A stretch of 64,000 nucleotides of DNA from Sulfurospirillum sp. 1612 (GTDB taxonomy: Bacteria; Campylobacterota; Campylobacteria; Campylobacterales; Sulfurospirillaceae), in contig NZ_CP140614.1 of NCBI RefSeq assembly GCF_036556685.1, positions 248,001 through 312,000 on the forward strand, read 5' to 3'. Shown piece by piece: positions 1-64,000 of this stretch. The position numbers and the translations under genes were made by a program. The notes under the pieces are model-generated. The model did not search any database. It was not told where the DNA came from and saw only the letters and a list, made by a program, of their open reading frames with translations. Position 1 is the stretch's first letter. Each line of letters starts with the position of its first letter.

Positions 1-671
1 TTGGAAAAAAATTCAAAAAATCAACCTTGATTGAAGGATATGGCCTTAGTGAATGCTCTCCCGTAGTTGCTGCAAATACCCTAGAGTTGCAAAAACCACT
101 CTCTGTGGGAGCCCCAATTCCTGGATACAGCGTGAAAATTGTCAATGATGAAATGGTCGAACTTCCAATAGGAGATATTGGTGAGATTATCGTCAAGGGT
201 GATAATGTGATGCAAGGCTACCTTAATCGACCCGATGCCACAGATGAGACGATTATCAACGGATGGCTTAGAACGGGAGATTTAGGGAAAGTTGATGAGG
301 ATGGCTATATCTTTATTGTAGATCGAAAAAAAGATTTGATTATCGCCAAAGGTATCAATATTTACCCTCGCGAAATCGAAGAGTTGATTTTAAAATACGA
401 TGGTGTGGACTCCACCGCTGTGGTTGGTTTAAAAAGCAAAGACGGTGATGAAGAAGTTATAGCTTTTATTCAACCAAAAGAGGATACAATTCTAGCCGAA
501 ATGGATATCAAAAAATATCTAAAAATGCATTTGGCAAACTTCAAAGTGCCAAAGATGATTTATATGGTTGAAGAATTGCCTAAAAATGCAACAGGAAAAG
601 TCCTCAAGAGGGTTTTGAAAGAGCAGATTGCAAAGGGCGATTTTGCAAGAGATAAAAAGGGGCGCCACTAA
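1..671 (+). CDS. Acyl-CoA ligase (AMP-forming), 3' part only
   Basis: This is the C-terminal part of a class I adenylate-forming enzyme of the long-chain acyl-CoA synthetase type, which activates a fatty acid with ATP and transfers it to CoA. The reading frame is open from base 3, so the gene begins before the window. The core motif EGYGLSECSP lies at the start, followed by the hinge motif GWLRTGDLG and DRKKDLIIAKGINIYPREIE. The C-terminal lid carries the family lysine in NATGKVLKR. Which acid it uses cannot be read from this part. An AAA+ ATPase gene follows after about 30 bases and may be cotranscribed. Confidence 0.9.
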   Translation, partial: GKKFKKSTLIEGYGLSECSPVVAANTLELQKPLSVGAPIPGYSVKIVNDEMVELPIGDIGEIIVKGDNVMQGYLNRPDATDETIINGWLRTGDLGKVDEDGYIFIVDRKKDLIIAKGINIYPREIEELILKYDGVDSTAVVGLKSKDGDEEVIAFIQPKEDTILAEMDIKKYLKMHLANFKVPKMIYMVEELPKNATGKVLKRVLKEQIAKGDFARDKKGRH

Positions 672-700
672 AACTCAAGACGCCACTGATAAAAATAGAG

Positions 701-2440
701 GTGATTTTGCAATATTTAATTGATTTTTTAGAAAATAAAAACATACAACAGAGCAAAATATTTGAGTATCTAAAATGTTCTCTTGAAGAGGCGCTGATAC
801 TCAAATATTTGGCGAAAAACTATATCAACGGCTCTCCTGAAGTCGTTGTGCTTGATATCTTAAAAGATGTCTTTTCAAGTGACTATGAAAAGTACTTAGA
901 TTACCTACCCTTAGTCAAAAGCTTGATGGAGCAAGGTTGGATTATCCAGGAAAATTTCTTGCATGTTAATGCCTCGGAGATTACTAATTTGGAACTCCTT
1001 AACAGCTCTATTTCGCTGAGTTCTTCCTTTTTGAAAATCTTAGAAGAGGGCTCTTTAGAACTTGCATTACCAGAAATTACCCCTTATGTGGATCATTTAG
1101 AATATTTAAAAGACCAATTTTCACGTATTGATTTGTACCAAAAACTCGCACATTTGAAACAAAGTGTTGCCGGGCATTCTCCGAGTATTAGTCGGGTTAA
1201 AAATAGATTGCAAGAGCTAGAAGAACGCATTGAAGAGCGAGTGAAAGCCACTGAAGATAATATGGTCGTGGATGCCATTTTCAAAGAGCATGGTCTCAAT
1301 CCAAAAGAACAGTTGATTTTTTTAGCACTTTTAAAAGAGGAATATTCTGCGGAATTTGAAAGTTTACGTGATATGAATACGCTGATTAATTTGATTAGTT
1401 TTGATGATTATGAGAAGATAAAAAACCGCTCCTTACTCGAAGATGGTTCCAAACTGATTGAATCATTATTGATTGATTATGATGAGATGCTCAATGGTTT
1501 TGGTGGGGTGTCGCGGAGCTTTTTTATCAGTGAGGAAATTCTCCAAAAGATTATGCATCCCAATAAAGAGAAAAAAAGTAAAAAAATCAAACTCGATATG
1601 CTCATCGGTGAGCAAGAGTTGTTTGAATTGATTGATCCGCGTACCAATATGGATGATGTTGTATTGCATCCAAAGACGCGAGAGGTCTTGGAATACCTGC
1701 TGAAACAAATCGATACCAAAGTGCTTAAATTACTCCGTGAATGGGGTATCAAAGAGCGCCGTAGCGGCATTGATGCGAGGGTTATTTTTTATGGACCTCC
1801 GGGGACGGGTAAAACGATGACAGCCCTTTCTTTAGCCAAAACGATGAAAAAAAGAGTGCTTAGTTTTGATTGTTCTAAAATTCTCTCCAAATACATCGGA
1901 GAGAGCGAAAAAAACGTCAGAAATATCTTTGATACGTACAAAGATTTGTGTCAGCGTACGAAAAGTGAGCCTTTGCTATTGCTCAATGAAGCCGATCAAT
2001 TTTTGAGTTCTCGTGGTGTCGGTTCAAACTCAAGTGCTGATAAAATGCACAATCAAATGCAAAATATATTTTTAGAACAAATAGAAAAATTCAATGGAAT
2101 CTTAATCGCCACGACGAATCTTTTAGAGACCATTGACCCCGCCTTTTCCCGACGATTTGATTACAAAATCGAATTTGCCAAACCCAATGCCAAACAACGA
2201 TTAGAATTGTGGCAAAAAATGCTCCCTGAAAATGCGCTTTATAGTGAAGATTTCAGTATTGATGCTCTGGCATCCTATCCATTGACAGGGGGTCAAATTA
2301 AGGTCGTACTCAAGAATACCGCTTTGAGAGTGGCGATTAAAGAAGAGCCAATATTCTGTTTAGAAGATTTTGTCAATAGTATCGAACGTGAAACAAAAGG
2401 GGCGTTTGATGAGTCCAAAACCATGGGCTTTATGAAATAA
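701..2440 (+). CDS. AAA+ ATPase with large N-terminal helical region
   Basis: A 579-residue protein whose C-terminal third is a classical AAA+ module: Walker A GPPGTGKT at about 365-372, Walker B LLLLNEAD at 425-432, sensor-1 Asn near 473 and the arginine finger pair in FSRRFD near 484. The first 300 residues are mostly predicted helix with no motif I recognise. Such proteins are usually ATP-driven remodelling enzymes of the Cdc48/SpoVK-like group, but the substrate is unknown. The Asn in place of the first Walker B Asp is common in bacterial members of this group. The start is uncertain: GTG at 701 overlaps its own AGAGG, whereas TTG at 707 has that AGAGG five bases upstream and is at least as likely. 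Confidence 0.8.
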   Translation: MILQYLIDFLENKNIQQSKIFEYLKCSLEEALILKYLAKNYINGSPEVVVLDILKDVFSSDYEKYLDYLPLVKSLMEQGWIIQENFLHVNASEITNLELLNSSISLSSSFLKILEEGSLELALPEITPYVDHLEYLKDQFSRIDLYQKLAHLKQSVAGHSPSISRVKNRLQELEERIEERVKATEDNMVVDAIFKEHGLNPKEQLIFLALLKEEYSAEFESLRDMNTLINLISFDDYEKIKNRSLLEDGSKLIESLLIDYDEMLNGFGGVSRSFFISEEILQKIMHPNKEKKSKKIKLDMLIGEQELFELIDPRTNMDDVVLHPKTREVLEYLLKQIDTKVLKLLREWGIKERRSGIDARVIFYGPPGTGKTMTALSLAKTMKKRVLSFDCSKILSKYIGESEKNVRNIFDTYKDLCQRTKSEPLLLLNEADQFLSSRGVGSNSSADKMHNQMQNIFLEQIEKFNGILIATTNLLETIDPAFSRRFDYKIEFAKPNAKQRLELWQKMLPENALYSEDFSIDALASYPLTGGQIKVVLKNTALRVAIKEEPIFCLEDFVNSIERETKGAFDESKTMGFMK

Positions 2441-2536
2441 TAAAGTCGTGAAACTCTAATCTAAGGAAGTTTAAAAGAAGTTTTTTATATCATTGACTAA
2501 ACGTAAATTAAAATTTTATAGAAAGAAGGACTTTCC

Positions 2537-2935
2537 ATGACACCAATGTCGCATATGGATTTCACTCATCCCTATTTTGGTGCTTTTTTTCTACTAGTCT
2601 TTGCAACTGTTGTATTTTATGGCATTACGGTACTTGCACGGACAGTCAGTAGGAAAATGGCAAGATTAGATACTGAAAAGTTGAAATTGACGCTTTACGA
2701 ATGTGGGCCAGAAGTGACAAAGCAGCCGAATAAGATTTCAGCACAATTTTACCTCTTTGCTATTTTATTTATTCTTTTTGATGTAGAGATTATTTTTATG
2801 TTTCCATGGGCTATCGATTTTAAAATACTCGGTTGGTTTGGATTCGTAGAAATGGTTATGTTTATTCTTCTACTGACAATCGGCTTTATCTATGCTTGGA
2901 AAAAAGGAGCGCTTGAATGGCACAGCATAAAATAA
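2537..2935 (+). CDS. nuoA: NADH-quinone oxidoreductase subunit A
   Basis: Small membrane subunit of respiratory complex I, 132 residues with three predicted membrane helices, at the interface of the membrane and peripheral arms. Typical NuoA signatures are visible: the loop YECGPEV (LYECGPE) after helix 1 and the acidic stretch [12 protein letters not shown] in helix 2. The start ATG has AGAAGGA six bases upstream. It opens the nuo operon and overlaps nuoB by 19 bases. The 96-base gap before it contains TTGACT at 2493 and TATAGA at 2517, but that spacing would start the transcript at the ribosome site, so I do not call it a promoter. Confidence 0.96.
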
Positions 2936-3426
2936 ATTATTTACAAGAAGCAGGACTTCCTATCGCCCTGACTTCCGTTGATAAATTGGTTCAATGGGGA
3001 CGAAGTAACTCACTATGGCCGATGACATACGGTTTGGCTTGTTGCGCGATTGAGATGATGGCCACGGGTGCGAGTCGTTATGACTTTGACCGATTTGGAA
3101 CGATTTTTAGAGCCAGCCCAAGACAATCAGATGTCTTGATAATAGCAGGCACACTCACCAAAAAACATGCCCCTTTTATGAGACGACTTTATGATCAGAT
3201 GACCGAACCTAAATGGGTCATTAGTATGGGAAGCTGTGCTAATACCGGTGGAATGTTTAATACTTATGCCACAGTCCAAGGCGCAGATCGTATTATCCCT
3301 GTGGATGTCTACCTCCCAGGATGTGCCCCTCGCCCTGAGACATTGCAATACGCTTTGATGATTTTACAAAAGAAAATTCGTAAAGAAAAAGCGTCAAGAA
3401 AATTAAAACCGAAGAGGTTGGTATGA
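2917..3426 (+). CDS. nuoB: NADH-quinone oxidoreductase subunit B
   Basis: Peripheral-arm subunit that carries iron-sulfur cluster N2, the last electron carrier before quinone. The four expected ligands are present: the adjacent pair C42-C43 in [11 protein letters not shown]107 in GSCANTGG and C136 in PGCAPRPE. At 169 residues the length is normal. The gene overlaps nuoA by 19 bases and nuoC by 4, consistent with coupled translation in one operon. Confidence 0.97.
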
Positions 3427-4223
3427 TGAGACAATATCAAGATAAAAAAGATGCACAGCCAAAACCTTACTACACGGACCGTTTTTGGGTCGCTCCTCAA
3501 ATTCCAAAACTAGATATTTCAAGTGATGCCGTCTTTGAAAATGATGTGGCTGAGCTTAAAAAATCTTTTGATATTAAAGAGGCATACATCCAAAGAGGAC
3601 AACTTGTCATCTATATTGCTCCTGAAGATAATGTTGCGGTACTAAGTTTTCTAAAAGAGACACTTGCCTATAATTTTTTGAGTGAACTCAGCGCCATTGA
3701 TTGGTTGGCTAAACGAGGAGAATTTGAAATCTTCTATCAACTACTATCGACTTCAAAACGTAAACGAATGCGTGTAAAATTTTATATTAAAGAAAAAGAA
3801 CCAATTAAATCGGTCATCAAACTCTATAAAAGTGCCGATTGGGCTGAACGTGAGATGTATGATATGTTTGGTGTCATTATCACGGGTCATCCCTACATGA
3901 AGCGTATTTTGATGCCAGAAGATTGGTATGGGCATCCATTGCGAAAAACCTATCCATTACATGGTGATGAAGAAGCTAGCTGGTATGAAATTGACAAAAT
4001 TTTCGGCAAGGAATATCGCGATATTATCGGACCAGAAAATAGAGACAGTGCTCGAATTGATGAAGACGATACGTATCAGTACTCTAGAATTCATCATGAG
4101 GTTGAATTTGGACAAGCTCCTTCTAAAGAGATTGTAGAAACAGATTATCAAGAAAAAGATGGCGTATTCTTAATCAAAAAGATGAGCAAAGCGACCAGTA
4201 AAACCTTGAAAGAGAGACCATAG
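3423..4223 (+). CDS. nuoC: NADH-quinone oxidoreductase subunit C
   Basis: Connecting subunit of the complex I peripheral arm, which packs against NuoD and NuoB. The 30-kDa-subunit signature is present as the segment [14 protein letters not shown] followed by [14 protein letters not shown] and [10 protein letters not shown]. At 266 residues it is longer than many NuoC proteins because of about 50 extra N-terminal residues before the conserved fold and a charged C-terminal tail. NuoC and NuoD are separate genes here, with a two-base gap, rather than the fused NuoCD of enteric bacteria. Confidence 0.95.
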
Positions 4224-4225
4224 CG

Positions 4226-5452
4226 ATGCAAAAGGTAAATAAACTTCAACCGTTTTTTGAAAATCTTGTTTTCGAGCGTGATGACAATACGATGATTGTC
4301 AACTTTGGGCCACAACACCCAAGTTCGCACGGTCAGTTACGATTGATTTTGGAACTCGATGGTGAAAAAGTTACCAAAGCCATACCGGATGTCGGATACT
4401 TACACCGGGGTATGGAAAAGATGGCTGAAAACATGATCTACAATGAATTTTTGCCGACGACCGATCGGATGGATTATATCTCCGCTACTTCAAATAACTA
4501 TGGGTTTGCATTGGCTGTTGAGACACTCATCGGTCTAGAAGTCCCAAGACGTGCTAAAGTCATTCGGACGATGCTACTAGAATTGAGTCGTATTACTTCT
4601 CACCTCTTTTGGCTTGCAACGCACGCGCTTGATGTGGGGGCGATGACGATTTTCTTGTATGCATTCCGTGAACGCGAATATGCGATGGATTTGATAGAGG
4701 CTTATTGTGGTGCTAGACTCACACACTCTTCTGTCAGGATTGGTGGGGTACCACTTGATTTGCCTGAAGATTGGATTACGGGTTTGAGTAAATTCTTGGA
4801 TAAATTACCAGCGAATTTGGCCGATTATGAGGGATTGTTAGATCAAAACCGTATTTGGAAAATGCGACTCGAAGATGTCGGTATTATCCCACCAGAGATG
4901 GCACAAACTTGGGCATGTAGTGGACCGATGCTACGAGGAAGTGGGATTGCTTGGGATATTAGAAAAGAAGAACCTTATGAACTTTATGACGAAGTAGAGT
5001 TTGATGTGCCGGTGAGTACGACTTTTGATAGTTATGGAAGGTACAAACTCTATATGGAAGAGATGCGTCAAAGTGCGCGCATTATCCGACAATTAATACC
5101 GATGTATTATAAAAGTGAACCTGAGATTATGGCGCATGCGCCACAATATATCTCCGCTCCAAAAGAGCAGATCATGACACAAAATTATTCATTGATGCAA
5201 CACTTTGTTTTGGTGACACAAGGGATGAGACCGCCCGTGGGTGAAGTGTATGTTGCAACAGAATCTCCAAAAGGAGAGCTTGGTTTTTATATCAACTCCC
5301 AAGGAGGAGCCTATCCTTATAGATTGAAACTAAGAGCTCCTAGTTTCTGGCATACGAGTATTTTACAAGAATTACTTCCCGGACTTTATTTGGCTGATGT
5401 CGTGACGATCATCGGTAACTCAAATATCGTTTTTGGCGAAATTGACAGGTAG
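4226..5452 (+). CDS. nuoD: NADH-quinone oxidoreductase subunit D
   Basis: The 49-kDa-type subunit, related to the large subunit of NiFe hydrogenases, which forms most of the quinone-binding pocket with NuoB. The quinone-site motif [13 protein letters not shown] lies near residues 28-40, YLHRGMEK near 60 and the C-terminal region ends in the typical [12 protein letters not shown]. The length of 408 residues is normal. The hydrogenase nickel-binding cysteines are absent, as is usual for complex I. Confidence 0.97.
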
Positions 5453-5461
5453 GGAGAGACG

Positions 5462-5695
5462 ATGCAACGATATGATTTAAGACATTTGGGTGATAACTTT
5501 TATGACAGAATGTTGGAGATAATAGAGACAACCAAAGAGGGTGAAGTCTCCATCTTTATGTTTGAAATCGGAGATTTTTCACCGATACAAAAAAGTGCGG
5601 ATGTCATCAAAGAGGCGGGTCATGAACTGATGAATTCACTAAAATTCAATGAAGCTGATTGGACTCTGGTTGTCAAAAAAAAGACAGGGGCCTAA
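5462..5695 (+). CDS. Campylobacterota-specific protein in place of NuoE
   Basis: A 77-residue soluble protein with no cysteine. It sits exactly where nuoE, the 24-kDa [2Fe-2S] subunit, stands in other bacteria, but has none of that subunit's cysteines and is half its length. In Helicobacter and Campylobacter (HP1264 and Cj1575c, from memory) the same position holds a small unrelated protein, and complex I there is thought to accept electrons from flavodoxin rather than NADH. Membership of that family is inferred from position, size and overall look. The ATG is seven bases past nuoD. Confidence 0.85.
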   Translation: MQRYDLRHLGDNFYDRMLEIIETTKEGEVSIFMFEIGDFSPIQKSADVIKEAGHELMNSLKFNEADWTLVVKKKTGA

Positions 5696-5696
5696 T

Positions 5697-6521
5697 TTGA
5701 AAGAACATTTTATGTCGCTTTTGAAGATTAAAGACCAAGATAAAATCATCAACAATTTAGAGGGTGATTTTTTGCTCATGATAGGGATGATGCCATCACG
5801 AGACCCTGAACTCTTCAACAAGCTCAAAGATAAAAAAAATGTCGTACATCTTAGCGTGATTGAAGACAGCAAGATGGCAAATATCGCCCGTATTCAAAGC
5901 CGTTATGAGGCGGGTAGTGAAGAGGGTGTTTTGGCGATTTTGGCAAAAGAGTTTCTCTCTCATCAAGACCTTGATACGCGTGCAGAAACATTTTTTGAAG
6001 CATTAGATTCAGGATATTTGAGTGCCGAATCTAATTTTGGTGAAGAAGAGATCGAAGAAATCTTCCATCTCTATGAACAGGCACAAGATCCTATTTTGGT
6101 CATTGGATATGATTTTTATAATCATCCAAAAAACCAGAATTTAGCCAAATTAATCAGCCTTCTTGTGAAATATGGCAGATTCAAGCTATACGCACAAGCA
6201 GATGAGATTGCCGTGAATGATAATGATGATGTGATTATTGATGATATTGGAGAATTGCATAGCTTCGATGGGTGTGTTGTTTATGCGTGTCCGAGTATCG
6301 ATCATGAAGAAGAAGAATACCTTATAGGTTCGGAACAATTCATGAGAGCAGCAAAGATTACGGATAATCAAGAAGTCTTTGTAATCACCGATAGCGGAGA
6401 ATATTCAAGACGATTTTTATTGGATAATGGACTAAAAGGCACTGTCGCATTAATGCCAAATGCTAATAGCGATGGATCGTATTACTATAAGATAGCAAAA
6501 ATTATTAAGCGAGAAAATTAA
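5697..6521 (+). CDS. Campylobacterota-specific protein in place of NuoF
   Basis: A protein of about 274 residues in the slot of nuoF, the NADH-binding flavoprotein, but without the glycine-rich NADH or FMN loops or the [4Fe-4S] cysteines. It corresponds by place and size to the HP1265/Cj1574c family. I take TTG at 5697 as the start, because AGGGG lies six bases before it and it directly follows the previous stop; ATG at 5712 is the alternative. The reading frame also extends upstream to an ATG at 5649, but that would overlap the previous gene by 47 bases. The stop overlaps the nuoG start (TAATG). The C-terminal half has a repeated layout of beta strands and acidic helices; its function is unknown. 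Confidence 0.85.
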   Translation: MKEHFMSLLKIKDQDKIINNLEGDFLLMIGMMPSRDPELFNKLKDKKNVVHLSVIEDSKMANIARIQSRYEAGSEEGVLAILAKEFLSHQDLDTRAETFFEALDSGYLSAESNFGEEEIEEIFHLYEQAQDPILVIGYDFYNHPKNQNLAKLISLLVKYGRFKLYAQADEIAVNDNDDVIIDDIGELHSFDGCVVYACPSIDHEEEEYLIGSEQFMRAAKITDNQEVFVITDSGEYSRRFLLDNGLKGTVALMPNANSDGSYYYKIAKIIKREN

Positions 6522-8992
6522 TGAGTGATATTACAATAACGATTGATGGAATAAAATGTGCAGCAAAAGAGGGTGAATATGTACTCCAAATCGCCAGAAG
6601 AAACAATATCTTCATCCCGGCAATGTGTTATCTGACAAATTGTTCTCCTACTTTAGCGTGTCGTTTATGCCTAGTGGAAATTGATGGTAAACGTGCTTAT
6701 TCCTGTAATGCCAAAGCCAAAGACGGTATGAACGTGACGACGAAAAATGAAGAGATTGAAACTGAACGCAAGGCGATTATGCGTGTGTATGATCTCAACC
6801 ATCCACTTGAGTGTGGGGTATGTGATCAAAGTGGTGAGTGTGAATTGCAAAACTATACCCTTGAGATGGGTGTGGATTCACAGCATTTTGCCATCGCGGA
6901 TACGAGCAGGCCGACACATGATTGGGGCTTTATTCATTATGACTCTTCTTTGTGTATCGTTTGTGAGCGCTGTGTCACTGTTTGTAAGGATATGATTGGG
7001 GATGCTGCTCTTAAAACCGTACCACGCGGGGGAGCAGTGCTAGATAAAGAGTGGAAAGAGAGCACTCCAAAAGATACTTATGCGATGTGGAACAAACTTC
7101 AAAAATCGCTAATTGGAATCGCAAGTGGGGCGGAGAGTTTGGATTGTACCAATTGTGGTGAGTGTACTGCAGTGTGTCCGGTGGGTGCGCTTGTGGGAAG
7201 TGATTTCCAATATAAATCCAATGCCTGGGAACTCACAAAAATACCAGCTTCTAATCCACACAGTAGTGATTGCTCCTTGATGTATTATGATGTGAAACAT
7301 AGTAGTATCAAAGACCCTAACCCCAAAATTTATCGTGTCAATAGTGATTTTAATTTTGCACCATTACATGGAGGTATTCGATATGGATATGACTTCCAAA
7401 ATGATGCCACTGGCAAAGATGAAAAAGCATTTGCCAAAGCCGTAGCCTTTTTGCAAGAGGCCGATACGATTGCCTTTGATAGTTTTATCACGAATGAAGA
7501 AGCATTAATATTGCAACGATTGAAAGAAAAATTTGGATATAAACTTATCAATGAAGATGCCCTCTCTTATAAAAAGTTCTTAGAAGGATTTAGGGCTATG
7601 AGTGGCAAGAGCTTGTATGGCGCTGATCTCAATAAAATCCGAAGCAGTAATTTCATCATTAGTGTGGGATCCGCATTTAAAACCGATAACCCTAATGTGG
7701 GGTATGCTATTAACAATGCCTTGACGATGAACAAAGGTGCCGGCATTTATTTTCATCCGATTCCAGACAGCGTGGTTGAGGGATATTCTAAAAATTTCAT
7801 GAGTGTTAACCATAAAGTTGGCGTAGAAGAGAGTATTTTATACTTGATTTTAGATCTATTTGCCGATAAAGAGAAATTACCACAAGACATCATCACCTAT
7901 TTAGAACAATTTCACCAAAAACAGACAAAAACGATTACCGAAGTGGTGAAAGAACAAGTCAGTGAACGTGTCAAAGATGAAGAGAGCGGTGAAGAGAAAG
8001 AAGTCGTAAAAACCATCAGCAAAAATGTTGAAAAAGAGATCGAAGTGATACACAATACACTGTTAGATCACATTGGTATGGAGGCAGATTTTACAGACAA
8101 ATTAGAAAAATTATTAGCCAAAAAAGATCGTTTTTCTTTAGTCGCTGGAGAAGATTTATACAATCATCCACAATCTTCAAACCTCTCAAAGTTGCTGGGA
8201 TTGATTCAGCGTATCACCCCTTTTGAAGTGCTGCTGATTCCATCTAAAACCAACACTTTGGGTGTCTCTTTGATTTGTGATTTAGATGAAGAAAAAGGCA
8301 AACAAGTTCTTGGCTACAATGTAAAAGGTGATGTCACTCTCAGTGCATTGGGCAATGGAGATTTGGATATGCCAGCACTGAATCAGCAAGAAGGCACTTT
8401 CACTTCAATGAACAAACGGGTTGTCCCAACCAATGTAGCCGTACCTTTTAAAGGCTATTGTCTCAATGATATTGCCAACGCTTTAGGAATGAGAGCCAAA
8501 TATACGATTGATTATACAAAAGAACTCGGCACGATTCCTTTATACCAAAGTGCAGAATTTGATGACCTGCCAAATGAGTTTGATAATTCAGGTTATGAAA
8601 ATAGAGGCTATTTGTTAGCTGAGGAAGATTGCGAAGTCACAGCAGAAACCATAGCACCTATTGAAGCAGTGGATTTTGAATCAAGTACGGTGATTTATCT
8701 TGCGAATCCTGTCATGCAGTTTAGTCCTTTTACCAATAAAGCGCACCAACTTAATGAAGCGGGTGCTTTATATGTATCGAGTGAATTTTTAGAACAACAC
8801 GATCTCAAATCAGGGTCGATGGTACTCATCACTAATGGTGATGTGAAACTCATCGTAGCAACAAAGTTAGACCATCAGATAAAAGGACTCATCCCTTATC
8901 TGCCGACATTTGATACGAAGTTAGATGTGATGCCGTTTTTTGCGGATGGTTATAGGTTTTCAAAAGTAACGATAAAAGGTGCGGAAAAATGA
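6521..8992 (+). CDS. nuoG: NADH-quinone oxidoreductase subunit G
   Basis: The large iron-sulfur subunit of the peripheral arm, 823 residues. The N-terminus has a [2Fe-2S] site (C36, C47, C50, C62), then the His-Cys3 cluster site H94, C98, C101, C107, and two [4Fe-4S] motifs at C145/C148/C151/C155 and C209/C212/C215/C219. The rest is the molybdopterin-oxidoreductase-like fold without visible cofactor motifs. No cysteine set for the off-path N7 cluster is evident. An unusual highly charged, probably coiled segment lies at about residues 467-510. With the NADH module missing, NuoG is the likely docking surface for the electron donor. Confidence 0.95.
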   Translation: MSDITITIDGIKCAAKEGEYVLQIARRNNIFIPAMCYLTNCSPTLACRLCLVEIDGKRAYSCNAKAKDGMNVTTKNEEIETERKAIMRVYDLNHPLECGVCDQSGECELQNYTLEMGVDSQHFAIADTSRPTHDWGFIHYDSSLCIVCERCVTVCKDMIGDAALKTVPRGGAVLDKEWKESTPKDTYAMWNKLQKSLIGIASGAESLDCTNCGECTAVCPVGALVGSDFQYKSNAWELTKIPASNPHSSDCSLMYYDVKHSSIKDPNPKIYRVNSDFNFAPLHGGIRYGYDFQNDATGKDEKAFAKAVAFLQEADTIAFDSFITNEEALILQRLKEKFGYKLINEDALSYKKFLEGFRAMSGKSLYGADLNKIRSSNFIISVGSAFKTDNPNVGYAINNALTMNKGAGIYFHPIPDSVVEGYSKNFMSVNHKVGVEESILYLILDLFADKEKLPQDIITYLEQFHQKQTKTITEVVKEQVSERVKDEESGEEKEVVKTISKNVEKEIEVIHNTLLDHIGMEADFTDKLEKLLAKKDRFSLVAGEDLYNHPQSSNLSKLLGLIQRITPFEVLLIPSKTNTLGVSLICDLDEEKGKQVLGYNVKGDVTLSALGNGDLDMPALNQQEGTFTSMNKRVVPTNVAVPFKGYCLNDIANALGMRAKYTIDYTKELGTIPLYQSAEFDDLPNEFDNSGYENRGYLLAEEDCEVTAETIAPIEAVDFESSTVIYLANPVMQFSPFTNKAHQLNEAGALYVSSEFLEQHDLKSGSMVLITNGDVKLIVATKLDHQIKGLIPYLPTFDTKLDVMPFFADGYRFSKVTIKGAEK

Positions 8993-9981
8993 ATGAAACA
9001 GCCTTAATAATAGAAACAATAGTAAAAGCAGTGATTGCATTAGCCGTTGTTGCGGCTATGGGTGCATTTGCTACATTTATTGAACGTAAAGTTTTGGCTT
9101 TTATGCAACGACGTCTTGGGCCGATGCATGTGGGTCCTTATGGTTTATTGCAATTAGTAGCAGATGGTATTAAACTCTTTACAAAAGAGGATATTATCCC
9201 GCAAAATGTTGTGAAACCAATCTTTATTTTGGCGCCTTTAGTCGGGGTAGTATCGGCATTTGTTGCCATTGCTGCGGTGCCTTATTTCCCTGAGTTTACG
9301 GTATTTGGATATACCGTACATCCCATTGTATCTGATATCAATGTGGGCTTACTTTTTATCATGGGAGCAGCATCAGTTGGGATGTATGGTCCTTTGTTAG
9401 CGGGACTGAGTAGTGCCAATAAATGGTCACTTCTTGGTGGTGCGCGTGCGGTGGTACAACTTTTGAGTTTTGAAGTGGTGAGCGGACTCTCTATCTTGGC
9501 TCCTATCATGATGATTGGATCTTTGTCCTTGATTGATATCAATGATTATCAAATCGGAGGCATTGCCAATTGGTTGGTATGGAAGCAACCGCTTGCATTT
9601 TTACTTTTTGCCATTGCAGGATTTGCAGAGACCAATAGAACGCCATTTGATTTAGTAGAGTTTGAAGCTGAAATTGTCTCCGGTTATGCTACTGAGTATT
9701 CGGGCATGAGATGGGGCTTGTTTTTTATCGGTGAATATGCCAATATGATTACCATATCGGCTTTGGTTAGTATTATCTTTATGGGAGGTTATAACCCACT
9801 TTGGATTATACCAGGGGCTTTGATGATGCTATTGAAAGTTTCATTTTGGATATTTTTATTTTTATGGGTAAGAGCTGCATGGCCACATATTAGACCCGAT
9901 CAGCTTATGTGGGTATGTTGGAAAGTGTTGATGCCATTGGCGCTTTTGAACATATTAATTACCGGTATCATTTTGGTTTAG
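8989..9981 (+). CDS. nuoH: NADH-quinone oxidoreductase subunit H
   Basis: Membrane subunit of 330 residues with about eight helices, which forms the entry to the quinone chamber and links redox chemistry to the proton channels. The early motif FIERKVLAFMQRRLGPMHVGP and the loop AGFAETNRTPFDLVEFEAEIVSGY, rich in conserved acidic residues, are diagnostic. The start overlaps nuoG by four bases. Confidence 0.97.
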   Translation: MNETALIIETIVKAVIALAVVAAMGAFATFIERKVLAFMQRRLGPMHVGPYGLLQLVADGIKLFTKEDIIPQNVVKPIFILAPLVGVVSAFVAIAAVPYFPEFTVFGYTVHPIVSDINVGLLFIMGAASVGMYGPLLAGLSSANKWSLLGGARAVVQLLSFEVVSGLSILAPIMMIGSLSLIDINDYQIGGIANWLVWKQPLAFLLFAIAGFAETNRTPFDLVEFEAEIVSGYATEYSGMRWGLFFIGEYANMITISALVSIIFMGGYNPLWIIPGALMMLLKVSFWIFLFLWVRAAWPHIRPDQLMWVCWKVLMPLALLNILITGIILV

Positions 9982-9990
9982 GAGTAGAAT

Positions 9991-10605
9991 ATGGAATTAA
10001 GAGGCTTTAAAAATAGAAATGCGACTCCTGGCTATATTTATTATGAAGGGGAAGCAAAACCAGAAACAGGTTGGGAACGATTTCAAAGAGTTCTAAATCG
10101 TGCCGTAAAAGGCGAACTTTTTGTAGGGCTTTGGATTGTGCTGAGAGAAATGTTTAAATTCAACATTCATACGGTTCAATATCCAATGGAAAAACTTGAA
10201 ATGAGCCCAAGATACCGAGCAGTTCATAAATTATTACGATTGTTTGAAAGTGGAAGTGAACGTTGTATCGGTTGCGGATTATGTGAGAAGATTTGTATCT
10301 CAAATTGTATCAGAATGGACACTCATATTGATGAAAAAAGTCGTAAAGAGGTCACCCAATACAGTATCAACTTTGGTCGTTGTATCTTTTGTGGATATTG
10401 TGCTGAGGTTTGTCCTGAGCTTGCGATTGTACATGGTGATGATTATGAGTATGCAAGTGAACAACGGGCAAGTTTTGGACTCAAAGAGGACATGCTAACA
10501 CCGCTTGATAGTTTTAGAGCAAAAAAACAAAAAGAGTTCCCGGGATTTGGTGCATTAAGTAAAAATGCTGATGAATTTGTCAAAAAAACTCCATTAGCGT
10601 ATTGA
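9991..10605 (+). CDS. nuoI: NADH-quinone oxidoreductase subunit I
   Basis: Ferredoxin-like subunit carrying clusters N6a and N6b. Two [4Fe-4S] motifs are visible: C92, C95, C98 with C102 (an extra C106 nearby), and C131, C134, C137 with C141 followed by Pro. At 204 residues it has an N-terminal extension of about 60 residues before the usual amphipathic membrane-associated region and a C-terminal tail. Nine bases separate it from nuoH and seven from nuoJ. Confidence 0.96.
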
Positions 10606-10612
10606 GGTAGAT

Positions 10613-11155
10613 ATGTTTGAAGCAATAGCGTTTTATATGTTTTCGATTTTAGTGATAGGGATGTTTGGCATCGTTGTCTTTAGTAAAAATGCTCTGTATG
10701 CATTGAGTGCATTAGCTGGAGGTATGATTTTTATCTCTGGATTTTTCTTTTTACTTAATGCTGAGTTTTTAGGTGTGGTGCAGATTGTGGTATATACTGG
10801 CGCCGTTATGGCCGTGTATGCGTTTGGTATGATGTTTTTCGATACCAAAGTGGATGTAAAAGAAAATATCAAATACAAAAAGATTATCTATACCCTCTCC
10901 ATGCTTTCTGCAATTTTTACCATTTTTGTTTTCTTAGCACCTATTTATTCATTAAAAATAGAATCATTTTATCCGACGATTGAAGGGGTGAGCAATATCA
11001 AAATGATTGGTCTCATTTTGTTTACAAAATATCTGGTTCCATTTGAACTCGCTGCGATTATGTTGCTTGTTGCGATGATTGCCGGTATTGTTTTGGTAAA
11101 AGTTAAAATGGACGAAACTCCGACGAATTTAGAAGTAGCAAGGGGTGAAAAATGA
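10613..11155 (+). CDS. nuoJ: NADH-quinone oxidoreductase subunit J
   Basis: Membrane subunit of 180 residues with five predicted helices. The diagnostic stretch EFLGVVQIVVYTGAVMAVYAF, which contains the pi-bulge helix involved in coupling, lies near residues 50-70. The start overlaps nothing upstream, and the stop overlaps nuoK by four bases. Confidence 0.96.
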   Translation: MFEAIAFYMFSILVIGMFGIVVFSKNALYALSALAGGMIFISGFFFLLNAEFLGVVQIVVYTGAVMAVYAFGMMFFDTKVDVKENIKYKKIIYTLSMLSAIFTIFVFLAPIYSLKIESFYPTIEGVSNIKMIGLILFTKYLVPFELAAIMLLVAMIAGIVLVKVKMDETPTNLEVARGEK

Positions 11156-11454
11156 TAACACTAACGCATTATCTCGTATTGAGTGGCATTTTATTTTCAT
11201 TGGGTGTTGTGGGGATTTTAAGAAGAAAAAATCTACTCATGTTGTTTTTTTCTACAGAAATCATGTTAAATGCTGTCAATGTAGGATTTGCGGCTGTATC
11301 ACGCTATTATGGTGACCTTAGCGGGCAAATATTTGCATTTTTTATCATTGCGATAGCAGCAAGTGAAGTCGCTGTGGGACTTGGGTTGTTGGTACTTTGG
11401 TATAAAAGAAGTGGTACCATTGATCTTGATAGCTTACATATCATGAAAGGGTAA
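11152..11454 (+). CDS. nuoK: NADH-quinone oxidoreductase subunit K
   Basis: Mrp-like membrane subunit of 100 residues with three helices. The buried glutamates that belong to the central proton path are present in the second helix (STEIMLNAVNVGF) and third helix (AASEVAVGLGL). Translation is coupled to nuoJ and nuoL through overlapping stop and start codons. Confidence 0.97.
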   Translation: MITLTHYLVLSGILFSLGVVGILRRKNLLMLFFSTEIMLNAVNVGFAAVSRYYGDLSGQIFAFFIIAIAASEVAVGLGLLVLWYKRSGTIDLDSLHIMKG

Positions 11455-13313
11455 TGATGGAAAAATACTTATACGTCGCACTGTTTGCTCCACTTGTTGG
11501 GTCACTCTTTAGTGCTTTTTTTACAGCTCAGAAGAAAAACGTTATTACAGGATTGATGACTTCAGCTCTGTTATTAATCTCTTTTGTTTCATCCTTGACC
11601 CTGATGTTTGCAGTGCATGATGGATTATTGCTACATGTTACCATGATGGATTGGATTAGTGCAGGAAATCTTGTATTACCTTTTGGATTTACCGTAGATA
11701 ATGTCTCTGTTGTCATGATGGTGACTGTGACCTTGGTATCCACCGTTGTCAATGTCTATTCCATGGGGTACATGATGCACGATGAAGGATATAATAGATT
11801 CTTTACCTACATCTCCGCCTTTGTTTTCTCGATGTTGATTTTGGTCATGAGTGATAACTTCGCAGGATTGTTCATCGGATGGGAAGGTGTTGGTCTTTGT
11901 TCTTGGATGTTGATTGGATTTTGGTACAAAAAACACAGCGCCTCTTGGGCGGCCAATGAAGCCTTTATCATGAACCGTATTGCGGACCTTGGTATGTTGA
12001 TGGGACTTTTCTTGATTTATTGGCAATTTGGCTCATTTCGTTATAGTGTGGTTTTCTCAGGAATTGCAGATATTAACCCCAGTGTTGTGACTACGATTGC
12101 TTTGCTTTTATTCGTCGGTGCGATGGGTAAATCAGCACAATTTCCATTTCATACATGGCTTGCCGATGCGATGGAAGGCCCGACTCCGGTTTCAGCTCTG
12201 ATTCACGCGGCGACTATGGTAACCGCAGGGGTATATCTTATCGTGAGAGCCAGTCAGCTTTTTATTTTAGTGCCAGAAGTGGGTTATATCATCGCCAGTT
12301 TGGGTGCATTTGTAGCCGTCTTTGCAGCGTCTATGGCGCTGGTCAATCGGGATTTGAAGCGTATCATTGCCTATTCCACCCTTTCGCAACTTGGTTACAT
12401 GTTTGTGGCTGCAGGTTTAGGGGCTTATTGGATTGCACTCTTTCACTTGATGACGCACGCTTTTTTCAAATCATTGCTATTCTTGGGTGCAGGAAATGTG
12501 ATGCATGCGATGGATGATGAGTTGGATATTAAGAAAATGGGTGGTCTTTTTTCTAGTATGAAATATACTGCGATTTTGATGAGTGTCGCCTCAGTAGCAC
12601 TTTGTGGTATCTATCCATTTGCAGGATTCTTTAGTAAAGATATGATTTTGGCTGCGGCTTTTAATGAACATGCTTATTTCTTATGGTTGGCACTCTTTAT
12701 CGGTGCGGGTATGACGGCATTTTATAGCTTTAGATTGATTATGTTGGTATTTTTTGGTGAAAAAGTACATGAAAAGTTGGGTTTTCATCCTCATGAAACG
12801 TATCCTTTTGTTTTATGGGCGTTGTTGCCACTTGGTATTCTTTCTGTGATTGCCGGTTTTTTCGAAAAATCATTTGAAGAATTTACAACAAAGATTTTAT
12901 CAAAATATGAATTGCACATGACACACAGTGTTGAATCAATATTGATTTTAGCAACTTCAGTGATGGCAATAGGAGGCGTTTTGTTTGCGATTTACAAATA
13001 TAAAAGAGGCGGTTTTAGCAAAGAAGTAGAGGCATTACCTCTTTATAAGCTACTCATAAATCAATATTACATTCCGAAGTTTTATGAGGTAGCAATCTTG
13101 AAACCCTATTATATGCTGTCGAAATTGGCATGGCAGAAGATTGATGTTAAGATTATTGATTTTACGGTTGACTTGATTGCAAGGACGCTTTACAAGATGG
13201 GCTCAAAAAGTAGGAAAATGCAAAGCGGTAATTTATCGGATATGTTACGATGGATGGCTGTGGGTATTGTAACCTTGTTGGCACTTGCCATATTTTATAG
13301 ACCGATGATGTAG
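11454..13313 (+). CDS. nuoL: NADH-quinone oxidoreductase subunit L
   Basis: Distal antiporter-like proton-pumping subunit, 619 residues. The channel glutamate in GWEGVGLCSWMLIGFWY near 144 and the channel lysine in MGKSAQFPFHTWLADAMEG near 223 are present, and the long lateral helix and final helix can be recognised at the C-terminus. The start is ATG 11454, overlapping the nuoK stop, or the next codon ATG 11457. Confidence 0.97.
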   Translation: MMEKYLYVALFAPLVGSLFSAFFTAQKKNVITGLMTSALLLISFVSSLTLMFAVHDGLLLHVTMMDWISAGNLVLPFGFTVDNVSVVMMVTVTLVSTVVNVYSMGYMMHDEGYNRFFTYISAFVFSMLILVMSDNFAGLFIGWEGVGLCSWMLIGFWYKKHSASWAANEAFIMNRIADLGMLMGLFLIYWQFGSFRYSVVFSGIADINPSVVTTIALLLFVGAMGKSAQFPFHTWLADAMEGPTPVSALIHAATMVTAGVYLIVRASQLFILVPEVGYIIASLGAFVAVFAASMALVNRDLKRIIAYSTLSQLGYMFVAAGLGAYWIALFHLMTHAFFKSLLFLGAGNVMHAMDDELDIKKMGGLFSSMKYTAILMSVASVALCGIYPFAGFFSKDMILAAAFNEHAYFLWLALFIGAGMTAFYSFRLIMLVFFGEKVHEKLGFHPHETYPFVLWALLPLGILSVIAGFFEKSFEEFTTKILSKYELHMTHSVESILILATSVMAIGGVLFAIYKYKRGGFSKEVEALPLYKLLINQYYIPKFYEVAILKPYYMLSKLAWQKIDVKIIDFTVDLIARTLYKMGSKSRKMQSGNLSDMLRWMAVGIVTLLALAIFYRPMM

Positions 13314-13322
13314 GGGGGCGTG

Positions 13323-14849
13323 ATGGAACATATATTAACCTTAATTGTCTTTTTTCCTTTTGTCGCCGGTTTGTTTGGTTTCTTTGTCAATAAAGAGAGT
13401 ATTAAAGTATTTGGAATTTCCGTGGCCGTCATTGAGTTTTTATTGACCGTTATTTTGTGGATTGGTTTTGACTCAAGTAATGCAGGCTATCAATTTGTTG
13501 AATACTTTCCGTTAATCTCACAATTTGGTATTAATTACTATATGGGTGTCGATGGTATCTCCCTCTTTTTAGTTGTCCTTAGTACGTTCATGACTTTGGT
13601 CGCTTTGATTGGATTGAGTATCACCAAAGATATCAAAAATCTCATCATTACCGTGTTGTTTTTAGAGATGACACTTGTGGGTGTATTTTTGAGTTTAGAT
13701 ATGATACTCTTTTATATCTTTTGGGAACTCTCCCTCATTCCGATGCTCTATATCATCGGCGCATGGGGAAGTGGACAGCGCATTTATGCCGCGATTAAAT
13801 TCTTTTTATATACCTTTGCTGGGTCTGCTTTGATGCTAGTAGGGATTTTGTATTTAGGATACCAATACTACTTAGCTACTGGTACTTGGAGCTTTTCTGT
13901 TCCTGATTGGCATTTGTTAGTCTTGCCTTTTCACACGCAATTGTGGCTTTTTGGTGCATTTTTCTTGGCATTTGCTGTCAAGGTTCCTATGTTTCCATTC
14001 CATACGTGGTTGCCTTATGCTCACGGACAAGCGCCAACCATCGGTTCTGTTTTATTGGCCGCGGTGATGTTGAAAATGGGAACGTATGCATTTGTTAGAT
14101 TCTCGTTGCCACTTTTCCCTGATGCGTCATTGTATTTCTTATATCCGATTGCGATTATCGCGATTATCATGGTGATTTATGCGGCGATGGTGGCATATGC
14201 ACAAGAAGATATGAAACAGGTGATTGCTTACAGTTCAATCTCTCATATGGGGATTATCATCTTAGGTATTTTTGCCCTCAATGCAGAAGGTATTACCGGA
14301 GCGATATTTTTGATGTTGAGTCACGGAATCGTGAGTGGGGCACTCTTCTTGCTCGTGGGTGTCATTTATGATCGACGTCATACGAAGATGATGAGTGAAT
14401 TTGGTGGTCTTGCGACAGTCATGCCGCGTTATGCAACCATCTTTGGTATTGTATTATTTGGTGCAGTTGGACTTCCTTTGACGATTGGATTTGTCGGAGA
14501 ATTTTTATCCCTTCTTGGATTTTATAAAGTCAGTTGGTTGATGACATTATTGGCAGGAACGGGTATCATCCTAGGTGCTGTTTATATGTTGGTTTTATTT
14601 AAAAGATCATTTTTTGGTGAAGTCACTCATGAGGAAAATAGAAAGTTAAAAGATTTGGATAAAAAAGAGTATGTGGCACTGATTCCTTTGGTTGCATTGG
14701 TCGTGGTATTGGGTATTTATCCAAAACCAATCTTACATGATATCGATATGAGTGTCAAGAAAATGATTGTATTGATGGAACACAAAGCTTTATTGCCAAA
14801 GACCAAAGAGTTCCTGATTCGAGTGAATAGCACAGGAGGTACAAAATAA
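13323..14849 (+). CDS. nuoM: NADH-quinone oxidoreductase subunit M
   Basis: Antiporter-like proton-pumping subunit of about 508 residues and 14 helices. The channel glutamate is in FWELSLIPMLYIIGAWG and the channel lysine in VKVPMFPFHTWLPYAHGQAP. The run AGGGGGG at 13312-13318 is four bases before ATG 13323 and only one before the in-frame GTG at 13320, so I choose the ATG. The stop overlaps nuoN by one base. Confidence 0.96.
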   Translation: MEHILTLIVFFPFVAGLFGFFVNKESIKVFGISVAVIEFLLTVILWIGFDSSNAGYQFVEYFPLISQFGINYYMGVDGISLFLVVLSTFMTLVALIGLSITKDIKNLIITVLFLEMTLVGVFLSLDMILFYIFWELSLIPMLYIIGAWGSGQRIYAAIKFFLYTFAGSALMLVGILYLGYQYYLATGTWSFSVPDWHLLVLPFHTQLWLFGAFFLAFAVKVPMFPFHTWLPYAHGQAPTIGSVLLAAVMLKMGTYAFVRFSLPLFPDASLYFLYPIAIIAIIMVIYAAMVAYAQEDMKQVIAYSSISHMGIIILGIFALNAEGITGAIFLMLSHGIVSGALFLLVGVIYDRRHTKMMSEFGGLATVMPRYATIFGIVLFGAVGLPLTIGFVGEFLSLLGFYKVSWLMTLLAGTGIILGAVYMLVLFKRSFFGEVTHEENRKLKDLDKKEYVALIPLVALVVVLGIYPKPILHDIDMSVKKMIVLMEHKALLPKTKEFLIRVNSTGGTK

Positions 14850-16336
14850 TGTTAGAGCCTATCTCAATTAGCCTATCAAGTTTAAATATGGACTTGCTCA
14901 TTCCTATGGCGGTTTTAGCTTTTGGGGCATTGTGTATCATCTGTATTGATATTTTTACAAAGAATTTAACAAAAAGTTTTTATGTGGCATTTACGTTGTT
15001 ATTCCTCTTCTTGGATTTTACGGCGTTGATTAGTATTAAAGGGCCAGATCGAGGATTTTTTAATGTCTTGTTAGTAGATGGAATCTCGGTCTTAGGGCAG
15101 GGAATTATTTTGATTACCTCGGCACTCTTTATTTTGACCGTTTTGAGTAATAAACCGTTTAAAGAGTTCAAAAAAGCAGAATACTATGCCATATTTTTAT
15201 TCATGATTGTCGGATTCCAATTTATGGTAGCCAGTGATAATCTGATTTTGATATTTTTAGGCTTAGAGACAGCCAGTCTCTCATTGTATGCGTTGATTGC
15301 GATGCACAACCGAGATAAAGCATTTGAGGCGGCGATTAAATACTTCACGATGGGAGCACTTGCGAGTGGATTTTTTGCCATGGCATCGTTGATTTTTTAT
15401 ACGTTAACAGGAAGTATCGAACTCTCAACAATATCGAAAGTATTAGTAGCCAACTCTTTTTCTCCAGGCTTGTTGATTTTGGCGGGAGTATCCTTTATGC
15501 TTATTGCACTTGGGTTTAAACTCTCCATTGTACCGGTACATACATGGTTGCCTGATGTTTATGAAGGAAGTTCGGCGCCACTTGCGGGTTATATCGCCGT
15601 TGTTCCAAAAATCGCAGGACTTGTGGTTGCGGTGAGATTTTTTGATATCTTTTTAGCACACCATATTATGTGGGTTGAAAATATCTTGATTTTAGTCTCA
15701 GTCATCACCATGACACTTGCCAATATTACCGCATTAGTGCAAGAAGATGTCAAAAGAATGCTTGCCTTTAGTTCGATTGCGCATGCAGGTTTTGTGTTGA
15801 CTGCCATCATGGTAGGAAATACCCAAGCCTATTCTGCTATATTCTTATATTGGATTCTCTTTATGTTTACCAATATGGGTGCCTTTACGATGCTTTGGAT
15901 TGCTCGACACAAAAGAAATCTTTGGGATTCAAGATACCAACATCCCTTTGTAAAATTCTCCGGTATGGCTAAAGTGGCACCTATGATGGCGACGATTTTT
16001 GGGCTTTTTATGTTTACGCTCGCGGGGATGCCTCCCTTTTCAGTCTTTTGGGGTAAATTATATGTGTTAGGTACGGTTGTCAATAGTGGCCATGAGGGCT
16101 TGGCTGTCATTATGGTAATCAATAGTGCGATTGCGGTATATTACTATATGAAACTGATGGTCTATATGTTCTTAAAAGAACCCATCACTGAAGATGGTAA
16201 TATTTATGAAGCGAATATGACGGTCTCTTTGAAATTGATTGTGGGGGCGACGATTATCTTCACCATCACTGCATCACTTTTTGTTGAGCCGATTTTAAAC
16301 TTGATTACCCGTCTTATTGGAACCAGTTCTATATAA
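14849..16336 (+). CDS. nuoN: NADH-quinone oxidoreductase subunit N
   Basis: Third antiporter-like subunit, 495 residues with about 14 helices, placed between NuoM and the NuoAJKH core. The conserved channel region FKLSIVPVHTWLPDVYEGS and GLETASLSLYALIA are visible. It is the last gene of the operon, and a strong intrinsic terminator follows within the next 30 bases. Confidence 0.96.
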   Translation: MLEPISISLSSLNMDLLIPMAVLAFGALCIICIDIFTKNLTKSFYVAFTLLFLFLDFTALISIKGPDRGFFNVLLVDGISVLGQGIILITSALFILTVLSNKPFKEFKKAEYYAIFLFMIVGFQFMVASDNLILIFLGLETASLSLYALIAMHNRDKAFEAAIKYFTMGALASGFFAMASLIFYTLTGSIELSTISKVLVANSFSPGLLILAGVSFMLIALGFKLSIVPVHTWLPDVYEGSSAPLAGYIAVVPKIAGLVVAVRFFDIFLAHHIMWVENILILVSVITMTLANITALVQEDVKRMLAFSSIAHAGFVLTAIMVGNTQAYSAIFLYWILFMFTNMGAFTMLWIARHKRNLWDSRYQHPFVKFSGMAKVAPMMATIFGLFMFTLAGMPPFSVFWGKLYVLGTVVNSGHEGLAVIMVINSAIAVYYYMKLMVYMFLKEPITEDGNIYEANMTVSLKLIVGATIIFTITASLFVEPILNLITRLIGTSSI

Positions 16337-16366
16337 AAAACAGGGGAAGTATTCCCTTGTTTTTTA
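16335..16366 (+). terminator. Intrinsic terminator of the nuo operon
   Basis: A 14-base arm at 16335-16348 pairs with 16352-16365 around a GTA loop, with one G-U pair, ending in a run of T. The A-tract on the other side makes it T-tailed on both strands. Confidence 0.85.
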
Positions 16367-16399
16367 TCTCATGATAATAAATCTCAGCAAGGCAATGAC

Positions 16400-17440
16400 G
16401 TGAAAATAAAAAATGAAGAACAATATGCCAGTGATAATTATTCAGGAATCTCTCCTGAAGTATTACATGCAATCAAAAAAGCAAATGATGGCTCTATTCG
16501 GGCTTATGGTGAAGATATTTATACCAAAATGGCTACTGATAAAATTCGAGAAATCTTTGAGTGTGATTGTGAAGTTTTCTTTGTCTTTAATGGTACATCG
16601 GCCAATGCCTTATCTTTGGCGCACATGTGTCAATCGTATCACAGTGTGATTTGTCATGAGTTGGCACATATTGAAACCGATGAGTGTGGCGCATTTGCTT
16701 TTGCCTCCAATGGTTCAAAATTACTCTTAGCCAAAGGTGAAAATGGCAAACTCATTCCTGCTGCGATTGAGGAGTTAATCACAAAACGTGAAGACATACA
16801 CTATCCTAAACCCAAAGTAATCAGCCTAACCCAATCCAATGAAGTCGGTGTGGTTTACACCATAGATGAGATTAAAGCCATCAAAAAGATTGCCAAAAAA
16901 CATGACCTCAAAATTCATATGGATGGGGCAAGATTTGCCAATGCCGTGGCGTCACTAAAGTGCCATCCGAGTGAAGTCACCTGGAAGGCAGGAGTCGATG
17001 TACTCAGTTTTGGTGGGACGAAAAATGGTATGGCATTTGGTGAAGCGGTCGTATTTTTTAAAAAAGAGTTAGCCGAAGATTTTGAATATCGGGTCAAGCA
17101 AGCAGGTCAATTGGCATCTAAGATGCGATTTATTGCAGCGCAATGGTTGGGTCTTTTAGAAGAAGACGTTTGGCTCAAAAATGCACGTCACGCCAATGAA
17201 ATGGCACAATATTTTGTCAGTAAAGTGGAAGATTTGCATGGGGTTAATTTGATGTTTCCTTGTGATGCCAATGAAGTTTTTTTGAAATTAAAACCAGAAA
17301 TCGAAGTAGAACTGCGTAAAAAAGGCTGGGAATTTTACGGATTTATCGGCGTTTCAAATCGATTTGTTTTTTCATGGAGCAGTACACAAAAACGCGTGGA
17401 CAAACTGATTCATGATATCACCTTAGCCAGTCAACACTAA
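16400..17440 (+). CDS. Low-specificity threonine aldolase-type PLP enzyme
   Basis: A 346-residue fold-type I PLP enzyme of the beta-eliminating lyase group, most like low-specificity L-threonine aldolase, which splits threonine or allo-threonine to glycine and acetaldehyde. The N-terminal SDNYSGISPEV, the phosphate loop FNGTSANALSL, the cofactor aspartate D175 in HMDGARFANA and the Schiff-base lysine K208 in FGGTKNG are visible. The start is GTG at 16400 with AAGG seven bases upstream. It stands alone after the nuo terminator. Substrate preference cannot be read from sequence. Confidence 0.85.
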   Translation: MKIKNEEQYASDNYSGISPEVLHAIKKANDGSIRAYGEDIYTKMATDKIREIFECDCEVFFVFNGTSANALSLAHMCQSYHSVICHELAHIETDECGAFAFASNGSKLLLAKGENGKLIPAAIEELITKREDIHYPKPKVISLTQSNEVGVVYTIDEIKAIKKIAKKHDLKIHMDGARFANAVASLKCHPSEVTWKAGVDVLSFGGTKNGMAFGEAVVFFKKELAEDFEYRVKQAGQLASKMRFIAAQWLGLLEEDVWLKNARHANEMAQYFVSKVEDLHGVNLMFPCDANEVFLKLKPEIEVELRKKGWEFYGFIGVSNRFVFSWSSTQKRVDKLIHDITLASQH

Positions 17441-17468
17441 TACATCAAATTGTATTGAAAAAAGTATC

Positions 17469-18104
17469 ATGAGCGCCATTATCAGTCTGTCAGTTTTGAC
17501 TGTATTTATCCCCACATTTTTCTTGGTCTCTTTGACTCCGGGAATGTGTATGACTTTGGCGATGAGTTTGGGGATGAGTATTGGTCTCAAACGGACACTG
17601 GCGATGATGGCAGGTGAACTTGTTGGTGTTGCTATTGTCGCACTCTCTTCGGTGATTGGGGCTTCTGCGATTATGTTGCGTTATCCTGAAGTTTTTGTGA
17701 TGCTTAAGACCATCGGCGGTCTGTATCTGATTTATATTGGTATCATGATGCTTAAAAGCAAAGGAAAATTGGCATTATCAGAGTGTGGGGCGTCACAATT
17801 TTCTCATCTTAGCAATAAAAATTTAGCATTTCAAGGTTTTATCACTGCGATTGCAAATCCCAAAGGTTGGGCCTTTTTTATTTCACTACTGCCCCCTTTT
17901 ATCAACAACAATCACCCCATCCTTCCTCAAATCATGATACTGTTGAGTATTATCTTGTGTCTGGAATTTACCTGCCTTATGATTTATGCAAGCGGGGGCA
18001 GTGGACTCAAAAAATTTCTACAAAAAAAGGACAATGTCAAAGGGATGAATAAGATTGCAGGATGCCTGATGTGTGGTGTTGGAATTTGGCTGATATTTGA
18101 TTAG
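17469..18104 (+). CDS. LysE/RhtB-family amino-acid exporter
   Basis: A 211-residue inner-membrane protein with about six helices. The family signature LTPGMCMTLAMSLGMSIG near the N-terminus and ANPKGWAFFISLLPPF in the middle identify the LysE/RhtB exporters, which expel amino acids such as lysine, homoserine or threonine. Lying 28 bases after a threonine-aldolase-type gene, it may serve amino-acid overflow, which is inference. The ribosome site before ATG 17469 is weak. A second family member is at 60050-60679. Confidence 0.85.
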   Translation: MSAIISLSVLTVFIPTFFLVSLTPGMCMTLAMSLGMSIGLKRTLAMMAGELVGVAIVALSSVIGASAIMLRYPEVFVMLKTIGGLYLIYIGIMMLKSKGKLALSECGASQFSHLSNKNLAFQGFITAIANPKGWAFFISLLPPFINNNHPILPQIMILLSIILCLEFTCLMIYASGGSGLKKFLQKKDNVKGMNKIAGCLMCGVGIWLIFD

Positions 18105-18113
18105 ATAATATGC

Positions 18114-18119
18114 TATAAT
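18114..18119 (+). promoter_or_regulatory. -10 box of pflA, extended TGC type
   Basis: TATAAT preceded by TGC. The A of the pflA ATG at 18126 is six bases downstream, the usual distance to a transcript start, so the mRNA may have no leader. No ribosome site is visible. Confidence 0.5.
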
Positions 18120-18125
18120 AGCCCT

Positions 18126-20513
18126 ATGAAAGTTTTACTGCTATTGCTCATTTCGAGTATTCAAATTTTTGCTTTAAATATTTTTTTAAATAGTGCTAAA
18201 GAGAAGCAATCCTCTTATGCTGTGCTGCATATTATAGATCACGAACCCATAGATTGCAAAACAGTACCTTTGCCGCTGGATAAAAAAGAGTATTTATGTG
18301 AATTTAATAAGACGATTGATAGCCCGATAGAAAGTAAAAAATTAAAGCTGGTTGATATCGATTTTCTCAATAAAAATGATAGATTTTTTCTCAAAATAAT
18401 TCCCAAAGTTGCATCACGTATTAGTGTCATCAAAGCACCACTTTATAGTATGAAAAACGTGCATCAAGCACAAAATCATAAAGGCGCAAAACACTGGGTG
18501 ATTGTCCTTTATAACAAGCCACCATTTGGTCAAAAAGACCATGCTGAAGGCATTAATTTTCCGATTACTTACGAACAATACCAAATGCCTTATATCGGGC
18601 CAGTTGATTTAAATGGAGCACCGATTTCGTACGCAGCAGGAGATGATATCAATGCGTATTTGACAATACAAAAAGAGTATGAAAACAAGGATTATATCAG
18701 TACGATTCGTGATGTGGAGAGTGCCTTAAAAAAATACCCAAGTACGATTTTTAAAAGCGACTTATGGCGCTACAAACTCAATGCATTAGATCATATACTA
18801 GAAAATGAATCCGATGAGCGGAGCAATCATTACAGTGATGCGGATTTAGCAAAAGAGGCAAAAGCTTGGATTCGAGAATTTTCTTCGAGTGAAAATATCC
18901 CTGAAGTGCTGTATCTTTTGGTGAAAGATTATCTAAGAATTGGCTCTGGTGCAGATGTTGAATATTTTCTAGATATCCTCATGAATGAACATCCAGAAAA
19001 TCCCTATACCAAGAAAGCCATCTTAGCGTTTGCTGATTCCCTATACCAAAAAGGGAAAAAAGAAAAAGCCATCCAACTCTATAAAGACGTCCTTTACAGT
19101 ACGAAAGATTTAGATATTGCATCTGAAGCGGCCATCCATTTGACCAATAGTAATATTGACATGGGCAACCTCCAAGAAGCTAAAGATTATCTTGCTAAAG
19201 TATTGGATGCTAATAAAAACTATCTACTTCAAGATACCCTCGTAACCCAAAAATTAGCAGAAAAACTAGCCGCAAATCGATTAGCGGGAATGGCCGCAAA
19301 ATTGAGCGATATGTTACTGGAGAATTTAGGAAAAGACCCAAATGCCCAACGTGAGTTATTGCTAAAAGAGAGCGGAGATTGGCATGCAAAACATGGGGAT
19401 ATCAAAGAGGCATATGCCCGCTATGAAGCGTATAAAAAACGTTATCCTTATGGAGATTATATCGATCATGTCAATCGCGCGCTTGATGAACTCTTCTTTG
19501 AGACCGATGAAAACAATGAGACAAAACTTTTAAATTATTATAATGTTTTAATTGGAAAATATAATAATTTTATCAAAGATAAAGCCATCATTGAAAAAGC
19601 AAAATTACTCATAAAAAATGGGCAATATGCTGAGGTGTTAAAGATGAAAGACCTCCTGATGAGCATAAAAAATGAAGATAAAAATAGCTCCAAAGCATTG
19701 TTATATCAAGCAGGATATGCTCTTGTGGATCAAGATCTCAAGAATCACGCATGTGAGCGTGCTATCTTGGTGCTTGAAACACACAAATTAGAGTTACATC
19801 ATATTCAAGATAAAGCCAAACTGTTCACCTGTCTGATGCGTACATCAAGGTATCAAAAGGCGAATCAACTCGCACAATCAATGGCCACAGCTGGTGATTT
19901 GAATCACAAATTTGGGTGGTTAGAGCGTTTGATTAATGTCAAAGCCAAGTTGTTAGCCTACCAAGGGATTCCTTCATTGGAAAAAGATTTGATGGCCCTG
20001 TCAAAAATCTTGAAAAAGAGTCCATCAGAGACAACGTATCGAAGCCTTTTTAGAACCTATTACAGTCTAAAGCAATACAATAAGGCGCTCAATATTTTAG
20101 ATAGCATAACAAAAAAATGGCCCAATAATATTAAAAATACCGAGTTGTACTATCAAATGGCACTTTATGCTAGTCGTAAACAAGATGATTTGTTATTGAT
20201 TAAATATGCACGCGATATTATGGCCTTGCAAGATAAATATCAGATTTTACTACACAGCCCTAATATTGAATTCTTATTGATTGATGCGCTAAAACGCATC
20301 GGAAAACCAAAAGAAGCCCTAGCGGTGGCCGAACGTCTAAAAACGCAAAAATTAGATGATAATGACAAGGCACGAAGTCTCTATGAGTTGGGTGAATTAA
20401 GTGTCAAACTCAAAGATGATTCTGGTGCAAAATCATATTTTGAGACTTGTTCTAAAATCAAGGGCGCTAGTGCTTGGAAATCTCTTTGTATTGAAAACAT
20501 GAGTCTACTTTAG
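18126..20513 (+). CDS. pflA: Flagellar motor protein PflA (TPR, periplasmic)
   Basis: A 795-residue exported protein with a signal peptide at about 1-16 (LLLLLISSIQIFALN) and a long array of TPR-like helix pairs from about 180 to the end. Size, architecture and place directly downstream of nuoN match PflA of Campylobacter jejuni, a periplasmic part of the large flagellar motor scaffold that helps recruit stators; without it flagella are paralysed. I rely on recalled gene order for the name. Three bacterial N-glycosylation sequons are present, at N61, N464 and N520. Its end overlaps the convergent miaA by nine bases. Confidence 0.8.
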   Translation: MKVLLLLLISSIQIFALNIFLNSAKEKQSSYAVLHIIDHEPIDCKTVPLPLDKKEYLCEFNKTIDSPIESKKLKLVDIDFLNKNDRFFLKIIPKVASRISVIKAPLYSMKNVHQAQNHKGAKHWVIVLYNKPPFGQKDHAEGINFPITYEQYQMPYIGPVDLNGAPISYAAGDDINAYLTIQKEYENKDYISTIRDVESALKKYPSTIFKSDLWRYKLNALDHILENESDERSNHYSDADLAKEAKAWIREFSSSENIPEVLYLLVKDYLRIGSGADVEYFLDILMNEHPENPYTKKAILAFADSLYQKGKKEKAIQLYKDVLYSTKDLDIASEAAIHLTNSNIDMGNLQEAKDYLAKVLDANKNYLLQDTLVTQKLAEKLAANRLAGMAAKLSDMLLENLGKDPNAQRELLLKESGDWHAKHGDIKEAYARYEAYKKRYPYGDYIDHVNRALDELFFETDENNETKLLNYYNVLIGKYNNFIKDKAIIEKAKLLIKNGQYAEVLKMKDLLMSIKNEDKNSSKALLYQAGYALVDQDLKNHACERAILVLETHKLELHHIQDKAKLFTCLMRTSRYQKANQLAQSMATAGDLNHKFGWLERLINVKAKLLAYQGIPSLEKDLMALSKILKKSPSETTYRSLFRTYYSLKQYNKALNILDSITKKWPNNIKNTELYYQMALYASRKQDDLLLIKYARDIMALQDKYQILLHSPNIEFLLIDALKRIGKPKEALAVAERLKTQKLDDNDKARSLYELGELSVKLKDDSGAKSYFETCSKIKGASAWKSLCIENMSLL

Positions 20514-21404
20514 AAACTCTTTAGCTACTTTGCTTGCAATCTCTTCAAGTGAGCCTTTGGTAATATTTTGAAATTGTGTCTGATTAAAAGTCCGCTGTCT
20601 CTTGGCGAGTTTTAGCGTATTCATCGTAATATGCTCTTCGAGTTCCTCTTTGGTGTAGAGTCCATCTAGGTACGCTAAAGTCTCTTTGATTCCGATGGAT
20701 TTGAGTGCATTGGGCGCTCTTGTATATCGCTTTTCAAGATAGGCAACTTCATCGATTAATCCTTGCTTGACCATCTCATGCGTTCTTTTGGAAACACGCG
20801 TGGCAAGATAATCCCTTGGTACGTCTATATTAAACAAAGGGAGGGTGTCATTGATGAGTGGTTTTTGTTGATGAGTGCTAAAGTAGGTGCTGGCATCGAG
20901 TCCACTTTGTATAAATATCTCCAACCATTTTTCGATACGATAGGAATCATTGGGAGAGATTTTTTGTGCATATTTTGGGTCATTTTGAACCATGATGTCG
21001 TAAGCGTGACTTAAATTTTGCATGATTTGTGTGACTTTAGCACGATTTTGTGGGGAGAGTTTAGGTTTTTCACTCAATCCGCAAAGCAATGATTTTAAGT
21101 AAAAACCGGTACCGCCTACGATGATGAGGTCTTTGTGTTCCTTGATAGAGCATGCTTGTGCTTTTTTGTAGATATCAAAATATAAAGAAACATTAAAATT
21201 TTCATGAGGATAAATCTCATCAATTCCAAAATGTTTAATGTCCCCACGCTCTTCAAGTGTCGGTTTTGCAGAGGCTATATCTATTTCTTTATAAATACTT
21301 AAAGAGTCTAAAGAGAGAATATTGGCGTTGAATTTACGGGCCAAATCGAGTGATAATGCCGTCTTCCCTGAGGCTGTTGGACCTAATATTGCTAAGATTT
21401 TCAT
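20505..21404 (-). CDS. miaA: tRNA dimethylallyltransferase
   Basis: Transfers a dimethylallyl group to N6 of A37 in tRNAs that read codons starting with U. The P-loop GPTASGKT is at residues 8-15, followed by the conserved LSLDSLSIYKEIDIASAKP (normally SxDSxQxYKxxDIGTAKP) and VGGTGFYLKSLL. The length of 299 residues is normal. The ATG overlaps the stop of the upstream dehydrogenase gene by four bases, so the two are translated together. Confidence 0.95.
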   Translation of the reverse strand: MKILAILGPTASGKTALSLDLARKFNANILSLDSLSIYKEIDIASAKPTLEERGDIKHFGIDEIYPHENFNVSLYFDIYKKAQACSIKEHKDLIIVGGTGFYLKSLLCGLSEKPKLSPQNRAKVTQIMQNLSHAYDIMVQNDPKYAQKISPNDSYRIEKWLEIFIQSGLDASTYFSTHQQKPLINDTLPLFNIDVPRDYLATRVSKRTHEMVKQGLIDEVAYLEKRYTRAPNALKSIGIKETLAYLDGLYTKEELEEHITMNTLKLAKRQRTFNQTQFQNITKGSLEEIASKVAKEFLK

Positions 21405-22639
21405 GATCCTTGATAAAATCCTGAAAAGAGTAAGATATCGGTATTTTCCTGGTTTGTTTGATTGCGGACTACCATCTCACTGATAATCTCACCGATTGCT
21501 GGTCCAAAAGTCACACCAAGCCAGCCAAGTCCGGTGGCATAGATGAGATTTTTGTACGTTTCATCGCGGCCGATGAGCGGCATGTCATTAGGGGTCAAAG
21601 GACGAAATCCCGCCCAATGTTTTTGATTTTTCATCTCAAAGTCGATGCTATATTTTTTGAAATTCTTAATAATGGTATCAATCTTTTCGCGCTCAACAAA
21701 GCGATTTTTGTTGGCGATTTCAAGTTTACCAGTAATTCTCATATCCTCTCTTCTAGGGGCACAGCCGATAAATTGATCGGCAAAAATAATAGGCACCTTA
21801 GGCTTGAGTGCAGCATCCATTTCAAATGTGATGCTATAGCCTTTGGCAGGGGTGAGCATCAACTCCGTACCCGTTTTGCGAGCAATTGCTGTGTGTGCTC
21901 CAGTCGCAAAGATAATCGTATCGGCTTGGTAGCTGTTTTTGGTGGTCATGATCTTCTCGACTGCGTCAAAGCGCAACTTAAAATCAATCACTTCTTCTTC
22001 TAATATAAACTCCACACCAGAGTCCTCAAGGTAGTGATGAAGGGTGCGCATCATCAAGCCTGGGTCTAAGTGGGCATTACGCTTTAAAAGAACGGAGCCT
22101 TGAATATCATTATTCGCAAAGGGAACCAATTTCTGAGTTTCAGATTTATCCAAGATTTCACACGTGGAGCGATTTTTGGCTTGTTTAATCTGTTTTTCAA
22201 AAGATGCCTCTTGCGTATAGAGCATCATGAGACCATTTTGATGAAAATCAAAATCCATACCACTCTCTTTTAGCATTTGTTGATACAATGAGAGGGTAAG
22301 ATGACCATAGCGCTCAAATAGAGCATGAGTCTTTTTCACGCGCTGTTGGGTTGCATTCATCAAAAATTTCAAAAGCCAACGATGTATCATGATATCCATC
22401 GTAGGATAGATTTTGAGTGGACTTTGACCTTTGAGCATGAGGGCTAAGGTATCGCGTAAAATGCCCGGTCTTGAGAGTGGATTTTCATCAAAAGGAGAGA
22501 GAATTCCAGCATTTCCAAAAGAGGTTGCATCGGTGATATTGCCTTTGTCTATGATGGTGACCTTTCTGCCTTTTTTATGTAAAGCATAAGCACACATCAA
22601 TCCCGCAACACCGCCTCCGACAATGATGACATCTCTCAT
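21401..22639 (-). CDS. FAD-dependent D-amino-acid dehydrogenase-type oxidoreductase
   Basis: A DAO-superfamily flavoprotein of about 412 residues. The dinucleotide-binding motif VIIVGGGVAGLMCAYALH is at the N-terminus, then DATSFGNAG, and the C-terminal GWLGVTFGPAIGEIISEMV. These fit DadA-like enzymes, which oxidise D-amino acids and pass electrons to quinone. Glycine or sarcosine oxidation is possible too. The reading frame begins at 22660, but ATG 22639 is preferred because GGGAGAGA lies six bases before it. It leads a two-gene operon with miaA. Confidence 0.85.
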   Translation of the reverse strand: MRDVIIVGGGVAGLMCAYALHKKGRKVTIIDKGNITDATSFGNAGILSPFDENPLSRPGILRDTLALMLKGQSPLKIYPTMDIMIHRWLLKFLMNATQQRVKKTHALFERYGHLTLSLYQQMLKESGMDFDFHQNGLMMLYTQEASFEKQIKQAKNRSTCEILDKSETQKLVPFANNDIQGSVLLKRNAHLDPGLMMRTLHHYLEDSGVEFILEEEVIDFKLRFDAVEKIMTTKNSYQADTIIFATGAHTAIARKTGTELMLTPAKGYSITFEMDAALKPKVPIIFADQFIGCAPRREDMRITGKLEIANKNRFVEREKIDTIIKNFKKYSIDFEMKNQKHWAGFRPLTPNDMPLIGRDETYKNLIYATGLGWLGVTFGPAIGEIISEMVVRNQTNQENTDILLFSGFYQGS

Positions 22640-22744
22640 ATCTCTCTCCCTTATCAGCAAATTATCGTGTATTTATACGAAATTATAACACTTTTAATCT
22701 CATTTATTGTAAAATTTGTGACTAAAATTTGTAAAAGGGAAACA

Positions 22745-23629
22745 TTGAAGAAGTATCTAGATATTTTAAAAAGCATCAATGAACTGATTGTCTTTAAACA
22801 CTCCATTTTTGCGCTACCGTTTATATTTATTGCGATGATAGTCTCATCATCGTTGTTGCATCATACCATGTGGTTTGGCTGGAAATTGTTGATTTTAGGA
22901 CTTTTGGCTGCGGTGAGTGCCCGAAGTTTTGCGATGGCATTTAATCGATGGGCGGATAAAGATATTGATAAATTTAACCCCCGAACCAAAGAGAGACCCA
23001 GTGTTGATGGTCGCGTAGGTGAGGCCAATATGCTAGGGTTTATTGCTATTAATGCTTTGATTTTTATTGTCGTGGCATATTTTATCAATACGTTGGCGTT
23101 TTATCTCTCTATTCCAATTTTAATAGTGCTTGGAGGGTATTCGGTCTTTAAGCGCTTCTCTGAAACGGCCCATCTGGTTTTGGGACTCTCTTTGGGATTG
23201 GCACCGATTGCAGGCGCTGTGGCTGTGAGCGAATCCATCCCGATATGGGCGGTGATGCTCTGTATCGGTGTGATGTACTGGGTAGCAGGATTTGATTTGT
23301 TGTACTCATTACAAGATATGGAGTATGATAGAGCTCATAATCTTTTTTCGATTCCATCAAAATATGGCAAAGAGGCGACCTTTTTTATATCAAAACTCTT
23401 TCATGCACAAACTATTTTATTTTGGATTTTGTTTGCGTATCTAGCCAATTTGGGTATATTTGCTTACCTTGGGATTATAATATCTGCTATAATACTTTAT
23501 AAAGAGCATCGCATTGTTGCAAAAGATTTCTCCAAGATTGATAAAGCATTTTTTACGCTCAATGGCTATCTTGGAATCATCTTTTTTATTTTTATATGGA
23601 TGGATAGATTTTTTATGAACGGAGTGTAG
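22745..23629 (+). CDS. mqnP: Menaquinone prenyltransferase, UbiA family
   Basis: An integral-membrane UbiA-superfamily prenyltransferase of about 294 residues. The two Asp-rich motifs that bind Mg and the polyprenyl diphosphate are visible as NRWADKDIDKFNPRTKERP and LQDMEYDRAHNLFSIPSKYG. In Campylobacterota this protein is MqnP of the futalosine route to menaquinone, so that role is likely, although the sequence alone would also fit UbiA. The frame is open from 22667, but TTG 22745 has AGGGA four bases upstream and gives the usual N-terminus before the FKHSIFALPF motif. Confidence 0.8.
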   Translation: MKKYLDILKSINELIVFKHSIFALPFIFIAMIVSSSLLHHTMWFGWKLLILGLLAAVSARSFAMAFNRWADKDIDKFNPRTKERPSVDGRVGEANMLGFIAINALIFIVVAYFINTLAFYLSIPILIVLGGYSVFKRFSETAHLVLGLSLGLAPIAGAVAVSESIPIWAVMLCIGVMYWVAGFDLLYSLQDMEYDRAHNLFSIPSKYGKEATFFISKLFHAQTILFWILFAYLANLGIFAYLGIIISAIILYKEHRIVAKDFSKIDKAFFTLNGYLGIIFFIFIWMDRFFMNGV

Positions 23630-23634
23630 CGATT

Positions 23635-24168
23635 ATGAGTGATATTCGTTTTGTAGCGGCCCCTTTGAAGATTGTCTTTGATGAGATTGATAAACAAGAT
23701 GAAAAATACAAACGGGAGTATGACCAACTTTCCAATGCGGATGAGGATACTGTAGGACAATGGCTGAAACTTGCCAAAGCAAGAGGAGAGACCACAGAGA
23801 GTGATCCGGTATTGTTGACACTTTTAATAGAATTGCACCGAAAAATCGATGATTTGAGTGCTTATATCAAAGATGAAAAACCAGATTTCTTGCCCCTCTC
23901 TCTAGCGGCAAATATCGAGGCTATAGGTTTTGAACACTTTCGTCTCCAAGAGGCGAGTTTGCTTCCTAATGTGAAATATTATGGTAGAGTGTTGATGCCA
24001 GTTTTTCCCAAGCGGGAAATTCCGATATTTTTTGTTGCGCTGGATGAAAAGATTGCTAAAATCTTTTTGATTCATGATAAAGACAATAAAGATTGGAGTG
24101 CGTATCTTAGTGCACGAGAACGTGCATTGATTCGTGAGATGAAGGCCATGAAAGAGGGAATATCATGA
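23635..24168 (+). CDS. Conserved protein, PilZ-like C-terminal region possible
   Basis: A 177-residue soluble protein. The first half is helical and charged; the second half contains LAANIEAIGFEHFRL, a strand-rich part with RVLMPVFPKREIP, and the end segment RERALIREMKAMK. That layout resembles diverged PilZ-type proteins, where a similar 'SxxGIGF' strand and terminal helix occur, but the RxxxR motif that binds cyclic di-GMP is not evident. Function unknown. It follows mqnP by five bases and overlaps the next gene by four. Confidence 0.75.
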   Translation: MSDIRFVAAPLKIVFDEIDKQDEKYKREYDQLSNADEDTVGQWLKLAKARGETTESDPVLLTLLIELHRKIDDLSAYIKDEKPDFLPLSLAANIEAIGFEHFRLQEASLLPNVKYYGRVLMPVFPKREIPIFFVALDEKIAKIFLIHDKDNKDWSAYLSARERALIREMKAMKEGIS

Positions 24169-24671
24169 ATATTGAATTTGCAGGATTGATTGCATTAGGG
24201 ATTTTGGTGGCCGTATTGTTTTTTATTATGATGCTTCGTGACCAAGAAGTCGCCAAAAAATTGAGTATTTATGAAAAAATCATCGAAGATCTCAATCATG
24301 AACATCACCAACTCTCCAAAGAGATTCAAAACCTATCCAAGAGCAATGATTTTGATTTGGAGGCTTTTAGAACCGAAGTAGCCCAGCAAGTTGCCTTTGA
24401 AGTGCAAAATTCTTTGACCCCAATTATCCAGTCTATCAAAGAAATCGATGAGATTATGCAAACGTTTCAAGATGAACAAACCAATCGTATTGATGCTTTG
24501 GAGCATCGTACAAAAGAGAAAAACTTTTCTCAAATCAATAATACCGAATCCAATGAAAAAACGATTATTTCTCAGTACAAATCTGGAAAAAGCGAAGCCA
24601 TGATAGCCAAAGATTTGCGCATCGGTATTGGAGAAGTTGATTTGATTTTAAAACTAGCGAATTTGAAGTGA
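24165..24671 (+). CDS. Membrane-anchored coiled-coil protein with HTH-like end
   Basis: A 168-residue protein with one N-terminal membrane helix (about 7-24), a coiled-coil-rich middle (about 35-125) and a C-terminal segment YKSGKSEAMIAKDLRIGIGEVDLILKLA-type that looks like a helix-turn-helix. Such proteins are widespread in Campylobacterota as DUF6115-like, an assignment I make from appearance. Function unknown. Translation is coupled on both sides by overlapping codons. Confidence 0.75.
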   Translation: MNIEFAGLIALGILVAVLFFIMMLRDQEVAKKLSIYEKIIEDLNHEHHQLSKEIQNLSKSNDFDLEAFRTEVAQQVAFEVQNSLTPIIQSIKEIDEIMQTFQDEQTNRIDALEHRTKEKNFSQINNTESNEKTIISQYKSGKSEAMIAKDLRIGIGEVDLILKLANLK

Positions 24672-25381
24672 TGATGGTCCATCCTTCTTGGCAAAAAATT
24701 GTGCGGGCATGTTATGATGCTTTGGACCAGCCGTATCGAGAGTTTCTAGAACAAGATCGCGGGTATTTTCCTCATCATGATACCTTTCTCAATGCCTTTA
24801 AAACTCTGCGACTTGAAGATACAAAATACATCTTATTTGGGCAAGATCCCTATCCTAGAAAAGAGAGTGCCATAGGCTATGCTTTTATTGATGGATTGGT
24901 GGATGAGATCTTCACCGATACGGGCTTATCAAAGCCGGTCAACAAAGCGACAAGTTTGAGAAATTTCATCAAAATGCTGTGTGTGGCACAGGGCGTATTG
25001 CCCCATGATAATACATCGCAGCAAGCCATCTCACAACTTCCTAAAGAGGGATATATTAGAACGATTTTTGATTTAAAAGAAAATTTTGAAAAAAACGGTG
25101 TTTTATTGCTCAATACTTCTTTGATTTTTACATCTAAAAAAAATACGATGCGACATGCCCGTGCCTTTTTGCCCTTTATGGATACATTGTTGCAAACATT
25201 GAAAGATAGAAATATCGAAATTATTCTCTTTGGTAATACGGCCAAAATGCTTGAAAAGAAATTACCATTCCTCCAAACGTATACGCTTCACAAGATGCCA
25301 CATCCGTATAATGTCAGCTTCATAAAAGACCCCACAGCACTGACTTTATTTGCCCCTATGAAGTTGCTAAATTTGTCATGA
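24671..25381 (+). CDS. Uracil-DNA glycosylase-like protein, variant motif
   Basis: A protein of about 236 residues with the fold order of family 1 uracil-DNA glycosylase. It has FGQDPYP at 57-62 (catalytic Asp D59 kept), LLLNTSLIF in the middle, IILFGNTAK and then MPHPYNVSF. In canonical Ung these read GQDPYH and HPSPLS. The His-to-Pro change and the altered DNA-intercalation loop suggest a diverged or specialised enzyme. ATG 24671 overlaps the preceding stop (TGATG); GTG 24668 is also in frame. A true Ung may exist elsewhere in the genome. Confidence 0.7.
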   Translation: MMVHPSWQKIVRACYDALDQPYREFLEQDRGYFPHHDTFLNAFKTLRLEDTKYILFGQDPYPRKESAIGYAFIDGLVDEIFTDTGLSKPVNKATSLRNFIKMLCVAQGVLPHDNTSQQAISQLPKEGYIRTIFDLKENFEKNGVLLLNTSLIFTSKKNTMRHARAFLPFMDTLLQTLKDRNIEIILFGNTAKMLEKKLPFLQTYTLHKMPHPYNVSFIKDPTALTLFAPMKLLNLS

Positions 25382-25447
25382 TATATGACATAATTCTCAC
25401 AGAAGTAATATAATTTTTTATTTTATATAATTGTTAGCTGATAAAGG

Positions 25448-25453
25448 TATAAT
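25448..25453 (+). promoter_or_regulatory. -10 box upstream of moaA
   Basis: TATAAT in the 125-base gap before moaA, leaving a leader of about 46 bases. No clear -35 box, as is common in AT-rich Campylobacterota promoters. A 6-base inverted repeat (25374-25379 with 25385-25390) overlaps the previous stop codon. Confidence 0.55.
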
Positions 25454-25506
25454 TCGGTTAATTTAGTTTAGTGAAAAAATCGATCGATTATATTAAAGGA
25501 TTCATT

Positions 25507-26475
25507 ATGTTAGTAGATGGATATGGTAGAAACGTAAATTATTTGAGGATTTCAGTCACAGAACGTTGTAATTTTAGATGTCAGTATTGTATGCCTGAAA
25601 AGCCCTTTTCTTGGGTACCAAGAGAGAATTTACTCAGTTTTGAAGATCTATTTTTATTTATAAAAGTAGGGATAGATGAGGGAATCAACAAAATTCGTAT
25701 CACAGGAGGAGAGCCATTATTGCGTGCAGATCTTGATACATTTATCAAGATGATTAGCGATTATCGTAGTGATATTGACCTAGCACTCACCACCAATGGT
25801 TTTCTTTTGAAACAGTGTGCCCAAAAGCTTAAAGATGCGGGATTAAAACGTGTCAATATTTCTCTTGATTCACTCAAGCCGGAAATCGCGATGAAAATTG
25901 CGCAAAAAGATGTTTTTAAACATGTTATGGCCGGCATTGATGAAGCGCAACGTGTCGGTTTGGGTGTGAAGATTAATACCGTACCACTCAAAGGCATTAA
26001 TTCTGGCGAAGTGCTTGATCTTTTGGAATTTGCAAAATCACGAGGCATGAGTATTCGTTTTATTGAATATATGGAAAACAAACATGCCAAAGATAAATTG
26101 CAAGGCCTAAAAGCAGAAGAGATACAAGCAATCATCGCGCAAAAATATCCTTTTAAAGCAGTGGGGCGTGTCGGGTCTTCTCCTGCTCATCTGTTTGAGC
26201 TTGAAGATGGGTATCGCTTTGGTATTATTGACCCGCATAAGCACGATTTTTGTGAAGATTGCAATCGTATTCGCTTGACGGCGGAGGGGATGTTGATTCC
26301 GTGTCTCTATTTTGATGAGGCGATGAGTATTAAAGAATCTGTACAAAAAGGTGATATTCAAGGAGCGACAGAGGTACTCAAGACAGTATTGAAGAACAAG
26401 CCTGAGAAAAACAAATGGAGTGAAGATAATGAAAATGAGACTTCAGAACGTGCTTTTTATGAAACAGGAGGGTGA
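25507..26475 (+). CDS. moaA: GTP 3',8-cyclase MoaA
   Basis: Radical-SAM enzyme that performs the first step of molybdenum cofactor synthesis together with MoaC. The SAM-cluster motif CNFRCQYC is near residues 17-24, GGEPLLR follows, and the second cluster is supplied by [13 protein letters not shown] and a downstream Cys in IPCLYF. The protein is 322 residues from ATG 25507, which has AAGGA six bases before it; the in-frame codon at 25471 gives an atypical N-terminus. It needs SAM, GTP and two [4Fe-4S] clusters. Confidence 0.95.
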
Positions 26476-26477
26476 CA

Positions 26478-26885
26478 ATGGATGAAACGTTTATGATGAC
26501 ACTGCATTTACACAGTGCTTTGGTTGGCATCACGCTGATTTTTGCTGCGGTGAATTATTTTATTATTAATAATAAATTAGATTATGATGGATTAGTGAAA
26601 CGTTTTCGCGGTATGTTACCGTTTTATTACCTCGCATTAGCTACGGTGATTTTTACGGGATTGGTGCTACTGGGATTGGCAAGATTTAATTTTCAATACA
26701 GTGAATTGTTGATGATTGTGGTGTGGTTTATCATCTTGATTAGTACGATTAAACGCTACAAAAAGTTTAAATCCCTGCGTCGTGATGATACCGTGCGATT
26801 GGGTCGATTTATAAAATTTTCAAAAAGAAAGCATTTGATTGATATGGCACTAATCATCATTACAATGGCTGTTGCTTATATGTGA
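26478..26885 (+). CDS. Small four-helix membrane protein
   Basis: A membrane protein of about 135 residues with four predicted helices and a basic loop (RYKKFKSLRRDDTVRLGRF) between helices 3 and 4. ATG 26478 has AGGAGG six bases upstream; the GTG at 26472 lies within that site. It begins right after moaA and is followed six bases later by rsmE, so it is probably in the same operon. I do not recognise a function. Confidence 0.8.
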   Translation: MDETFMMTLHLHSALVGITLIFAAVNYFIINNKLDYDGLVKRFRGMLPFYYLALATVIFTGLVLLGLARFNFQYSELLMIVVWFIILISTIKRYKKFKSLRRDDTVRLGRFIKFSKRKHLIDMALIIITMAVAYM

Positions 26886-26891
26886 GGATAG

Positions 26892-27560
26892 ATGCAATTT
26901 TTATATCATGAGCTGGCAAAAGATGCGACACTAACCCTAGATGCCAAAGCCTATTCCCATGTTCTGAAAGTCAGACGCGCCAAGATTGGAGATAGGCTTT
27001 TTGTGCGAAATATGATTGATGATATTTTGTATGAGTACACGATTACATCTATCAATAAAAAATATGCCAATTTGGATTTAATCGGAGAAAAATATCTCAA
27101 AATTGAAGCAGAAAAAGCCATTCATGTGGGTTGGTGTGTCGTAGACCCTAAGATGATTGAAAAAACACTTCCTTTTCTCAATGAACTGGGCGTCTCAACC
27201 ATCAGTTTTGTATATTGTGAATTTTCACAACAACAATTTAAGATTGACTTAGACCGCCTCAAGCGTATTTTAATCAACTCGTCACAACAATGTGGACGAA
27301 GCCATTTGATGCATCTCGAAGTTTTTGATACTTTAGCCGCATATGTCGCGCGTTATCCTGATAGTAAGATTATAGATTTTAGTGAAAATAGACTCAAAAA
27401 TGAAACAGATGGTACAACATTTTTGATTGGGTGTGAAGGAGGATTTTCGTCTGCTGAGCGGGATTTATTTCCCCCTGAAAAAAGGGTGGGCTTGCAAACG
27501 CCGATGATATTAAGAAGCGAAACGGCACTTTTAAGTCTCTGCTCCCATCTATTAACTTGA
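26892..27560 (+). CDS. rsmE: 16S rRNA (uracil-1498-N3)-methyltransferase
   Basis: SPOUT-class SAM methyltransferase that methylates U1498 of 16S rRNA. The N-terminal PUA-like part shows HVLKVRRAKIGD, and the C-terminal knot shows IGCEGGFSSAERD followed by LRSETALLSL, both typical. At 222 residues it is slightly short for the family. It sits in a cluster of ribosome-linked genes with rpmE, rsmI and rlmB. Confidence 0.92.
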   Translation: MQFLYHELAKDATLTLDAKAYSHVLKVRRAKIGDRLFVRNMIDDILYEYTITSINKKYANLDLIGEKYLKIEAEKAIHVGWCVVDPKMIEKTLPFLNELGVSTISFVYCEFSQQQFKIDLDRLKRILINSSQQCGRSHLMHLEVFDTLAAYVARYPDSKIIDFSENRLKNETDGTTFLIGCEGGFSSAERDLFPPEKRVGLQTPMILRSETALLSLCSHLLT

Positions 27561-27579
27561 AATCTTAAGAGTATTGTGT

Positions 27580-27585
27580 TATAAT
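27580..27585 (+). promoter_or_regulatory. -10 box upstream of rpmE
   Basis: TATAAT about 115 bases before rpmE. It predicts a transcript beginning near 27592, at a C-rich tract, so that the hairpin at 27609-27636 lies in the leader. Confidence 0.55.
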
Positions 27586-27608
27586 TTCGTTTCCCCTCCC
27601 CCCTATAT

Positions 27609-27636
27609 AGCGGTGGGCCTTAAAAAGCCTACTGCT
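27609..27636 (+). promoter_or_regulatory. Hairpin in the rpmE leader
   Basis: Ten bases at 27609-27618 pair with 27627-27636 (eight Watson-Crick and two G-U pairs) around an eight-base loop. It is preceded by a pyrimidine tract and followed by a tandem TACTAGG repeat at about 27655-27669. No T-run follows, so it is not an ordinary terminator. L31 genes in other phyla have autoregulatory leaders, and this may be one; that is inference. Confidence 0.5.
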
Positions 27637-27699
27637 AAGTTAATGTTAATTATTACTAGGATACTAGGGCACTTTATATAAATTTGAAGGAAGATAAGA

Positions 27700-27900
27700 A
27701 TGAAAAAAGATATTCACCCTGAATATGTCGCTTGTACGGTCAGTTGCGCTTGTGGAAATAAATTTGAAACAATGTCTAATAAACCAGAAATCAAGATCGA
27801 TATCTGTAATGAATGCCATCCTTTTTTCACGGGCAGTGAAAAAATAGTGGATGCCGCCGGTAGAGTTGAAAAATTTAAGAAAAAATATAATTTAAAATAG
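27700..27900 (+). CDS. rpmE: 50S ribosomal protein L31
   Basis: A 66-residue ribosomal protein of the bridge between subunits. It has the zinc-binding cysteine form: C12, C16, C18 near the N-terminus and the CNEC pair at about 36-39, followed by the family motif HPFFTG. AAGGAAG precedes the ATG. rsmI begins 15 bases after the stop. Confidence 0.96.
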
Positions 27901-27915
27901 TTTTTCTAAAATATT

Positions 27916-28740
27916 TTGGTATATTTAATTCCTACACCGATAGGAAATATAGATGATATCTCACTTAGAAGTTTAGCGCTTCTTAGTGAGATACAAATCC
28001 TCTTTTGTGAAGATACCCGCGTTACAAAAAAATTACTCAATCTACTCTCCATTAAACATAACTTAGAATTTAAAATCGACCAATATATAGCCTTTCATTC
28101 GCATAATGATACTAAAGTGCTTCAAGAGATAGACCCTGATATTTTTTCTAAAACCGTTGGGTTTATGAGTGATGCGGGGATGCCTTGCGTGAGTGACCCT
28201 GGTGCTGTATTGGTTCAGTATTGTCAAGAACATCAGATTGATTATGAAGTCCTACCTGGTGCCAATGCGGCTCTTTTAGCTTATGCTTCAAGCGGATTTG
28301 ATATGTCACAATTCCTTTTTCATGGCTTTTTGCCCCACAAAGGCAACGATAGAACACAGGCGCTCTCTTCTGTGATTGATTCTATTTATCCTACGATACT
28401 CTATGAATCTCCGCATCGTATTGCCAAGTTGTCGCTTGAATTAGCCAAAATGTGTCCGGATAGAAAATTATTTGCTATTAAAGAAGCAACCAAAAAATTT
28501 GAGACAAAATTTTTCGGTTTGTGCTGTGAGTTTCCAGAATTCTCAAATACGATTAATGCCAAAGGCGAGTGGTCTTTGGTCCTAGAGCCTAAAGCCAAGC
28601 AACAGGGGGAACCCATCACGGAGATGGATATTCAAGCACTGGACATACCTCCAAAACAAAAAGCAAAATTATTGGCAAAACTCACAGGAATGAGTATTAA
28701 AGCATGCTACAAAAGTGTCTCTAAAATAGACAATTTATAG
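27916..28740 (+). CDS. rsmI: 16S rRNA (cytidine-1402-2'-O)-methyltransferase
   Basis: Tetrapyrrole-methylase-fold enzyme that 2'-O-methylates C1402 of 16S rRNA in the decoding centre. The family motifs LIPTPIGNIDDISLR, EDTRVTKKLL, SDAGMPCVSDPG and YESPHRI are visible. It is 274 residues from TTG 27916. No good ribosome site precedes it, so expression may depend on coupling with rpmE. Confidence 0.93.
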   Translation: MVYLIPTPIGNIDDISLRSLALLSEIQILFCEDTRVTKKLLNLLSIKHNLEFKIDQYIAFHSHNDTKVLQEIDPDIFSKTVGFMSDAGMPCVSDPGAVLVQYCQEHQIDYEVLPGANAALLAYASSGFDMSQFLFHGFLPHKGNDRTQALSSVIDSIYPTILYESPHRIAKLSLELAKMCPDRKLFAIKEATKKFETKFFGLCCEFPEFSNTINAKGEWSLVLEPKAKQQGEPITEMDIQALDIPPKQKAKLLAKLTGMSIKACYKSVSKIDNL

Positions 28741-28761
28741 TACTTTTTAAGCTATTTTAGA

Positions 28762-28767
28762 TACAAT
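28762..28767 (+). promoter_or_regulatory. Possible -10 box of rlmB
   Basis: TACAAT ending six bases before the ATG at 28774. With no ribosome site visible, a leaderless transcript would fit. The match is weaker than for pflA. Confidence 0.3.
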
Positions 28768-28773
28768 AAATGC

Positions 28774-29457
28774 ATGATAATATACGGAAAACAACTTTTT
28801 TTACATGTACTAGAAAAATATCCAAATAAACTGATTAAAGTCCAATTAGCCAAGAAGTGCGATCAAAAACTTTTTTCAAAAATAACACGGGCGTGCTCGG
28901 ATGTGAGTTTGGTCGATAACATGAAAGCGCAAGCATTATGTCATGGTGGCAATCACCAAGGATTTATTGCGCATATCGAAAACTTACAATTTGCTCGCTT
29001 TGAGGATGTCAAAAAAGATGCTTTTATTATAATTTTGCAAGGGATTACTGATGTTGGTAATATCGGAGCGATTATCAGAACGGCATATGTTTTCGGAGCG
29101 GACGCTATTATCATCAGCGGCATTAAAAATATTCAATTAGAATCGCTAATCCGCACGAGTAGCGGTGCTATATTTGAGATTCCAATCGTACTGTATAGCA
29201 ATACGCTAGATTTAATCAATGAACTAAAACAAGTCGGCTTTACACTTTATGGTGCTGACATGAATGGGGAGAATGTAAGAGGGTTTGAGTTTAATTCTAA
29301 AAAAGCTTTGATGATGGGAAGTGAAGGGGATGGCATACCGGCTAAGGTAAAATCCAAACTAGATCATATCGTTTCGATTCATATGGCTCGACAATTTGAC
29401 TCTTTAAACGTGGGTGCAGCAACCGCAATATTGTGTGATAGGATAGTGAATGGATAG
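28774..29457 (+). CDS. rlmB: 23S rRNA 2'-O-ribose methyltransferase, SpoU/TrmH family
   Basis: A 227-residue SPOUT methyltransferase. The three knot motifs are visible: LQGITDVGNIGAIIRTAYVFGADAIII, MMGSEGDGIPAKV and DSLNVGAATAILCDRI. RlmB methylates G2251 of 23S rRNA; other SpoU members target tRNA position 18, so the exact target is a family-level inference. A short N-terminal substrate-binding part (about 70 residues) is present. It overlaps the next gene by eight bases. Confidence 0.85.
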   Translation: MIIYGKQLFLHVLEKYPNKLIKVQLAKKCDQKLFSKITRACSDVSLVDNMKAQALCHGGNHQGFIAHIENLQFARFEDVKKDAFIIILQGITDVGNIGAIIRTAYVFGADAIIISGIKNIQLESLIRTSSGAIFEIPIVLYSNTLDLINELKQVGFTLYGADMNGENVRGFEFNSKKALMMGSEGDGIPAKVKSKLDHIVSIHMARQFDSLNVGAATAILCDRIVNG

Positions 29458-30337
29458 CATAAAGGTTCTGGAGGAGATAGGCTTAAAAGAGATTTCAAAG
29501 AAGACACATATTGAAATTAAATTTTTAGAATACATCATCAATTCAGATTTCGACAAGCTCAATAAGACAAATTCTATCGGGTTTGTAAAAATCATATCGC
29601 GAGAATATCAGCTGGACTTGAGCGATTGGCTGGACGAAGCGCGGGCATATTGGGATGCGCAAATACCAGAGCCTGAAGAACAAAAGATTTTTATTGCCCC
29701 AAAAAGTAAGAAAATTCCGAAATCTGTCGTATCACTGTTAGCCTTTGTGATATTGGTAGCTATTTTGTATGCGGCTTATATGTTTTTGGATAAAAAACTG
29801 AATTTTTTTGAAAATACCGTCTTAAAAAAAGATATCAATTACACCTATGAAGAGACTCCTGCTGTGAGTGAAGCGAAAAAAACATTAGCGCAGGAAATCA
29901 TCGTGCCTGAGACAAATACTACCGCGGTGATAGAAGAGAATCAAAGTGATGTCAATCAAAGCGTTGCCCCTTCGGTGAATGCAACAGAGACAGAGACGAT
30001 TGCTATCAACCAAAATGAAACCAAAAAAACCAATGAAGTGCCTATTACTCCTGTGGATAAAAAGAGTTTTATCGAGCCGAATAAAAAATTATGGATTGGT
30101 ATTATCGATTTAAATACCTACAAAAGAACCTCGTATGTGGGAGATGGTAATTATTCGATTGATCCGAAAAATGACCAATTAATTACAACCGGGCATGGAG
30201 ATTTTACGATGCATTTCAAAGGGGTGAGCACGGAGTATACGAGGATGGAGCCACTTGATTTTCTGATCAAAGATGGAAAACTCACTGAAATATCAAAAGA
30301 AGAATTCAAAAAACTTAATCGAGGCACTCTTTGGTAA
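29450..30337 (+). CDS. RodZ-like bitopic membrane protein
   Basis: A 295-residue protein with a small N-terminal cytoplasmic helical domain (about 1-70), one membrane helix at about 91-112 and a long periplasmic part with a low-complexity Thr/Asn/Glu linker (about 125-205) and a beta-rich C-terminal domain. The layout matches RodZ, which ties MreB to the cell-wall machinery, and the N-terminus may be a diverged helix-turn-helix. The periplasmic part holds five bacterial N-glycosylation sequons, at N130, N156, N164, N169 and N234. mreB and mreC are elsewhere in the window (50782-52555). Confidence 0.65.
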   Translation: MDSIKVLEEIGLKEISKKTHIEIKFLEYIINSDFDKLNKTNSIGFVKIISREYQLDLSDWLDEARAYWDAQIPEPEEQKIFIAPKSKKIPKSVVSLLAFVILVAILYAAYMFLDKKLNFFENTVLKKDINYTYEETPAVSEAKKTLAQEIIVPETNTTAVIEENQSDVNQSVAPSVNATETETIAINQNETKKTNEVPITPVDKKSFIEPNKKLWIGIIDLNTYKRTSYVGDGNYSIDPKNDQLITTGHGDFTMHFKGVSTEYTRMEPLDFLIKDGKLTEISKEEFKKLNRGTLW

Positions 30338-31146
30338 AAAATATCTTTTTAGTATTACTTTTGAGTACCTTTGCATCGGCAAATCTACAAGAAAAAATTA
30401 TCAGTTTTATGGGGCAAAAAAGTTATGCCAAGCAAGAAAATTTGATAAAAATCTTGTTTAAAAATCAAAATAGTTTTTATAAACAATCTGATGGTAATAT
30501 CAACAGTCTCAAGGTCATACAAGTCTTACAAGATAATGGTTTATTGAAACTCTCTTATGCGAGGCCGATGTCGTTGCATATTACTTTTGTCACAGATAAA
30601 AACCCACTGATATTTACGCGTATCGTGAGTGAATCGCTTGAGGCGGTGGGATATAATTATTTTCTAACCCAAGAGGCAAAAAAGAGTACTGAGCAATTTC
30701 GTTGGACTATTAACTTAAAAACAAAGCGTATTATCAATCCGACCTTGTTTGCTAAAGAGCTTGAAAAAAGAGGCTGCAAGATAGTGGATATTGTAAAACA
30801 GAGTGATGAACAATGGGTGTATGAGATTGATTCTCATGATGCAAAGCTTAATGCCTTGCACTTAGAACCAAATACAAGAGTGGATCTATCCAAACCAATA
30901 CAACCGTATTGGATTGAGAGTGATCAGGCAGAATCTATTAAGATTAGAACCAGTTTAGCGGACCATTGGTTTCCTTTGGTGTTGTTTTTGGATAAAGGGT
31001 TGCATTTAATCTCTCAAACAAAAATAGATGAGAGAACGTATGCGATTACGTTGCGTGTTCCTGAGAATTGCAAATACATCAGGATTAGTGATATTTATAC
31101 TTTGGACAATATAAAGCGCGGGTTAAGCGTATATCTGAAAAAATAA
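30331..31146 (+). CDS. Exported protein of unknown function
   Basis: A 271-residue protein with a signal peptide (VKNIFLVLLLSTFASA), probably cleaved after residue 17, and a mixed alpha/beta mature part without recognised motifs. The start is TTG 30331, overlapping the previous stop by seven bases with GAGG upstream. The steady link to the RodZ-like gene, which I also recall in Campylobacter (Cj0151c-Cj0152c), suggests a shared envelope role. Confidence 0.75.
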   Translation: MVKNIFLVLLLSTFASANLQEKIISFMGQKSYAKQENLIKILFKNQNSFYKQSDGNINSLKVIQVLQDNGLLKLSYARPMSLHITFVTDKNPLIFTRIVSESLEAVGYNYFLTQEAKKSTEQFRWTINLKTKRIINPTLFAKELEKRGCKIVDIVKQSDEQWVYEIDSHDAKLNALHLEPNTRVDLSKPIQPYWIESDQAESIKIRTSLADHWFPLVLFLDKGLHLISQTKIDERTYAITLRVPENCKYIRISDIYTLDNIKRGLSVYLKK

Positions 31147-31214
31147 CCGCTAGAGAATAGACACAATCACGATAGAAAATGATAAAAAGAACTTTTTGAA
31201 AGAGGATTAGAACG

Positions 31215-32429
31215 ATGTTTGACGAAATTAGATTTAACACGATTGAGAGATTACCAAATTATGTATTTGCAGAAATTAATGATATAAAATTGGCAGCCAG
31301 AAGAGCGGGCGATGATATCATAGACTTTTCAATGGGGAATCCTGATGGTAAAACGCCTCAGCATATTATTGATAAATTAGTAGATTCTGTTAGCAAAGAT
31401 AAAACACATGGCTATAGCGTGAGTAAAGGGATTTACAAATTACGTTTGGCTATTTGTAACTGGTATAAAAGAAAATATGATGCCGATCTTGATCCGGACA
31501 CGGAAGCGGTTGTGACATTAGGGAGTAAAGAGGGCTATGTGCATTTAGTGCAAGCGATTACTAACCCTGGTGATGTGGCTGTTGTGGCTGATCCTGCTTA
31601 TCCGATACACTCTCATGCCTTCATTATTGCAGGCGGGAATGTTCATAAATTTGGCTTAGATTATAATGAAAAATTTGAGTTAGATACGGAGATGTTTTTT
31701 GAAAAATTAAAAAAAGCATTTCGGGATTCTGTTCCAAAACCAAAATTTGTCGTTGTCAATTTTCCACATAATCCGACAACCGTTACTGTAGATCTCTCAT
31801 TTTACGAAAGGTTGGTAGCGTATGCAAAACAAGAGCGATTTTATATTATTAGTGATATTGCGTATGCAGAGATCTCTTATGATGGTTATAAAACACCATC
31901 GATTTTTCAAGTCAAAGGGGCCAAAGACGTCGCAGTAGAGAGTACCACACTCTCAAAAAGCTATAATATGGCCGGATGGAGAGTAGGATTTATCGTGGGA
32001 AATCCAAAACTCGTTGGAGCATTACAAAAAATAAAATCATGGTTTGATTATGGTATTTTTACACCCATACAAGTAGCGGCCACAGTGGCGCTTGATGGAC
32101 CACAAGAGTGTATTGGCGAGATTGTTGAAAAATATCAAAATCGACGTGACGTATTGTGTGAAAGTTTTGCAAATGCCGGTTGGGATATGGGGAAACCTAA
32201 AGCGACCATGTTTATCTGGGCAAAAATACCTGAGGTAGCACAACATCTTGGCAGTATGGAATTTTCAAAACAATTACTAAAAGAAGCAAAAATAGCAGTC
32301 AGTCCGGGGATTGGTTTTGGTGAACATGGGGACCAATATGTACGGATTGCATTGATAGAAAATGAAAACAGAATACGACAAGCTGCAAGAAATGTAAAAA
32401 AATATCTGAAGAATTTAGAGGCAAAATGA
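31215..32429 (+). CDS. alaC: Alanine/LL-DAP-type aminotransferase, class I
   Basis: A 404-residue fold-type I aminotransferase. Conserved segments resemble E. coli AlaC closely: RLPNYVFAEIND near the N-terminus, DIIDFSMGNPDG, VTLGSKEG, NFPHNPT and the Schiff-base lysine in TTLSKSYNMAGWRVGF. AlaC makes alanine from pyruvate and glutamate; close relatives act on LL-diaminopimelate, and annotation pipelines often give that name. It overlaps hom by four bases, linking it to aspartate-family amino-acid synthesis. The exact substrate is not settled by sequence. Confidence 0.8.
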   Translation: MFDEIRFNTIERLPNYVFAEINDIKLAARRAGDDIIDFSMGNPDGKTPQHIIDKLVDSVSKDKTHGYSVSKGIYKLRLAICNWYKRKYDADLDPDTEAVVTLGSKEGYVHLVQAITNPGDVAVVADPAYPIHSHAFIIAGGNVHKFGLDYNEKFELDTEMFFEKLKKAFRDSVPKPKFVVVNFPHNPTTVTVDLSFYERLVAYAKQERFYIISDIAYAEISYDGYKTPSIFQVKGAKDVAVESTTLSKSYNMAGWRVGFIVGNPKLVGALQKIKSWFDYGIFTPIQVAATVALDGPQECIGEIVEKYQNRRDVLCESFANAGWDMGKPKATMFIWAKIPEVAQHLGSMEFSKQLLKEAKIAVSPGIGFGEHGDQYVRIALIENENRIRQAARNVKKYLKNLEAK

Positions 32430-33697
32430 TGGTGAAAGTTGGAATAATCGGAGTCGGTACCGTAGGAAGCAGTGTGGTTAACATTCTGCAAAAAAATAGA
32501 GATATTATCAAAGCACGCGCAGGTAAAGAGATTGTTCCGGTGTTGGGAATTGTCAAAAATCTTGATAAAACAAGAGATTTAGACATCAAACTTAGTGATA
32601 ATATTGATGATGTTTTGGAAGATGAAAGCATTGATATTGTAGTAGAACTAATGGGTGGCGTCGAAGCACCTTTGGAAGTGGTCAAAAAAGCGTTAGCTAA
32701 AAACAAAGCGGTTGTGACTGCAAACAAAGCGATGTTAGCATACCACCGTTATGAATTGCAACAATATGCCAAAGAGATTCCTATTGGATTTGAGGCCAGC
32801 GTCGCAGGGGGTATTCCGATTATTAAAGCCCTACGAGAGGGATTAAGTGCCAATCATATTGAGTCTATTAAAGGCATCATGAATGGGACGTGTAATTACA
32901 TGTTGACCAAGATGATGAAAGAGGGCGTGGCTTTTGATGTGATATTAAAAGAAGCGCAAGACCTCGGATACGCAGAGGCCGATCCGAGTTTTGATATTGG
33001 AGGTTTTGATGCCGCTCACAAACTTTTGATTTTGGCGAGTATTGCTTATGGTATTGATGCAAAACCTGAAGATATTCTCATCGAAGGAATTGAAAATATC
33101 AACAAAGAAGATATCTTTTTTGCCAATGAATTTGGATACAGTATTAAATTATTAACGATTGCCAAAAAGACAGATGATGCGGTTGAATTACGGGTACATC
33201 CTGCATTGATAGATCGCAACGCAATGATTGCAAAAGTCGATGGCGTGATGAATGGCGTGAGTGTTGTTGGTGATTGTGTGGGTGAAACCATGTATTATGG
33301 TCCCGGAGCAGGGGGCGATGCGACGGCGAGTTCCGTGATTTCTGACATCATAGATATCGTGAGAAACGGTAGCAATTCCCCAATGCTAGGTTTTAAGAAT
33401 ATACTCGAAAACAGTGTGCTCAAACTCAAAAAAGCTGATGATATTTTTACAAAATATTATATTCGTATTGAGGTAGAAGACCGCATTGGTGTCTTATCTA
33501 AGATTTCCAATATTTTAGGCGATCATGATATCTCTATCAACAGTTTTATTCAAAAACAAAGCAGTGATACCCAAAATGCAACACTTCTTTTCTCGACGCA
33601 TCAATGTTTTGAAAAGAATATTCAAAATGCGATACACGATCTTGGAGCGTGTGATTTTATCAGAAAAAACCCCGTCATGATACGGATAGAAGAGTAG
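32426..33697 (+). CDS. hom: Homoserine dehydrogenase
   Basis: Reduces aspartate semialdehyde to homoserine, the branch toward threonine and methionine. The Rossmann motif VGIIGVGTVGSSV is at the N-terminus, VVTANKAML and SVAGGIPIIKALREGL form the active-site region, and GTCNYMLTKM and AEADPSFDIGGFDAAHKL complete the catalytic domain. A C-terminal ACT domain at about 345-420 (RIEVEDRIGVLSKISNILG) implies feedback control, usually by threonine. The length of 423 residues is normal. Confidence 0.96.
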   Translation: MMVKVGIIGVGTVGSSVVNILQKNRDIIKARAGKEIVPVLGIVKNLDKTRDLDIKLSDNIDDVLEDESIDIVVELMGGVEAPLEVVKKALAKNKAVVTANKAMLAYHRYELQQYAKEIPIGFEASVAGGIPIIKALREGLSANHIESIKGIMNGTCNYMLTKMMKEGVAFDVILKEAQDLGYAEADPSFDIGGFDAAHKLLILASIAYGIDAKPEDILIEGIENINKEDIFFANEFGYSIKLLTIAKKTDDAVELRVHPALIDRNAMIAKVDGVMNGVSVVGDCVGETMYYGPGAGGDATASSVISDIIDIVRNGSNSPMLGFKNILENSVLKLKKADDIFTKYYIRIEVEDRIGVLSKISNILGDHDISINSFIQKQSSDTQNATLLFSTHQCFEKNIQNAIHDLGACDFIRKNPVMIRIEE

Positions 33698-34021
33698 ATG
33701 AGTCTTGAGATTGGGAACAAAGCAGAAGAGCGTGTCACACGCTATCTTCAATCACAAGGCTATACGATTATTGATCGAAATTTTCATTCTAGATTTGGAG
33801 AGATTGATATTATCGCAGAAAAAAATTCTGTTTTGGAATTTATCGAGGTGAAATACTCAAAAGAGTATGACCCCCTTTATAGAATTACACCAAAGAAAAT
33901 GGAAAAGATTATCAAAACGATTCATTATTTTTTGATGTTGCACCCTCAAGATAAGGATTATCAAATTAGTGCTGCACTGGTGAATGATGAGCATATTGAG
34001 TTTTTAGAAAATATAAGTTAG
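33698..34021 (+). CDS. YraN family protein (UPF0102)
   Basis: A 107-residue protein with the YraN/UPF0102 core: GNKAEERVTRYLQSQGY, then IIDRNFHSRFGEIDIIAEK and LEFIEVKY. The E...D...ExK arrangement is that of a restriction-endonuclease-like nuclease fold. Its role is unknown; some members are thought to act in DNA processing. The ATG starts directly after the hom stop codon. Confidence 0.88.
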   Translation: MSLEIGNKAEERVTRYLQSQGYTIIDRNFHSRFGEIDIIAEKNSVLEFIEVKYSKEYDPLYRITPKKMEKIIKTIHYFLMLHPQDKDYQISAALVNDEHIEFLENIS

Positions 34022-34076
34022 TCATAGCGCTTAGGAATTAACCATTTAGTCTATGGTAACTTTAAAGAAATATTTG

Positions 34077-34082
34077 TATAAT
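34077..34082 (+). promoter_or_regulatory. -10 box of trxA, extended type
   Basis: TATAAT preceded by TTG gives the extended TGn form. The predicted start near 34089 leaves a leader of about 30 bases that contains the ribosome site AGGAGA. Confidence 0.65.
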
Positions 34083-34119
34083 ATAACATATAAAATAAGT
34101 CACAAACATAGGAGATATA

Positions 34120-34437
34120 ATGGGAAAATATACAGAGTTAAATGCATCAAATTTTGATGAAACTGTAAGTGAAGGCGTAGCATTAGTTGACTTTTGGGCA
34201 CCATGGTGTGGTCCTTGTCGAATGATAGCCCCAGTTATTGAAGAATTAGCAGAAGACTTTGAAGGTAAAGCTAAAATTTGTAAAGTCAATACAGATGAAG
34301 AGCAAGATGTTGCTGTAAAATACGGAATTAGATCAATACCAACAATATTATTCTTCAAAAATGGAGAATTAGTTGATCAAATGGTTGGTGCTTCTTCAAA
34401 ACAAATTTTGGCAGATAAGATTAATTCATATCTATAA
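34120..34437 (+). CDS. trxA: Thioredoxin
   Basis: A 105-residue cytoplasmic thioredoxin. The active site WCGPC is near residues 28-32 and the cis-proline loop is RSIPTILFF. It is reduced by TrxB and supplies electrons to peroxiredoxins such as Bcp. It has its own promoter and starts the trxA-trxB-dapB group. Confidence 0.97.
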   Translation: MGKYTELNASNFDETVSEGVALVDFWAPWCGPCRMIAPVIEELAEDFEGKAKICKVNTDEEQDVAVKYGIRSIPTILFFKNGELVDQMVGASSKQILADKINSYL

Positions 34438-34507
34438 TGCTCATACTGTCATTGCATAGTACAGAAAGATTTTTGATGATGTATCAAAGGAATATCTTAC
34501 TTGCAAG

Positions 34508-34966
34508 ATGGATAACACGATGAAAGGAGGGAGAAATCTATTCTCCCTCAACTATATTTTTGCCTCTTTTTTCGGCGCAGCACTCATCGCTGCTGCTTTT
34601 GCATATTTTAACTATCGTTTTTCTGAATATAAATTTATAGATTTTAATCAATGGACTTTTTATGAGAAAAGTGATATTTTTGTTCCAAAACATGATAAAT
34701 ATATCGTAGTGGTATATAGCTCCAATATGCAAAATATTGATAAAATTTTAACTAAAATAAATAAGACATATCCTATAATAGCAGTTGATTTATATCAACA
34801 CAGAAGAGGCCAAAGTCATGAAGTCTCTTATATCACTTCGGGTATGAATTCTCTTTTGAAATTTATCCAGAGGTTTAATATTTATGAAGTTCCCAGTCTA
34901 TTTTTAATCAAAAAAAGTCATGGGAGTCTTTACAAACAAGATAGTCAAATAGAAATAATAAAATAA
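34508..34966 (+). CDS. Membrane-anchored thioredoxin-fold-like protein without CxxC
   Basis: A 152-residue protein with a basic N-terminus, one membrane helix at about 14-34 and a C-terminal domain that should face the periplasm. The domain looks like a thioredoxin: strand [10 protein letters not shown] at 64-73, helix, strand, and a cis-proline-like loop YEVPSLFLI at 126-134. No cysteine is present, so it cannot act as a disulfide enzyme. It lies between trxA and trxB. The start is uncertain: no ribosome site stands at the right distance from ATG 34508, and an AAAGGAGGG inside the gene has no start codon after it. The fold assignment is my reading. Confidence 0.6.
34527..34549 (+). promoter_or_regulatory. 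Perfect hairpin inside the start of the membrane thioredoxin-like gene
   Basis: A perfect nine-base inverted repeat (34527-34535 with 34541-34549) with a five-base loop. It buries the strongest AGGAGG-like sequence of the region. It may be a trxA transcript-end structure or a translation control element. No T-run follows directly. Confidence 0.45.
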
Positions 34967-34982
34967 TAATAAAAGGAAAGAC

Positions 34983-35915
34983 ATGTTAGATTTAGCAATT
35001 ATTGGTGGAGGACCCGCTGGATTGACTGCAGGATTGTATGCAACACGAGGGGGACTAAAAGACGTCGTGATGTTTGAAAAAGGTATGCCGGGGGGTCAAA
35101 TTACGAGTAGTAGTGAGATTGAAAATTATCCTGGAATATCTGAGGTGATGAGCGGATTGGATATGATGCAAAATTGGCCAGACCAATGCATGCGATTTGG
35201 TATGAAACATAGAATGGATGAAGTCAGTAGAGTCTCTAAAAGAGAAGATGGTATTTTTGAAATCAAACTCTTAAATGACGAAATAATAGAATCCAAAAGT
35301 GTTGTAGTTTGCACCGGTAGCACACCAAGACGATCGGGTGTCAAGGGTGAAGATAAATTTTTTGGACGGGGTGTGAGTACGTGTGCAACGTGTGATGGAT
35401 TTTTCTATAAAGACAAAGAAGTCGCTGTTTTAGGTGGTGGTGATACGGCACTAGAAGAGGCATTGTATCTCGCTAATATCTGCTCAAAAGTGCATTTGAT
35501 ACACAGAAGAGATGCATTCCGTGCGAGCCCTGTGACGGTAGAAAAAGTGAAAAATAATGCCAATATTGAATTAATTTTAAATGCAACAGTGGATGAGATT
35601 TACGGCGACAACAGTGGCGTGATGGGTGTGAAAATTTCCCAAAAAGATGGCGGAAAAATAGATTTAGCGGTACCGGGTATTTTTGTCTTTGTTGGTATGA
35701 ATGTTAATAATTCAATTTTGATGCAAGAAGATGGAACACCATTGTGTGAATTAAATGAAAATGGTAATGTGATTGTAGATCTTGAAATGCACACCTCGGT
35801 CAAAGGATTGTTTGCCGCAGGAGATTTGAGAATCAAAGCTTCAAAACAAGTTGTGTGTGCAGCCGGAGATGGTGCCACAGCGGGAATTCAAGCATTGGAG
35901 TATGTTAATGACTAA
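34983..35915 (+). CDS. trxB: Thioredoxin reductase
   Basis: NADPH-dependent flavoenzyme of 310 residues that reduces TrxA. The FAD-binding motif [15 protein letters not shown] is at the N-terminus, the redox-active pair in CATCDGFFY is near 133-138, the NADPH-binding motif [16 protein letters not shown] follows, and the C-terminal FAD segment GLFAAGDLR is present. The stop lies inside the start of dapB, so the two genes are coupled. Confidence 0.96.
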
Positions 35916-36690
35916 AGAAAACATGTTGCGCGTAGGAATACATGGCTCAACGGGGAGAGTGGGACAACTTTTGGTGGAAAATCTAAAAGGTGATGTGCTT
36001 GCATATCCCCACATGTTGCATGCTATTGAAGCCTATCCTGGAGTCTTGCCAGAGGGTGCTGTTTTGACAGAATCTTATGACCAATTGCTAGATAATAGCG
36101 ATGTTGTGATTGATTTTACGATTGCGTTTGCGACGGAATCTTTACTTGAAATGGCATTAGACAAACCGACTCCCTTAGTGATTGGTACAACAGGATTAAA
36201 TGAACATCAAAAAAATCTTCTTCATGAAGCCTCACAATTGATGCCGATATTGTATTCAACCAATATGTCACTAGGCGTGGCAGTACTCAATAAGCTTGTC
36301 GCAATAGCTTCTAAAAGTTTGAGCGATTTTGATATTGAGATTGTAGAACAACACCATCGTTATAAAAAAGATGCCCCTAGCGGTACGGCGATAACTTTGG
36401 GTGAGCATGCCGCTAATGCAAGAGGTTTGAATCTTGAAGATGTGAGAGTCAGTGGGCGTAATGGACTTATTGGTGAGCGAAGCAAAGATGAAATCGCGAT
36501 TATGGCACTTCGTGGTGGCGATATTGTAGGTCGTCATACGGTTGGATTTTATAATAATGGGGAATTTATAGAATTGAATCATACCGCAACCAGTCGTGAT
36601 ACATTTGCCAAAGGGGCCATCAAAGCCGCCAAATGGATACTCAACCAAGATAAAGGATTATATACAATTAACGATTGTATTGGGTTATAA
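35908..36690 (+). CDS. dapB: 4-hydroxy-tetrahydrodipicolinate reductase
   Basis: Lysine and diaminopimelate pathway enzyme, about 260 residues. The nucleotide-binding motif is [12 protein letters not shown], the signature is [13 protein letters not shown], and the catalytic region [15 protein letters not shown] holds the paired histidines and lysine. ATG 35908 is chosen because GGAG stands seven bases before it and it overlaps the trxB stop; ATG 35902 and 35923 are also in frame, and the frame is open further upstream. Confidence 0.95.
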
Positions 36691-36773
36691 TCGCATCAAT
36701 TTGCGAATACTACTGATATTTCGTTGATTTTGATCACTGATGATGAAAATAAATAATTAAAAGAAGGTATTTT

Positions 36774-38111
36774 ATGTGTGCAATAGTCGGCGTTTTTGGT
36801 ACAAGTGATTCTGCTAGAATCTCTTATTATTCTCTTTTTGCTATGCAACATCGTGGCCAAGAAGCCTCTGGTATTAGTGTTAGTGATGGACATATTTTAA
36901 CAAAAGTAAAAAAGAAAGGATTGGTGACAGAAGTATTCACAGAAACAGCACTGAGTCACCTCCAAGGCCATTGTGCTATCGGGCACAATAGGTATTCTAC
37001 CGCTGGCAAAAAATCAACCGTAGATGCGCAACCGATTCATGCCAGTTATAAATTAGGTGAGATTGCCGTAGTGCATAATGGTAACCTCATCAACAAAGAT
37101 GAAGTGCGTAATGCCTTGATTGAAGAGGGTGCGATTTTTCAATCTACTATGGATACGGAAAACATCATTCATTTGATTGCACGAAGCCATCAAGAGCATT
37201 TACGAGACAGAATTATAGAAGCGATGAATATTATCAAAGGGGCATATTGTCTTTTAATTCAAAGTCGACATAAAATGTTTGCCATCAGAGATAAATACGG
37301 TGTGCGACCACTCTCTTTGGGAAAATTGCCCGATGGTGGTTATATTGTGGCGAGTGAAACGTGTGCTTTTGATCTTGTGGGGGCTGAATTCATACGAGAT
37401 ATTCAACCCGGTGAGATGATTATTTTCGACAATGAAAAAGAACACTATGAGAGTGTGCAACTCTTCGAACCAGAACCTAGAATTTGTGCTTTTGAATTCA
37501 TCTACTTTGCTAGACCCGATAGTGTGATTGAAGGAAGAAGCGTTTATGCCGCCAGAAAAGAGATGGGACGAGCCTTAGCACGTGAAAGTGCTATTGATGC
37601 AGATTTGGTCATTCCCGTTCCTGATAGTGGCGTGAGTGCAGCGCTAGGCTATGCAGAAGAGAGCCATATTCCTTTTGAGATGGGAATTGTGAGAAATCAT
37701 TATGTAGGCAGAACCTTTATCGAACCAACGCAAGCCAAGCGAGATATGAAAGTAAAACTCAAATTATCTCCTATTTCAGCACTGCTAAAAGACAAAAAAA
37801 TCGTCGTTGTGGATGATAGCATTGTCCGAGGTACGACAGCAAGACGGATTATCAAGATTTTAAAAGATGCTGGTGCCAAAGAGGTTCATATGAGAATTGC
37901 CGCACCGCCGATTAAACATCCTGAAAAATATGGTATTGACACCCCAAGTTACGAAGAATTAATCAGTGCCAATAAAAATGTTGAAGAGGTTCGCACCTAT
38001 ATCAAAGCAGATTCATTACACTTTCTAAGCATAGACGCATTAAAAAAGAGTATTGGCGAAAATCGTGAGTATTCTCTTGTGAGTTTTGATGGAGATTATT
38101 TTATCAAATAG
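36774..38111 (+). CDS. purF: Amidophosphoribosyltransferase
   Basis: First committed enzyme of purine synthesis, which makes phosphoribosylamine from PRPP and glutamine. The N-terminal nucleophile Cys is residue 2 (MCAIVGVFG), so no propeptide exists beyond Met. The glutaminase motifs GHNRYSTAG and VVHNGNL and the PRPP loop VVVDDSIVRGTTARRI are present. It resembles the Bacillus type in RICAFEFIYFARPDS, but the other positions that hold the [4Fe-4S] cysteines are replaced, so it probably has no cluster. Length 445 residues. Confidence 0.95.
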   Translation: MCAIVGVFGTSDSARISYYSLFAMQHRGQEASGISVSDGHILTKVKKKGLVTEVFTETALSHLQGHCAIGHNRYSTAGKKSTVDAQPIHASYKLGEIAVVHNGNLINKDEVRNALIEEGAIFQSTMDTENIIHLIARSHQEHLRDRIIEAMNIIKGAYCLLIQSRHKMFAIRDKYGVRPLSLGKLPDGGYIVASETCAFDLVGAEFIRDIQPGEMIIFDNEKEHYESVQLFEPEPRICAFEFIYFARPDSVIEGRSVYAARKEMGRALARESAIDADLVIPVPDSGVSAALGYAEESHIPFEMGIVRNHYVGRTFIEPTQAKRDMKVKLKLSPISALLKDKKIVVVDDSIVRGTTARRIIKILKDAGAKEVHMRIAAPPIKHPEKYGIDTPSYEELISANKNVEEVRTYIKADSLHFLSIDALKKSIGENREYSLVSFDGDYFIK

Positions 38112-38114
38112 AGA

Positions 38115-38657
38115 CTATCGACAGCGTAATTTATAGATCAAGTTTGGTTTTTTAAAATACGCTGGATAGTGCATAGAAACACTAAAATTTCTAAATTCTT
38201 TGACTCTGAGATTTTTTGCGATGACAAAATCTTCTGTGATCGTTGATTGTTGTTGGTTCTCCGCTTTATTGGTAAAGAAGTCAAGTCCTGACGATTTATA
38301 GAGGGTGCTACCGGTTAGATTATTGGAATTAACCGCATTATTAACCAATTTGACGACAATGGAGCATTGTGAAATATTGAATTTCCCTACATTTCTTACA
38401 ATACCAGATATAACAAGAGATTCGTTGATTAAAATTCTCGCGTGTGTGACATGTTCTAAAACCGCCTTTTTTGTATATTTATCTAATACAAACATAGAAA
38501 AAAGAGCGAGCATGGAGATGACTAAAAAATTTGAGAAAATCATCGCGTATAAGACTTTTTTTCGTGTCTCCTTAAACGATAAAACCAATAAAATAAGAAA
38601 TAACAAAAAGAAAAGCACCAAGGTGATGATGTGCGCGATTGTAAAGTAAGACACCAT
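38115..38657 (-). CDS. DUF2393 family membrane protein, copy 2
   Basis: About 180 residues with two N-terminal membrane helices and an extracytoplasmic beta-rich domain (VSGIVRNVGKFNISQCSIVVKLV). It resembles the DUF2393 family, which is largely restricted to Campylobacterota, and is partnered with a second member just upstream. ATG 38657 follows the stop of that gene and has GGAG nine bases before it; an in-frame codon at 38696 is less likely. Function unknown. Confidence 0.75.
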   Translation of the reverse strand: MVSYFTIAHIITLVLFFLLFLILLVLSFKETRKKVLYAMIFSNFLVISMLALFSMFVLDKYTKKAVLEHVTHARILINESLVISGIVRNVGKFNISQCSIVVKLVNNAVNSNNLTGSTLYKSSGLDFFTNKAENQQQSTITEDFVIAKNLRVKEFRNFSVSMHYPAYFKKPNLIYKLRCR

Positions 38658-38658
38658 T

Positions 38659-39195
38659 TTAATAACACTCCGTTTTAATAGATATATCCGATACATTTAT
38701 ATCGTCATTATTGTTAAAATTATTAAAAATCTCACGATTTTCAATCACCTCATTGGGCTTCATGATACGGCTTGTATAAAACGTTTTTTGCAAAATGATA
38801 TCAGATGGATGAATCAACTGCGACCATATCGAGTCATCTGACTTATCGATGGTGACTATAGTTTTACAATCTTTAAGCGGTGTTGCGGCGAGATTTTGCA
38901 CTTTCCAATTCAAGATGAGGGTTTGAGAAAAATGCAAACGCTCAACACGAATGTCGTTGATTTTAATAGGACGTATCGCAGTCGTTAGCATGGATTTTAG
39001 TGTGGGTGGACCCGCAAAGAGAAAAACCAACGCCAGCATTATAAATAAAAACGAAACCTTAGGAGATCTGCGCACCAATAATACAGCGAGAAATAACAGT
39101 AAAAAAAACGTGACCAAAAGCCAACCATAGGCGATGTAGTCATAGATCGTAAAGTGATGGATGTAGAGCAGTATCGAAGATCTTAAATCATCCAT
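38659..39195 (-). CDS. DUF2393 family membrane protein, copy 1
   Basis: About 178 residues with two N-terminal membrane helices, a short loop and a domain beginning [26 protein letters not shown] that resembles the other DUF2393 copy. The pair lies downstream of hisIE and probably shares its transcript. The frame reaches GTG 39225, but ATG 39195 is chosen because it lies just before the hisIE stop. The ribosome sites of both are weak. Confidence 0.7.
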
Positions 39196-39871
39196 CTTTT
39201 CTGCTGTTTTTTTCCTCGATGCCACTCATCCCAAAGCGTCTTCGTAACTCTTGTTTAACACGTTCAGGATCGATATTTCGATACCCCAGTGCTACGAGGG
39301 TATGAAAGGCAAGATCGGCGGCTTCATAAACAATTTCATCTTCCTCTTTGTCTTTGACTGCAAAACAAAATTCCCCTGCTTCTTCTACGACTTTTTTAAG
39401 TACAGAATTTTCACCCTTTTTAAACAATGACGCAACGTAGGATTTTGATGGATCTGCTTTTTTTCTATCTTGTATGACATGATAGAGGGTATCACTGAGA
39501 CTGTAATTGGTAATCTCTTGCTCGATTGGAGGAAGCTCTTGCGTGACATCAATACGATTAAAAAAGCATGACATACGTCCGGTATGGCAGGCGACACCAT
39601 TTTGTTTTACTTTTAACAACAGTGTATCACTATCGCAATCAAGATAGATCTCTTTGACTTCTTGCGTGTTGCCGCTTTGCTCACCCTTTTTCCAGAGTTT
39701 TTTTCGACTTCTAGAGTAATAGTGTGCGATTTTTGTCTGAAGAGTTAGTTCTAGGGCTTCTTTGTTTGTGTAGGCCAACATGAGCACCGTACCGTCTTGG
39801 TAATCTTGTGCGATGACTGGGATCAGCGCAAAGCGATCCCAGTCGATACTATTAATAAGCTCATAATTCAC
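39188..39871 (-). CDS. hisIE: Bifunctional HisIE
   Basis: Fused phosphoribosyl-AMP cyclohydrolase and phosphoribosyl-ATP pyrophosphatase of histidine synthesis, 227 residues. The N-terminal HisI part shows the zinc and active-site region [22 protein letters not shown]. The C-terminal HisE part shows [16 protein letters not shown] and [11 protein letters not shown], which bind metal and diphosphate. It is two bases from the upstream SPFH gene. Confidence 0.95.
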
Positions 39872-39873
39872 TA

Positions 39874-40968
39874 TTATTTACCCATACTCGATACTTTTTG
39901 TTGATCTTTGGTATCAACCCAGATATTTGGTACCGCTCCTCCTGGAGTTAAGAAGATTTTTGCATCTTTGTTCACTTGAAGTGCTTCATTAAACTTACCT
40001 TGAACTTCTATTTGACGGAGTTTCAAGAGATTTGATGTAATACTTTTGGCAATCTCGATATTAGCATAAGCATTAGCGTCTGCTTCGATTTTGACAGCAT
40101 CTGCTTGACCTTGTGCTCGTATCTTTCTTGCATTGGCTTTACCCATCGCTAAAGCCGCTTCTTTTTGTGCTTCTTGGTTGGCGGTTTCAACTTCATATTT
40201 TGTTTTTTCGACACGTTGTCTTGCGATTTGAACGATTTCGATTTGATCTTTAATCTTTTGTGGCAAGATGATACTTCTTAACTGGACGGTCAAGAGTTGT
40301 ACTGGATGTCCCGGTTGTGCTTCAATCGCCTTTCGTATCTCTTGGTCAATTTTTGCTGCGATTTCATTTCGTTGTACTGGTAATTCCTCTGCTGGATATT
40401 GACCGACAACATTTCTAGCAACATCTCGAACAACAGGATTGATGATTTTATCTTCCCATGCCATACCCCATGTTGCGATGGTTTGCGGTGCTGTACTTGG
40501 CTCAAGTTTGTACTGAACAGTAAGATCAATAGAGACTGGCAAACCTCGTGCATCAAGAACGGAAATAGCATTTTTGTTTTTAATGCCCGATCCTCTTTGA
40601 ATACTCTCTTGCTCTGAAAGGGAGGTATAATTAATCACACGTACCTTTGTATCAACGATAAAAATTTGTTGGATAAAAGGGATAAACAGGTGAAATCCCG
40701 GATTTAAAGGGGTAGTTTCAAATTTACCGGCTGTTGCTTTGATCCCCATTTCACCGGAATTGATAACAACAAACGGTTTGGATATGACTAACAACGCAAT
40801 GACTGCGATGAGCACATACAAAAAGCCCGCCTTTTTACCAAAATTTTTAAATATTTCAGGCGGTTCAAAACCTTGACTTGGGCGACGATTATTATTGTCA
40901 CCGCCATCATTGTTGTTTCCTCCGCTTCCATTCTTCTTTTTAAAGTAATCATTTAGATCTACTGGCAT
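39874..40968 (-). CDS. SPFH/band-7 membrane protein, HflK-like
   Basis: A 364-residue type II membrane protein. The N-terminus is Asn/Gly-rich and cytoplasmic (about 10-35) as in HflK, followed by a membrane helix at about 47-66 and an SPFH domain. The long helical region (about 255-330) is rich in Ala, Glu and Lys and should form the oligomer coiled coil. HflK-type proteins form rings around FtsH and modulate its proteolysis; whether that holds here is inferred. No adjacent HflC-like gene is seen. Confidence 0.8.
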
Positions 40969-41006
40969 TCTATTCCTTTTTTAATTCAATTCTTTAGATA
41001 GTCTCT

Positions 41007-41012
41007 ATTATA
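41007..41012 (-). promoter_or_regulatory. -10 box of the SPFH-hisIE group
   Basis: TATAAT on the minus strand, 38 bases from the SPFH start codon, in the gap after ilvE. Confidence 0.55.
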
Positions 41013-41022
41013 GCGTGACTTA

Positions 41023-41937
41023 TTAAATATAAGTCAGCAAATGCTCATATTTTTTATTTTTGCCATAAACTACGTCAAAATAAGCGCCTTGAAGCTGCTT
41101 TGTCATGGCGCCTCGTTTTCCTTCACCTATGATGTACCCATCGATATCTTTGATAGGGGTCACTTCAGCAGCCGTTCCGGTAAAAAATGCTTCATCTGCG
41201 ATATAAACTTCATCTCGAGTTACACGTCGTCTCTCGACAGGAATACCCGCATCTTTTGCCAGTTGGATCACCATCCCTTGTGTAATGCTTTCCAAAGAGG
41301 TGTCATTTGGAGGTGAGATTAATACACCATTTCTGACAATAAAAAAGCACTCGCCACTTCCTTCTGCGATAAATCCATCTTCATCGAGCAACAGTGCCTC
41401 TTCATATCCTGCTTCCATTGCTTCGTATTTAGCCATTTGTGAATTCAGATAATTGGCGGCTGCTTTGGCTTTTCCCATTGTAGAGCTGACAGGATTTCTT
41501 GCAAACGATGAGATTTTGACTCTAATCCCATTTTCCAATCCCTCATCTCCAAGATAGCTACCCCATTCCCATGCTGCAATGGCTGTTTTAACCGGAGCAT
41601 GAACATGGTAAAGTCCCATCGTGCCGTATCCCAAATAGATGAGCGGTCTCACATAAACATTGGATTTGAAATTATTTTCTTTTAAAAGTTCAATTTGAGC
41701 CGTCTCTAGCTCCTCGAGTGTATAGGGTGGTTTGATTCTTGTTATTTTTGCAGAATTCAAAAGTCTTTTTGTGTGCTCTCGTAATCTAAAAATTGCAAGA
41801 CCTTTGTCTGTCATATAGGCTCGTGTGCCTTCAAATACTCCATTGCCATAATGCAAGGTGTGAGTCAAGATATGAACATGTGCTTCATCCCATGGTGTGA
41901 GTGTTCCATCCATCCAAATATATTTTGCTGTTTCCAT
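41023..41937 (-). CDS. ilvE: Branched-chain amino-acid aminotransferase
   Basis: Fold-type IV PLP enzyme of 304 residues for the last step of valine, leucine and isoleucine synthesis. The N-terminal WMDGTLTPWDEAHVHILTHTLHYG-type region, GVFEGTRAY, the Schiff-base lysine in GKAKAAANY and the segment IAEGSGECFF are typical. AGGTAGG is the ribosome site. The 120-base gap upstream shows no leader peptide or attenuator that I can see. Confidence 0.94.
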   Translation of the reverse strand: METAKYIWMDGTLTPWDEAHVHILTHTLHYGNGVFEGTRAYMTDKGLAIFRLREHTKRLLNSAKITRIKPPYTLEELETAQIELLKENNFKSNVYVRPLIYLGYGTMGLYHVHAPVKTAIAAWEWGSYLGDEGLENGIRVKISSFARNPVSSTMGKAKAAANYLNSQMAKYEAMEAGYEEALLLDEDGFIAEGSGECFFIVRNGVLISPPNDTSLESITQGMVIQLAKDAGIPVERRRVTRDEVYIADEAFFTGTAAEVTPIKDIDGYIIGEGKRGAMTKQLQGAYFDVVYGKNKKYEHLLTYI

Positions 41938-42059
41938 TATGATGCCTACCTGTATTTTAAAATAGACATAATGATATCCAAGTTTAGATTAAATATAGTT
42001 TTAGGGTTGATAAAAATGGTGGCACAAGGGTATTTTGAGCGTTGGTTTGGCTGAAGATT

Positions 42060-42482
42060 TTATACAAACTTTCTTACAAAATTCTCCAATGAAACCGGAT
42101 CCATTGCCCCAGATATTCGCTCAACTTCTTGGCCATTTTTAAAGACAATGAGGGTGGGAATACTACGTATTTTGTAGCGACTTCCTAGAAATTGTTCGTT
42201 TTCTGTATTGACTTTTGCAAACAAGGCTTTGAGTGGAAATCCTAAGGCAACATCAGCAAAAACCGGTGCCATCATCTTACAAGGCCCACACCAGGGTGCC
42301 CAAAAATCTACAATTACCGGAATATCAGAATGTTCTAAAATACGCTCCATATTTGAACTAGTGAGTTCCAATGGTTTGACTTCTAAGAGGGATTGTTTGC
42401 ATTTTCCGCAGTTTGCTTTTTTGTAATCATCTTTAAGTGGGACATTGTTGATTGCTTCACAATGTGGACAGATAACTTTCAT
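42060..42482 (-). CDS. trxC: Thioredoxin 2-like protein with zinc ribbon
   Basis: A 140-residue thioredoxin with an N-terminal zinc-ribbon-like part whose two pairs are CPHC at 5-8 and CGKC near 25-28, then a thioredoxin domain with WCGPC and RSIPTLIVF. This is the TrxC layout, linked to oxidative stress in other bacteria. AAGGAG precedes the ATG. It is divergent from the ADP-ribosylglycohydrolase-type gene. Confidence 0.9.
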   Translation of the reverse strand: MKVICPHCEAINNVPLKDDYKKANCGKCKQSLLEVKPLELTSSNMERILEHSDIPVIVDFWAPWCGPCKMMAPVFADVALGFPLKALFAKVNTENEQFLGSRYKIRSIPTLIVFKNGQEVERISGAMDPVSLENFVRKFV

Positions 42483-42594
42483 ATTTATAGCTCCTTATAC
42501 GGTTATAATATAAAGCGCATTGTAACAATTTTATAAAAAAATTTTGATTAAAATAAGACGTGATTTGAGAGATTATTTATTTACTTTCACGCGT

Positions 42595-42600
42595 TATAAT
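42595..42600 (+). promoter_or_regulatory. -10 box upstream of the ADP-ribosylglycohydrolase-type gene
   Basis: TATAAT 21 bases before the ATG, leaving a leader of about 14 bases that contains AAAGGA at the right distance from the start. Confidence 0.55.
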
Positions 42601-42620
42601 TCTTTAATAAAGGATATATC

Positions 42621-43481
42621 ATGTTTAGTAAAGAAAAAATAGACGAGATTGTTACCGCAACACTCGTAGCAGATTCTTACAGTTTGGGAGCGCATTGGGT
42701 TTATGATGAGGCACAACTTCATGATTTAGCCCTCGATTGGGAAGCCCTAAATCCTCCTCAAGCACTCTGGCACAAAGGTAAAGTAGCCGGCGATCAGACG
42801 CATATTGGCGATCAGGCTTTTTTTCTCAAAGAATTTTTGCAAGATCAATCAGATTTTGATGCCGATGCTTATTTGACTTTTTGGGAAAAGAAGATGCGGG
42901 CATATCAAGGTTATATTGATGGTGCGACGCGAGAAACATTACAGAACCTTGAAGCAGGAAAACGAATCGGTTCTCATTCTGAAGATTTCTCCGTGATTGG
43001 AAGAATTGCCCCATTATTGTATGTTTCCAAAGATGAAGAAGCCTTTGTAGAAAATGTGAAAACCTTCGTCACCCTCTCACACAATGATGCCAAAGTTTCT
43101 GAAGCCGCAATCTTTTTTGCACGACTCTTGTTTGATGTTGCGCGTTTTAAAGACATCGCTATCGAAAAAACGATGTTAGATTTGAAAGATGAATTTAGTC
43201 TCTTTGTGCTCAAAAGCGTCGAAGATGGCATCGCATCCAAAGATAAGGATACCTTTGAAGTGATTCGTGAATTTGGACCTGCCTGTGGGATTGATGATGG
43301 ATTTAGCGGTATTGTGCATCTATTGTGTCAGTATCCTGATGATCTTAAAAATCTTTTGATTCAAAATGCCAAGGCCGGAGGAGACAGTGCGTCGCGTGCG
43401 ATGGTTGCTGTGATGATTATTGTCGCACACCGCTCTAGCGAAGGTATTCCAAAAGATTGGTTTAAAATAAATAAAATATAA
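42621..43481 (+). CDS. ADP-ribosylglycohydrolase-fold protein, J1-crystallin-like
   Basis: A 286-residue protein of the ADP-ribosylglycohydrolase superfamily. The N-terminal ATLVADSYSLGAHWVYD corresponds to the GDALG motif and the C-terminal AGGDSASRAMVAVMI to the metal-binding GGDTDT motif. Both motifs are changed, and several aspartates that hold the two magnesium ions in DraG and ARH3 are missing, as in J1 crystallins. It may be a non-hydrolytic or differently acting protein. No partner ADP-ribosyltransferase gene is nearby. Confidence 0.8.
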   Translation: MFSKEKIDEIVTATLVADSYSLGAHWVYDEAQLHDLALDWEALNPPQALWHKGKVAGDQTHIGDQAFFLKEFLQDQSDFDADAYLTFWEKKMRAYQGYIDGATRETLQNLEAGKRIGSHSEDFSVIGRIAPLLYVSKDEEAFVENVKTFVTLSHNDAKVSEAAIFFARLLFDVARFKDIAIEKTMLDLKDEFSLFVLKSVEDGIASKDKDTFEVIREFGPACGIDDGFSGIVHLLCQYPDDLKNLLIQNAKAGGDSASRAMVAVMIIVAHRSSEGIPKDWFKINKI

Positions 43482-43538
43482 TGACACAAAAGTGCCAGAT
43501 ATCATGATGGTGCAAACTAGAAAATTAAAGGAAATAAA

Positions 43539-44009
43539 ATGTTAGAAGTTGGCCAAGATGCCCCTGAGTTTTGCTTGCCTAATCAAGATGAGGTAGAGAT
43601 TTGTTTTAGAGATTTGAAAGGCAAATGGATTGTATTGTATTTTTATCCTAAGGATAATACTCCAGGATGCACGACAGAAGCGTGTGAATTTACAGCGATG
43701 GAGCCTGATTTTAGTGAGCTTGATGCCATCATCGTCGGGGTGAGTCCTGATAGTCCTAAAAGCCATCGAAACTTTATTGCAAAAAAAGAACTTGATATCA
43801 TGTTGCTCTCAGATATGGAAAAAGAAGTGGCCAAGGCTTATGGTGTTTGGCAATTAAAAAAACTTTACGGTAAAGAGTATATGGGAATTGTACGTTCTAC
43901 CTTTTTGATTAGTCCCGAGGGTAAAATTGCAGCATTATGGACGAAAGTCAAAGTCAAAAACCATGTTGAAGCGGTGATGGAAACCCTAAGTAGTCTCAAA
44001 AGTATTTAG
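43539..44009 (+). CDS. bcp: Bcp-type peroxiredoxin
   Basis: Thiol peroxidase of 156 residues that reduces hydrogen and organic peroxides using thioredoxin. The catalytic segment FYPKDNTPGCTTEACEF contains the peroxidatic Cys and the resolving Cys five residues later. DLKGKWIVLYFYP and the C-terminal RSTFLISPEGKI are family-typical. Confidence 0.95.
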   Translation: MLEVGQDAPEFCLPNQDEVEICFRDLKGKWIVLYFYPKDNTPGCTTEACEFTAMEPDFSELDAIIVGVSPDSPKSHRNFIAKKELDIMLLSDMEKEVAKAYGVWQLKKLYGKEYMGIVRSTFLISPEGKIAALWTKVKVKNHVEAVMETLSSLKSI

Positions 44010-44015
44010 ATGATG

Positions 44016-44045
44016 AGAGTCTCAGCATTATACTCCTGAGACTCT
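44016..44045. terminator. Bidirectional hairpin between convergent genes
   Basis: A perfect ten-base stem (44016-44025 with 44036-44045) with a ten-base loop, between the convergent bcp and the DUF748 gene. T-rich sequence follows on the plus strand. Confidence 0.55.
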
Positions 44046-44054
44046 AGCTTTCTT

Positions 44055-46973
44055 CTATATCGAAATATCTACCTTCGTACTGACCCACATATCACGTTTT
44101 GCTTGTTGTAAGATAGCTGGCTTGATGATGATTCTCTCGGGTTTGATTTTGTATTTTGTTACAAGAATTTTTTTAATATTTTCTGCTCTCTGATTGGCTA
44201 ATGTGACCAATTGGGCATGATCAATTTTGATTTTGGCGATCAATGCGGTTTGCATCGCGGCATTAAATTTTAAAATATCAAGGGTTGCTTTTTTGCCCTT
44301 TTTGCTTCTCCTGGTAGTATTGTCATCTGTTTTAGGTATGACCATAAAACTGGTTTTGAGTTCTTGATACTTTTTCTCACCGAAATCTTTGATAAACAGC
44401 TGTGTCAAAGCACGAGCGAAGAGATCCTCTTTGGCATGTTTTGAATCTTTTTTTAATGTTGCTATATGTTTTGTCATGATATGATCAAATGCCTCTTTTT
44501 GCAACGCTTTGAGATCGGCCTCTTCATCATAACCTCCACTCAGTTCGATACGAATATTGGGTCTTTTGTTGAGGATTTTATGAAGATTATCTAATTTTTC
44601 ATATTCGGTGGAGATGATAATTGCAGAGCCTTGTTCAAAGTCAATCATCTTCAAATCATCTCCCTTGATACCAAGAAGGGAGCCTAGAAATCTAAACGGT
44701 GCTGTGACCAATCCCGTAATCATATTTCCAACAGCCCGCCAGACAATGCCCCCATAACTAAAATCAGGATTGTTCATATCCCCGCTAACCGGGAGATCGA
44801 TGTCGATTTGTCCATTGGAGTCTTTGAGCAGGGCGATGGCTAAATTTAGTGGGAGGTTCACCGCATCTTTACTCTTGACAGGTTGCCCTAGATTGAGCGT
44901 ATCGATATTGATTTTATTGGAGCCTATGAGTGAGGCATTATCGATTTTATAGTTAAGATTCATAGATAATTTACCACTCTTAATCTTATATCCCAAAAAT
45001 TTTCCCGAATAAGGCGTGAGAGTCGTGAGATTGATATTTTTGAATAACACATCGATATTCGCACGTTTTTTAAATTGAAATGGCAAGATGACGCCTTTGA
45101 TATTCGCATATCCGTATTTATCGATTTTACCATCGATATTGACTTTCGATGGCGTGGTCGCTCCAAAATCTAAGGTTGAGATGGAACCGTTGAGATTGTG
45201 GATATGGGTTTTAAATGGAAACGGCAAACTCGCATCACCAAAATCTGCCGTGGCATTGAGGATTTTAATCGGTCCGATTTTAAGTTGCAACGATGGGTCT
45301 GTTGCGGTTGTCGTGCTGGACTCTGATTGTGGCTGTGATTTGATGAGATTTGAAAAATTACTGGTGTGATTTTTGTAAATCTCTCCACTGATATAAGGCT
45401 CTAACAAACGCATATTTTTGATGGTCACAGAAAGAGGGTGATTGCTGTATTTTATGCCTTGTACTTGCAAATCATTCCATTTTAGAAGGTTTGCTCCCTT
45501 TGTGGTTTGTAGCAAAAGGTTATAGATTTTTGTGTTGGCAAGAAGATTGATGTTATTGTGTGAATCAAAGTCCGTTTTGAGTGTGGCGTTGACATCGACA
45601 TCGGCATTTTTGATTTTAAAATTGATAAAAGGGTCAAGATAAGGATGAAAATCACTCAAACGAAAATGCGACAGTTGGATAGAAGACTGACTGCTCAGTG
45701 GGGTTTGAATCAGTGTTGATGTGGCGTTGATGTCTGTTTTTTGATTTAAGGTTGCCGATAATTTTATACCAATAGGGTCAGTTTTTTTGGAAGAGAAATT
45801 TTTGATAGTTACTTGGATATTGTGAAGTTGAGAACGCAGTGGTTTGTTCAATGTTTCATCAATAAAATTAACACTCAAATTATGCGTAGTGATAGCGTGA
45901 ATCCCATATTCCCATGGCTTTGCAGGATGTGCCGGTTGGGGTTTCGGTGCTGTTTTGCTCGGTTCTTGAGATGCTAGGAGCGTCATGAAATTCAACTGAG
46001 CATTTTTTTGAAGTACGGGGTTGATATGGGTATCATTAAGATGGATTTGGTCGATGAAAAGGGATTGTTTTGGCCATTTTAGATTGACCCCTTTGACTTC
46101 AAGTTTCGGTGCATCGATGAGTGTTTTTTGGTTGTCTTTTTGTGTCATGATAAGTTGTGACAAGGTTGCATTTGCTTGGTCGATATTGACCTTCATTCCC
46201 TCATGAAATATAATTTGATAAGGCAACTTCAAATCTAAAGTTCCATGCGTTAGCGATGCTTTCATATCCGGAAGGGCATAGTGATATAGGGTGACGAGAT
46301 TGAGGTCCTTGACCTGGATGACGCCATACACTTTGAAAGGATTGATTCCCATGCCCCCTTTCCACAGGATGGAGCCCTTGTTGTGTAGTGTGGTTTGAAA
46401 AGAATAAGAGTTAATACGATCTTTTTGAGTACTAATATCACGTGCGACAAAATGATAAGGTCCTAAGTGGTACTGAAAATTTTTGTGGTTGCGTTGGTCT
46501 TGATAGACAATACTTCCCTCGGTCATATTCAGAGCATTCAGCGTAATATTAGGTAGTGTACTTTCTGAAGTTTGAGTCTTTGGAGTGGTTGTTGGTGTGC
46601 TCTGGATTATATTGCTCAGATTTAAAATACCATCTTTTTGAAAGGTAACATACAATTTAGGTGCATTGAGTTCGATTTTGTTCACCAGCAAGGTCTTATT
46701 AAAGAGTCCCAGCAAGGTATAATTGGTATAGAATCTTTTGATAGAAAGAACAGGTTTGTTATGAAGATCATCCAAGACAACGTGGTGCAAGGTCAGTTCA
46801 AAACTATAAGGATTAAACTCCGCCTTTGCAATTTTAAGATTGATGCCAATTTTCTCTTTGAGTATTTGAGGTGCTTTGTTTACTAAAAACCAAGGTAAAA
46901 ATAAAAAGCCTATGGCCGTATAGGTTACAACTAAAAACAAAATCCAAAATTTAAAACTTTTTACGTATTTCAT
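44055..46973 (-). CDS. DUF748/AsmA-like envelope protein
   Basis: A 972-residue protein with one N-terminal membrane helix at about 10-30 and a very long periplasmic part made of repeated beta-rich AsmA/TamB-like segments. Examples are the opening INLKIAKAEFNPYSFELTL and later DLNLVTLYHYALPDMK and NINLTTLTPYSGKFLGYKI. The C-terminal 200 residues include an OmpA-like helix-strand stretch (VTLANQRAENIKKILV). AsmA-like proteins are thought to bridge the membranes and carry phospholipid. Sequons at N416 and N462 fit periplasmic glycosylation. It has its own divergent promoter. Confidence 0.85.
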   Translation of the reverse strand: MKYVKSFKFWILFLVVTYTAIGFLFLPWFLVNKAPQILKEKIGINLKIAKAEFNPYSFELTLHHVVLDDLHNKPVLSIKRFYTNYTLLGLFNKTLLVNKIELNAPKLYVTFQKDGILNLSNIIQSTPTTTPKTQTSESTLPNITLNALNMTEGSIVYQDQRNHKNFQYHLGPYHFVARDISTQKDRINSYSFQTTLHNKGSILWKGGMGINPFKVYGVIQVKDLNLVTLYHYALPDMKASLTHGTLDLKLPYQIIFHEGMKVNIDQANATLSQLIMTQKDNQKTLIDAPKLEVKGVNLKWPKQSLFIDQIHLNDTHINPVLQKNAQLNFMTLLASQEPSKTAPKPQPAHPAKPWEYGIHAITTHNLSVNFIDETLNKPLRSQLHNIQVTIKNFSSKKTDPIGIKLSATLNQKTDINATSTLIQTPLSSQSSIQLSHFRLSDFHPYLDPFINFKIKNADVDVNATLKTDFDSHNNINLLANTKIYNLLLQTTKGANLLKWNDLQVQGIKYSNHPLSVTIKNMRLLEPYISGEIYKNHTSNFSNLIKSQPQSESSTTTATDPSLQLKIGPIKILNATADFGDASLPFPFKTHIHNLNGSISTLDFGATTPSKVNIDGKIDKYGYANIKGVILPFQFKKRANIDVLFKNINLTTLTPYSGKFLGYKIKSGKLSMNLNYKIDNASLIGSNKINIDTLNLGQPVKSKDAVNLPLNLAIALLKDSNGQIDIDLPVSGDMNNPDFSYGGIVWRAVGNMITGLVTAPFRFLGSLLGIKGDDLKMIDFEQGSAIIISTEYEKLDNLHKILNKRPNIRIELSGGYDEEADLKALQKEAFDHIMTKHIATLKKDSKHAKEDLFARALTQLFIKDFGEKKYQELKTSFMVIPKTDDNTTRRSKKGKKATLDILKFNAAMQTALIAKIKIDHAQLVTLANQRAENIKKILVTKYKIKPERIIIKPAILQQAKRDMWVSTKVDISI

Positions 46974-47007
46974 AAACGATGCGCTCCATTTCTATTTATT
47001 TTAAAAA

Positions 47008-47013
47008 ATTATA
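47008..47013 (-). promoter_or_regulatory. -10 box of the DUF748 gene
   Basis: TATAAT on the minus strand, 35 bases from the start codon. It lies back to back with the queH -10 box at 47015. Confidence 0.5.
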
Positions 47014-47014
47014 C

Positions 47015-47020
47015 TATAAT
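47015..47020 (+). promoter_or_regulatory. -10 box of queH
   Basis: TATAAT on the plus strand, 35 bases before the GTG of queH, one base away from the opposing DUF748 -10 box. Confidence 0.5.
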
Positions 47021-47054
47021 TTGAAAATTATATATCATCAAAAAAGGATAAAAT

Positions 47055-48140
47055 GTGTTGATTCACATCTGTTGTTCGGTCGATAGTCATTTTTTTTTAC
47101 AAAAACTTGCTGCTTTATACCCTGAGAAAAAATTAATCGGATATTTTTATGACCCCAATATTCACCCTTATAGCGAATACAAACTACGACTCATGGATGT
47201 TCAAAGAAGTTGTAAAAAACTCGGAATTAAGCTCTTAGAAGGGGCGTATGATTATGAAGGATGGGTGGATGCAGTGAGAGGCTTTGAAGGGGAGCCAGAA
47301 AAGGGCAAACGTTGCACGATTTGTTTTGATAACAGGTTAGCAAATACAGCTAAAAAAGCGCTGGAAATTGGGGAAAATGAAATAACGACAACATTACTAA
47401 CAAGCCCCAAAAAATCCATGGAACAATTGCGTGAGAATGCTGAACATGTTGCGCATACGTTTGGGGTGAATGTCCTCACTCCAGATTTTCGTAAAAATGG
47501 AGGCACCAACGAACAATTTCTGTTGGCAAAATCGGCGATGTTATACCATCAAAATTATTGTGGTTGTTTGTATGCTTTAGAAGTACAAAGAGAGAATCAA
47601 GAACGCTTAAAAGATGAGCTGATGGTCCCGCTAACGGGGCAAATTTTACCCGCTTCTATTGAAGATAGAATCCAACTCTATGAGGCGGTGCAAGCTTGTG
47701 AAGACGCAGGAGAACACTTTGTGCTAAGACGTGAAAAATTTCTCAATTACAGAGTGTTGCGCGCGTATGTCAAAGAGCAAAAGGGCGCCATTATTCCGAG
47801 TCATTTTTTATTTTATTCAACATTGTCACGAGATTTTACAAAAGGAAAAATTGATACGATGGCTGAGGGTATTGGATATTTTAATCGAGAAGATATTCTA
47901 TTTATTGCCATCGAAAAAGTCAATCAAATGTTAAAAAAATCCTACGATAGTGTCCAAGATTTGATGAAAAATCCTCTGAGTGTCGAAGAAGAGATTACGA
48001 TTCGAAAAACTTTATCACACTCCTTCCTTCCGACGCTCAGTCCGATTATTGTGGTGGATAAAGTGTGTGAAAAAAAGTATGAGATTTACTTAAAATCTGA
48101 AACATACCCAGATATTAGAGAAAATTTAGTAAAACTTTGA
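47055..48140 (+). CDS. queH: Epoxyqueuosine reductase QueH-type, with long C-terminal extension
   Basis: The N-terminal 190 residues match the QueH (DUF208) iron-sulfur enzyme, which makes queuosine in tRNA from epoxyqueuosine. C6-C7 in HICCSVDS, C87 and C90 in RCTIC, and the later NYCGCLYAL are visible. The usual CCAPCS is changed to CCSVDS, so one conserved Cys is missing. The other 170 residues are a domain without a recognised motif. GTG 47055 has AAGGA six bases upstream. Confidence 0.8.
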   Translation: MLIHICCSVDSHFFLQKLAALYPEKKLIGYFYDPNIHPYSEYKLRLMDVQRSCKKLGIKLLEGAYDYEGWVDAVRGFEGEPEKGKRCTICFDNRLANTAKKALEIGENEITTTLLTSPKKSMEQLRENAEHVAHTFGVNVLTPDFRKNGGTNEQFLLAKSAMLYHQNYCGCLYALEVQRENQERLKDELMVPLTGQILPASIEDRIQLYEAVQACEDAGEHFVLRREKFLNYRVLRAYVKEQKGAIIPSHFLFYSTLSRDFTKGKIDTMAEGIGYFNREDILFIAIEKVNQMLKKSYDSVQDLMKNPLSVEEEITIRKTLSHSFLPTLSPIIVVDKVCEKKYEIYLKSETYPDIRENLVKL

Positions 48141-48171
48141 TAAAATTGTAAAATTTACAATAAGGTTATAA

Positions 48172-48621
48172 ATGATAATAGATGTAGTAGAAATTCAAAA
48201 GATTTTACCTCACCGACATCCTTTTTTATTGGTCGATCGAATCACGGAATTGACACAAGGTGAGTTTGTAAAAGGGTATAAAAACGTAACGATAGGCGAG
48301 CCTATTTTTCAAGGTCACTTCCCGGGGCATCCGATATATCCAGGTGTCATGATAATAGAAGGGATGGCGCAAGCTGGCGGTATCTTGGCCTTTAAGAGCA
48401 TGGATGAAGCGGGACAAGAAGAGACGAAAGATAAAGTCGTCTATTTTATGAGCATTGATAAAGCGAAATTTAGATCTCCCGTAAAACCTGGGGATACACT
48501 CGTTTATGAATTGCAAGTTTTAAAACATAAAGGCGCTGTTTGGGTGCTTGATGGTAAGGCTTTTGTAGATGGGAAATTGGTCGCACAAGCTGAACTCAAA
48601 GCGATGATAGTAGACAAGTAA
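48172..48621 (+). CDS. fabZ: 3-hydroxyacyl-ACP dehydratase
   Basis: Hot-dog-fold enzyme of 149 residues in fatty-acid synthesis. The catalytic His is in [15 protein letters not shown] and the acidic partner in [11 protein letters not shown]. The segment [12 protein letters not shown] is family-typical. It is directly followed by lpxA, a widespread pairing that links acyl supply to lipid A. Confidence 0.96.
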
Positions 48622-49410
48622 ATGGCACAAATTCATCCAAATGCTGTGGTTGAGGAAGGTGCAATCTTAGGGGAACATGCCAAGATAGGTGCGTTTGCAT
48701 TTATTGGCTCACAAGTGGTACTCAAAGATCATGTCGAGATTATGCAAGGAGCCGGAATCTACGGCGATACGGTAATCGATGAAGGGACGAAGATTTATCC
48801 CTATGCTATCATTGGGATGCCTCCTCAAGATATCGGATACAAACCTGAAGACGATGTCAAAGTGCGCATCGGTAAAAACAATGTCATCCGAGAATTCGTG
48901 ACGATTAATGCGGGTACACACCACGGTAATGGTACGACCCGAATCGGTAATGATTGTTTTATCATGATCTATTCTCATATCGCGCATGATTGTCAGATAG
49001 GCGACCATGTGATTATGGCGAATAATGCCACGCTTGCAGGGCACGTAGAAGTCGGTGCCTATACCGTGATTGGCGGGATGACTCCTATCCATCAGTTTGT
49101 CAAAATTGGTGAGGGATGTATGATAGCAGGCGCGAGTGCCATCAGTCAAGATATTCCTCCATTTTGCTTAGCAGAGGGCAATCGCGCCGTTGTGAAAGGG
49201 CTCAATGCTGTGGGTATCAAAAGACGATTTGAAACCGCTGATATTAGAGCATTGCAGCACGCTTATCGACATCTCTTTAGAGGCACGGGTGCTATCAAAG
49301 AGGCCGCAGAGACATTAATGCAAAATGAAAAGAATGAAAAAGTACAACAGATGTGCCGTTTTATACTGGAGACCAAACGAGGTATTCCTTTTGAGAGGAT
49401 AACAAAATAA
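48622..49410 (+). CDS. lpxA: UDP-N-acetylglucosamine acyltransferase
   Basis: First enzyme of lipid A synthesis, 262 residues. It is a left-handed beta helix of hexapeptide repeats (AIIGMPPQDIGYK, IREFVTINAGTHHGNG) with the catalytic His in MIYSHIAHDCQIGDH, then a C-terminal helical part. The ATG follows the fabZ stop directly. Confidence 0.96.
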   Translation: MAQIHPNAVVEEGAILGEHAKIGAFAFIGSQVVLKDHVEIMQGAGIYGDTVIDEGTKIYPYAIIGMPPQDIGYKPEDDVKVRIGKNNVIREFVTINAGTHHGNGTTRIGNDCFIMIYSHIAHDCQIGDHVIMANNATLAGHVEVGAYTVIGGMTPIHQFVKIGEGCMIAGASAISQDIPPFCLAEGNRAVVKGLNAVGIKRRFETADIRALQHAYRHLFRGTGAIKEAAETLMQNEKNEKVQQMCRFILETKRGIPFERITK

Positions 49411-49422
49411 AATTTTAAAACG

Positions 49423-49450
49423 TGCTAGCGATATCATGATGTCGCTGCAC
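49423..49450 (+). repeat. Imperfect palindrome between lpxA and clpX
   Basis: The arms around an ATCATGAT core pair as AGCGA with TCGCT plus a G-U pair, extended by GTGC with GCAC and one bulged T. On the plus strand no T-run follows; on the minus strand T-rich sequence does. It may be an operator or an mRNA structure in the 92-base gap before clpX. Confidence 0.5.
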
Positions 49451-49502
49451 AAAAGAGTTAGGAATGTATCGCACGCAGTGTCTTGCGATGAGGAGAAATA
49501 AT

Positions 49503-50726
49503 ATGAAAAAAGAGTGTAGTTTTTGTGGCGCTAAAGAAAGCAATGACACCAGGTTAATCGCAGGTGAAGATGTATTTATTTGTGAACATTGTGTGATTTC
49601 TGCTTATAAAATTTTCTTTGGTGAAGATGATGAAGAGGTCACAGATGAAAAAAAATTGGATTATGAATTACTGACACCAAAAGAGTTAACTACCGTTTTA
49701 GATGAATTTGTCATTGGTCAAAATAGAGCCAAAAAAGTTTTTTCTGTGGGTGTTTATAATCACTACAAACGGATCTTCAAAAATCATGCCATCGAAGATG
49801 ATACAGAGATTTCAAAATCAAATATTTTATTGATTGGTCCAACCGGAAGCGGTAAAACATTGATGGCACAAACCCTCTCGAAATTTCTTGACGTCCCTCT
49901 TGCTATCGCCGATGCAACGAGTTTGACTGAGGCTGGATATGTGGGAGAAGATGTTGAAAATATTTTAACCAAATTATTGCAAGCAGCCGATGGTGATGTT
50001 AAAAGAGCCGAAAAAGGGATTGTTTTTATTGATGAAATTGATAAGATTGCTAGGATGAGCGAGAATCGCTCGATTACGCGAGATGTCAGCGGTGAAGGGG
50101 TGCAACAAGCATTACTGAAAATCATAGAAGGTAGTATTGTCAATATCCCACCAAAGGGTGGCAGGAAACATCCAAATCAAGATTTTATTCAAATTGATAC
50201 ATCGGGCATCTTGTTTGTTTGTGGTGGAGCTTTTGATGGTTTGGAAGAGATTATTAAAAGACGTGTTGGGAAAAATGTACTAGGTTTTGGACAAGAAAAA
50301 AGAGTCAAAAGCGATGATTGGAAGCTCCTTGATATGGTGGAGCCAGATGACTTAGTGCATTATGGATTGATTCCTGAGCTCATCGGTAGATTGCATGTTT
50401 TAGCCACCTTGAATGAAATCACACAAGACGATATGGTGAAGATTTTGAGTGAGCCAAAAAATGCTATCTTAAAACAGTACAAAAAACTCTTTGCGATTGA
50501 TAATGCGGAGTTAGTATTTGAAGATGATGCTTTGAGTGAGATTGCGAAGTTGGCGATAAAACGCAAAACAGGAGCGAGAGGATTGAGAACGATTATGGAA
50601 GAAGTGATGATTGATATCATGTATGACCTTCCTGAGCTTGGCGGTTATGAAATCGTCATTACAAAAGATGTGATAACAGACGGTGCAAAACCGGTATTTA
50701 TAAAGAAAAATAAAAAAAGTGCATAA
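49503..50726 (+). CDS. clpX: ATP-dependent protease ATPase subunit ClpX
   Basis: AAA+ unfoldase that feeds substrates to ClpP, about 407 residues. The N-terminal zinc-binding domain has CSFC and CEHC. Walker A is GPTGSGKT, Walker [11 protein letters not shown], and sensor 2 GARGLR. The ClpP-binding loop is VLGFG, where IGF is usual. ATG 49503 is preferred over the upstream in-frame codon at 49464, because AGGAG stands seven bases before it and it gives the usual N-terminus. clpP is not in this window. Confidence 0.95.
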
Positions 50727-50747
50727 CACATCGTTGTGGTGCTTTTT
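50714..50747 (+). terminator. Likely terminator of clpX
   Basis: A stem with a four-base bulge and two G-U pairs that begins within the last clpX codons and ends in TTTTT at 50743-50747. Partial read-through into mreB is possible. Confidence 0.5.
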
Positions 50748-50781
50748 GTGAATATGACAATAAAATACAAAGGTAAAATGA

Positions 50782-51816
50782 ATGATTTTTGATCAAGTAG
50801 TAGGATTCTTTTCAAGTGATATGGGTATCGATTTGGGTACAGCAAACACCTTGGTATTGGTAAAAGGAAAAGGTATTATTATAAATGAACCATCCGTCGT
50901 TGCCATACAGACAGATAAAAGTGGCAAGCAGGTGATTTTAGCTGTAGGAACCGATGCAAAGAATATGTTAGGTAAAACTCCAGGAAATATTGTTGCCATT
51001 CGTCCGATGCGAGATGGTGTGATTGCTGATTTTGATATTACTGAAAAGATGATTCGTTATTTTATTGAAAAAGCACACAAACGAAAAAGTTTTTTACGAC
51101 CGCGTATTATTATCTGTGTTCCATACGGATTGACACAAGTAGAACGCAAGGCCGTACGTGAGTCGGCGTTGAGCGCGGGTGCTCGCGAAGTATTTTTGAT
51201 AGAAGAGCCGATGGCCGCTGCGATTGGTGCTGATTTACCAGTACGTGAGCCAGAAGGGAGTTTGGTCGTAGATATCGGAGGCGGTACGACTGAGATTGGT
51301 GTGGTCTCATTAGGGGGACTTGTGATTAGCAAATCAATTCGAACCGCCGGTGATAAAATTGACGCTTCGATTGTTGATTATGTGAAAAAGAAATACAATC
51401 TTTTGATTGGCGAGCGAACGGCTGAAGAGATTAAGATTGAAATTGGATCAGCGATTCCAATAGAAGAGCCATTGGTTTCTATTGTCAAAGGAAGAGACCA
51501 AGTGAGTGGATTGTTGAGTCGTATTGAATTAAGCAGTGAAGATGTCAGAGATGCTATGAAAGAGCCTTTGAAAGAGGTCGCAGATGCACTTAAAGATGTC
51601 TTAGAGGTGATGCCTCCGGATTTAGCAGGCGATATCGTAGAAAACGGTATTGTGTTGACCGGTGGTGGTGCTTTGATACGTGGATTAGATAAATATCTTT
51701 CTGATATTGTCAAATTGCCTGTGTTTATAGCAGATGAACCTCTTTTGGCTGTTGCAAAAGGAACCGGTAGAGCATTGGATGAGATAGAGTTATTACAACA
51801 TTTGGCAAATGAATAG
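50782..51816 (+). CDS. mreB: Rod-shape-determining protein MreB
   Basis: Bacterial actin of 344 residues that forms membrane-bound filaments guiding cell-wall synthesis. Actin-fold phosphate loops [11 protein letters not shown] and [16 protein letters not shown], and the adenosine loop [16 protein letters not shown], are present. It overlaps mreC by eight bases, and mreD is not seen after mreC. Confidence 0.97.
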
Positions 51817-52555
51817 ATTAAAATTTCTTCTTGTTTTAGCACTGCTGATTTACGGGTCGGCAAATTATACCGATACGGGACGACGTTATGCCATCAATCT
51901 GAGCCATTTTGTTTTGACTTCCTATCTCAATGCCAAAGAGAAGGTTCTTAACAAGATTGATGAGCATTTTTCACAGCAAGAAGAGATTAAGACATTGCGA
52001 GCAAAAAATAAAAAATTAGAGAAATCTGCTCTTTTGTCTATCGCCTTTGCCGCCAAACTAAATGCGATTATGGCGGATAATAATTTATCGCGATACCAAC
52101 CGAATGTGAAGATGATTCAAGCTTTATCCTATGCCAATCTCAATGATTATAATAGGGTCTGGCTGGATTTTCAAGATTTTAATCAAAGCAAGATTTATGG
52201 CCTGCTTTATCAAGGTTATGCCGCGGGAATTGCAGTAGCCAAAAATACAAAAGCATTGGGACTGTTGCTCGGAGATCCTCAATGTATCTTTTCAGTCTAT
52301 GTTGGAGATCAAAAGATTCCCGGAGTGTTGCAGGGAAACAAAAAAGATATCTTAGTAAAATATATCCCTCTATGGATGAATCCAAAAATTGGTGATGAAG
52401 TCATTACGAGTGGAATGGATGATATATTTTTCCAAGGAGTCAGGGTGGGGAAAGTGATTCGTGTAGCAGAAGAAGAATCATCAAAAACTGTTACGGTAAG
52501 ACCGTATGTGAATATGAATATACCGACATTTTTACATATCATAACAAAAAATTAA
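51809..52555 (+). CDS. mreC: Rod-shape-determining protein MreC
   Basis: Periplasmic scaffold protein of 248 residues with an N-terminal membrane helix ([15 protein letters not shown]), a coiled coil at about 40-75 and a beta-rich C-terminal domain ([22 protein letters not shown]) typical of MreC. It connects MreB filaments to the penicillin-binding proteins. carB follows after eight bases rather than mreD, so mreD may be missing or elsewhere. One glycosylation-type sequon, DFNQS, is present. Confidence 0.93.
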
Positions 52556-52563
52556 GGAAGAAG

Positions 52564-55500
52564 ATGCCAAAGCGAGATGATGTCAAAACGATACTACTGA
52601 TAGGTTCAGGACCAATAGTCATAGGTCAGGCTTGTGAATTTGATTATTCCGGTACGCAAGCTGCCAAAACACTGAAAGAATTGGGTTATAAAGTTGTCTT
52701 AATCAACTCTAATCCTGCGACGATTATGACCGATCCAGAGTTTGCAGATCGAACGTATGTTGAGCCTATTGATGAAGAAGTGATTGCAAAAATTATAGAA
52801 AAAGAATCCGTCGACGCAATTCTACCGACGATGGGAGGTCAAACTGCACTCAATGTGGCGATGAAGATGCACGATAAAGGATTGCTTGATAATGTCAAAT
52901 TTTTAGGCGCTGATCCTGCGGCGATTAAAAAAGGCGAAGATCGTCAAGCCTTTAAAGAAGCCATGATTAAAATCGGTATGGACCTTCCAAAGAGCCGGTA
53001 TGCTTATAATATCGACGAAGCGGTCGAGGCGTCAATAGAGATTGGATTTCCTCTGATTATCCGTGCCTCTTATACTCTAGCCGGTGGTGGTAGTGGGGTT
53101 GCATATAATATTGATGAGTTTAAAGACCTCGCTACACGAGGACTAGAAGCGAGCCCCATCAATGAAATTTTGATTGAAGAGTCTCTATTAGGCTGGAAAG
53201 AGTACGAGATGGAAGTCATCCGAGATCACGCGGATAATTGCATCATCGTATGTTCCATCGAAAACTTTGACCCGATGGGCGTGCACACCGGAGACAGTAT
53301 CACGATTGCTCCGGCACTGACACTCACCGATAAAGAGTATCAAGCCATGCGGAATGCCTCTTTTGCCATTTTACGTGAGATTGGTGTGGATACTGGTGGG
53401 AGTAATGTTCAATTTGCCGTCAACCCAAAAGATGGCCGCATGACGGTGATTGAGATGAATCCACGTGTGAGCCGAAGTAGCGCGCTGGCATCAAAAGCGA
53501 CAGGATATCCTATTGCCAAAGTGGCGACACTATTAGCTGTGGGATTCACACTTGATGAAATTACCAATGATATTACCGGTACTGCGGCGAGTTTTGAGCC
53601 CGTGATTGATTATATCGTGACAAAAATTCCACGTTTTACTTTTGAAAAATTCCCTTTTGCTGATTCTACGTTGACGACATCTATGAAAAGTGTCGGTGAA
53701 GTGATGGCTATTGGGAGAACCTTTAAAGAATCATTTCAAAAAGCACTCTGTTCACTCGAAACAGGCTTGAGTGGTTTTGATGAGATTAAATATGATGATG
53801 AAAAATTGCGCAAAGAGATTCGAAGACCTAACAGCGAACGCATGCTGTGTGTGATGGAAGCACTCGGTCGTGGATTTAGCGTGGAAGAAGTCCATGAACT
53901 CAGTCAGATTGACCCGTGGTTTTTGCATCAATTTAAAGACCTCGTAGAATTTGAAAAAAATCTTGACATGTTTGCACTCAACAATGAAGAGATTCTGCGA
54001 AGGGCAAAAAGTTATGGATTTTCTGATAAAAAAATTGCTTGGCTTATCAATAAATATGATAATTTAGAATTGACACAAAATGATATCTATTTTGCACGAG
54101 AAAAATTGGGAATCAATTTAGAATACAATAAAGTGGACACGTGTGCGGCCGAATTCAAAGCGCTGACACCGTACCTTTACTCAACCACAAATATCACAAA
54201 GCTACCGAGTAAAAAAGCAGAAAAAAGCCGCAAGAAAAAGGTTATGATAATCGGAGGTGGCCCTAATCGTATCGGACAGGGTATTGAATTTGATTATTGC
54301 TGTGTGCATGCGGCTTATGCGCTCAAAGACATGGATGTCATGACGATTATGTACAACTGTAATCCAGAGACGGTCTCAACCGATTATGATACCAGTGATA
54401 TTCTCTATTTTGAACCTATCGATTTTGAGCATGTCAGAAGTGTGGTAGAGGCTGAGAATCCAGATGGTATTATCGTGCATTTTGGTGGACAAACCCCTCT
54501 AAAAATAGCCAAACGATTGACCGTTATTGGCGCGAAGATTATCGGGACGAGTGCGCGGGTGATTGATATGGCAGAAGATAGAAAAAAATTCTCAAACTTT
54601 ATCAAAGAAAATCATCTGTTACAACCGCAAAATGATACCGCCATTAGCAAAGAAGAAGCGATTGATAAAGCCAAAAATATCGGCTATCCGGTTTTGGTGC
54701 GCCCGAGTTATGTTCTAGGCGGTCGTGCGATGCGTATTGTTTATAATGAAACAGAACTCAGAGAATACATGGATGAAGCGGTGAGTGTGAGCCACAGTTC
54801 TCCCGTACTGATTGATCAATTCTTGGACAATGCAATCGAGCTTGATGTTGATGCTGTGTGTGATGGTAAAGATGTCTATATCGGTAGCATTATGCAACAT
54901 ATCGAAGAGGCGGGAATCCACAGTGGTGATAGTGCCTGCTCTTTACCTGCGATTAGTGTCTCTAAAAAACTCTTGAAAAAAATCGAAGACCAAACGAAAA
55001 CCATCGCGCTCAATTTGGGCGTTGTGGGCTTGATGAATATTCAATTTGCTATCTATCATGATGATGTTTACATGATAGAGGTCAACCCACGTGCCAGCCG
55101 TACGGTACCTTTTGTCTCCAAAGCGACCGGGGTCCCATTGGCCAAAGTGGCAACTCGTGTGATGTTCCAAGGAGATTTGAGAGAGGCATTGGCCTATTAT
55201 GATACTTTTAAAGTGGTTTATGAAGAAAATGGTATCTTAAAACCAAAAATCAAAGGACATGTTGCGGTCAAAGAAGCCGTATTCCCATTCAATAAACTCT
55301 CTGGAGCTGATTTGATTTTGGGACCAGAGATGAAATCAACCGGAGAAGTGATGGGAATCAGCAAAAATTTTGCCACATCATTTGCAAAATCACAAATTGC
55401 TTCTAATAATATTCTTCCAAAATCTGGGACCGTATTCATCTCACTAACCGATGCAGATAAAGCACTGGCAAAAAAAATAGGTAAAAAATTTAATGATTTA

Positions 55501-55821
55501 GGTTTTCATATTTTGGCAACAGAAGGCACTCACAAAGTATTACAAGAAGAGGGCATTGTGAGTGAGTTTGTCTATAAAATCAGCGAAGGACGTCCTAATA
55601 TAGAAGATAAACTCAAAAATGGCAATGTTGCCCTTGTGATTAATACGAGTGATAATAAATCCAGTAAAGATGATGCAAAAAAAATCCGCCAATCCGTATT
55701 GCGATTTAATATTCCATACTTTACGACTATTGCAGCAGCGACTGTGGCAGCTGAAAGCTTGGCATCTATCCAAAATGATACGGTTTTGGAGCCAAAAGCT
55801 TTGCAAGATTATTTGAAATAA
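52564..55821 (+). CDS. carB: Carbamoyl-phosphate synthase large chain
   Basis: Makes carbamoyl phosphate for arginine and pyrimidines with CarA, 1085 residues. Two homologous ATP-grasp halves are visible: the first begins [24 protein letters not shown], the second [24 protein letters not shown], and each contains ExNPRxSR ([10 protein letters not shown] and EVNPRASRT). The C-terminal 150 residues form the allosteric MGS-like domain. The 3' end is followed by a TsaC-like gene with four bases between. Confidence 0.97.
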
Positions 55822-55825
55822 TATC

Positions 55826-56266
55826 ATGAACCCGACGCAAGTCTATCTCACACAGACGGATACGACCGTCGGGTTTTTATCCCAAAACAGTACCCAATTA
55901 GCACAGATTAAACAACGAGACAAGAAGAAACCCTTTTTGATGAGTGTGGATTCCTTGCGCACGCTCAAAACCTTAACACGCGTGCGAAACATTCACAAAA
56001 AGATGATACGAAGAGCCACCAAGACGACTTTTGTATTTTCAAATACCCTCGCCATTCGCGTCGTAAAAGACCCCACGCATCTGAGATTTCTCAAAAAAAT
56101 TAAATGGGCCTATTCTACCTCTTCAAATGCATCAGGACAAGCCTTTGATTTGCCGTTTGCCCTCCGGCATGCTGATGTTATTTTGTACACTAAATCAGGC
56201 TTTGAAGAGAAAGAAGCCTCATGTATTATTAAATGTGGTAGAATATCAAAAAGGAGGCTGAGATGA
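55826..56266 (+). CDS. Short Sua5/YrdC/TsaC-like protein
   Basis: A 146-residue YrdC-fold protein, shorter than the usual 180-200 residue TsaC. Conserved segments are LTQTDTTVGFLS, the RDKKKPFLMSV loop that corresponds to KRPxxKPL, and STSSNASGQ near the C-terminus. YrdC-type enzymes make threonylcarbamoyl-AMP for t6A37 of tRNA. The reduced size is known in Campylobacterota, so it may be the only enzyme. tcdA, which acts on t6A, is at 56729. Confidence 0.75.
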   Translation: MNPTQVYLTQTDTTVGFLSQNSTQLAQIKQRDKKKPFLMSVDSLRTLKTLTRVRNIHKKMIRRATKTTFVFSNTLAIRVVKDPTHLRFLKKIKWAYSTSSNASGQAFDLPFALRHADVILYTKSGFEEKEASCIIKCGRISKRRLR

Positions 56267-56718
56267 TTTATCGTATTGTCAATAGTTTTTTTATGGGATT
56301 GGCTTTTGTTTCTCTGCTGGATTTTTTGTATTTTATTGGGATAAAATTAAATTATTTCAACGTGTATGGCATCAATGAATATTTCAATATTTTATTTATA
56401 GACAATCAAAACTTTTATATGCTCATAATCGCGGCATTTGTTGTCGGTTATCTTCTTCTTTACAGCGGCTTTTCTAAAATTTTTATGCGACTTTATTTGC
56501 TTTGTATCGTGGTGAGTGCCTTATCACTCTATGAACCGGTGGGAAAATACTTTGCACAAAAAGAGTTCATGTTGGAAAATCAGAGTTTTCAAGTAGGGCA
56601 CAAAAAATTCCAAGGCGACCTTTTGTACCAAGGGCGTGATTTTACCTATATCTATCGCAAAGACCTTGCCAAAACCGTAAAAATCTCTAATCATGATGTC
56701 ATCAATACGACACCGTGA
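56263..56718 (+). CDS. Small membrane protein of unknown function
   Basis: A 151-residue protein with three predicted membrane helices in the first 95 residues and a C-terminal soluble part of about 50 residues (QVGHKKFQGDLLYQGRDFTYIYRKD). No motif is recognised. It overlaps the TsaC-like gene by four bases and has AAGGAGG upstream of its start. It is convergent with tcdA, ten bases away. Confidence 0.75.
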   Translation: MIYRIVNSFFMGLAFVSLLDFLYFIGIKLNYFNVYGINEYFNILFIDNQNFYMLIIAAFVVGYLLLYSGFSKIFMRLYLLCIVVSALSLYEPVGKYFAQKEFMLENQSFQVGHKKFQGDLLYQGRDFTYIYRKDLAKTVKISNHDVINTTP

Positions 56719-56728
56719 TACTTAAAGA

Positions 56729-57367
56729 TTAAGCGATAATTTTTTTGATAGCAAGACTTGCCAAGGTCAATCCAAAACTTCCCGTAACGCCTACAAAACT
56801 CCCTAAATCAGTGCAATGAGGTGCCTCATCTGAAAAGACGACATCAAAATCATGATGAAATCCACTCTTTTTTAGTTCATAGCGAAATTTCTTAGCCAAT
56901 CCATCGCTGTACGTTTTCCAAATCGAGGTGATTTGAATACGGGTGGGATCGAGCTTTTTGGCTCCTCCTGTAGAGGAGATGAGTTTATCATGACACCGAT
57001 GTGCGATGGCAACTTTTGCTGGCATATCATCGATGGCATCAATGACCAAATCAAAAGGAGTAAAATCAAAATCCGCTACCCACGCTTTGGTAATTTTCAA
57101 ATTGAGTGCTTTGATACCGTCGTATCTGTTTTTCATGACATCTACTTTGATTTGCCCGATGGCTTCGCTTCCAATTTGTCGGTTTTGATTGGTGATGTCA
57201 AAAGTATCAAAATCAACAATCGTAATATCTTTGATTCCTGCTCGATACAAGGCATCCAGACAAAATCCTCCCACGCCTCCCACGCCAAGCAAGAGGACTT
57301 TGGCTTGATGTAATTTTTCAAAATTCTCTTGAAATAAGATTCTGCTACGGGTATATCTATCCTCCAT
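56729..57367 (-). CDS. tcdA: tRNA threonylcarbamoyladenosine dehydratase, TcdA/CsdL family
   Basis: E1-like (ThiF/MoeB fold) ATP-dependent enzyme of about 212 residues that cyclises t6A37 to ct6A. The nucleotide-binding motif LLLGVGGVGGFCLDALYRAG, the NQNRQ pair and DAIDDMPAKVAI are visible. ATG 57367 overlaps the surE stop by 11 bases; an in-frame codon at 57403 would overlap more. The presence of a TsaC-like gene 500 bases away is consistent with a joint role in tRNA position 37. Confidence 0.88.
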   Translation of the reverse strand: MEDRYTRSRILFQENFEKLHQAKVLLLGVGGVGGFCLDALYRAGIKDITIVDFDTFDITNQNRQIGSEAIGQIKVDVMKNRYDGIKALNLKITKAWVADFDFTPFDLVIDAIDDMPAKVAIAHRCHDKLISSTGGAKKLDPTRIQITSIWKTYSDGLAKKFRYELKKSGFHHDFDVVFSDEAPHCTDLGSFVGVTGSFGLTLASLAIKKIIA

Positions 57368-58142
57368 TGTTAATCCAATGGTTGAGGGTATTGATATCTT
57401 CATGTGAGGTCATATCGAGGTGAATCGGGGTGATAGAAACATAGCCATCAGATAGCGCGCTGAGGTCGCAATCTTTGGCTTTGTTCTCTTTGTGGATAAA
57501 GTTGTGTGTACCAAGCCAATAGTACTCTTCACCACGAGGGTTGCGATGCAGATGGGCATCATTACCATAGATGCGATACCCCGCACGTGTGATTTTATAG
57601 CCTTTGCATGTGTTGCCAGCAGGAATATTGATATTCAAAAATTTACGCGCTCCGAGTGGATAGTCCTCTTCGAGAATTTTTTTGACAATATCATGACTGA
57701 CTTTTTGGGCCAATTGATAACTCTCTTTTGTCAAACTCATAGGTGAATCTTGATAAGCTTGAGAGATGGCTACTGCGGGTATATCATGCAATACCGCTTC
57801 CATTGCCGCACTAGCAGTGCCACTATAGGTGATATCCTCTCCTAAATTTGCTCCCTTATTGATGCCACTGACTACGATATCTGGCATATTGTCATCTTGA
57901 AAGAGTGCATGCACGGAGAGATAGATACAATCACTGGGCGTGCCATCATCGAGTTTGAAAAAATCATCGGCAATTTGTATAAAACGAAGGGGTCGTGTGA
58001 GGGTGAGAGAGTGTCCACAAGCTGATTTTTCAGTCGTTGGCGCCACTATTGTGATGTGTCCTAGGGGTCTGAGTGCTTCTGCGAGTGCGATTAAGCCTTC
58101 TGATTCAAATCCATCATCATTAGTAATCAAAATTTTTTTCAT
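57357..58142 (-). CDS. surE: 5'/3'-nucleotidase SurE
   Basis: Metal-dependent survival protein that removes phosphate from nucleoside monophosphates, 261 residues. The metal motif ILITNDDGFESEGL is at the N-terminus, followed by SGINKGANLGEDITYSGTASAAMEA with the second metal Asn. The start has GAAAGAGAAA upstream. It is coupled to tcdA. Confidence 0.95.
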   Translation of the reverse strand: MKKILITNDDGFESEGLIALAEALRPLGHITIVAPTTEKSACGHSLTLTRPLRFIQIADDFFKLDDGTPSDCIYLSVHALFQDDNMPDIVVSGINKGANLGEDITYSGTASAAMEAVLHDIPAVAISQAYQDSPMSLTKESYQLAQKVSHDIVKKILEEDYPLGARKFLNINIPAGNTCKGYKITRAGYRIYGNDAHLHRNPRGEEYYWLGTHNFIHKENKAKDCDLSALSDGYVSITPIHLDMTSHEDINTLNHWINNGG

Positions 58143-58166
58143 TTTTCTCTTTCATTTTTTTGTACA

Positions 58167-58172
58167 ATTATA
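58167..58172 (-). promoter_or_regulatory. -10 box of surE
   Basis: TATAAT on the minus strand, 25 bases from the surE start, preceded by AG. It leaves a leader of about 18 bases. Confidence 0.5.
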
Positions 58173-58237
58173 CTGTAAAATTATTTGATTAAAATAACAA
58201 AAAATAATCGAATGAAAAAATAAGTTTGCTGCGTAGA

Positions 58238-58624
58238 TTATAGGGTATGGTGTGGTAATGTAAAATCGGTTTTTAATTTTTCTTCGACATACGCTTTGAG
58301 AATACGTGCATGCGTGTATTGGGTGTCTTTGGCTCCATACACAAAGGTTACCACTTCTTTGTGCTGCAAATGATAGATGAAAGCGCTCACAGCCGTGGGG
58401 TTTTGATCCAATTCTTTTTGGTAACGCGCTTTAAATTCTAGCCATTTATTTTTATCATGAGCAAACCATTTCCGAAGTGGGGTACTCGGGGTGATTTCTT
58501 TGTCCCAAAGATCTATCGCTGCGTCCTCTTTAGAGACACCTCGAGGCCAGAGTCGATCTACAAGTACACGAAAGCCATCTTCTGGCTTTGGGGATTCATA
58601 CGCACGTTTGAGCAATATAATCAT
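58238..58624 (-). CDS. DUF488 family protein
   Basis: A 128-residue protein with the DUF488 signature: KRAYESPKPEDGFRVLVDRLWPRGVSKEDA near the N-terminus, then WFAHDKNKWLEFKARYQKEL and a C-terminal YGAKD-type loop. The function is unknown in the family at large. It lies 16 bases after the NfeD gene and could be in its operon. Confidence 0.88.
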   Translation of the reverse strand: MIILLKRAYESPKPEDGFRVLVDRLWPRGVSKEDAAIDLWDKEITPSTPLRKWFAHDKNKWLEFKARYQKELDQNPTAVSAFIYHLQHKEVVTFVYGAKDTQYTHARILKAYVEEKLKTDFTLPHHTL

Positions 58625-58640
58625 ATAAAATCCTCTGGGT

Positions 58641-59054
58641 CTATTTTTTTAGAACCACTTTATTGTCGATAACATCTTGAATCTCGACCCTATCACCTTC
58701 TTGATAATCGCTCAAATCATCGAGTGTTTTCCAGTAGGTTCCATCAAATTTGATTAATCCATCTTCCACAAATCCTACTCCTTTAGTATGGGCACGCTCT
58801 TCTGGCTTAGTGCTTGATTTTGAGAGTTTGCTCATGAGGGTTTTCCTGAGACTAAAGGCTAAGATGAGCGCCAAAATAAAGGCGAGGGCAATCTGTATGG
58901 CGCCATTATCAAAGAGATAAAAAAATGAAAGAAGCGCAACAATAGCAAAACCCAACCCGATAAAAACCAGCACAAAAGAGAAGGTCAACACTTCAATACC
59001 GATGAGTAAAATCCCAAAGGCCAAAAGATAGGCTGCGGATATGGTATCTATCAT
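58641..59054 (-). CDS. NfeD-family membrane protein
   Basis: A 137-residue protein with three membrane helices in the first 70 residues and a C-terminal OB-fold domain (FDGTYWKTLDDLSDYQEGDRVEIQDV). Short NfeD proteins accompany SPFH proteins in operons and are thought to act with them in membrane microdomains. It follows the SPFH gene with almost no gap. Confidence 0.88.
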   Translation of the reverse strand: MIDTISAAYLLAFGILLIGIEVLTFSFVLVFIGLGFAIVALLSFFYLFDNGAIQIALAFILALILAFSLRKTLMSKLSKSSTKPEERAHTKGVGFVEDGLIKFDGTYWKTLDDLSDYQEGDRVEIQDVIDNKVVLKK

Positions 59055-59055
59055 G

Positions 59056-59970
59056 TTAGGCCTTTTTTGAGCCTAAAAACTCTTTGAGTACCGAGAGCGA
59101 ACCGATGAGTTCGGTAACTTCAAAGGGTACGACAATTTTATCTTTGGATGGATTTTTGGCTAATTCTGTAAATGCGACAATACGATCTTTTGCCAAAAGA
59201 AACTCAGCCGCTTTGATGTTATTACTCATGGCGGTGTTGATCATGACCATGGCGTTTTGTTGCCCTTGGGCTGTTTTTTCCTGTTCATATTTTTTGGCAT
59301 CGGCCATCCGCTCAATCGCATCCGCTTCTAGAAATGTTTTTTGTTTTTCACCTTCTGCCTCACGAATTACCGCCTCTTTATTGGCTTGGGCTTTGAGCTC
59401 AATCGCTCTTTTTTCACGCTCTGCTTTCATTTGCATATTCATAGCCTCTTCGATCTCAATGGGCACGGAAATATCTCTGAGTTCCACTCGCATGGTTTTG
59501 ACGCCCCATTTTGATGACGCATCATCAATGGCTTGTAAGATTTTACGATTGAGTGTATCGCGAGAAGAGAGGGTTTCATCAAGCGCGAGTTGTCCGATTT
59601 CAGCCCGTAACGTTGTGGTGGAGAGATTGGAGAGTGCAAATTTAAAATCAACAACACCATACGTTGCTTTTTTGGCATCTTCGACTTGAATAAACACGAT
59701 TCCATCAACACTAATATTGACATTATCTTTAGTGATGACATTTTGTTGTGGAATATTGATAATTTGCTCTTGTTTGGTGAGTTTAGAACTAATGTTGTCC
59801 AAAAGCGGGATAATGATATGCAAACCCCCTTCAAGCGTACGGTTGTATTTTCCAAGTCTTTCGATGACATAAGCATGTGTTTGTGGCACGATTACCACAC
59901 CTTTGATAATGATAATAGCAATTGCTACGATGATAGCAAGACTGATGATGGTTGCGGGTTCATATTGCAT
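59056..59970 (-). CDS. SPFH-domain protein, paraslipin/QmcA-like
   Basis: A 304-residue band-7 protein with one N-terminal membrane helix and the stomatin/paraslipin sequence VVPQTHAYVIERLGKYNRTLEGGLHIIIPLLD. The following helical region is rich in Ala and Glu (MKAEREKRAIELKAQANKEA), typical for oligomer formation. With the NfeD-like protein it forms the widespread stomatin-NfeD pair. It is the second SPFH protein in the window. Confidence 0.92.
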   Translation of the reverse strand: MQYEPATIISLAIIVAIAIIIIKGVVIVPQTHAYVIERLGKYNRTLEGGLHIIIPLLDNISSKLTKQEQIINIPQQNVITKDNVNISVDGIVFIQVEDAKKATYGVVDFKFALSNLSTTTLRAEIGQLALDETLSSRDTLNRKILQAIDDASSKWGVKTMRVELRDISVPIEIEEAMNMQMKAEREKRAIELKAQANKEAVIREAEGEKQKTFLEADAIERMADAKKYEQEKTAQGQQNAMVMINTAMSNNIKAAEFLLAKDRIVAFTELAKNPSKDKIVVPFEVTELIGSLSVLKEFLGSKKA

Positions 59971-60049
59971 AGTGATTCCTTTTTTGATAACCTATTGTAT
60001 CACAGTTTTTTATATAATGGAAACAATTTATGATACCTTGCATAGAAAA

Positions 60050-60679
60050 TCATTGTTCTTTTACAAAGAGCAATCCTACCCCCATCGTCATAAAGACCAA
60101 ACCGGTGAGTTTGAAAAATATTTTTAATTTATTTTTATTGACAAACAGTGCTTTGGCCGCTGTTGAGAGATAACCATAAAAGCACAATGCGCCAAATGAC
60201 ATCAGCATAAAGGTTCCTGTCATGACAAAAAATTGTAAGGTAACATTGCCATTTTGATTTAAAAACAGTGGAAACAGTGCGGTAAAAAACAAGATAGGTT
60301 TGGGATTGGTAGCTGCGACCAAAAATCCTTTTTGAAAAACTTTCCAGTTATTATAATGATGATGTACCCGTCCATCTTCTAGTATAAAATTTTGATGTTT
60401 GGCTCTGAATTGTTTGATACCCAGATAGATAAGATAACACGAGCCTACTATTTTGAGGATGGTAAAAAAGACAACGGATGTTTTTAAAATCACTCCGACG
60501 CCAAACATTGCAATAACAGATAAACCAAAAAGAGCGATAATATTGGCAAAACTTGACAAAATGATGGCTTTCAAATCATAAGCGAGTCCATTACTGATAG
60601 CCAATAAAACAGCCGGTCCAGGACTCATGACCGTGAAAAATGAGATGCCAATAAAGGCGAGATAAAGATGCGTATCCAT
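60050..60679 (-). CDS. LysE/RhtB-family exporter
   Basis: A 209-residue inner-membrane protein of about six helices with the motif MSPGPAVLLAISNGLAYDLK near the N-terminus and ATNPKPILFFTALFPLFL in the middle. Such proteins export amino acids or related compounds. A LysR-type gene lies 52 bases upstream in the same direction and could be its regulator, or regulate the divergent YeiH gene. The substrate is unknown. Confidence 0.87.
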   Translation of the reverse strand: MDTHLYLAFIGISFFTVMSPGPAVLLAISNGLAYDLKAIILSSFANIIALFGLSVIAMFGVGVILKTSVVFFTILKIVGSCYLIYLGIKQFRAKHQNFILEDGRVHHHYNNWKVFQKGFLVAATNPKPILFFTALFPLFLNQNGNVTLQFFVMTGTFMLMSFGALCFYGYLSTAAKALFVNKNKLKIFFKLTGLVFMTMGVGLLFVKEQ

Positions 60680-60731
60680 AGATTCCTTCTTATTTATAAT
60701 CAGCGAGATTTTAACGCTTCTTTTCTAAATA

Positions 60732-61610
60732 TTAGATAACAAAGAACCGTTTGGCAAATTTTCTAAACTCCAAAAAGAGCTTACTTTGATATTTCTTTTT
60801 ATGATAAATCAGATAAAAACTACGCTCAATAGAAATATTTTTGAGTTTGACTTCAAAAAGCTCGCCTCTTTTTAACTCTTTTTCGATGGCATATTGCGAA
60901 AGACAGGTGATGGTTTGAGGATTTTTCAAAAGAATAGTCTTGGCCTCGGCAAATTCTGAGAATTCCATCAAAATTTTAATCTCTTTTGAAATATCTCCAA
61001 TAGCCTCCAAAAATATCTCTCTTGTCCCTGAGCCTTTTTCTCTTAAAATCCATTGGCGATCAAACAATTCATCGATATAGCAAGTGGCTCCTTTGAGTCT
61101 CTTATCACTGGTGACAACCAGCATGCGATCGCGCCCTATAATTTCTTTTTCAATCTCTTCATCATCACAATTAGACTCGATAAAACCCATATCAATAGTG
61201 GCGTCTTTGACAAGATTCACGATGTGTTGTGAATTGTGGATATCTTTTTTGACAACCGCATTGGGATGTTGCTCTAAAAAATCATAAACCGTTTGAGGCG
61301 TGATAAAAGCGCCGATGGTACGACTTGAGGCGATGTTTAGGATACCAGAGACTTTACTCTCTTTGAAAAAATTCTCCGCATCACTCAGGGCGATATAGTG
61401 TGAATAGGTCTTTTCTTTAAAAAGGCGGCCAATTTCATTAAGAATCAGTTTTTTACCAATTCTATCAAATAAAGGCTCTCCAATTTGACGTTCTAATGAT
61501 TTGATGGAGAGTGATATCGCAGATTGTGTGATACCGATGCGCTGTGCAAGGCGTGAGATATGAGTATCTTCACACAGTTCATAAAAGATGTGTAACTCTT
61601 TGAGTGTCAT
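60732..61610 (-). CDS. LysR-type transcriptional regulator
   Basis: A 292-residue regulator with the N-terminal winged helix (LKELHIFYELCEDTHISRLAQRIGITQSAISLSIKSLE), then a linker and a periplasmic-binding-like effector domain. It is divergent from a YeiH-type transporter gene across about 100 AT-rich bases, the usual layout of a LysR regulator and its target, as with YeiE and YeiH in enteric bacteria. The inducer is unknown. Confidence 0.92.
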   Translation of the reverse strand: MTLKELHIFYELCEDTHISRLAQRIGITQSAISLSIKSLERQIGEPLFDRIGKKLILNEIGRLFKEKTYSHYIALSDAENFFKESKVSGILNIASSRTIGAFITPQTVYDFLEQHPNAVVKKDIHNSQHIVNLVKDATIDMGFIESNCDDEEIEKEIIGRDRMLVVTSDKRLKGATCYIDELFDRQWILREKGSGTREIFLEAIGDISKEIKILMEFSEFAEAKTILLKNPQTITCLSQYAIEKELKRGELFEVKLKNISIERSFYLIYHKKKYQSKLFLEFRKFAKRFFVI

Positions 61611-61681
61611 GATAGCCCCTTATGAGAAATATTTATTATTATATCAAATTTAATTTATTTTACTTATAAAGAATATATGAC

Positions 61682-61687
61682 TATAAT
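61682..61687 (+). promoter_or_regulatory. -10 box of the YeiH gene
   Basis: TATAAT in the LysR-YeiH gap, 26 bases before the ATG. The 100-base gap is AT-rich; no clear T-N11-A operator can be picked with confidence. Confidence 0.5.
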
Positions 61688-61712
61688 TCTGAAAATTTAA
61701 AAAAGGATCAAC

Positions 61713-62741
61713 ATGTTTGAAAAAGAAAACAGAGGTAATACCATCAGTGGTATTTTATTTGTCTCTTTGTTTGCGATGAGTGCAACGTACTTATCTGATT
61801 TTGCTGTTTTTAAGCATCTAGGAATCAGTCCGTTGATTATCGGTATTGTCTTGGGTATGGTGTATGCGAACACCTTAAGAAATAAATTGCCAGAAGAGTG
61901 GGTTCCGGGTATCATATTTTCAACAAAAACGCTCCTAAGAGCGGGAATCATCCTATATGGTTTTAGATTGACGTTTCAAAATATAGAAGCGGTAGGTTTA
62001 GCAGGTATTGTGACCAGTGTTTGTGTTGTGGGCTCAACTTTTATTATCGGCTATATTGTCGGTACGAAAGTCTTGAAACTTGACAGAGACACGACGATTC
62101 TCACAACAGCAGGGAGTTCTATCTGTGGTGCCGCTGCTGTTTTAGCAACCGAACCAGTGGTCAATGGTGAACCGTATAAAAGTGCGATTGCTGTTTCTAC
62201 TGTGATTATTTTTGGAACTACCGCGATGTTTTTGTATCCATTTTTATACAAAGCGGGATTAATTCCACTAAGCCCTCAAGATATGGGGATTTATATCGGT
62301 GGTACTATTCATGAAGTCGCTCACGTAGTGGCTGCGGGTAATGCGGTGGGTCCAGAGACAGCCAAGACTGCGGTTATTGTGAAGATGATTCGTGTGATGT
62401 TATTGGCACCGTTTTTGTTGATTTTGGGATTTTGGTTAGCAAAAAGCGTCCACAGTGTCGGGACGAAACAAAAAACAAAAATCACTATACCTTGGTTTGC
62501 AGTATTTTTTATCTTGGTAGCGGGATTTAACTCTTTTAACTTCGTTCCAATGCAATTGGTTAGCGATATTAATGCAATCGATACGTTTTTACTCACTATG
62601 GCAATGACTGCCCTAGGGATGGAAACCAGTAAAGATAAATTTAAAAATGTCGGGATGAAACCAATCTACTTAGCTGCTATACTATTCTTGTGGCTGATCT
62701 TTGGCGGATTTTACATCGTGAAATTTGCTACAGCCTTATAA
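61713..62741 (+). CDS. YeiH-family putative sulfate/sulfite exporter
   Basis: A 342-residue membrane protein of about ten helices of the UPF0324 family. Typical segments are LRAGIILYGFRLTFQNI, TAGSSICGAAAVLATEPVV and IGGTIHEVAHVVAAGNAVG, the last with conserved His and Glu. Family members have been linked to export of sulfite or sulfate, which is not established for this one. The LysR gene opposite is likely its regulator. Confidence 0.85.
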   Translation: MFEKENRGNTISGILFVSLFAMSATYLSDFAVFKHLGISPLIIGIVLGMVYANTLRNKLPEEWVPGIIFSTKTLLRAGIILYGFRLTFQNIEAVGLAGIVTSVCVVGSTFIIGYIVGTKVLKLDRDTTILTTAGSSICGAAAVLATEPVVNGEPYKSAIAVSTVIIFGTTAMFLYPFLYKAGLIPLSPQDMGIYIGGTIHEVAHVVAAGNAVGPETAKTAVIVKMIRVMLLAPFLLILGFWLAKSVHSVGTKQKTKITIPWFAVFFILVAGFNSFNFVPMQLVSDINAIDTFLLTMAMTALGMETSKDKFKNVGMKPIYLAAILFLWLIFGGFYIVKFATAL

Positions 62742-62748
62742 ACTATCA

Positions 62749-62785
62749 GGATGCAGATTTAAGATTTATACTTGAATTTGCATCC
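62749..62785 (+). terminator. Long hairpin after the YeiH gene
   Basis: A 15-base stem (62749-62763 with 62771-62785, two G-U pairs) around a seven-base loop, eight bases after the stop codon. A CCTCCTTCTT tail follows instead of a T-run, so termination is likely but not canonical. Confidence 0.5.
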
Positions 62786-63012
62786 CCTCCTTCTTCCTTC
62801 GTAAACTCCTCTAGCACATTTTATGTAAAATAAGTTTTTTTTATTTTAATTTTCTCATGATAAAGGTACAAAACCTTAAAAATGTATAAATATGTACAAT
62901 TAATGTCATTTTATTTAAAAGTATTACAATTTTATGGAAAGTTTAAGTATTCTTGTAATAGTATTTTTAAAATACGGGTGAATTTATTCATCTTATTATA
63001 AAGGAAACTAAT

Positions 63013-64000
63013 ATGAAAAAGATCTTTAAAGTCGTTTTGGGATTGTTGGTCTTAGGATTTACCTATGGTGCGAATGCCGCTGATACTATCAAAATCGGTG
63101 CCTTAGTGGCAGCAACGGGTCCGGCCTCTTTTCTTGGAGATCCTGAGCTTAAAACCTTGGAATTGTATGTTGATAAAATCAATAAAGAAGGCGGTGTTTT
63201 GGGCAAAAAATTGGAATTAGTTGCCTATGATACGGGGGCGAGTCCTAAAAAAGCGACGACGTTTGTGAAGCGACTCATTAGCCAGGACAAAGTCGTTGCG
63301 ATTCTTGGCGGATCTGCTTCTGGTGAGACGATGGCGATTATTCCATTTATTCAAAGAGCCAAAGTTCCTTTGGTGTCGATGGCCGGTTCGATTAAAATCG
63401 TACAACCAGTAAAGTCGTATGTTTTTAAAACCCCAGCCACAGATAGGATGGCATGTCAAAAGATATTTGAATATCTAAAATCAAAAGATAAAACTCACAT
63501 TGCGTTGATATCAGGCAATGGTGGTTTTGGTAAATCAATGCGCAAGCAATGTAAAGATGTGGCACCCAATTATGGTATCAAAATATTAGCAGATGAGACG
63601 TATGGTCCAAAAGATACTGATATGACAGCGCAATTAACCAAAATCAAAAATACAGCCAATGTGCAAGCGGTTGTGAATCCAGGTTTTGGACAAGGACCGG
63701 CGATTGTGACGAAAAACTTCAAACAATTGGGAATGACACAAATGTTGGTACAATCACACGGTGTGGCCTCTAAGAAATTTATCGAACTCTCCGGCGATGC
63801 CAGTGAGGGCGTCATCGTAGCATCTCCTCCGGTAGTGGTCGCATCTCTTTTGGCAGACTCTAATCCCATCAAAAAAGTCTCTTTAGACTATATCAAAGCG
63901 TATGAAGACAAATACCATGCCCCGACATCTACCTTTGGTGGTTATGCGTATGATGCCCTTTATTTAGTCGTTGATGCGATGAAAAGTGCCAAATCAAGTA
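63013..64000 (+). CDS. LivK-type periplasmic binding protein, 5' part
   Basis: The first 329 residues of a substrate-binding protein of an amino-acid-type ABC transporter. The gene continues past the window. A signal peptide (KIFKVVLGLLVLGFTYGANA) with cleavage after residue 21 precedes TIKIGALVAATGPASFLG, the usual opening of LivK/LivJ-type proteins. A lipobox Cys is not seen. Branched-chain amino acids are the classical substrates, but the family also binds urea, amides and other ligands. AAGGAA precedes the ATG. Confidence 0.9.
   Translation, partial: MKKIFKVVLGLLVLGFTYGANAADTIKIGALVAATGPASFLGDPELKTLELYVDKINKEGGVLGKKLELVAYDTGASPKKATTFVKRLISQDKVVAILGGSASGETMAIIPFIQRAKVPLVSMAGSIKIVQPVKSYVFKTPATDRMACQKIFEYLKSKDKTHIALISGNGGFGKSMRKQCKDVAPNYGIKILADETYGPKDTDMTAQLTKIKNTANVQAVVNPGFGQGPAIVTKNFKQLGMTQMLVQSHGVASKKFIELSGDASEGVIVASPPVVVASLLADSNPIKKVSLDYIKAYEDKYHAPTSTFGGYAYDALYLVVDAMKSAKSS

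Follow-up and report, generated by a model that had tools for sequence, protein, structure and literature searches.

Leaders of the gene for ribosomal protein L31, rpmE, have been described as five motifs, in the Actinobacteria, Coriobacteria, Corynebacteriaceae, Firmicutes and Gammaproteobacteria (Eckert and Weinberg 2020, PMC7247131). As reported there, the L31 leaders of these lineages are single hairpins, structurally unrelated to each other; the names Campylobacter, Epsilonproteobacteria and Campylobacterota are absent from the main text of that paper. In E. coli, repression by the paralogue L31p is reported to require a hairpin at the 5′ end of the L31 mRNA (PMC9825181), and rpmE is given as one of the proteins reduced by the small RNA RoxS of Bacillus subtilis, a possible site being located in the rpmE reading frame (PMC10433868). 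An earlier note on the DNA considered here had stated that no L31 leader was known to have been described for this phylum, and a literature search, with most subscription journals outside its reach, found none, nor any description of the element reported below. A single paper in that search, PMC3847290, combined small RNA and transcription start site with Sulfurimonas, and rpmE does not occur in its main text. Rfam release 15 gave no L31 leader match for the stretch from the window or for a set of seven loci, the five listed matches being far below cut-offs.

The window, by which we mean the whole stretch of DNA that was analysed, comprises 64,000 nt from Sulfurospirillum sp. 1612. Within it, rpmE is preceded by the leader sequence TTTCCCCTCCCCCCTATATAGCGGTGGGCCTTAAAAAGCCTACTGCTA, and the following features could be placed.

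26892 to 27560, plus strand: gene upstream of rpmE, for an RsmE-like RNA methyltransferase (PF04452, PF20260)
27557 to 27585, plus strand: promoter-like site TTGAAA-17-TATAAT, overlapping the 3′ end of the methyltransferase gene and agreeing with 11 of 12 consensus positions
27592 to 27607, plus strand: C-rich unpaired 5′ end of the predicted transcript, UCCCCUCCCCCCUAUA, the best-conserved part, with a complement beside murB
27608 to 27637, plus strand: 11-pair hairpin of terminator-like form, from folding and covariation
27654 to 27668, plus strand: tandem TACTAGG (27654–27660 and 27662–27668), from the sequence
27687 to 27693, plus strand: rpmE ribosome-binding site AAGGAAG, by eye
27700 to 27900, plus strand: rpmE, ribosomal protein L31, 66 aa (PF01197, 4.4e-33)

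The promoter-like site at 27557–27585 places the transcript start near 27592, in agreement with the start proposed in the earlier note, and lies upstream of the hairpin. Its −10 is preceded by TG, and 0.6 such sites are expected in shuffles of that stretch. The arms of the hairpin (27608–27618 with 27627–27637) form 11 pairs instead of the ten first counted, two of them G-U as had been noted, with a folding energy of −18.1 kcal/mol. Compared with shuffled sequences, the hairpin gave z values of −4.1 (27592–27642) and −4.8 (27606–27640), with 0 of 200 shuffles equal. The stability of the complete 108-nt leader is ordinary (z −1.12, equalled by 25 of 200 shuffles), and for this reason whole-leader stability was dropped as evidence. 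A terminator scan classed the hairpin as terminator-like, with only 2 T in the 7 bases 3′ of the modelled stem. The tandem TACTAGG is present as first described, and its second copy runs into GGG, predicted to be a possible cis partner of the C-run. Among seven congeners checked, TACTAGG occurs once in one and is absent in six, so the tandem is local; the GGG run is found in all seven, and 3′ of the hairpin in 14 of 14 rows from family f1 in the 54-row alignment described below. Conserved cis pairing between the C-run and the later GGG was rejected, as many f1 rows offer just three pairs by eye, and such pairing is suggested for the window's genus at most.

In many relatives, the regions upstream of rpmE share a common C-rich start followed by stems of quite different sequence. 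The search for compensatory stem changes that the earlier note had proposed was carried out, and covariation was found in two alignments. The first, A1, is a structure-blind MAFFT alignment of 14 chosen rows, in which 95.7% of stem cells are paired and 6 of 10 pairs show changes on both sides, a level reached by 0 of 500 shuffles. A covariance model built from A1 gave 60 matches in 62 named loci, from which 6 rows were dropped to leave the 54 rows of A3; unlike A1, A3 was fitted to the model and is biased towards structure. Two-sided changes are seen in 9 of the 10 modelled pairs of A3, with 95% of cells paired and 58 covarying cells vs 10.2 in shuffles, sliding controls being far lower. The loop differs freely in length and sequence and has no retained motif; conservation is highest in the unpaired 5′ end, UCCCCUCC(C)CCUAURURGC, which is near-invariant. 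A −10-like hexamer precedes the C-run in all 54 elements (TATAAT in 39, TATACT in 14, TAGAAT in 1), at a distance of six bases in 42 of the first 53, from which we infer that the C-rich segment would be the very 5′ end of the RNA. The alignments show a predicted hairpin that is kept as structure and a C-rich segment that is kept as sequence, with a nearly fixed distance to the −10 and rpmE almost always next. On these comparative grounds, the structured element that the earlier note had seen before rpmE, promoter-anchored and with its C-rich stretch and hairpin at 27592–27637, is a real RNA, undescribed in the searchable literature and in Rfam.

The rpmE gene lies downstream of 52 of the 54 elements (51 by script, plus L029; the exceptions are L225 and L106), and the elements followed by rpmE come from at least eight families. 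An RsmE-like gene was found upstream of 24 of the 54, and rpmE is adjacent also where this gene is not. A second covariance model, run with strict filters over 397 genomes of the class, gave 23 matches in 21 genomes: 20 upstream of rpmE, one in genome G030 without rpmE, and two weak extras. Within the window's genus, 9 of 10 genomes carry the element; the counts are 0 of 21 for genus g3, 16 of 41 for the family sample and 20 of 22 for family f7. A pattern scan of named genomes returned at least 118 stretches; among the 80 titled matches listed, 26 name Campylobacterota, Campylobacterales, Campylobacteraceae, Epsilonproteobacteria, Sulfurospirillum or Sulfurimonas. An L31 frame was found by pattern within 700 nt in 31 of the at least 118 stretches, and by eye also in L124, L145, L199 and L207. 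The match at G064:C1:123477, opposite a strong ribosome-binding site by eye, was judged to be chance, and a class-wide scan with a 13-base C-rich word was uninformative, a reversed control pattern having matched widely too. A near-copy of the C-rich word, CCCCTCCCCCTATGTAGCGA, was seen in L219 and L247 (G062:C1:726502), flanked by frames that by eye resemble small-phage replication and secretin genes.

The constancy of rpmE downstream of the element, across at least eight families, favours a leader of the kind that the earlier note had put forward, in which L31 would repress its own mRNA by binding to the hairpin or to the C-rich end, adding a motif to the five published ones. The covarying stem and the promoter-like site upstream fit such a leader, as do the single, mutually unrelated hairpins of other lineages and the E. 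coli hairpin cited above. However, conservation lies in the unpaired 5′ end and not in the loop, a G-rich complement of the leader occurs elsewhere, and nothing in this analysis supports L31 binding. The arrangement in family f7 also argues against it. In rows from families f1, f3, f4, f10 and f11, the element lies 72–150 nt before rpmE and no second promoter was recognised. In f7, rpmE follows 88–436 nt on in 19 of 21 loci, and at most loci, by eye, the two are separated by a T-run that follows the hairpin and by a later, separate promoter for rpmE. In G030, the element is found at the same site behind an RsmE-like gene, and rpmE is about 34 kb off on the same contig. The f7 genomes concerned carry, in addition, another conserved hairpin right at the start of rpmE. 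Weighing these points, self-repression by L31 through this element is partly supported but rather unlikely.

The second hairpin was observed immediately upstream of the rpmE ribosome-binding site, in f7 loci such as L081, L110, L124, L136, L178, L186, L193, L208, L309, L314 and L320, and also in L028 of G030. It has the form YYUGUUAU-(2–4 nt)-AUGCARR with a bulged U; its five inner pairs never vary and its three outer pairs change compensatorily (17 rows, 9 cells), with 0 of 500 shuffles for cells and 37 of 500 for pairs. Since it stays with rpmE in G030, this hairpin would be the better candidate for the true L31 leader there. In family f18, a second promoter-like site was seen by eye upstream of rpmE, its −10 being closely followed by a recurrent CGCT(C/T)C start (L073, L076, L079, L082, L085, L201, L214 and L221).

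With its promoter, C-rich tail, hairpin and T-run, the f7 element is mostly a closed unit, which is what would be expected of a stand-alone C-rich small RNA in the style of CJnc190, RepG or RoxS that targets G-rich mRNA sites, rpmE merely using its promoter. Also in keeping with this is the splitting off of rpmE, through rearrangement in G030 and, in L106 and L174, through the insertion of an unrelated reading frame; loss of rpmE from the latter two was rejected when the gene was found about 1.8 kb on, behind the insert, and only G030 counts as separated. Only part of the elements, however, have a T-run in the 7 nt that follow the modelled stem, with at least five T in 25 of 54 and at least four in 34 of 54, the window having two, and rpmE is adjacent in nearly all genomes even without an RsmE-like gene upstream. 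An RNA independent of rpmE is the less probable of these two alternatives. A 5′ stabiliser or constitutive attenuator of rpmE, whose hairpin would protect the end or trim read-through and whose C-run would be a start-site feature, agrees with the position at the extreme 5′ end and with the terminator form in many relatives (and the terminator-like listing of the window hairpin), but leaves about 18 nt near-invariant across families, and the complement at murB, unexplained, and is very improbable.

The reading we prefer, with a rough probability of 45%, is that the C-rich rpmE leader may work by pairing with a putative trans-encoded G-rich small RNA from another locus. The element would form the 5′-terminal domain of the rpmE transcript, with a C-rich single-stranded segment at the start and then the terminator-form hairpin. 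The proposed pairing segment is 27592–27607, running on into the stem to about 27612; contact would be made through two G-rich sites, GCUAUAUAGGG and GGGGA, and a duplex that includes GC(A/G)G would extend to the base of the stem. With nt 27591–27612 kept unpaired in the leader fold, the lower five pairs were lost by construction and the upper six remained. Where a T-run follows the hairpin, some transcripts would end there to give a free RNA of about 50 nt, and pairing into the hairpin foot would either favour read-through into rpmE or lead to one RNA removing the other. The window's species is without a T-run, so the effect there would be on leader folding or on the stability of the rpmE mRNA. 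Pairing might either raise or lower rpmE. Against pairing of this kind, the link with rpmE is tighter than an independent small RNA would need.

Candidate loci for the G-rich partner were found by complementarity to the leader. In the window's genome (2.38 Mb, both strands), CCCTATATAGC occurs exactly twice, in the rpmE leader and just behind murB, where the following feature was placed.

G000:C1:2327667 to 2327677, minus strand: putative small RNA gene in the murB 3′ flank (L301), G-rich complement of the rpmE leader, from the sequence

The G-rich RNA of this genome would be made from the minus strand beside murB, around G000:C1:2,327,670. Ten genomes hold 20 exact copies of CCCTATATAGC, 9 at rpmE, 6 at murB and 5 elsewhere, mostly within reading frames. 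A murB-side copy or close variant recurs in 9 of 13 f1 genomes that carry the element and in none of the three f1 genomes that lack it (G010, G011 and G012); on rescanning the whole murB loci of the f1 misses, the complement was absent. It also lies behind murB in family f18, in G085, where murB was identified by PF02873, and in G403, G298 and G064, where murB was recognised by eye; the named records L146, L205 and L183 show the same arrangement on inspection by eye. The convergent gene at the murB site is tsaD in the window's genome (PF00814) and a peroxiredoxin-like frame, by eye, in f18. In f7, 4 of the 12 genomes searched have similar complements between genes at other places, most extra pattern matches falling in reading frames. 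The location of the partner differs between families. Overall, searches that were incomplete (patterns with up to 2 mismatches, or the murB flank read by eye) found a partner in 17 of 41 element-bearing genomes: 9 of 13 in f1, 4 of 11 in f18, 4 of 12 in f7 and 0 of 5 in others.

Read on the minus strand, the f1 and f7 sites have the order TATAAT, G-rich word and, usually, a hairpin. TATAAT lies within 60 nt upstream at 12 of 13 of these sites (1.64 expected; 0 of 1000 shuffles). In f18, no TATAAT is present within 60 nt at three of four sites, and the fourth is truncated at 13 nt. The −35 boxes of this phylum are generally weak. A scan requiring one listed 0 of the 4 proposed partner promoters that were scanned, and ATTATAAT is also its own complement. 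A clear T-tail follows the partner site in 3 of the 13 f1 and f7 sites (G017, G418 and G426), with a partial one in two; a terminator-like hairpin with T-tail was found in G017 and G418, and by fold in G426, and a terminator scan of partner sites gave none in L364 and none in the window's genome. At most sites a second G-rich word, GGGGA or similar, is located in or near the partner hairpin. The possibility that the murB motif is a second, plus-strand copy was set aside, since the order of TATAAT and hairpin fits the minus strand and the convergent gene differs. Both readings of the murB motif, plus-strand copy and minus-strand partner, predict the same parallel changes, by which they are not fully separable.

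Predicted duplexes of the partner with the first 25–27 nt of the leader range from −25.6 to −49.1 kcal/mol, and for six f1 genomes an equally good pairing was reached by 1 to 6 of 200 shuffled partners; as the sites were found by seed complementarity, neither complementarity nor duplex energy is independent evidence. The independent evidence for the partner is its recurring location, the TATAAT and the hairpin. Pairing within a genome was no better than with relatives' partners in f1 (0.73) and f7 (0.79), and weakly better in f18 (0.08). Matching changes between the two loci could be seen by eye, with G-C for A-U in f18 and in G418, C-G for U-A in G298 and G-C for U-A in G064; permutation within families gave no significance for inter-locus compensation. 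A co-change test over 13 genomes returned 0.0008 but is confounded by family, f18 alone giving 0.086.

Taken further, pairing between the C-rich leader and a G-rich RNA could belong to an old two-RNA system of the class, a tentative proposal that we hold less firmly than the pairing itself. The L31 leader would double as a C-rich small RNA, checked or antiterminated by a dedicated G-rich small RNA encoded at a different locus, ribosomal-protein synthesis would be tuned by RNA-RNA pairing in place of the protein, and some lineages would have uncoupled the C-rich RNA from rpmE. The element adds a conserved structured RNA in Campylobacterota lineages outside Campylobacter and Helicobacter, for which our literature search returned almost no RNA work. 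Should the G-rich partner be real, a ribosomal-protein leader would be under the control of a trans-encoded RNA, and the passage from leader to free small RNA could be followed by comparison within a single class.

Among described systems, the element resembles the L31 leaders of PMC7247131, as presented there, in being a single covarying hairpin upstream of rpmE with a lineage-restricted distribution, and differs from them in its conserved unpaired C-rich 5′ end, its terminator form and its separability from rpmE. The CJnc190/CJnc180 pair of Campylobacter jejuni, in the same phylum, likewise combines a small RNA acting on a G-rich sequence with a complementary antagonist RNA; by the account in PMC8687705, CJnc180 is encoded opposite CJnc190, whereas the complement here is at another locus, and the likeness is drawn from description. 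RepG of Helicobacter pylori, as described in PMC8295292, is similar, again by description, in regulating via a G-run in an mRNA leader, and has a different gene context from the rpmE element. With RoxS of Bacillus subtilis the element shares single-stranded C-rich regions, as given in PMC10433868, the difference being that the C-rich region here is carried on the rpmE transcript itself.
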